Shown piece by piece: positions 1-27,306 of a stretch of 27,306 bases of DNA. Source of the DNA: a virus. The position numbers and the translations under genes were made by a program. Where the stretch lies: positions 1-27,306 of the IMG/VR virus record IMGVR_UViG_3300044716_000738; one strand, written 5' to 3'. The notes under the pieces were generated by a model. The model saw only the letters and a list, made by a program, of their open reading frames with translations, searched no databases and was not told where the DNA came from. The number at the start of each line of letters is the position of its first letter. Positions within the stretch are counted from its first letter, which is position 1.

Positions 1-1638
1 AGTGGTACAACTAATGGTTATAGTGGTGACGATTTAGATGGTAAGTGGGTTACATTTGAAGATGAAGATAATGGTGTGTTAACTTACTCAAACGGTGTGG
101 AAGTATTCACATACACTTGGGACCCAGCATTATATAGTATTGATATTGAGTGGAATTATAATGCAACCACGTCTGATGGTACAATGATTATCGAAAAATG
201 GGAAGTTGAACCTTTAAGTGGATGGACATACAATGGACCAGGTACGTCACACATAGTTAATCCAACTGACGGTACAACAACTTTATTTAAAACTTGGACC
301 GATGGGACATACATTAGACATAAAATGACAAATTCATCTGATTTTATTGTTGTTTTAACTGAAACTCAAGGTTCCTCAAACGTGTACACTAATTTTGAAA
401 TATATGACACTAGTGGAACCATTTTAGAGACAGTTTCATTAACTGGTACCACATATGACGATTATAATGACCAATTTCACGGAACAAACAAATATACTAT
501 ATTACTCTATGATAATGGTAATGTAGACACACCATATAAAATAATAAGTTATAATGGTAACACATCAAACTTAATTGAAACATCACACGCTAGAGGTACA
601 GGATATACAGAAAACAATATAGATGGAGATTCTGGTTTATATCCAGATAGTGATGGAAATGATGGTGGTGTTGTAATAACTTTTTATGACACTGATAATT
701 GGAATAATTTTGGTTCAGATGTTACATACTGTGACATTATGTATATGTTTAATAATCAAACATCATTTAGTACATATACATTCGCAAACAACGAACCAAA
801 AACAATTAATACTTGGGGTCAATTAAGTGACATTTACAGAACACCGTGTGTAAATGGTGATGGTATTGTATCTATGTTAACCATTATGTCCGGTAGTACT
901 CGTATAGAAAGTATGAATGTTAGTGTATCTGGTGTCACTAGTGTGAACTGGAATTCATTGGGTAATAGAACGGCTGTACAAATTTTTACAAACAGTAATA
1001 ACAATGTAACTTACAAATTAATTAACGAATTGGGCGTTGTAATTGATGAAATAAACGATTACGGTTTAATCTCACCATATGCATCAAGTATGTATTCTTT
1101 TGGTGAAACCGCCTATCTTGCAATCAGAACGGATGGTGACCTTGGATTTTATGTATATAGTGGTAGTACAGGATTTACCTCAACAGATTATTATAATAAT
1201 TTAAATTCAACAAACCAATATTCCTCAGATACAGGTAGGTACAATGGTGCAATGGTTTTATATAACACCGACCAATTAGATTTTAGAGTGTTAACATCAA
1301 CTGGAATAACTAATGAGTTTAGTTTCCCTGAGTATAATGATTTTGATATTTCAGTTGGTGAGAGCAAGTTTATGTTTGTATATAATGAAACTAACGGTGG
1401 TGTAACTAAAATAAGATTGTATAATTTTTCTGGAACATTATTAAACAGTGAAACAACAACTTGGACTAATGGTTGGGATGATATATATGGTGTTAAAGAT
1501 AGATTTGTTGTTATGAACTATAATGGGGATGATACGGTTGAAGTTTATTTAGTTAGTGAAAATACTATAACATCAGTAACAACTCAAGATTATAGTAGTG
1601 AACAATCTACGAATGATTGGATTTATCAAAATGACTAA
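1..1638 (+). CDS. repeat-rich probable tail/adhesin surface protein, 5' partial
   Basis: The reading frame is open from base 1, so the true start lies outside the window; 545 residues and a TAA stop are visible. The first start-like codon inside is a GTG at 76, which is probably not the real start. The protein is rich in Thr, Ser, Asn, Gly, Tyr and Asp, has almost no Cys and shows no membrane segment. Related blade-like units of about 50-60 residues recur. For example, YDTSGT at about 405-422 and YNFSGT at about 1419-1437 are each followed by a T-rich strand, an Asp/Tyr turn and a hydrophobic strand. This composition suggests a beta-propeller or stacked beta-sheet protein exposed on the virion. 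It lies upstream of a BppU-like baseplate gene, so a receptor-binding or tail-fibre role is plausible. That role is inference; I recognise no specific family. Confidence 0.6.
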   Translation, partial: SGTTNGYSGDDLDGKWVTFEDEDNGVLTYSNGVEVFTYTWDPALYSIDIEWNYNATTSDGTMIIEKWEVEPLSGWTYNGPGTSHIVNPTDGTTTLFKTWTDGTYIRHKMTNSSDFIVVLTETQGSSNVYTNFEIYDTSGTILETVSLTGTTYDDYNDQFHGTNKYTILLYDNGNVDTPYKIISYNGNTSNLIETSHARGTGYTENNIDGDSGLYPDSDGNDGGVVITFYDTDNWNNFGSDVTYCDIMYMFNNQTSFSTYTFANNEPKTINTWGQLSDIYRTPCVNGDGIVSMLTIMSGSTRIESMNVSVSGVTSVNWNSLGNRTAVQIFTNSNNNVTYKLINELGVVIDEINDYGLISPYASSMYSFGETAYLAIRTDGDLGFYVYSGSTGFTSTDYYNNLNSTNQYSSDTGRYNGAMVLYNTDQLDFRVLTSTGITNEFSFPEYNDFDISVGESKFMFVYNETNGGVTKIRLYNFSGTLLNSETTTWTNGWDDIYGVKDRFVVMNYNGDDTVEVYLVSENTITSVTTQDYSSEQSTNDWIYQND

Positions 1639-1657
1639 AAATTAAAAAAAATAGATT

Positions 1658-1900
1658 ATGAAAATATTAGATATTGATGTTAAAGTCATCAAAGACAAAC
1701 AAAAAATTAAAAGTTTTCAAAAAACTTTTAACACTAACGAACCATTAACGGTTGAACACATTAAAGGTGTTATTAAAAATGAAATGGGATTTCCATTTGA
1801 AATAGTAAAAGAAGAATTTTACTGTAAGTCAAATGAATTAAAAAATGAAGATAACACACCATTTAAATCAGGTAACGAATTTATTTTAACAATTAAGTAA
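1658..1900 (+). CDS. hypothetical protein, 80 aa
   Basis: This small ORF starts at ATG 1658, 19 bases after the stop of the preceding structural gene, with an A-rich leader and no Shine-Dalgarno sequence. Its TAA stop shares one base with the ATG of the next gene (TAATG), which suggests translational coupling and a shared operon. The protein is Lys-rich and mixed alpha/beta in appearance: a beta-like start (MKILDIDVKVI), a central helix-like stretch and a final beta strand (NEFILTIK). There is no signal peptide or membrane segment. I do not recognise the family. Its position between a surface protein and a BppU-like protein suggests a small virion or assembly component, but nothing in the sequence proves it. 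Confidence 0.6.
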   Translation: MKILDIDVKVIKDKQKIKSFQKTFNTNEPLTVEHIKGVIKNEMGFPFEIVKEEFYCKSNELKNEDNTPFKSGNEFILTIK

Positions 1901-2268
1901 TGGAATTTTTTATCAGACAAGGGGCAACTGACCCAATATTAAAGATGAGATTAGTGGACGACGGCAAAAATGATAAGTCGTCGTTCAATGATCTTTTGGA
2001 AAATTCCGACATTACATTTGAAATGTACGATCACAAAACTGGTGAGCCGATTATACTTAATAGCCAATGTTTGTTGACTACTAGAAATAAGAAATACAAT
2101 CAGACAACGGATGAATATTATATTACTCACCGTTTTACTAGTCAACAAACAGATATTATTGGTAAATACGAAGGAGTTATTAATGTTCAATTCTTAGATA
2201 CAAATTCGAACCCAACTACAAAATTAATTTTACCAATTAGAGAAAAACTCTACATTAATATTATTTAA
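1900..2268 (+). CDS. BppU N-terminal-domain-like baseplate protein, 122 aa
   Basis: The protein opens with MEFFIRQGATDPILKMRLVDD. It then has an alternating-strand pattern with DITFEMYDHKTGEP in the middle, a YYITHRFT strand, and a GKYEGVINVQF strand before a final hydrophobic strand. This order (RQG.T.P at the start, a 'V.F.M.D' middle strand, a 'G.Y.G...V.F' late strand) matches the small beta-sandwich N-terminal domain of BppU-type upper baseplate proteins, which docks receptor-binding proteins onto the baseplate. The gene starts on the last base of the previous stop codon. Its own stop overlaps the stop of the convergent DNA polymerase gene by a few bases, so transcription units collide here with no room for a hairpin terminator. 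The family call rests on pattern recognition only. Confidence 0.5.
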   Translation: MEFFIRQGATDPILKMRLVDDGKNDKSSFNDLLENSDITFEMYDHKTGEPIILNSQCLLTTRNKKYNQTTDEYYITHRFTSQQTDIIGKYEGVINVQFLDTNSNPTTKLILPIREKLYINII

Positions 2269-5168
2269 ACGTTTGTTGCGTGATATGCGTAGTCGTGACC
2301 GTTTGTTTCTATTATCTCTTCGTCTTCATTATTTCTTACACTGTTTGCTTGGAATTTAACGACTTTTCTATTATGATCAACCCAGCCCTGGTCAACCAGA
2401 TTTAAACTATCTTCAACATACATGAAGAATGGATCTCTATTTATTTTATTCCAAAACAAAACCTCACTATCTGCTAGTGTCATTACTTCGTCATAACTAT
2501 CTTGACCACCTTCTTTTAATGGGAAACCTGATGTTAATTCACATTGTGTTTTAGTGAAATATTGTCTTTCTTCTGGATTTTCAATTAATATTGAATCTCT
2601 AATTTCTGGTTTGAAGACAACTAGTAATGGTTCGATTCTTTTATTAAAAATACTAACATATCTCGCAACGTTGTATTCTCCAGTTAAATCAGGATTACTA
2701 GTGATTTCTTTTTCTGGGATCATGTAACAGTTTATTTCAATGTAATCTGTTGGCATTGATTTGCCATGTTTAGTAAGATATTCTTCTTGTTGTTTTTTCG
2801 TTGGTTTAGAAATTTTTTGTACATCTCCTGAACTTTTCTTGGTACCATTATTTACATAATATATTGTATCCCCTAACCCAGCGGGGTGATCATTCTGTAA
2901 GATAAGTTCCATATGGGCTTGTCTTGACATTAATGATCCTGCTTTGGTTGTTTTCTTTATGTGTTTTTTGTAATCACCGATACTTTGTTTGACACGAGAT
3001 TTATTGGCAATCTTAGCCAAAGGAATTTGTTTATTATAAATTTTATCAAACGTTTCATAATAAAATTCTAAAAATCTTGGTCCATCACCGTCCAACAAAT
3101 ATTTTAAACCTTCATCTAGAAACTCAACAACATATTGTTGTAATTTTTTAGATTTAATTGTGTTTCCAGTTAATTTTATTTTTTCCTTTCCTTTCTTAAT
3201 TAATTTAATGATATAGTTTTTTCTAGATATATTAATACAAGCCGGAGCCGTATAGTCAATATCTAAACCCATTTCATTTCTCATGAATATATCATTAAAC
3301 TCGGCAGTATCGGCAGATATCCCTATGTACTCTTTTCCTTCCTCAACTAATTCATTTAAACCCTTACCGATATATTTGTGTTCATCAATATCTTCGGGTG
3401 TAGAAAAGTTAACACCGTCAGTATCCATTACCAATGGTTTATATCCTTTCTTTTCGAAGAACATAATCATCATTCTTAAACATTGTCTACCAACACAAGT
3501 TATCGTTTCGCCCATATTCATATCCCCCCAAGGAAACACGTGCGGCGCTGACAACGAACCGAAGTATGCGTTGATAAAAATTTTAATTGGTAACTGCTTG
3601 CGATCATACATTTCAGCGAGAACCGGATTCTTATCTTTATGTTCCCCCGCTAAACGTTTGTACATGATACGAATGTTGCGGAAATATTTTAACATTGATT
3701 TCTGTACGCCCATTATATCACAATCAGGAAACACATCGTATACAAGTTGTATTGACGGATATAGTGATGCGTAGTCAAACTTAACAATGTTCTTTGCGTA
3801 ACCAACATTTAATAAACGTGACAAACCTCCAGTGATAGCCCTTTTTGTATCTCTCGCCGGAATGGCTAAATTATTTTCATATGACCATGCTAACATTATT
3901 ATTTTCCATAACGTTGCGGTACCCATGGTTGCAATTCTTTCATAGGTTGTAGGTACGACTTTAGATAGTAAAAATGTTGATTGGCTAAATGAATCATCAA
4001 CAATCATTGTTTCATACAAGTCATCATCAAGGTATTGTTCAATAATTTTTCGTCCTGGCCATAATTCAAATTTTCCTGGGAATTTTTCTAATAAACCTTC
4101 GGTACCAGGTTCACCAATCTCTTTGTAGTTGCCTGTTTTAGGGTTAACATAGTAACTCCCGTTATCCAAATATATTTTAGAAATTTTACCACCGTCGACG
4201 TAAACCCGATTAGGTTTTTCTTTTTCTAGATATTGTGTAATGTATTTCAAACCCCAAGATTTAATCTCAGAATTAATCGCTTGCGCTCTTCTAACACCAT
4301 GGGCGATATCAACAATACTAAAACCCCATAAAATAAATTGATTATACGGTTCGACTTCATTCGCCAATTTCAACATACCTTCTCTCATCTTAAGCCCGTC
4401 AACATCAGTATATAATCTAGATTTTTCTGGAACATTAATACCTAATATCTCTGCTCTTTTAACTATGAACGGAAAGTCAAAAGACGCTGAGTTATACCCT
4501 CCTAAAATTGTTGGTTTAATTGTTCTTACAATTTCAAAAAAATCTTCGATACATTTTTTCTCACCATCTTCACCAAAGGCGCTCAGTGTTTTTTTAAAAC
4601 CTTTGTTGTCCTTAACACCTATAAGAATTATCTCGCTACTTTCTGGTGACAACCCCGTTGTCTCAATATCGAACACCATTCTATGCACACCATCGTAATC
4701 GTCAATTCCTTTAAACAATCTTTTTTTCTTTTGAATTAGATATTGTTCAACAGGTGACAGGATTGTGAAGAAGGGTTTATTGTCTTCGTGCCAAGGATCT
4801 AAACCACCTTGTTTAAAAAATTGAATAAGGTCTGTATAAGATTTAATACTTTTTACAAGATATTGTAAACCGTTCTCCAATCTTTCGTTTCCGCCGGTTT
4901 CTAATTTTTCAATAAGAATACCATGCTCAGCCATTTTTCTTTTTTGTAAACCTTTGCTTCCGCTATAAAAATTTAAACCACTGAGATCACCAACCCATAA
5001 AAATGGGACAAAGGAATCTTCTTTTACTATTTTACCCTGTTCAGGGTCTTGTATGATTTTGTAAATTGTATTAGTTCTATAATCGTATTCTAATCCAACG
5101 ATATAATCCTCTGGATCTGAACCATTTAAGAAACTCTCAATGACTTCTTGAGATATAACTTCCGACAT
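2265..5168 (-). CDS. family B DNA polymerase with 3'-5' exonuclease (T4 gp43-type)
   Basis: This 967-aa replicative polymerase has both catalytic modules. Exonuclease motifs: ExoI FDIETTG (D167, E169), ExoII GYNSASFDFPF (N226, D231), ExoIII YLDDD (Y379 to D383). Polymerase motifs: motif A KFDYASLYPS (D465), motif B KIFINAYFG (K529 to G537), motif C MDTDGV (D582, D584), and the KxY-type RKNYI at about 649-653. All three exonuclease acidic motifs and both polymerase catalytic Asp residues are present, so it should be active and proofreading. Two positions differ from the usual NSxYG and DTDS forms (NAYFG and DTDG). Length is close to T4/RB69 gp43 (about 900 aa), with an acidic C-terminal extension. 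It is transcribed opposite to the tail genes, downstream of the gp13-like gene, and a hairpin precedes its start codon. The ATG at 5168 follows an A-rich leader without Shine-Dalgarno. Confidence 0.96.
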   Translation of the reverse strand: MSEVISQEVIESFLNGSDPEDYIVGLEYDYRTNTIYKIIQDPEQGKIVKEDSFVPFLWVGDLSGLNFYSGSKGLQKRKMAEHGILIEKLETGGNERLENGLQYLVKSIKSYTDLIQFFKQGGLDPWHEDNKPFFTILSPVEQYLIQKKKRLFKGIDDYDGVHRMVFDIETTGLSPESSEIILIGVKDNKGFKKTLSAFGEDGEKKCIEDFFEIVRTIKPTILGGYNSASFDFPFIVKRAEILGINVPEKSRLYTDVDGLKMREGMLKLANEVEPYNQFILWGFSIVDIAHGVRRAQAINSEIKSWGLKYITQYLEKEKPNRVYVDGGKISKIYLDNGSYYVNPKTGNYKEIGEPGTEGLLEKFPGKFELWPGRKIIEQYLDDDLYETMIVDDSFSQSTFLLSKVVPTTYERIATMGTATLWKIIMLAWSYENNLAIPARDTKRAITGGLSRLLNVGYAKNIVKFDYASLYPSIQLVYDVFPDCDIMGVQKSMLKYFRNIRIMYKRLAGEHKDKNPVLAEMYDRKQLPIKIFINAYFGSLSAPHVFPWGDMNMGETITCVGRQCLRMMIMFFEKKGYKPLVMDTDGVNFSTPEDIDEHKYIGKGLNELVEEGKEYIGISADTAEFNDIFMRNEMGLDIDYTAPACINISRKNYIIKLIKKGKEKIKLTGNTIKSKKLQQYVVEFLDEGLKYLLDGDGPRFLEFYYETFDKIYNKQIPLAKIANKSRVKQSIGDYKKHIKKTTKAGSLMSRQAHMELILQNDHPAGLGDTIYYVNNGTKKSSGDVQKISKPTKKQQEEYLTKHGKSMPTDYIEINCYMIPEKEITSNPDLTGEYNVARYVSIFNKRIEPLLVVFKPEIRDSILIENPEERQYFTKTQCELTSGFPLKEGGQDSYDEVMTLADSEVLFWNKINRDPFFMYVEDSLNLVDQGWVDHNRKVVKFQANSVRNNEDEEIIETNGHDYAYHATNV

Positions 5169-5183
5169 AATTTGATTTTTTTG

Positions 5184-5229
5184 GGTGACCTATTGTTCTC
5201 ACGAATAGTTTCGTGATTTGCCTTTCACC
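5184..5229 (-). promoter_or_regulatory. two-tier hairpin in the polymerase 5' leader
   Basis: In the DNA polymerase mRNA, 30 bases before the start codon, TCACGAA and TTCGTGA (5216-5199) form a perfect 7-bp stem with a 4-base ACTA loop. An outer pairing, GGTGA with TCACC (5229-5225 with 5188-5184), can close around it. The run following it in the mRNA is A-rich, not U-rich, so it is not an intrinsic terminator on this strand. T4 and RB69 gp43 repress their own translation by binding a leader hairpin next to the ribosome binding site, so an analogous role is possible but inferred. Confidence 0.4.
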
Positions 5230-5261
5230 TAAAAATAAGTAAAATATCTCAAAAAACCAAA
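5230..5261 (-). promoter_or_regulatory. candidate Bacteroidota-type promoter for DNA polymerase
   Basis: Read on the minus strand, TTTG (5261-5258) is followed after 20 bases by TATTTTTA (5237-5230). This matches the Bacteroidota primary sigma pattern TTTG then TAnnTTTG at 7 of 8 positions in the downstream box. It lies between the gp13-like gene and the polymerase, and initiation just downstream would place the leader hairpin at the 5' end of the mRNA. AT-rich sequence makes chance matches likely. Confidence 0.3.
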
Positions 5262-5266
5262 TTTCT

Positions 5267-6382
5267 TTAAATTACGTTGTAGGGATTGTTGAATGGACGA
5301 TACTTTAAGGCCTTGTTCAAATTTTCCGCCTCGTTACCTTTTCTTTCCATCATTTTTTCTGGACGCATTCTTTCTAAACGTTGCATTAATTCTTCTTGTA
5401 GTTTTAATTTCTCGTCTTTTCCCTCGGTTAATAATGAATTATAATCTAATGAAACTTCACTATCTGGAACTTTAAGAGCACCTGAGAATTTACCATATAT
5501 CCTACCTAAAGATTCTTTACAATATGCTGTGAAATATTTTCTAACCCAGTTTTGTGCTGGTCTGTTTAACTCATCCCATGCTAATTGTTCAGTCATCACA
5601 TCAGAAGGTAATTTAACTAACTCTTTGTTTTTGTCAGCACAGGTTTCAGCGTCAATACTATCATAGTACCAATACCAAACCTTATAATTGTTTCTAGATA
5701 TGTTAAAAAAGTCAAATCTACCGCCAGGAACGTTATGTAAGTGAACATGTTTTACTCCGTTTGGTCCTGCTGTTATTCTATATGTTAAATCACCACCGAT
5801 CATTCTATTCTTAATGTTTCTATCTTGCATTCTAAGTAACAGGTCATATGCTGGTAACATAAAGTAAGACCCTTGAGATCCAACTTGAGCAAATCCACCA
5901 ATTCCACCAAAACCTACACCACCCAATCCGCCAAAACCACCTAAGAATGGATCAACAATTGAGTCAGATAATTCTGGTCTACTAAACCATAATAGTTCGT
6001 TTATTTCTCTACCGGCTGGGATTACATACATTTGTTGACCACTAACTAAATCAAAATAATCCTTTTTTAATACGTTCGGTCCGTTTGCTTGTAATCCAAC
6101 AATTTTAGAATATGCGTAAGAATATTGTGTTTCAAAATCTAAACTTCTGGTTGTAAAGGCCCTAGACAGAGATTGGGTATCAACGTCGATACCAACAAGT
6201 GAGGACCACTGAGATTCAATTAACCAATCGTTAACCAACTGTTCGTATTCGTTTACGGCTAATTCCACAAATGTGTCCATTTGTTCTTCGGTTAATTCTA
6301 CCCCTCTAACTGGCATACCTAATAGGTGTAAAACCTGGGTAAATAATTTTTCTTTTTCAGATGCGCTGATTACGGTACTCAT
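5267..6382 (-). CDS. T4 gp13-like neck protein
   Basis: This 371-aa protein matches the organisation of T4 gp13, which joins the neck to the tail after DNA packaging. It has an N-terminal LFTQVLHLLGMPVRGVELTE region leading into a helix (FVELAVNEYEQ), a beta region with DLVSGQQMYVIP and EINELLWFSRP, and the characteristic helical part with RPAQNWVRKYFTAYCKESLGRIYGKF, then VPDSEVSLDYNSLLTEGKDE and a charged helix. A Gly-rich loop of FGG/LGG/VGF type at about residues 148-163 interrupts the central beta region. It is somewhat longer than T4 gp13 (309 aa). It is separated from the gp14- and gp15-like genes by the helicase and lies on the opposite strand, probably co-directional with the polymerase 98 bases downstream. 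The start codon is ATG at 6382. Confidence 0.85.
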   Translation of the reverse strand: MSTVISASEKEKLFTQVLHLLGMPVRGVELTEEQMDTFVELAVNEYEQLVNDWLIESQWSSLVGIDVDTQSLSRAFTTRSLDFETQYSYAYSKIVGLQANGPNVLKKDYFDLVSGQQMYVIPAGREINELLWFSRPELSDSIVDPFLGGFGGLGGVGFGGIGGFAQVGSQGSYFMLPAYDLLLRMQDRNIKNRMIGGDLTYRITAGPNGVKHVHLHNVPGGRFDFFNISRNNYKVWYWYYDSIDAETCADKNKELVKLPSDVMTEQLAWDELNRPAQNWVRKYFTAYCKESLGRIYGKFSGALKVPDSEVSLDYNSLLTEGKDEKLKLQEELMQRLERMRPEKMMERKGNEAENLNKALKYRPFNNPYNVI

Positions 6383-6396
6383 ACTTGCTTTATTCC

Positions 6397-6404
6397 TATA
6401 AATA
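6397..6404. promoter_or_regulatory. TATAAATA box between divergent genes
   Basis: The 38-base gap between the divergent gp13-like gene (start 6382) and the 70-aa ORF (start 6421) contains TATAAATA, identical to the T4 late-promoter box when read on the plus strand, 16 bases before ATG 6421. On the minus strand it reads TATTTATA, the form seen upstream of several other genes here, 14 bases before the gp13-like start. It is the only obvious signal in this gap and could serve either direction. Confidence 0.4.
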
Positions 6405-6420
6405 CATTATTTTTGGGATT

Positions 6421-6633
6421 ATGGATATTTCAGATGTTCTATATAAAACATTTATTTTTAGCACAACCAATGGTTTCGAGTTCCAGTATTCTAGTGCTGG
6501 TCATGAGAAAAACGGATTTAACATTGATGAGGATCAAAGAATAGTGACTCTTACCATTATAGACGTGGAAGATAAGGACCTTCCGAACATGATTGAGGAA
6601 TGCTATTCGCAACTACAAAAGTGTCTTAAGTAA
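6421..6633 (+). CDS. hypothetical protein, 70 aa
   Basis: I chose ATG 6421 (MDISDVLYKT) rather than a TTG at 6385, because the upstream stretch encodes low-complexity residues and carries a promoter-like TATAAATA box. The protein has beta-like TFIFSTTNGFEFQYSS and RIVTLTIIDVED segments and a C-terminal helix with two Cys (EECYSQLQKC). It is acidic, with no membrane segment. The gene lies alone on the plus strand between two minus-strand genes, and its last 21 bases overlap the 3' end of the helicase gene. I do not recognise the family and see no basis for assigning a function. Confidence 0.55.
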   Translation: MDISDVLYKTFIFSTTNGFEFQYSSAGHEKNGFNIDEDQRIVTLTIIDVEDKDLPNMIEECYSQLQKCLK

Positions 6634-8361
6634 TTCGGACGCAAAGGTGTCGCTGAATTCCCCGTCTCCCATTACCTGATCAATGATGTTTTTCTTCTTT
6701 TGTAAAATATTGTAGATATTAACTTCTATTGTATTTTCGAAAACAGGGTAGTAAACTAATACACTATTTTTTTGACCATACCTATATGCCCTATCTTCCG
6801 CTTGTGAGTGATGGGCCGGAACGAAAGAGAGGTCATTCATAATTACTGTCTCGGCCGCCGTTAACGTGATACCAACACCTCCAGCAATAATATTAGATAT
6901 AAACACTTTTATTTTGTCTTCATTCTGAAACCTGTCAACACTTTCCTGTCTTTTTTCTTTAGACATCCTACCATCTAATACTACGGAATTTTTTTTGTAT
7001 TTTTCTTGGATAGCGTCTAATGTTTGTGTAAAATTAGTAAACACAATAACCTTCTTGCCTTGATCTAGACATTTGTCAATTAACTCACAGGTATATGGCA
7101 CCTTTTCAATTGAAATTAATTGTCTTATCTTCATTAACCTATTAATTGTAACAGTTAAACTTTCGTTTTTTCTACTTTCTTTAGAAATCCTCATAAACTC
7201 TTCTAATTCTTCGTCATAGAAGGTGTTCTTTAATTCTAAAAATATTGGTGTTATTATTTTTTCAGGTAAATCAAGTATGTCTGTTTTTAATCTTCTTAAA
7301 ACTAAGTTCTTTGTTCTTTCTCTTAGTTCATCTAGGTTTGATGAGCCACTTGTGTTCCATATTTTTTTACCGCCCACATTAAATTGATACCCTTTACAAT
7401 ATCTTCTAACGAACGCCTGCCAGTTTAACGTCAATGGAGAATTTACAATGTGTAATAAATTAAAATAATTTATTGGTCTTGATGTCATTGGAGTTCCTGT
7501 TAGTAACCAAACTTTTGGTATCTTTGCAAGAATATCATTTAATAGTTTTGTTCTTTGTGCAGTTGCGTTTGAAATATAATGTGCCTCATCAACGATTGCT
7601 AAATCAAAACCCTCGTTCATTATTAATTTATACGCTTCGCTATCTTCACTTTTATCTGTTGTGTGAAAATTTTTTAAAATGTCGTAGTTGATAATATAAT
7701 AATCAAATGTTGATCCCCATTTTTTACCTTCAATTAAAAGTATTCTTCTATCTGTGTAGTTTTTAATTTCTCGTTCCCAGTTAATTTTAAGCGAAGCCGG
7801 ACAAACTATTAATATTTTTTTTGCGTTACTCTCTAAAGACGCAATAACAGCCGCAGTAGTTTTTCCTAACCCCATATCATCAGCCAAAATATAACGATTA
7901 TTTGCTAATAACTTTTCAATCGCTTCTTTTTGATGATTCATCGGTGGTCTTGAATCGTATTTGGTATAATCTATTTCTCTATTTAATTTTTTCTCTTCAA
8001 CAATTACTGCCGCCTTTGGTACCCACATTGCTTGTAGTTTATCACTTTCAATAACCTTACCCCAAATATGAAACGCTTTATCTGTTTCACATAAAAGTTT
8101 TTCAGCCCAAATTCTATATGGTGTTTCGGACATACCTCTATCTTGAGATAACTTTTCAGCAAAGGTTATAGCAATACCAAGATACTTTCTAGCAATCTTT
8201 GGTGTTACTGAACTAAATTTTATAATATATTCTGCTTGGGTTCTGGTAATCTTAAATGTCTTAGCATTTAACTTACTTTTCCATTCTAATATTTGGTTGT
8301 TTGAACCATCATAGTTTTCCAGTATTTCCCTCGCTTCAATTTCTGGTATCATATTACCCAT
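6613..8361 (-). CDS. SNF2-family DNA helicase/ATPase (SMARCAL1-like)
   Basis: The 582-aa protein has a complete SNF2 superfamily-2 helicase core: motif I ADDMGLGKT (160-168), motif Ia VCPASLKINWERE (about 187-199), motif II DEAH (258-261), motif III LTGTP (287-291), motif IV-like VIVFTNF (438-444), motif V GGVGITLTAAE (494-504) and motif VI QAEDRAYRYGQ (520-530). The core order and the compact size resemble SMARCAL1/ZRANB3-type annealing ATPases and phage SNF2 proteins. In T4 the comparable recombination/fork-remodelling role belongs to UvsW, which is a different SF2 branch. Roughly 150 N-terminal residues precede the core and may bind DNA. The start could be M1 (8361) or M4 (8352). It ends in TAG. 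It is divergent from the gp14-like gene, with a short 50-base spacer. Confidence 0.93.
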   Translation of the reverse strand: MGNMIPEIEAREILENYDGSNNQILEWKSKLNAKTFKITRTQAEYIIKFSSVTPKIARKYLGIAITFAEKLSQDRGMSETPYRIWAEKLLCETDKAFHIWGKVIESDKLQAMWVPKAAVIVEEKKLNREIDYTKYDSRPPMNHQKEAIEKLLANNRYILADDMGLGKTTAAVIASLESNAKKILIVCPASLKINWEREIKNYTDRRILLIEGKKWGSTFDYYIINYDILKNFHTTDKSEDSEAYKLIMNEGFDLAIVDEAHYISNATAQRTKLLNDILAKIPKVWLLTGTPMTSRPINYFNLLHIVNSPLTLNWQAFVRRYCKGYQFNVGGKKIWNTSGSSNLDELRERTKNLVLRRLKTDILDLPEKIITPIFLELKNTFYDEELEEFMRISKESRKNESLTVTINRLMKIRQLISIEKVPYTCELIDKCLDQGKKVIVFTNFTQTLDAIQEKYKKNSVVLDGRMSKEKRQESVDRFQNEDKIKVFISNIIAGGVGITLTAAETVIMNDLSFVPAHHSQAEDRAYRYGQKNSVLVYYPVFENTIEVNIYNILQKKKNIIDQVMGDGEFSDTFASELLKTLL

Positions 8362-8411
8362 AGATATCTAATATAATCAAATACAAACACTTTCTAAACT
8401 ATTTATTAGGT

Positions 8412-8924
8412 ATGGATAATAAACTACCAATCACTAGATTAAGTAAGTTTTTCTCAAATGAGGACTTTGATTTACAGATACAAATGGGTCAAGAGTACTT
8501 ACATGGAGATCTAAATTTAAAATTAGTACTCTTTAGAGTTGATAGACAAAAGACAACTAAAGATGACGTATATGGTGAAGTGGGTGTTGATGAAGTTAAG
8601 TACTTTCCACCTATTGAGTTTAATGCTCTTGTTCAAATAGAAGGGCCAAAAAACAATTCATATAAAAACGGTTTATTGAGATACCTTGAGCCAGGTAATA
8701 TGTCAGTTTCTGTATATATAAAACATTTGGAGGAACTAAATGTTGAAATAAAATATGGTGACTTTATTGGATATCCTGAAACAGAAAATAGGATGAGATA
8801 TTATACTGTGGTAAATGATGGCAAGGTAACTTCGGATAACAAACATAACCTATTTGGTCAAAGACCTTATTATAGGACAATAATCTGTGCTCCGGCGCAA
8901 GAACAAGAATTTAGAGGGGTATAA
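8412..8924 (+). CDS. gp14-like neck protein (probable)
   Basis: This 170-aa protein has the motif order seen in T4 gp14-type neck/head-closure proteins: a short YGEVGVDEVKY segment, a beta strand with FNALVQIEG, then MSVSVYIKHLEELN, a YGDFIGYPE segment (the 'GD.IY.P' position), a YYTVVNDGK strand and a late GQRPYYRTIICA strand. Gene order supports the call: the next gene is gp15-like, then sheath and tube, as in the T4 13-14-15-18-19 series with 16 and 17 absent. In T4, gp14 joins gp13 in the neck collar. It is shorter than T4 gp14 (256 aa). A TATTTAT box ends only 5 bases before the ATG, so the mRNA would have a very short leader if that box is a promoter. Confidence 0.55.
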   Translation: MDNKLPITRLSKFFSNEDFDLQIQMGQEYLHGDLNLKLVLFRVDRQKTTKDDVYGEVGVDEVKYFPPIEFNALVQIEGPKNNSYKNGLLRYLEPGNMSVSVYIKHLEELNVEIKYGDFIGYPETENRMRYYTVVNDGKVTSDNKHNLFGQRPYYRTIICAPAQEQEFRGV

Positions 8925-8925
8925 A

Positions 8926-10161
8926 ATGGCAGTACCAAAAAAGAAAAACGATATTAATGTGTACACAGGTAAAGAGTTATTACCTAGAAGACAACAACTT
9001 TTAGATAGTATAACCAAATCTGACACATACTTACCAGACCCCGTTTTACATGACGATTTAGACATGGGAATGTTAGAGTTTGTTAAAAACAACTTAAAAG
9101 TTGTTAGCGACAATAAACAAATCCCTGTTATCCCAAGAATATTAACAATACAAAGATGGTCTCAAGTAATGAATACTTGGGAATTTTCAGATGAAGATAA
9201 TAATTTAAAAGTACCATTTATCGGTGTGATCAGAAGACCAGACGTTCAACCAGGTACAAATCCGTCCATCCAAAGAACAATACCCGAAAGATTACCATTT
9301 CATTATGCAACTGTCGCCACGTGGAACGGAACACAAATGGGGGCTGACGTGTATAAGATCCCACAACCGGTTGCGGTTGATATTACATATGATGTTACAA
9401 TTGTTTGTTCTAGATTAAGAGAACTTAATAGATTTAACAAGGTTATTATGCAAAAATTTGCTTCTAGACAAGCATATACAATGGTAAAAGGTCACTATGT
9501 ACCAATTGTTATGGATAAATTAGAAGATAATTCACCAATAGATCAAATAGATGGTCGTAGATATTATTTACAAAACTATACATTTACATTATTAGGATTT
9601 TTAATAGATGAGGAGGAATTTGAGGTTAAACCTGCGATAAGTAGGTCCTTTTTATTGAATGAATTTATTGAAGGTAACTCGGGTAGGAAGACAATTATTA
9701 ATAAATTGATTGAATTATCGGTAATGACCTTCATTGCTGATGGTATGCAAACACAATTTAGCGTCGGTGAAAGTATTGGTATTTTATTTAGTGTAACTAT
9801 CAACGGTCTTATTCAAGAAAGAGATGTTGATTATTTTCATATTGCTAAAACATCTAAAATAACATTTGCAACACCTCCTTTTGAAGGAAGCACAATTATT
9901 ATATCATATTATAAAGGTAATAAAGACACCTTAATAGATAACTACGGTAGAATATTCAGTGTTACTACCGAATATTTCACTTACAATGGTAGTTCATTAA
10001 CCTTCCAACTACAAAATGAAATAAGTAGCATTATAAGTTTAGATGTGAATGGTCTTCAGGAAGAAGAAAATCAGGGTTTTGATATTACAAGTAGAAATGA
10101 AGTAACACTTAACTTTTCTCCAGCGATAAACTCGAGAATTGGGGTGACTTACTTGTATTAA
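8926..10161 (+). CDS. gp15-like tail terminator protein with C-terminal beta modules
   Basis: I start this 411-aa protein at ATG 8926, one base after the preceding stop, rather than at an in-frame GTG at 8887. A purine-rich AGAGGGG lies just upstream. Residues about 60-240 follow T4 gp15 order: IPVIPRILTIQRWSQVMNTW, VPFIGVIRRPDVQPG, a PVAVDITYDVTIVCSRLREL strand set, RQAYTMVKGHYVP, and a late GFLIDEEEFEV. gp15 caps the tube and sheath and connects tail to neck. The C-terminal part is an addition: two tandem beta modules at about 269-330 and 350-411, each with a 'F..dG..t.F......i.v.vNGl' start and a strand ending in YYK or TYLY. These modules resemble small phage tail beta-sandwich units. It is followed by an antisense small gene that overlaps its stop. 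Confidence 0.75.
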   Translation: MAVPKKKNDINVYTGKELLPRRQQLLDSITKSDTYLPDPVLHDDLDMGMLEFVKNNLKVVSDNKQIPVIPRILTIQRWSQVMNTWEFSDEDNNLKVPFIGVIRRPDVQPGTNPSIQRTIPERLPFHYATVATWNGTQMGADVYKIPQPVAVDITYDVTIVCSRLRELNRFNKVIMQKFASRQAYTMVKGHYVPIVMDKLEDNSPIDQIDGRRYYLQNYTFTLLGFLIDEEEFEVKPAISRSFLLNEFIEGNSGRKTIINKLIELSVMTFIADGMQTQFSVGESIGILFSVTINGLIQERDVDYFHIAKTSKITFATPPFEGSTIIISYYKGNKDTLIDNYGRIFSVTTEYFTYNGSSLTFQLQNEISSIISLDVNGLQEEENQGFDITSRNEVTLNFSPAINSRIGVTYLY

Positions 10162-10316
10162 ACTTCACCGTATATATCCTTTTTCTTTGGTTTACAGGTT
10201 TCCTCAATAAATTTTTCTAAAACTTTATAAATTTTTAACCCATGTTTATCGCAATGCTCTTTTAGCATTTCGTGATGTTTTTCGCTGATTTTTACATTTT
10301 TTGTTGTTGCTTTCAT
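10158..10316 (-). CDS. small ribbon-helix-helix-like protein, 52 aa
   Basis: On the minus strand an ATG at 10316 opens a 52-codon frame ending in TAA at 10158, overlapping the stop of the convergent gp15-like gene by four bases. The protein has a short basic N-terminus, a beta-like VKIS strand, a helix EKHHEMLKEHCDKHG, a turn, and a second helix KIYKVLEKFIEETC, followed by a basic tail. Strand-helix-helix in about 45 residues is the shape of the Arc/MetJ ribbon-helix-helix DNA-binding fold, and the K-x-S-E-x-x-H/H-x-x-L spacing fits its strand-to-helix turn. It lies between two late tail genes, and tandem repeats sit just upstream of its start. A role as a small transcriptional regulator is inference. 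Confidence 0.55.
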   Translation of the reverse strand: MKATTKNVKISEKHHEMLKEHCDKHGLKIYKVLEKFIEETCKPKKKDIYGEV

Positions 10317-10323
10317 ATCATAA

Positions 10324-10353
10324 GATAAATAATGATAAAATAAGATAAAATAC
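10324..10353. repeat. three tandem 10-bp GATAAAATAA-like repeats, candidate operator
   Basis: GATAAATAAT, GATAAAATAA and GATAAAATAC lie head to tail at exactly one-helical-turn spacing, beginning 8 bases upstream of the small ribbon-helix-helix-like gene's ATG on the minus strand. A less exact ATCATAA precedes them. Ribbon-helix-helix regulators commonly bind tandem or palindromic short repeats at their own promoters. The region is low-complexity and AT-rich, so coincidence is possible. Confidence 0.4.
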
Positions 10354-10398
10354 TATCTAAATACAAAAAACTTGAGAAATCTTTGATGAAAACAAAGA

Positions 10399-10405
10399 TA
10401 TTTAT
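10399..10405 (+). promoter_or_regulatory. TATTTAT box upstream of tail sheath
   Basis: TATTTAT followed by TAGTTAAG lies 39 bases before the sheath ATG at 10445. A weak inverted repeat CTTTG/CAAAG (10381-10397) sits directly upstream. The box matches those before the tube, tape measure and 1616-aa genes. The remainder of 10317-10444 has no other recognisable element apart from the repeats listed separately. Confidence 0.35.
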
Positions 10406-10444
10406 TAGTTAAGAATAAAAATTTTTTAACCAAACAAATTATCA

Positions 10445-13261
10445 ATGGCAAATTCAAACAAAGTTTTCGTTTCTCCAGGTGTGTATACTTCAGAGAAAGA
10501 TTTAACATTCGTGGCACAGAGCGTGGGGGTAACAACACTAGGTTTAGTGGGCGAAACATTAAAAGGCCCAGCATTCGAACCTGTTTTAGTTGGTTCCTTC
10601 GACGAATTTAGAACTTATTTCGGTACAACATCACCTGCAAAAGATGGTAACGACAATCCAAAATATGAGTTACCTTATGTAGCAAAATCGTATTTACAAG
10701 AATCAAACCAATTATTCGTTACAAGAATATTGGGATTAACGGGATATAAACCAAACAAATCTTATGGTGTTAAAACCTTAGGAGGTATGTCTGTTGGTGA
10801 TATTCAAACAGGAACCACAACAGGTACAACCGTTGTAACTGCTAGCGGAATCACCGGTTCAACATTCTATGCTGAACTTTCAACAAAAACATCTGTTGAT
10901 GGTAATACTATCACAGAATATATCTTAGACAATTATAGTGGAAACACATCTGGTGATACAGGTGAGTGGTTCACAATCGGTATCGTTCCTGATAGCGCAA
11001 CAAGTGCGTTAACTGGAACAGAATTAAGTTCACCGATTGGTGGTTATAATAATAAAGAATGGTACAATACGTTCTCAAACTTTACTGATAAAGTATATTC
11101 ATATCTTTTTGTATACAATCATGGAATAAATGCGTTCGATGTAACTAGATACCAATACACTGCTGAATTAGTAAACGATGATAGAATTGTTTGTCTAATG
11201 AGATCAAGAGGTTCTTATGATGGTAATACTTTAATACATAGAGTTACCGGAACAACAGACGTTACAATTTCAAGTTCAGATATCACAACAGACCCATTAG
11301 CGGAATTTACAGTTAGCGTTGATGATATTAGTGGTGTAACTAGAACATTTACATGTAGCATGGACACAACTTCAACAAAATACGTAACAAAAGTATTAGG
11401 TGTTGATGTTTTTGATAAAGAGAAAATTGAAAACCCAATTTATGTTCACGAAACATATCCAAATTTAATTAAAAACTTGTTCCAACAAGGTTTAATTAGA
11501 GGTTTAAAGACAAGTGTTGAAACAATTCTTGAAGGAACTGATTTTGTAAACGAATGGGATACTCCTGGTTCTGCCATGGTAGTTTCAGAAGTAAGAGGTG
11601 GTAGAGTATTTGATTTATTCAGTTTCTTAACTATATCTGATGGTAACGCGGCAAACTTTGAGGTTAAAGTTTCAATTATAAACATAAATTTAGAAACAGG
11701 TGAATTCGATTTACTTGTTAGAGATTTTAACGATACTGATGATAATGTAGTTGCTCTTGAGAAATTTTCAAGATGTTCAATGAATCCAGACGCGGCAGGT
11801 TTCATCGGTAGAAAAATAGGTACTTCTGATGGTGAATACGAATTAAGAAGCAAGTATATCATGCTTGTTCTTGCTGATGGTTTCCCAACAGACGCTGTTC
11901 CTGCTGGTTTCAAAGGTTGTATAACAAAAGAAATGATCGGTGGAATGCCTTTCAAAACAAAATACTATACTGCTGGTGAAACTATATCATACAACGCAGA
12001 CGGCTCTCCAAACACATCTAATGGTGATAAAGTTAGAAAAGTGTCGTTAGGTATGTCAACACAATCACATGTTGTATATGATAAAGATATTCTTAAATTT
12101 AAAGGTGTATCTGCTTCTCAAGAAATCAAAGGTTTCCACATGTCATTAAACGCTGCTTCGATAGTTGATACTAATGGCGATGCGATTTATGAGACAACAA
12201 ATTATGATCTTGAAGGACAAACCGGCACCGATAACCCATTGACCGCGATCGCGTATCGTAAATTTACAATGCCTGTATTTGGTGGTTTTGATGGATGGGA
12301 CATTTATAGAAATGTAAGAACTTATAGTGATGCTTATATTTTTGGTAAGACAACTTATGTTGCAAATCACGCAACAAATGGTGGTGTATTTAGTGATTCT
12401 GTAGGTAACTCAGATTACTACGCTTACTTACAAGGTATTGAAACATACGCTAATCCAGAAGCGGTAGACATCAACTTATTTTCTACTCCTGGTATTGATT
12501 GGTTTAATCACGGATCATTAGTTGCTCAGGCAATTGACATGGTTGAAACAGACAGAGCGGATTCACTTTACATTATTAATGCTCCAAACTTACCTACATC
12601 AGAAGAAATTGTTGATGAAATAGACGCTGCGTCAATTGATTCAAACTATTCTGCAACTTACTGGCCTTGGATTCAAGTGAGAGACGTTGATAACGCAACA
12701 CAAATCTATCTTCCACCAACAGGTGAGGTTGTAAAGAACATTGCATTAACAGATAATGTTTCTTATCCTTGGTTCGCAGTTGCGGGTTATTCAAGAGGGT
12801 TGGTTAATTCAATCAAAGCGTTTAAGAAATTAACACTTGACGAAAGAGATGATTTATACAAGAATAGAATTAACCCTATTGCAACATTCTCTGATACTGG
12901 TACAATTATTTGGGGTAACAAAACTCTTCAAGTTAGAGAATCAGCGTTGGATAGAATAAACGTAAGAAGATTATTATTAAGAGCAAGAAAACTTATTTCT
13001 GCTGTCGCAGTAAGATTGTTATTTGAACAAAATGATGATCAAGTAAGACAAGATTTCTTGAATTTAGTAAACCCAATTTTAAGTAGCATTAAGAAAGAAA
13101 GAGGTCTTTATGATTTCCGTGTAACGGTTTCTAACGATCCTGAAGATATTGATGCAAACACATTAAGAGGTAAGATTTATGTTAAACCAACAAGATCATT
13201 AGAATTTATTGATGTTGAGTTTATTATAACACCTACTGGGGCTTCATTTGATAATATCTAA
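10445..13261 (+). CDS. contractile tail sheath protein (T4 gp18-like)
   Basis: The 938-aa protein shows the sheath hallmarks: N-terminal FVSPGVYTSEKD, followed by GLVGETLKGPAFEPVLVGS and FRTYFG, then PYVAKSYLQESNQLFVTRILG; and a C-terminal domain from about residue 800 with LYKNRINPIATF, GTIIWGNKTLQ, DRINVRRLLLRARKLI, FEQNDDQVRQDF and a terminal LRGKIYVKPTRSLEFIDVEFIIT strand set. The N- and C-terminal parts form the conserved handshake core that contracts around the tube. It is much longer than T4 gp18 (659 aa), and the extra length lies in the middle (about 120-800). That part is Thr/Ser/Gly-rich, beta-rich, and probably forms surface-exposed domains. The ATG at 10445 has an A/T-rich leader with no Shine-Dalgarno. 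A strong terminator follows. Confidence 0.95.
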   Translation: MANSNKVFVSPGVYTSEKDLTFVAQSVGVTTLGLVGETLKGPAFEPVLVGSFDEFRTYFGTTSPAKDGNDNPKYELPYVAKSYLQESNQLFVTRILGLTGYKPNKSYGVKTLGGMSVGDIQTGTTTGTTVVTASGITGSTFYAELSTKTSVDGNTITEYILDNYSGNTSGDTGEWFTIGIVPDSATSALTGTELSSPIGGYNNKEWYNTFSNFTDKVYSYLFVYNHGINAFDVTRYQYTAELVNDDRIVCLMRSRGSYDGNTLIHRVTGTTDVTISSSDITTDPLAEFTVSVDDISGVTRTFTCSMDTTSTKYVTKVLGVDVFDKEKIENPIYVHETYPNLIKNLFQQGLIRGLKTSVETILEGTDFVNEWDTPGSAMVVSEVRGGRVFDLFSFLTISDGNAANFEVKVSIININLETGEFDLLVRDFNDTDDNVVALEKFSRCSMNPDAAGFIGRKIGTSDGEYELRSKYIMLVLADGFPTDAVPAGFKGCITKEMIGGMPFKTKYYTAGETISYNADGSPNTSNGDKVRKVSLGMSTQSHVVYDKDILKFKGVSASQEIKGFHMSLNAASIVDTNGDAIYETTNYDLEGQTGTDNPLTAIAYRKFTMPVFGGFDGWDIYRNVRTYSDAYIFGKTTYVANHATNGGVFSDSVGNSDYYAYLQGIETYANPEAVDINLFSTPGIDWFNHGSLVAQAIDMVETDRADSLYIINAPNLPTSEEIVDEIDAASIDSNYSATYWPWIQVRDVDNATQIYLPPTGEVVKNIALTDNVSYPWFAVAGYSRGLVNSIKAFKKLTLDERDDLYKNRINPIATFSDTGTIIWGNKTLQVRESALDRINVRRLLLRARKLISAVAVRLLFEQNDDQVRQDFLNLVNPILSSIKKERGLYDFRVTVSNDPEDIDANTLRGKIYVKPTRSLEFIDVEFIITPTGASFDNI

Positions 13262-13278
13262 TAAATAATAAATGACAG

Positions 13279-13315
13279 ATGGGGGATAGACACAATATCC
13301 CCCATTTTTATTTTT
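13279..13315 (+). terminator. strong intrinsic terminator after tail sheath
   Basis: ATGGGGGATA (13279-13288) and TATCCCCCAT (13296-13305) form a perfect 10-bp stem with a 7-base loop, followed by a T-rich run (TTTTTATTTTT). It lies 18 bases after the sheath stop and would end sheath transcription or partly attenuate it before the tube gene. The rest of the sheath-tube gap to 13522 has no ORF. Confidence 0.9.
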
Positions 13316-13477
13316 ACTACCTTTAAAATTTCTCCAATTATTCTTTTAATCTTTATATTTATCCATTAAGAAGTGGTGTTTAGTTAAGTTGAGAATTAGA
13401 GTATTTGTAAAAAACTACGAAAAAAAATTGACATAATCAAGTACCTACCCGAAAAAATCTTATTTTAAAATACGATA

Positions 13478-13484
13478 TATTTAT
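13478..13484 (+). promoter_or_regulatory. TATTTAT box upstream of tail tube
   Basis: TATTTAT followed by AATAAAGC lies 38 bases before the tube ATG at 13523, the same spacing (within one base) as the box before the sheath gene. A second TATTTAT is at 13356-13362 in the same gap, which carries no ORF. Together with the terminator upstream this suggests the tube gene has its own transcript. Confidence 0.4.
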
Positions 13485-13522
13485 AATAAAGCAAATAAAA
13501 CCAAAATTAAAAATAACAAAAC

Positions 13523-14011
13523 ATGGCTGATTTACTAATGAAAATGCCGGTTCCATATGAGCCAAAAAGGAAGAATCGATTCATTTTAAGATTTGAATCG
13601 TCTTTAGGTATTAATGAGTGGTACGTGACTTCCACGGCTCGCCCAAGCGCTAAAATTAACTCTGTAGCAATTCCGTTTTTAAACACATCGACATACGTTG
13701 CTGGTAGATTTGAGTGGGATGAGATCAAAGTAACCTTTAAAGATCCTATCGGACCTTCTGCTTCTCAAGCACTTATGGAGTGGTTTCGTCTTCATGCTGA
13801 ATCTGTTACAGGTCGTATGGGATATGCGGCTGGTTACAAAAAAGACGTTTATTTAGAAATGCTAGATCCAACTGGTGTGGTTGTGGAAAAATGGTTATTA
13901 GAATCATGTTTCTTAACAAACCTTAACTTTGGTGATTTGGCTTACGATCAAGACGCTTTAGCAAATATCGACGCATCTTTAAGAATGGATAGATGCATAC
14001 TTATTTACTAA
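13523..14011 (+). CDS. tail tube protein (T4 gp19-like)
   Basis: The 162-aa length is almost that of T4 gp19 (163 aa). The N-terminus MADLLMKMPVPYEPKRKNRFILRF opens a beta strand. Then follow WYVTSTARPSAKINSVAIPFLNTSTYVAGRFEWDEIKVTF, DPIGPSASQALMEWFRLH, YKKDVYLEMLDPTGVVVEKW and a C-terminal ILIY strand. These are the standard elements of the T4 tube family: a two-sheet barrel, an alpha helix (about 88-98) and the YKK.V.LE.LDP turn. Monomers stack as hexameric rings inside the sheath, around the tape measure. It is set apart by a terminator on each side and its own upstream TATTTAT box, which fits very high expression. The leader is A-rich without Shine-Dalgarno. Confidence 0.95.
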   Translation: MADLLMKMPVPYEPKRKNRFILRFESSLGINEWYVTSTARPSAKINSVAIPFLNTSTYVAGRFEWDEIKVTFKDPIGPSASQALMEWFRLHAESVTGRMGYAAGYKKDVYLEMLDPTGVVVEKWLLESCFLTNLNFGDLAYDQDALANIDASLRMDRCILIY

Positions 14012-14035
14012 TTTTTACATAACTTACTGATAATC

Positions 14036-14089
14036 AATTCGTTATTTCTGATGTTCCACGTGGAATTCGGAAGTAACGAATTTTTTTTT
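14036..14089 (+). terminator. strong intrinsic terminator after tail tube
   Basis: AATTCGTTATTTCTG (14036-14050) pairs with CGGAAGTAACGAATT (14068-14082) over 15 bp, including two G-T wobbles, and is followed by a run of T (14081-14089). The loop holds the 12-base palindrome TTCCACGTGGAA (14054-14065), which can form an inner hairpin. It lies 24 bases after the tube stop and separates it from the gp26-like gene. Confidence 0.85.
14052..14067. promoter_or_regulatory. parS-like palindrome TGTTCCACGTGGAATT
   Basis: The sequence matches the widespread ParB-binding parS consensus TGTTNCACGTGNAACA at 14 of 16 positions, missing only the final CA. It forms the loop of the tube terminator. parS is a DNA site, so it would act in double-stranded DNA. 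No parA or parB gene is visible in the window. Chance or a structural role in the terminator is a real alternative. Confidence 0.3.
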
Positions 14090-14132
14090 GCTAAAACTTT
14101 ACTTTTAAGTAGTTATAGTGTAATCTTAATTC

Positions 14133-14882
14133 ATGGAAAATTTTAAAATAGACCCAAATATTTCTTATGACGTGGTGACTTTACCATCTCAGGGAATCTA
14201 CTATCAAAATAAGAAAAAAACACTAAGAGTAGCATATCTAACCGCAGCAGATGAGAATATCCTGTCGGCACCAAATCTTTTACAGACAGACACTGTTATT
14301 GAAGAATTACTAAAAAGAAAAATATTAGATAAAGACATCGATGTTGACGACCTAGTTGTGGAAGATAGACAAGCAATATTAATATTTTTAAGAAATACCG
14401 CGTTTGGAACTGATTTTAAACTAAAGGTTACTGATCCTAAAACAAACGAGGTTTTTGATGCTGACGTAGATCTTTCGGTTTTAAAAATGAAAGATTTTGA
14501 CTTAAAACCTGACGAAAACGGAGAATATGCATATTACATGGATATGTCTAAGGTTAATGTTACGTTTAAGTTTTTAAACAACCAACAAGAGAAAGAATTG
14601 GATAAAGTAAAATCATCAGCAACAGGTAATATTGTAGCACCAACAATGACAAAGAGATTAGAGATGATGATCCAATCTATTAATGGTAATAGAGATAAAT
14701 TACAGATATATGAATTTATTCAAAACTTACCGATAAAGGATTCTCAAAACTTTAAAAAATTTGTTGCAGAAAATAAACCAGGCCTAGATTTAATTATCGA
14801 TATTACAACCCCATCAGGAGAAGTTGTCCCAATTTTTGTGGACTTTGGGGTAGAGTTTTTTCGCCCTTTCTACGGATTATAG
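14133..14882 (+). CDS. gp26-like (T4_baseplate family) protein, tail-chaperone slot
   Basis: The 249-aa protein has the N-terminal pattern of the T4_baseplate (gp26) family: YDVVTLPSQGIYY (about 12-24), a basic strand KKKTLRVAYLTAADENIL, a helix with IEELLKRKI, then DVDDLVVEDRQAILIFLRNTAFGTDF (about 70-95). T4 gp26 is a baseplate hub component. Here the gene lies between tube and tape measure, where most tailed phages encode a tail assembly chaperone, so it may guard the tape measure during assembly. It ends in TAG at 14880-14882. An overlapping +1 frame is open from 14854, and TTT TTT C at 14856-14862 is a candidate slip site (see findings). The leader has no clear Shine-Dalgarno. Confidence 0.72.
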   Translation: MENFKIDPNISYDVVTLPSQGIYYQNKKKTLRVAYLTAADENILSAPNLLQTDTVIEELLKRKILDKDIDVDDLVVEDRQAILIFLRNTAFGTDFKLKVTDPKTNEVFDADVDLSVLKMKDFDLKPDENGEYAYYMDMSKVNVTFKFLNNQQEKELDKVKSSATGNIVAPTMTKRLEMMIQSINGNRDKLQIYEFIQNLPIKDSQNFKKFVAENKPGLDLIIDITTPSGEVVPIFVDFGVEFFRPFYGL

Positions 14883-14889
14883 GAAAAAT

Positions 14890-15009
14890 ATGATGACAGA
14901 AATGTTATTTCTAATTAATCGGAAATTTACATATACCGACTTCCTAACTATGCCCACACATGAACGCAGATATATTATTAACTTTTTAATTGAGAACGAA
15001 AAAAGTTAA
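14890..15009 (+). CDS. 39-aa ORF, possible frameshift extension of the gp26-like gene
   Basis: An ATG at 14890, eight bases after the gp26-like stop, opens a 39-codon frame ending in TAA at 15007-15009. It lies in the +1 frame relative to the gp26-like gene. Upstream of the ATG this frame is open back to 14854, inside the gp26-like gene. The peptide is compact and helical: MMTEMLFLINRKF, then TYTDFLTMPTHERRY and IINFLIENE. This resembles the short C-terminal extensions of tail assembly chaperone fusions. It is either an independent small protein or the frameshift tail of the upstream gene. It is followed by the tape measure gene. Confidence 0.5.
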   Translation: MMTEMLFLINRKFTYTDFLTMPTHERRYIINFLIENEKS

Positions 15010-15014
15010 TTTCA

Positions 15015-15021
15015 TATTTAT
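15015..15021 (+). promoter_or_regulatory. TATTTAT box upstream of tape measure
   Basis: TATTTAT lies in the short gap after the 39-aa ORF, 16 bases before the tape measure ATG at 15038. It matches boxes before other structural genes. Because the genes here are close together, it could also be chance AT-rich sequence. Confidence 0.3.
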
Positions 15022-15037
15022 ATAAAAACAACCATAG

Positions 15038-16996
15038 ATGCCCCAAGATTTTGGTACAATACCTACAGGTGGATTAAGTGACGCACAGAAACGCCTATTG
15101 CAGAGCGCTCTTAATGGTAACGCAACCCTTGCTGCTAAAGACCTTGAAAAAGAAATTAACAAAGGTTTAAAAGCCGCGGCTGCGAGTGCTGCAGCAACTG
15201 GTACTGGTAGTACTAGTGCTACTGGTGGTACTGTAATATCTACCACAATAGGTAAGGCCCTAGGGGGTTTATATGATAGATATGAAGGTGAGGCGTTTAG
15301 ATTAGGTAAGCAAAGAATCGCCCCAATTATTCAAGAGTTAACACAAGGATTAACCGATTTTAGTGCATCAGCAATTTTAACAAGTTTAAAGAAAGAATTA
15401 AAAGCGAGTGTTGGTCAAATGATGGTTGACATGAATGAAATTGATGATAAGATCATCAAAATGATTAACCAGAACTCGATGTTTGTTGGTGATGTCGCCA
15501 GACACATGAGAGAAGAAATGCGCGACGTTTTACCCCTGGCTCAACAAATGGGTGTAAGTGTTCAAGATTTTTTAAGAGGTGCTGAATCTATGTTCCAAGC
15601 ACAAGGTAGAATGATTACCTATAGTCAGGAAACATTGGGTAATGCCGTAACAGTTGGAAAAGCGTTTACCGAAAGTTCAACTGCTATTATGGAAAATGTT
15701 GAAAATTTTAGAAATGTTGGCATTGGTTTAGCAGATGCGGCTGACGACATTGAAAAAATAGGTAAAAGAAGTGCTTCTCTTGGTTTAAACGCTAAAGATA
15801 CCACTAAAACCGTAATGGCTAATTTAGAAAAATTAAATCAGTATGGATTTAAAAATGGTATAGAAGGTTTAAGTAGAATGGTTCAACAAGCGCAGTCACT
15901 TAAAATTAGTATGGAAACAACATTCAAAATTGCAGAAAAGGTTTTTGACCCAGAAGGCGCACTTGAGTTAACGGCAAAATTACAAGTATTAGGTGGTGCA
16001 TTTGGTGACTTAGGTGACCCAATGAGAGCATTATATGATTCAACCAATAACGTTGAAGGATTACAAGACGCATTCATAAAAGCAAGCGCATCTTTAGCGG
16101 TTTATAATGAAGGACAGAAAAGATTTGAGGTTACAGGTATTAATTTAAGAAGAGCAAAAGCAATGGCTGATGCATATGGTGTTAGTTTGAATGAAGTAAC
16201 AAACGCAGCAACAAAAGGAGCCGCTAAGTTACAAGCAATGGGTGAATTAGATATGTTTAGTAATTTTAGCCCAGAACAAAAGGAATTTGTTTCAAACATG
16301 TCACAGATGAAAGGTGGTAAGATTGGTATAGAGGTACCTAAATCTATGATGGAAGAACTTGGACTTAAAGAATCCTTTGTTGAACTAGGTAATTTAACAG
16401 GTACTCAAATCGAAAAAATCCAAAAAATGCAAGAAAGCGTTGTAAGCATGAGTACAGAAGAAATTGCAATGGAACAAATGAATACCACAACAAAAATGTT
16501 AAACACTATTACCGCAATTCAATTGGGGTTACAAAATTACGTATTTAAAAATACAGGACCAGCAAGAACCCTTGTTCAAGGGGCTGAAAAAACATTGCGA
16601 TCATATGGTCCTGGTAGATCTAATGACCTTATGGACATACGTAAGAGTGCTGGGGAGTTTTTACAAGAAATGATGGGTCCAGATGGTTTTGGTATTGATT
16701 TTGGTGATATTCAAAATAAAAGTAAGGAGTTAATGAAAAAAATAAAGGCCTCAGGAATAAGTGGTCTTGATTTATCTAATTTGTTTGGTGCAACATCTAA
16801 AACCGAACTACCAAACCCTGCTTTAAATGTTAGAAACAATACCGCAAGGGTTGATGTTTATCATCATGCTTCCGATAATGGCGTTGCTGGGTTTGTTAAA
16901 GCAATGAGAGAGAATCCAGCCGTAGCAAAAGATGTAAACGACGCATTTGCTAAAATCAGTTACGGATCACAACAAGAGGATATTGTTACAACATAA
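15038..16996 (+). CDS. tail tape measure protein
   Basis: This 652-aa protein follows the chaperone-slot genes, the usual tape measure position. It is largely helical, with long amphipathic stretches (about 75-140, 155-330 and 430-500) and an Ala/Gly/Ser/Thr low-complexity linker at about 46-66. Patterns such as QVLGGAFGDLGDPMRALYDS, NVEGLQDAFIKASASLAVYN and RRAKAMADAYGVSLNEV occur in tape measure proteins of large myoviruses. T4 gp29, the equivalent, has 590 aa. At about 1.5 angstrom of tail per residue (established rule for tape measures), 652 residues would give a tail near 100 nm. There is no transmembrane segment or peptidoglycan hydrolase motif. It is followed by a weak AT-rich hairpin (16995-17013). 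Confidence 0.8.
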   Translation: MPQDFGTIPTGGLSDAQKRLLQSALNGNATLAAKDLEKEINKGLKAAAASAAATGTGSTSATGGTVISTTIGKALGGLYDRYEGEAFRLGKQRIAPIIQELTQGLTDFSASAILTSLKKELKASVGQMMVDMNEIDDKIIKMINQNSMFVGDVARHMREEMRDVLPLAQQMGVSVQDFLRGAESMFQAQGRMITYSQETLGNAVTVGKAFTESSTAIMENVENFRNVGIGLADAADDIEKIGKRSASLGLNAKDTTKTVMANLEKLNQYGFKNGIEGLSRMVQQAQSLKISMETTFKIAEKVFDPEGALELTAKLQVLGGAFGDLGDPMRALYDSTNNVEGLQDAFIKASASLAVYNEGQKRFEVTGINLRRAKAMADAYGVSLNEVTNAATKGAAKLQAMGELDMFSNFSPEQKEFVSNMSQMKGGKIGIEVPKSMMEELGLKESFVELGNLTGTQIEKIQKMQESVVSMSTEEIAMEQMNTTTKMLNTITAIQLGLQNYVFKNTGPARTLVQGAEKTLRSYGPGRSNDLMDIRKSAGEFLQEMMGPDGFGIDFGDIQNKSKELMKKIKASGISGLDLSNLFGATSKTELPNPALNVRNNTARVDVYHHASDNGVAGFVKAMRENPAVAKDVNDAFAKISYGSQQEDIVTT

Positions 16997-17016
16997 TCAA
17001 TTATTCATTGATTTTT
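16995..17016 (+). terminator. weak AT-rich hairpin after tape measure
   Basis: AATCAAT (16995-17001) and ATTGATT (17007-17013) pair over 7 bp around a TATTC loop, followed by a few T. The stem has only two C-G pairs per arm at most, includes part of the tape measure stop, and would be a poor terminator. It is listed because it is the only structure in the gap. Confidence 0.3.
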
Positions 17017-17026
17017 AAAAAATATC

Positions 17027-17033
17027 TATTTAT
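17027..17033 (+). promoter_or_regulatory. TATTTAT box upstream of the 1616-aa baseplate gene
   Basis: TATTTAT followed by TGTATAAAG lies 14 bases before ATG 17048. The downstream AAAG also follows the boxes before the tube and gp13-like genes. It probably serves the run of overlapping baseplate genes to the right edge. Confidence 0.35.
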
Positions 17034-17047
17034 TGTATAAAGAATAG

Positions 17048-20000
17048 ATGCCAAGTAATTTAGATTTTGATTCTAGTAGAGACGGTAGGGGTATACCTAA
17101 CGCAAAAAAGGGATTTAGGGACTTTTTATTGTCAAAAACATTAAATGTACCTAATGGTCCACAAACAGCGACATCCTCGAACTATAGCGTTAATACCCTA
17201 CAAGAATACGCAAATAAAGATCTTGGCGATGTAACTAGTAGTGATAAATTCACATTAGTTAATAGTTTAATAAAAACACAAACAAGTAACACGTTTAAAC
17301 CAGAGGAATTCTTCGTCAAAGAAAATTTAGAAGTATTACCAAGGAGAGCGAATCTTAGTTTATATCCATATTTTCAACCGCTAGATAATAGAACATTAGT
17401 TGGCGTGTTAGCAACATCGAATTACGATTCAGAATCAGAACTAGCAAAATTTGCATCGAATTATATAAAAGTTGAGAAAGACGGACCCGTTTTTGCTAGA
17501 ATTACACAAAACTTATATTCTGCAACAGTTGGTAGAGTTAAATTAATTGACGCGTTAAATGGTAATACAAATACTGCAATTAATTTAATAACTGGTAGAG
17601 AACCTTTAATTGAAAAAAATTATAAAATTACTGTTGCGAAAAGTTTACCAGGTAAAGCAATTGATTTTGTACAAACAGTTGCAGGTGTGGAATTTCCATG
17701 GTCAGAAATACCTGGAGATTATTTAAGTAATCCCGCAAATCCTATTAATTATAGACCAGAAGCAAGAACAGGTGCAGGTAGATTATTGCAAGATATTACG
17801 GGCGTTTTAGGTTCATTGATTGGAATAGAAAGAAGACCCAAAAAATCTAGAAAACCATCTGATCTATTAATTGAATATTCTAGTCAAGGTCAATTACAAA
17901 CATTGTATGATAATTTATCATTCTCAAAATATAAACCAGATTACACTTCAACAGCAAGATCACAACAATCTTCAAAATTATTTAACTTTCCTAACCAAAT
18001 AGCAAAAGGAGTTAAAAGATTACTCGGCATTGAAGCACCGAACGGGAACGCATATATTGGAGATGATAGAGGTGATGATGTTATATTTACAACCAGTGAT
18101 GGTAATGGTAGAAAAACTAAAAGTAGTTATTACTTAAGTTTACTTTTTGATCCAGTACAAACAAAATTATTTCATAATGAAAAAAATATAAGTGAAGGAG
18201 GTCAAATAGGTGGACCATTAGCATGGGTTAGTAAAAATTCAAACAAAAAAATATTAGGTGTTCATAATGTTGAATGGAAACAAGAAAAATCTAGATTTGA
18301 AGAAAGTGTGTCAACATCAAAAAAATTTAGAGACGATTCTATTTTAGGTGAAACACAAAGAATATTAGATAGTATGCCTAGCGATGGGGGTGAAGCAAAA
18401 ACACACGTCGCGAATGTTATTGATCAAACAAGTAGAGTTTTTAGAGAAGGTGAACAAATGTTATCCAGGGGTTCAGCAATTAAATATATTGATAAATTCT
18501 CAGGTGAAGAAAGCGGTGTTGAATATTGTCGTGTTTGGACAAAAGATCGTTCATACTTGAATATGTCTGACACAATGAAGAGAACTGGATTAATTAGAAA
18601 ATTCAATGACAGTGTTTTAGATAAACCGTGGAATTTAAATATTGCCCCGATGTCTAACGGACAAAAAGGTGGTAAAGATGCTTTTGCTGGGTCAACAAAT
18701 ATTATTAATGGGCAAGCAAAAAAATATATGTTCTCACTTGAAAACTTAGCATGGAAAACATCAAACAAAAAAGGTTTTCAAGTTCAAGATTTACCATTTT
18801 GTGAAAGAGGACCAAATGGTGGTAGGGTAATGTGGTTTCCACCATACGATCTTAAATTTTCTGAAAACAATAGTGCACAATGGGAAACAACTAAATTTAT
18901 CGGTAGAACAGAACCAATTTATACATATCAAAACGCAGAAAGAAGTGGATCAGTATCATTTAAAGTTATTGTTGACCATCCTAGTGTTTTAAATCTTTTA
19001 GTTAAAAAATCATTCGAAGGAATGTCGGATGCTGAAGCCGATAATTATATAAATGCTTTTTTTGCTGGATGCGAACAGTTAGATTTTTATGATTTAATTA
19101 GAAGATATAGAGAATTGGATTCTAGTGAAATTGAAATAATAATGGACTACCTATCATATTATCGAGACGGTAAAACGTCAGATGATTTTGCTAGATTAAA
19201 ATTTACTAGAACGGCAGGAGAAACTGTAACATCAAACCCAAACAATTTAACACAAAATGGTGACCCTCAGTTAGGTGGCAGTAATGTTGGACCAGGTAAC
19301 CCAACATCAACAGATAAATCATTTGAAGGTGATTTATATTTTGCGAATGACCACCCATTCCCACAAAATACTCAATACGCAACAAACGACTACTCTCAAC
19401 AATATTCATATTACGTTGGAAAGAAAACAGAATATGTTAACTACTTAATATCAGGTATTGCAAGTATTACGTCTTTACCGGACTCAAACAAGAAAAAAGC
19501 GGATAGAAAAGCATTATTCGGAAAAGAAACAATTACTGCTTCTGAAACGGGAACCACAATGAATAAACTTAACGATGGTTTTACTAAATTAGATACAAAC
19601 TACGCTAAGTTAACAGGTGTTACCCAAACAATTAAAACAGATGTTGAAGCAAAAAAAGCATCTGAAGTAAAATTAGAAATCCAATCGTCAACATCATTTG
19701 TTGCTGACGAAAATTATAATATTTTATTATCGTTTAGAAGAGCACATAGTGTTGCACAGTATGTTTTAAAAACAATATCTAAAAATAATACTGCACCAAC
19801 AATAAAATGGAAAACAACACAAGCACAAGCAATAGCACAAAAACAAGTTAAGGAAGAATTAACATTTTCATATCAAAGTTTAGGTTATCCTGAAGATGTT
19901 AAAGGCAATGTTGTAATAAGTTTTACTATGTTAGGGGAAAACGCAACAGCAAGTGATTGTGGTAATGGGTTAGATTGTCACGGAGTTACTTTTTATGACA

Positions 20001-21898
20001 CAAAAGGTTTAAAATATGCCGCACCGATAACTTTCTTGTGTAGACATACAAGTGTTAAGTTAAATTATAAAACAAACGAACCAGCAGATGGCACTAGTAA
20101 TGTTACTCCGGGAGGTGATACGAACTTAGATCCTAATATTGATCCTACGTTAGAAAAAGTATATCCAGATACTATTGCTATCGATTATGAAAAAACAACC
20201 GTACCAAAAAAGCCACCTTTAGATGCGTTAAAATTTATAATAATGAAGATTCTTTCAGAATGTCATTATTTTAAAATATTAGAAGATTCTTCTCCTTTGG
20301 CTTATAATTCATTAAGAGAAAAATTAAGATATTTTCATCCAGCGTTCCATTCAATGACACCAGAAGGATTAAACTCAAGATTAACATTTTTACAACAGTG
20401 TTTAAGACCAGGAGACACAATACCAATTAAAGGTATTGCCGACGCAAACAATTTAGATGCCAGAAATACTACATTTGGACCACCACCAATTTGTATTATC
20501 AGAATTGGTGACTTTTTCCATTCTAAAATTATTATAAGAGATATTAATATATCTTACGAAGAGGGTCTTTTAGATTTAAATCCAGAAGGTATTGGTATAC
20601 AACCAATGATTGCAACAGTACAAATGCAAGTATCTTTTATTGGTGGACAAGGTTTAAAAGAACCAGTTGCTAAATTACAAAACGCATTAAGTTTCAATTT
20701 CTATGGCAACACGGAAGTTTACGATCATAGATCAACAGCGACAGAAGATAGAACTGAGTTTAACATATCAGAATTAGAAAAAATATTAAAGGCACCAGAA
20801 AATGGCGCTAAAAAACCAGAAGTGAGTCAATCGCCAGAAAAACCAATTGATGGTAAGTATATTGGTACAACAGCACAAAGTGGAAGTACATTAAACATTG
20901 ATTACGATACTTACTTAGTTAAAAAAGATACCAATATTAATGATTTAACAAAAGCGTACTTTGATTCAACCAAAACAAGATATAATGAATTATTGGTTAA
21001 ATATGGTGAATTAATCCTACCGGTATTTTTCTCACCTTTATACAGAACTAAAAATAAAGTTGATGTTTATGATTCAATGACAACAACAACGCAAATAGAA
21101 TTAATTGGTTTATATGATAAAAACAAAACCTTTACCAAGTTGGTTAAAGATTTTAATGATGCATTAAAACGTAAGGTAAATTCATTTACAAGTATTAGTA
21201 CATTTTTTGGTTTTGATTCTTTCTTGGCTGATTATAAATTAAAAAGGTCAGATGATTTATTAAAACCATATATATTATCAAGAATAGATCAATTTATCAC
21301 AGACCTAGAAGGAGAAAAATTAGAAGGTATTGAAAGTGGTAGAAATAAAATAATTGACGCCATAGATAGATTAAATTTTGTTTTAAGTACAAATGGAAAA
21401 GATGGTAAATTAAATAAAAACGATGCTATTGGTTTACAATTAAACAGTTTTGTGCCTGCAGATTTTTATGATAAATATAAAAAGACAATTGAATTTATTA
21501 AAAAAGAAAATCCAGAATCATTTACAAACGGGCTAGACACCACGATAAATTTTGCTCAACTATCTAACCTTATGTTTACTGATAGTGTTTTCACAGATTT
21601 AATGGGTACGATCTTAAAAGATAAAGTTACTGAAATTGAAAAAATATACGTTGATTCATCAGATGAAAAATTCTTTACAAAACAAATTATACATAAGATC
21701 ACCAAAAGAATAGATAAAATACTTATCAAAACAAAAGAAAAGAAAATAAGGTATTCTATTCCGAATTTAAAAAATACTAAATCAGTTGTTTTTGGTACTG
21801 TTGATTACACGTTAAGCGGCGCTGAAAAAACAAACCTTAAAAAGATACATGATTCTGGAGATAAAAGTGACAACACTAAATTAAATTATTATCGATGA
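17048..21898 (+). CDS. giant baseplate protein with OmpA-like module, 1616 aa
   Basis: Several regions can be seen. The first ~500 residues are mixed beta/loop. A segment at about 566-650 contains FIGRTEPIYTYQNAERSGSV and VDHPSVLNLL, like a beta-barrel baseplate or tube-initiator domain. At about 760-1000 lies a degenerate OmpA-like module: LYFANDHPFP, then VKLEIQSST (about 873-882), LSFRRAHSVAQYVL (894-907) and later TFLCRH. At about 1120-1230 comes PPPICIIRIGDFFHSKIII and NPEGIGIQPMIATVQMQVSF, a signature of large phage baseplate proteins. The C-terminal ~350 residues are Lys-rich and helical. A Cys/His cluster (C971, C977, H978, C998, H1000) follows the OmpA part. It ends in TGA within ATGA, coupling it to the next gene. 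Position after the tape measure supports a baseplate role; the exact T4 counterpart is unclear. Confidence 0.7.
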   Translation: MPSNLDFDSSRDGRGIPNAKKGFRDFLLSKTLNVPNGPQTATSSNYSVNTLQEYANKDLGDVTSSDKFTLVNSLIKTQTSNTFKPEEFFVKENLEVLPRRANLSLYPYFQPLDNRTLVGVLATSNYDSESELAKFASNYIKVEKDGPVFARITQNLYSATVGRVKLIDALNGNTNTAINLITGREPLIEKNYKITVAKSLPGKAIDFVQTVAGVEFPWSEIPGDYLSNPANPINYRPEARTGAGRLLQDITGVLGSLIGIERRPKKSRKPSDLLIEYSSQGQLQTLYDNLSFSKYKPDYTSTARSQQSSKLFNFPNQIAKGVKRLLGIEAPNGNAYIGDDRGDDVIFTTSDGNGRKTKSSYYLSLLFDPVQTKLFHNEKNISEGGQIGGPLAWVSKNSNKKILGVHNVEWKQEKSRFEESVSTSKKFRDDSILGETQRILDSMPSDGGEAKTHVANVIDQTSRVFREGEQMLSRGSAIKYIDKFSGEESGVEYCRVWTKDRSYLNMSDTMKRTGLIRKFNDSVLDKPWNLNIAPMSNGQKGGKDAFAGSTNIINGQAKKYMFSLENLAWKTSNKKGFQVQDLPFCERGPNGGRVMWFPPYDLKFSENNSAQWETTKFIGRTEPIYTYQNAERSGSVSFKVIVDHPSVLNLLVKKSFEGMSDAEADNYINAFFAGCEQLDFYDLIRRYRELDSSEIEIIMDYLSYYRDGKTSDDFARLKFTRTAGETVTSNPNNLTQNGDPQLGGSNVGPGNPTSTDKSFEGDLYFANDHPFPQNTQYATNDYSQQYSYYVGKKTEYVNYLISGIASITSLPDSNKKKADRKALFGKETITASETGTTMNKLNDGFTKLDTNYAKLTGVTQTIKTDVEAKKASEVKLEIQSSTSFVADENYNILLSFRRAHSVAQYVLKTISKNNTAPTIKWKTTQAQAIAQKQVKEELTFSYQSLGYPEDVKGNVVISFTMLGENATASDCGNGLDCHGVTFYDTKGLKYAAPITFLCRHTSVKLNYKTNEPADGTSNVTPGGDTNLDPNIDPTLEKVYPDTIAIDYEKTTVPKKPPLDALKFIIMKILSECHYFKILEDSSPLAYNSLREKLRYFHPAFHSMTPEGLNSRLTFLQQCLRPGDTIPIKGIADANNLDARNTTFGPPPICIIRIGDFFHSKIIIRDINISYEEGLLDLNPEGIGIQPMIATVQMQVSFIGGQGLKEPVAKLQNALSFNFYGNTEVYDHRSTATEDRTEFNISELEKILKAPENGAKKPEVSQSPEKPIDGKYIGTTAQSGSTLNIDYDTYLVKKDTNINDLTKAYFDSTKTRYNELLVKYGELILPVFFSPLYRTKNKVDVYDSMTTTTQIELIGLYDKNKTFTKLVKDFNDALKRKVNSFTSISTFFGFDSFLADYKLKRSDDLLKPYILSRIDQFITDLEGEKLEGIESGRNKIIDAIDRLNFVLSTNGKDGKLNKNDAIGLQLNSFVPADFYDKYKKTIEFIKKENPESFTNGLDTTINFAQLSNLMFTDSVFTDLMGTILKDKVTEIEKIYVDSSDEKFFTKQIIHKITKRIDKILIKTKEKKIRYSIPNLKNTKSVVFGTVDYTLSGAEKTNLKKIHDSGDKSDNTKLNYYR

Positions 21899-22215
21899 AC
21901 TCATATTTCAATAGATATCAGTTTTTTATTGATGACGAGGAGCATAAGATTGTTCCCGGTGTCGAGATACCACTAAAAGGTACCGACAAGTTTATTCAAT
22001 ACAAAAAAGGAAAAGACAGGTTAGATAAAATATCACAAGACAATTATAATACGCCATTATTCGGTTGGGTAATCTTATTAGCAAACCCAAGTTTAGGTTC
22101 AATCGAATTTGAAATACCCGATAATTCAACACTAAGAATACCGTTTCCTCTTATTAACACTTTACAAGATTATAAAAGAGCGGTAGAATTGTATAAACTA
22201 TATTATGGCGAATAA
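21895..22215 (+). CDS. LysM-like (gp53 / tail protein X-like) baseplate protein, 106 aa
   Basis: The ATG overlaps the preceding TGA (ATGA), so it is probably translationally coupled to the 1616-aa gene. After an N-terminal NRYQFFI strand and VPGVEIPLKGTDKFIQYKKG, the core reads KDRLDKISQDNYNTPLFGWVILLANPSL, followed by a turn and STLRIPFPL. That is the LysM-like order found in P2 tail protein X and the gp53-type baseplate wedge component: 'D.LD.Is...Y....l.w.I..AN', then a G/S-x-L-R-I-P strand. Such proteins link tube, hub and wedges at the baseplate. It is short, with a Tyr-rich C-terminus. Its last 11 bases overlap the start of the next gene. Confidence 0.6.
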   Translation: MNSYFNRYQFFIDDEEHKIVPGVEIPLKGTDKFIQYKKGKDRLDKISQDNYNTPLFGWVILLANPSLGSIEFEIPDNSTLRIPFPLINTLQDYKRAVELYKLYYGE

Positions 22216-25200
22216 CAAGATAAGCACTAACGAAAATATACACGTTAGGGTTGACCAACAAAATTTAATATTCATCGATCCAGGTACTGTTGTTGACAAT
22301 GACGGACAACTTTCATCTAGAATGATTGAACATGAAAATCTTGTAATGTATGTAAATCTTGAAGCGGACTTAATACCAAGGAGTGTTTTATTTTCAGAAG
22401 GAGATAAAAATACGTTAGTTTCTATTGCTGGAGGTAGTTTAAATTTTCTTAGAAATAATAGTGGTAATGAATATGATACAACCTGGACCGAGACCTTTGT
22501 TGGTTCAGATGCGAAAGATAAGGACGGTAACATATTAAGTGGTAACACGTTAAATCATGATCCTAGTGGTCAATCATTTGGTTTTGAAAGTATTAATATT
22601 GTAACTAAAGGAGCAAATGCGATACCTGAAGTAGCGATCAATTTCATTGATGTTAGAGGTAAAACACTTTTTGAATCCCCCGATAATTCCCCATACCAAG
22701 CATTTTTCCATTTCCCTTGGCCAATATTTTATTTAACAGTAAAAGGATATTATGGTAAAGCGATTAGATATCGCCTACATATGGTTGATTTTAAAAGTTC
22801 ATTTAATGCTAATACAGGTAACTTTGAAATCACAACAAGATTTGTTGGCTCAACGTTTGCATATTTAAATGATATATTATTACAAAATATGTTAAGTGCA
22901 CCATACATGTACATGGTGGAGCATTCGGATAATTACAAAGAAAATACTAAAACGGGTTATGTAGAAAAAAAGATATCTAAAACAACAAAAGGTTATTCTA
23001 TTTTAAAATCCGTATATGATTCTTATAAACAAAAGAAATTAATACCCCAAGATTTTCCGGTAAAAACCCTTAAAGATCTAATAATGACCGCTGAATCAGC
23101 GGAAAGATTATTAGAGTCAAAGATATTTGAAAACAAAGTAGATTTTAGAGTGTTAGGTTCCGTTAAGGCGTATGAAAGTATGTTAACATCATTTGAACGA
23201 GGAATATCTGCTTGGGGGTCTAGTTACTTAAACCTTAATAAGCCAGAAGAATTAAATAATGATGGTGTTGCTTATTATCCATTAGCAAAGGCCGCTAGTG
23301 AAGAAGATAAAAAAGGGGGGTTTCCTAGTTTAAGTAGCATCACAGGAAACACCGGAACAGCATTACAAAAAATAATTAATGATTATAAAACCCAAGCATA
23401 TAACAATGAAGCGTTTGGTGAAAAATTAAATAAGAATTTAATTAAGGATAAAGATATTAAATTAAATAAAATATCATTCGACAAGGTTTCAGACGTCATG
23501 GTGTATTATTCGCCAGAAGGTGGAAAAATAAATATTGCTTTTGATAAATTAAAAGATGATATCGATTCAATACAAGATGAATTCGTAAAACAAAGAAACG
23601 AATTAGAAACCACGTTAGAAACAAAAATGAATGAAATCATTCAGAATGATAGTGATATTGGGATAGGGTTTAAACCAACAATTAGAAATATATTTGCAGT
23701 TATCTTAGCGAATGCTGACACTTACATTAGATTAATGAAAGATGTACATTTTAGAGCGATACAAAATGCTAAAGAAAGACAGAGTTTATTAACTAAACAA
23801 GGTGTTGTAGATAATAAATCGGAAGGATTGTACCCTTGGCCCCAAATTAAGAAACAAATTAATGATAACACATCAACAATCTTGTATCCAGGAGATAAAC
23901 AAATCGCTAAATTAATAAAAGCAAACGACCCAAATTTATGGCCCGAAATTGAGTTTATTGAACTTTATGAAGCGGTCGCAACAAAGAGAATCGACCCATT
24001 AACCCAAAATGAAATTGATATTAGTAAAGTTAATTATATTTTTGCTAATGATCCAGAATCCAGAACAACAAATAATTTATCAACAATATTAAATTTACTT
24101 GGTACAACACCATATACAAATAAAGCATTAAACAGTTTATTATTTGAAATGAGTGAAAGAGTTTTTTACACAACATCTTTTGATTCGTTTTCAACAAAAG
24201 CAATACAAAATTTAGCAGCGAAAGAATTTGAAACGTTATCTAGTGCGTTACAAAATGATTCTGATATTAAACAGGGATTAAAAGGCCCGATTTATAATGA
24301 GTACACCCAATCCGGAAAGATATCATATGATAATATATTATACAATTATTCACCATTTGAAAGATACCCATATTACGCCGATAAATTACCAACAATAGAT
24401 TACATAAAAGAAGTTGTTGATAGAGATTTCTCAATTGAAGAATATTCTAAGTTAACTAAAACAACATTCGGTAGTGAAGGGTACGATGACTTAAATAAAA
24501 ATTTAGCAGAATACGATGTTGCTGATTATAGGTTATCAATATATCCGTTTAACACTAAAACATATTTAAAATACCTAGGTAGACCAAACGCTGATAAATT
24601 AACCAGAAATGATTTTAATTTTAAAAATATTTTAAGTTTAAATGAAAACAGTTCTTTTATTAGCACAAAACCAGATCCTGGTTTATGGATTAAAGAAGGT
24701 GTTTCGGACACATTTTTTTTACAAAAAATAGGATTATCTGGAACTAGTAGAAATATTATTAATACATCATATTTTCATAAACAAATATATAATGATTTTT
24801 TTAAAGGAGGAGATGTTGGCAGATATGCTGGGTCTGCTTATTTATTTTTAAATTCATTACCGTTTAAGGATTTAGATGATAGTGTTGTTTTTAATGGTGA
24901 CACTAAAATATTAATGTCATCTCTTTTTAGGGAAATTGGTTCATCACATTTTATACCGTATCACTTAATTTTAAAGTGGGGTTCAATATACCATAGATAT
25001 AAAAAATACCTATTAAACGGTGTTGATATTATATCTGGATTAACAACTCCAATAAACACTTCTTTATTTTACGATAATAGTTCTGGAACAACATTTACTT
25101 ATGGTGGATATACAACACAACCAAGTGGTTCAACTTTCTATACATCATATGATGATGGCGGAGGAATGCCAACACCATCTGGCCACACTGTTGGTGTTTA

Positions 25201-27306
25201 TCCATTATATCAAAACATTTATTATCAGGTAGTTAATGGACATGTATTTTTTAATCCAGGTGTAATATCTGGAAGTGAAAAAACTGGTACACTAACCTTG
25301 AATAGTGCAATAATGGCATCAAGTTTTTCCGGCGCAACGAGCGATGGTATTTTAAAAATATTAAAACTAGAACCAAACGTTGATCACGGATTTACGATGA
25401 GTTTTATTGTTGATAATAGTAAACTAGTTAGTTCAGATACAAAATACACTGTTTTACCTTCTTTTGGAAATTATCAATCAGATAGAATTGGGGAAATAAT
25501 CTCCAATTATAAAAAAATTGAGCAAGATTCTTTTAAAGTTTCTTGGGCACTAGAAGAAAATCAATTCTTCCCAGTATATAGTGGAAATACACTACCAACA
25601 TATGCTGAAAATTTTAAATCAGTGTCTGGTTCTACACCAGGTTCTTTTGTTGGTACATATTCTATTGAAAAAACAAAAAGAAAAGTAATTGATTTGATTG
25701 CAACATTTAACCCACAAATTCTGGATGAGTTTGAAACAATGTTTTTAGAATTCTCAACATTAAAATTAGACACAGATAGTGTTTTAACAACAAACAGTTA
25801 TAATTATAATTCTTTTCAAGATTTACTAAAAGATATTTCAACAGTAAATAAATCCGATGTTACTTCTTTAGATATTAAGTCAATAGGTAGAGTTCAATAC
25901 AATAACCTTAAAAGTATCACTAAAAAAATATTAGACAATAAGAATCTTGTTAAGGTGACAATTGGTAACCCTAAACAATTAGATAACTATACATTATACG
26001 GTGTCGCTGGATTAAATAAAAATTATTCAGACGGGGAATTTAATTCCACACAAATAAGTGGAAATAGTTTAAATTTAATTAAATTGTATATCGGAGAGGA
26101 TATGGATTTACATTATTTAGATTATTTCACAACAAATAATATTGAATTAAATTCAGATAACATTTATCTACACAGAGAAATGGCTAGAATTTATGCGGGA
26201 TATGTTACAAATGAATTATACTCTAATAGTGGATTTACAGCATCAAACGCGTCTTTTAAACAATATTTAAAAACAAATATAATCACACCACAAGAACAAA
26301 GATATCAGGTGTTTTTTACTAATTTGATGAATAAGGTTTCTAAATTTTCTCTAGATACCCCAACAAAAATGACAGTATTTGGTGGTTACAATATGGATAA
26401 AACTGTTAAAGTTGAGACCTATAATTTCTTTAAAGAATTTAATGATAAATGGGTTGCTGGAAACTCAATAGGACAAAGAAATCTATTAGAGGAATTTTTA
26501 TTTATTGATAGAGCAAATAAAGATATTGGTAACGACCTTTATCTTAGTTTAGATAGATTAAAAAATCTTGCTGAACCTAAAAACGCAAAAGCAAGTTTAT
26601 ATAGTGTAATTTCTATGTTAATTCAAGGTGATAACATTGACTTTAGACCATTACCGGCGTACGTTAATTTTTATGGAACTAATTTTACTGATAAAAAAAG
26701 AATAACGCCGTCAAGCACGGTTGCTAGAAACTTATTTGGAACATTTTTAGAAGTCGACTATCAGGAAGCATCCCCTAAAATGATATTACAATATATTGGA
26801 CCATCATCAAAATATCTTAAAATGTCAGATGTTGATTCAAAAGGTAAGTTATCCAAATATAAAAATGATGGGGCAGATATTAGAAACACAAACAAGAATC
26901 CTTTGTTATTAACTCAAGAAGTTTTTACAAATACTGATTTTAGTAAATCAAACAGGGTTGTTGCGTTCGAAGTTAACTTTGGAGATCAAGCGCAAAATAT
27001 TTTTAAAAGTATATCATTAGACCAAAGTTCTAAGACACCAACAAGTGCAACCTTTGCTGCATATGAAAACTTAGGTAGATCGGCAACCGGTTCCAATGTT
27101 TACCAGGTAGATGTTAATCTATTTGATGTTTACAGAACTTACGCATATTCTTGTGAAGTAGTTGCAATGGGTAATGTAATGATTCAACCAACAATGTATT
27201 TTTATTTAAATAATATACCAATGTTTGAAGGTTCTTATTTAATCACCGAGGTTACACATACAATTAAACCAAATTATATTGAAACTAAATTTAAGGGCGG
27301 TAGGAT
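22205..27306 (+). CDS. giant baseplate/hub protein, at least 1700 aa, 3' partial
   Basis: From ATG 22205 the frame stays open to the right edge: 1700 codons with no stop, and truncated there. Translation by eye through the whole stretch shows coherent protein. Near residues 120-230 come IPEVAINFIDVRGKTLFESPD, FHFPWPIFYLTVKGYYGKAIRY, and SSFNANTGNFEITTRFVGSTFAYLNDIL, an ordered beta domain of large virion proteins. Around 24940-25010 is IPYHLILKWGSIYHRYKKYL. The last ~120 visible residues contain VVAFEVNFGDQAQNIFKSISL, MYFYLNNIPMFEGSYLITEVTHTIKP and ETKFKGGR, the pattern of hub/late-control D-like domains ('F.G.YlIt.V.H.I...T.F.G.R'). It follows the LysM-like gene with an 11-base overlap. A baseplate or hub role is likely; the T4 counterpart is uncertain. 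Confidence 0.75.
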   Translation, partial: MANNKISTNENIHVRVDQQNLIFIDPGTVVDNDGQLSSRMIEHENLVMYVNLEADLIPRSVLFSEGDKNTLVSIAGGSLNFLRNNSGNEYDTTWTETFVGSDAKDKDGNILSGNTLNHDPSGQSFGFESINIVTKGANAIPEVAINFIDVRGKTLFESPDNSPYQAFFHFPWPIFYLTVKGYYGKAIRYRLHMVDFKSSFNANTGNFEITTRFVGSTFAYLNDILLQNMLSAPYMYMVEHSDNYKENTKTGYVEKKISKTTKGYSILKSVYDSYKQKKLIPQDFPVKTLKDLIMTAESAERLLESKIFENKVDFRVLGSVKAYESMLTSFERGISAWGSSYLNLNKPEELNNDGVAYYPLAKAASEEDKKGGFPSLSSITGNTGTALQKIINDYKTQAYNNEAFGEKLNKNLIKDKDIKLNKISFDKVSDVMVYYSPEGGKINIAFDKLKDDIDSIQDEFVKQRNELETTLETKMNEIIQNDSDIGIGFKPTIRNIFAVILANADTYIRLMKDVHFRAIQNAKERQSLLTKQGVVDNKSEGLYPWPQIKKQINDNTSTILYPGDKQIAKLIKANDPNLWPEIEFIELYEAVATKRIDPLTQNEIDISKVNYIFANDPESRTTNNLSTILNLLGTTPYTNKALNSLLFEMSERVFYTTSFDSFSTKAIQNLAAKEFETLSSALQNDSDIKQGLKGPIYNEYTQSGKISYDNILYNYSPFERYPYYADKLPTIDYIKEVVDRDFSIEEYSKLTKTTFGSEGYDDLNKNLAEYDVADYRLSIYPFNTKTYLKYLGRPNADKLTRNDFNFKNILSLNENSSFISTKPDPGLWIKEGVSDTFFLQKIGLSGTSRNIINTSYFHKQIYNDFFKGGDVGRYAGSAYLFLNSLPFKDLDDSVVFNGDTKILMSSLFREIGSSHFIPYHLILKWGSIYHRYKKYLLNGVDIISGLTTPINTSLFYDNSSGTTFTYGGYTTQPSGSTFYTSYDDGGGMPTPSGHTVGVYPLYQNIYYQVVNGHVFFNPGVISGSEKTGTLTLNSAIMASSFSGATSDGILKILKLEPNVDHGFTMSFIVDNSKLVSSDTKYTVLPSFGNYQSDRIGEIISNYKKIEQDSFKVSWALEENQFFPVYSGNTLPTYAENFKSVSGSTPGSFVGTYSIEKTKRKVIDLIATFNPQILDEFETMFLEFSTLKLDTDSVLTTNSYNYNSFQDLLKDISTVNKSDVTSLDIKSIGRVQYNNLKSITKKILDNKNLVKVTIGNPKQLDNYTLYGVAGLNKNYSDGEFNSTQISGNSLNLIKLYIGEDMDLHYLDYFTTNNIELNSDNIYLHREMARIYAGYVTNELYSNSGFTASNASFKQYLKTNIITPQEQRYQVFFTNLMNKVSKFSLDTPTKMTVFGGYNMDKTVKVETYNFFKEFNDKWVAGNSIGQRNLLEEFLFIDRANKDIGNDLYLSLDRLKNLAEPKNAKASLYSVISMLIQGDNIDFRPLPAYVNFYGTNFTDKKRITPSSTVARNLFGTFLEVDYQEASPKMILQYIGPSSKYLKMSDVDSKGKLSKYKNDGADIRNTNKNPLLLTQEVFTNTDFSKSNRVVAFEVNFGDQAQNIFKSISLDQSSKTPTSATFAAYENLGRSATGSNVYQVDVNLFDVYRTYAYSCEVVAMGNVMIQPTMYFYLNNIPMFEGSYLITEVTHTIKPNYIETKFKGGR

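Follow-up and report, generated by a model that had tools for sequence, protein, structure and literature searches.

The gene that occupies the tail-chaperone slot in the viral DNA analysed here very probably undergoes programmed +1 frameshifting, by which a long form of the chaperone (291 aa) would be produced from the start codon of the short form (249 aa). On balance, we also favour a broader reading, in which this is a natural and widespread +1 frameshift driven by a hairpin that refolds behind the ribosome, and in which, within one gene family, the direction of the shift and the side of the RNA structure have switched together during evolution at an unchanged pair of Phe codons. The window, that is, the whole stretch of 27,306 nucleotides analysed (IMG/VR virus record IMGVR_UViG_3300044716_000738), contains the features listed in Table 1.

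Table 1. Features of the chaperone locus in the window, with the evidence for each.
Feature	Position	Strand	Evidence
Tail tube protein (gp19-like), directly upstream of the chaperone gene	13523..14011	+	PHROG_4542, E=5.3e-24
Zero-frame ORF, 249 aa: short tail assembly chaperone (TAC-N), T4_baseplate family	14133..14882	+	PF12322, PHROG_150
Putative frameshift fusion (TAC-NC), 291 aa	14133..15009	+	Translation; AlphaFold2
Conserved upstream hairpin: outer stem, 5'-side bulge, inner stem	14808..14851	+	Synonymous-null folding, covariation
Hairpin 5' arm, outer stem (ACCCCA)	14808..14813	+	ACC/GCC codon bias
Hairpin 3' arm, outer stem (TGGGGT), 4 nt before the first Phe codon	14846..14851	+	GGG bias, pairing
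+1-frame ORF with chaperone C-terminal domain (TAC-C, 14863-15006)	14854..15009	+	pN/pS, hhalign
Candidate slip site TTT.TTT.C, Phe-tRNA re-pairing from UUU to UUU or UUC	14856..14862	+	Conserved codons
Zero-frame stop TAG, end of the short form	14880..14882	+	Sequence
Likely tape measure protein, directly downstream of the chaperone gene	15038..16996	+	Position only

Near its end, the zero frame reads ...GTA GAG TTT TTT CGC CCT TTC TAC GGA TTA TAG. The +1 frame carries a TAG stop at 14851-14853; from 14854 it stays open up to 15006, and it closes with TAA at 15007-15009; a 39-aa ORF (14890-15009) lies in this frame. Slippage on either the first or the second TTT would give an identical 291-aa protein (...EFFALSTDYRKN...). 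The extension is thus in the +1 frame, and the canonical -1 arrangement is not matched. An initial annotation, made from the sequence of the window, had described a gp26-like gene and the 39-aa ORF in different frames, with the +1 frame open across the last zero-frame codons, a TTTTTTC heptamer, and a fusion of about 291 residues. The sequence bears out the frames and their overlap, the position given for the heptamer was exact, and the fusion is indeed 291 residues long. The assignment of the gene to the tail-chaperone slot was also right, both by position, with the tube gene upstream and the tape-measure position downstream, and by family. The upstream hairpin, the -1 sister clade and the published role of gp26/gp51-type proteins as the tail assembly chaperones of T4, all described below, escaped the initial annotation.

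The zero-frame protein matched PF12322 (E=1.7e-9, 38.1 bits compared to a curated cut-off of 24.5) and PHROG_150 (E=2.4e-11). Both gp26 and gp51 of phage T4 match PF12322; gp26 matches PHROG_150 only to position 235 of 282, while the match of gp51 extends to 280. Adding the C-terminus to the protein of the window lengthened its match to PHROG_150 and did not raise the score. Comparison of the C-terminal part with gp51 gave a weak hhalign result (58%, E 1e-4), with a likeness visible by eye, and an HMM built from the +1 domains did not pick out T4 gp51. Strong sequence proof that the gp51 C-terminus is the same domain was therefore not obtained, and the hhalign result is suggestive. A second copy of the chaperone gene was not found in the 27-kb record, which is itself a fragment and contained one match; the strategy of T4, where the short and long forms come from two complete genes, was not seen in this record.

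Gene order (sheath, tube, chaperone, next ORF) is conserved in the window's own clade of 54 loci (clade A). A tube homologue was present upstream of the chaperone in 51 of the 54 loci, and a homologue of the next ORF of the window was present downstream, again in 51/54. This next ORF had no family match of its own; in Flavobacterium phage immuto (MW353175-7), an isolated relative, a tape measure protein is annotated at the corresponding position. Position and family therefore point to the short and long proteins being a pair of tail assembly chaperones. Elsewhere in the window, the tail sheath protein (10445-13261) is 938 aa long and matches the 496-position PHROG_23 profile across its whole length, which suggests that this long sheath protein contains large inserted domains. 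Two further ORFs, at 17048-21898 (1616 aa) and 22205-27304 (at least 1700 aa, cut off by the window edge), showed no PHROG match at an E value of 0.001.

The fusion was modelled with AlphaFold2, using an input of 48 rows comprising the window and IMG/VR locus proteins. The mean pLDDT of the model was 89.7, with most of the N-terminal part above 90, and helices were predicted in the C-terminal part at residues 247-262, 267-271 and 275-290 with pLDDT values of 55-75. Prediction from the single sequence was uninformative (pLDDT 33). A search of the PDB with the fusion model gave no convincing match, and matches were seen only to predicted viral baseplate-hub proteins.

The zero-frame protein and six aligned homologues served as queries to collect relatives from IMG/VR contigs and phage genomes. 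In 87 of 93 related loci, the +1 frame continued open for 100 nt or more beyond the zero-frame stop, which argues that the overlap in the window is not due to chance. The exceptions include one locus at a contig edge (L027) and four with the C-terminal domain in the -1 frame (L013, L015, L017 and L018). In one locus (L095:3106-3561), the C-terminal domain (E 4e-15) is found in the -1 frame, far downstream of the zero-frame stop and after a possible ATG start, and this may represent a split-gene arrangement. Phages of Flavobacterium, Microcystis, Rhodothermus, Streptococcus, Listeria and Bacillus were among the relatives, and the +1 extensions of the Streptococcus, Listeria and Bacillus phages are related to that of the window (hhalign 97%, E 4.7e-11). 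Three phages with the +1 arrangement, Streptococcus GXN1, Listeria LIS04 and Bacillus SP-15 (L012, L014 and L016), are annotated only as encoding a baseplate protein or hub at this locus. Across 19 loci of the window's own clade, the region past the zero-frame stop had a pN/pS of 0.43 and no stops when read in the +1 frame, compared to a pN/pS of 1.30 and 3.0 stops per sequence when the same region was read in frame 0, indicating that the +1 ORF is under protein-coding selection.

Codons were tallied at the 82 distinct +1 loci. All 82 have a Phe-Phe (80) or Phe-Leu (2) pair near the end of the zero frame, and the distance from the first Phe codon to the zero-frame stop is 15-24 nt in every case. 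The first codon is TTT in 77 loci and TTC in 5, and the second is TTT in 80, with single occurrences of CTT and CTA, whereas TTT accounts for 75% of the Phe codons elsewhere in these genes. The base following the pair is C in 56 loci, T in 25 and A in one. The same pattern holds among cluster representatives that share less than 60% identity. The variants are informative with respect to the codon on which slippage could occur. At TTT.CTA.T (L010), Phe-tRNA would be able to move on the first codon only, while at TTC.TTT.[C/T], present in five loci (L012, L040, L041, L077 and L081), it would be able to move on the second only; at TTT.TTT.A (L014), only the first codon would fit slippage on UUU followed by a pyrimidine. 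One further variant is TTT.CTT.T (L008). Slippage of Phe-tRNA on UUU followed by a pyrimidine could thus account for every locus. The slip site has no classical slow A-site codon or stop codon at which the ribosome would pause; unlike in prfB, the zero-frame codon after the Phe pair is a sense codon.

A strong codon bias was also seen just upstream of the slip site. At the position 9 nt before the first Phe codon, 65 of 76 Gly codons are GGG, against a background of 9%, and in the window's 54-locus clade 51 of 54 Gly codons are, against about 9-10%. Folding placed this GGGG in the 3' arm of a hairpin, which explains the bias, with a 5' arm of ACCCC or GCCCC about 38 nt earlier; the codon in the 5' arm is ACC or GCC in 50 of the 54 clade loci, compared to 10-13% of Thr and Ala codons in the background. 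The 3'-most paired base of the hairpin is mostly found 3-6 nt before the first Phe codon. We evaluated folding against a synonymous null, in which codons were swapped for synonyms at clade frequencies and the region -51..0 was folded. This region folded beyond the null in the 54 loci (mean z -2.7, with 85% of loci at p<=0.05), and a repeat of the test gave a z of -2.65 with 78% of loci at p<=0.05, while six control windows gave z values of 0.1 to -0.6. Fifteen representatives sharing less than 60% identity gave a Stouffer value of -9.5 for the upstream region. In the outer stem, the share of paired cells was 99.4% over 26 loci and 97.2% over 18 loci, and the inner stem differed in sequence and register among loci. 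Covariation in the inner stem of the 26-locus sister subclade exceeded 500/500 shuffles and was also better than in slid registers. In the window's own 18-locus subclade the covariation was marginal because the inner stem shifts register, and an inner stem of fixed register fitted this subclade poorly.

The hairpin signal is collective over loci, and that of the window alone would not stand out: its hairpin has an MFE of -14.8 kcal/mol, with a weak dinucleotide-shuffle z of -0.97 and a synonymous z of -1.2 to -2.4 that varies with the window edges. In a more distant +1 group of 28 loci, the hairpin is shorter, often AUCCC-N4-GGGAU, with the 3' arm at the same place. The signal in this group was weaker (z -1.2, with 25-29% of loci at p<=0.05), and 14 representatives gave a Stouffer value of -6.0. 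Little signal was observed for structure downstream of the slip site in +1 clade A (z about -0.7 to -1.0), and a downstream stimulator in this clade was therefore rejected.

The upstream GGGG could also be an internal Shine-Dalgarno-like element, as in prfB, and not the arm of a hairpin. This would concern the stimulator only and is compatible with frameshifting. GGGGU can pair with the anti-Shine-Dalgarno sequence, at a spacing that by our own comparison is roughly prfB-like, and this was our initial reading of the element. It was dropped as the main reading once the complementary arm and the covariation appeared. The distal 5' arm is equally constrained, which a Shine-Dalgarno function leaves unexplained; in loci without GGG, inspection often revealed a different hairpin whose 3' arm occupies this position; and Shine-Dalgarno sequences are absent from the gene starts of the window. 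We therefore consider a Shine-Dalgarno function for the element unlikely. It is likely that the hairpin stimulates +1 slippage.

A second search, started from jumbo-phage members, gave 70 usable loci. This jumbo-type sister clade (PA5oct, RAS14, Atu_ph07 and metagenomic contigs) belongs to the same family and has the same Phe-Phe pair, and its C-terminal domains resemble that of the window (hhalign 96%, E 2.9e-9). It differs from the window's clade in that the extension is in the -1 frame, in 68 of the 70 loci, with T.TTT.TTC as the slip site in most, and in having structure downstream and none upstream. In 62 distinct -1 loci, folding of the upstream region did not exceed background (z -0.46). 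The 60 nt that follow the slip site gave a z of -2.08, with 58% of loci at p<=0.05, in a test where the first bases of the region overlap the end of frame 0 and the randomisation ignores this overlap. The RNA structure therefore appears to change sides together with the direction of the shift. In the PA5oct, RAS14 and Atu_ph07 records, the -1 extension is apparently unannotated (jumbo-type loci L108-L181).

A different origin of the C-terminal product could be envisaged, in which the small ORF of the window is a separate gene, whose translation begins at an ATG of its own (14890) through termination-reinitiation 7 nt past the stop, with no frameshift. Two adjacent ATG codons (14890/14893) do lie directly 3' of the zero-frame stop, and the annotations of Mel-JY01 and immuto contain separate small ORFs. 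Among the 82 distinct relatives, however, 58 have no ATG within the first 24 codons of the +1 frame, and 42 have no ATG, GTG or TTG. One relative with 62% amino acid identity (L005) has kept TTTTTTCG and the +1 peptide but lost the ATG ATG. Moreover, conserved residues of the +1 frame (FFxLSxDYR) precede any start and overlap the end of the zero frame. The loss of starts among relatives largely refutes a separate gene, and we rejected an independent start for the small ORF as very unlikely. Conserved starts together with the absence of a conserved slip site was the pattern that the initial annotation had set against a frameshift, and we found the opposite, with starts lost and slip codons kept. 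Its proposal that relatives be compared for the site, the two frames and the distance was followed, and the Phe pair, both frames and the 15-24 nt from slip site to stop were all conserved. Its central claim, a programmed +1 frameshift, is supported by the conserved frames and slip codons, the lost starts and the coding selection in the +1 frame. Sequence comparison establishes both frames and the slip codons, the lack of a conserved second start, the +1 coding selection and the conservation of the hairpin; the occurrence and efficiency of slippage, its stimulation by the hairpin and the chaperone role are inferred.

The same frame would be reached if the tRNA slipped two bases back on the U run, and -2 re-pairing is possible on U6. 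The variants TTT.CTT.T, TTT.CTA.T and TTC.TTT.[C/T] permit +1 re-pairing on one codon but no cognate -2 re-pairing, so that mismatched pairing would be needed at these loci, and an upstream hairpin opposes backward slippage (PMC6321510). A -2 shift is accordingly disfavoured, and we regard it as highly improbable. Transcriptional slippage on the T run, giving a mixed pool of mRNAs some of which encode the fusion, would draw on the T6-T7 run present in most loci. Two loci lack this run (L008, TTTCTTT; L010, TTTCTAT) and yet retain both frames, and an effect of the RNA on the ribosome accounts for the move of the structure from the upstream to the downstream side with the change of frame; slippage by the polymerase is thus exceedingly unlikely. 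That the hairpin and T run form an intrinsic transcription terminator or attenuator within the gene, as a GC-rich stem followed by T6 might suggest, was rejected as no less implausible, since a scan found no terminator-like site here, a 4-nt spacer separates the stem from the Ts, the hairpin is kept in a relative without the T run (L010), and the -1 clade retains the Ts without the hairpin signal.

For the programmed +1 frameshift, we propose that the stable hairpin just 5' of the slip site would re-form in the wake of the ribosome when the slip codons move into the P site. Its action would resemble that of the internal Shine-Dalgarno duplex of prfB, blocking backward and favouring forward slippage. 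The short and long proteins would serve as chaperones of the tape measure protein while the tail is assembled, as do gpG and gpGT of lambda. In vitro, with 70S ribosomes, a hairpin next to the E site stimulates +1 frameshifting, reaching about 60% of what an internal Shine-Dalgarno sequence achieves, and attenuates -1 frameshifting, whereas downstream structures act oppositely (PMC6321510). The effect varies in yeast and human systems with the stability of the hairpin and its nearness to the slip site (PMC3639245). Because its position is comparable to that of these engineered stimulatory hairpins, the phage hairpin probably acts by analogy as a wheel chock, or as a forward push on the ribosome.

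The main genes of the window have A/T-rich sequence before the start codon and no Shine-Dalgarno motif. Starts of this kind are typical of Bacteroidota hosts, the host of the window itself not being established. It is a speculation that an intramolecular duplex could replace the Shine-Dalgarno duplex in such hosts. Related +1 phages infect hosts of other phyla too.

Frameshifted tail chaperones are well known. The chaperone family described here looks like a natural experiment on what sets the direction of slippage, with one codon pair, two directions, and structure either behind (+1) or ahead (-1). This pattern of sides is what the reporter work with engineered hairpins predicts, and a mechanical model of direction could be tested with natural sequences. 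On this reading, many phage genomes are without a correct annotation for the long form of the chaperone.

Comparison with known systems sets these observations in context. The tail chaperone frameshift of lambda is a -1 shift. With gpG/gpGT of lambda, the window shares overlapping short and short-plus-C-terminal proteins directly 5' of the tape measure position and a slippery-site frameshift, here predicted, near the end of the first ORF; unlike lambda, the shift in the window would be +1, with an upstream hairpin and proteins of the T4_baseplate family. The features of the gpG/gpGT type found here were the slot between the tube and the tape-measure position, an overlapping second ORF without a conserved start, and a conserved slippery site (the lambda-type frameshift is described by Xu, Hendrix and Duda, 2004, as cited in PMC9024508 and PMC10885494). 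T4 gp26 and gp51 share the PF12322 N-terminal domain with the window, but T4 has two genes where the window has one gene and a predicted frameshift. A 2022 study by Vladimirov, Gautam and Davidson reportedly found frameshifting conserved in several T4-like groups, with genes 26 and 51 as the chaperones of T4. The description of PRFect (PMC10885494), where it cites Vladimirov et al. 2022, states that some T4-like phages encode the short and long chaperones as separate genes. Since a frameshifted chaperone in the T4_baseplate family has reportedly been described for T4-like phages, it is not new in kind; what is new is the conserved upstream hairpin and the change in the side of the RNA structure when the shift reverses direction. 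A limited search of the open-access literature found no natural +1 site with an upstream hairpin. The closest parallels are prfB (RF2) and engineered upstream hairpins (PMC6321510, PMC3639245), with which the phage element shares the +1 direction and a duplex right behind the ribosome. Unlike prfB, the duplex in the phages would form within the mRNA and not with 16S rRNA, and the A site contains neither a stop nor a hungry codon; unlike the engineered reporters (PMC6321510, PMC3639245), the hairpin occurs in phage genomes.
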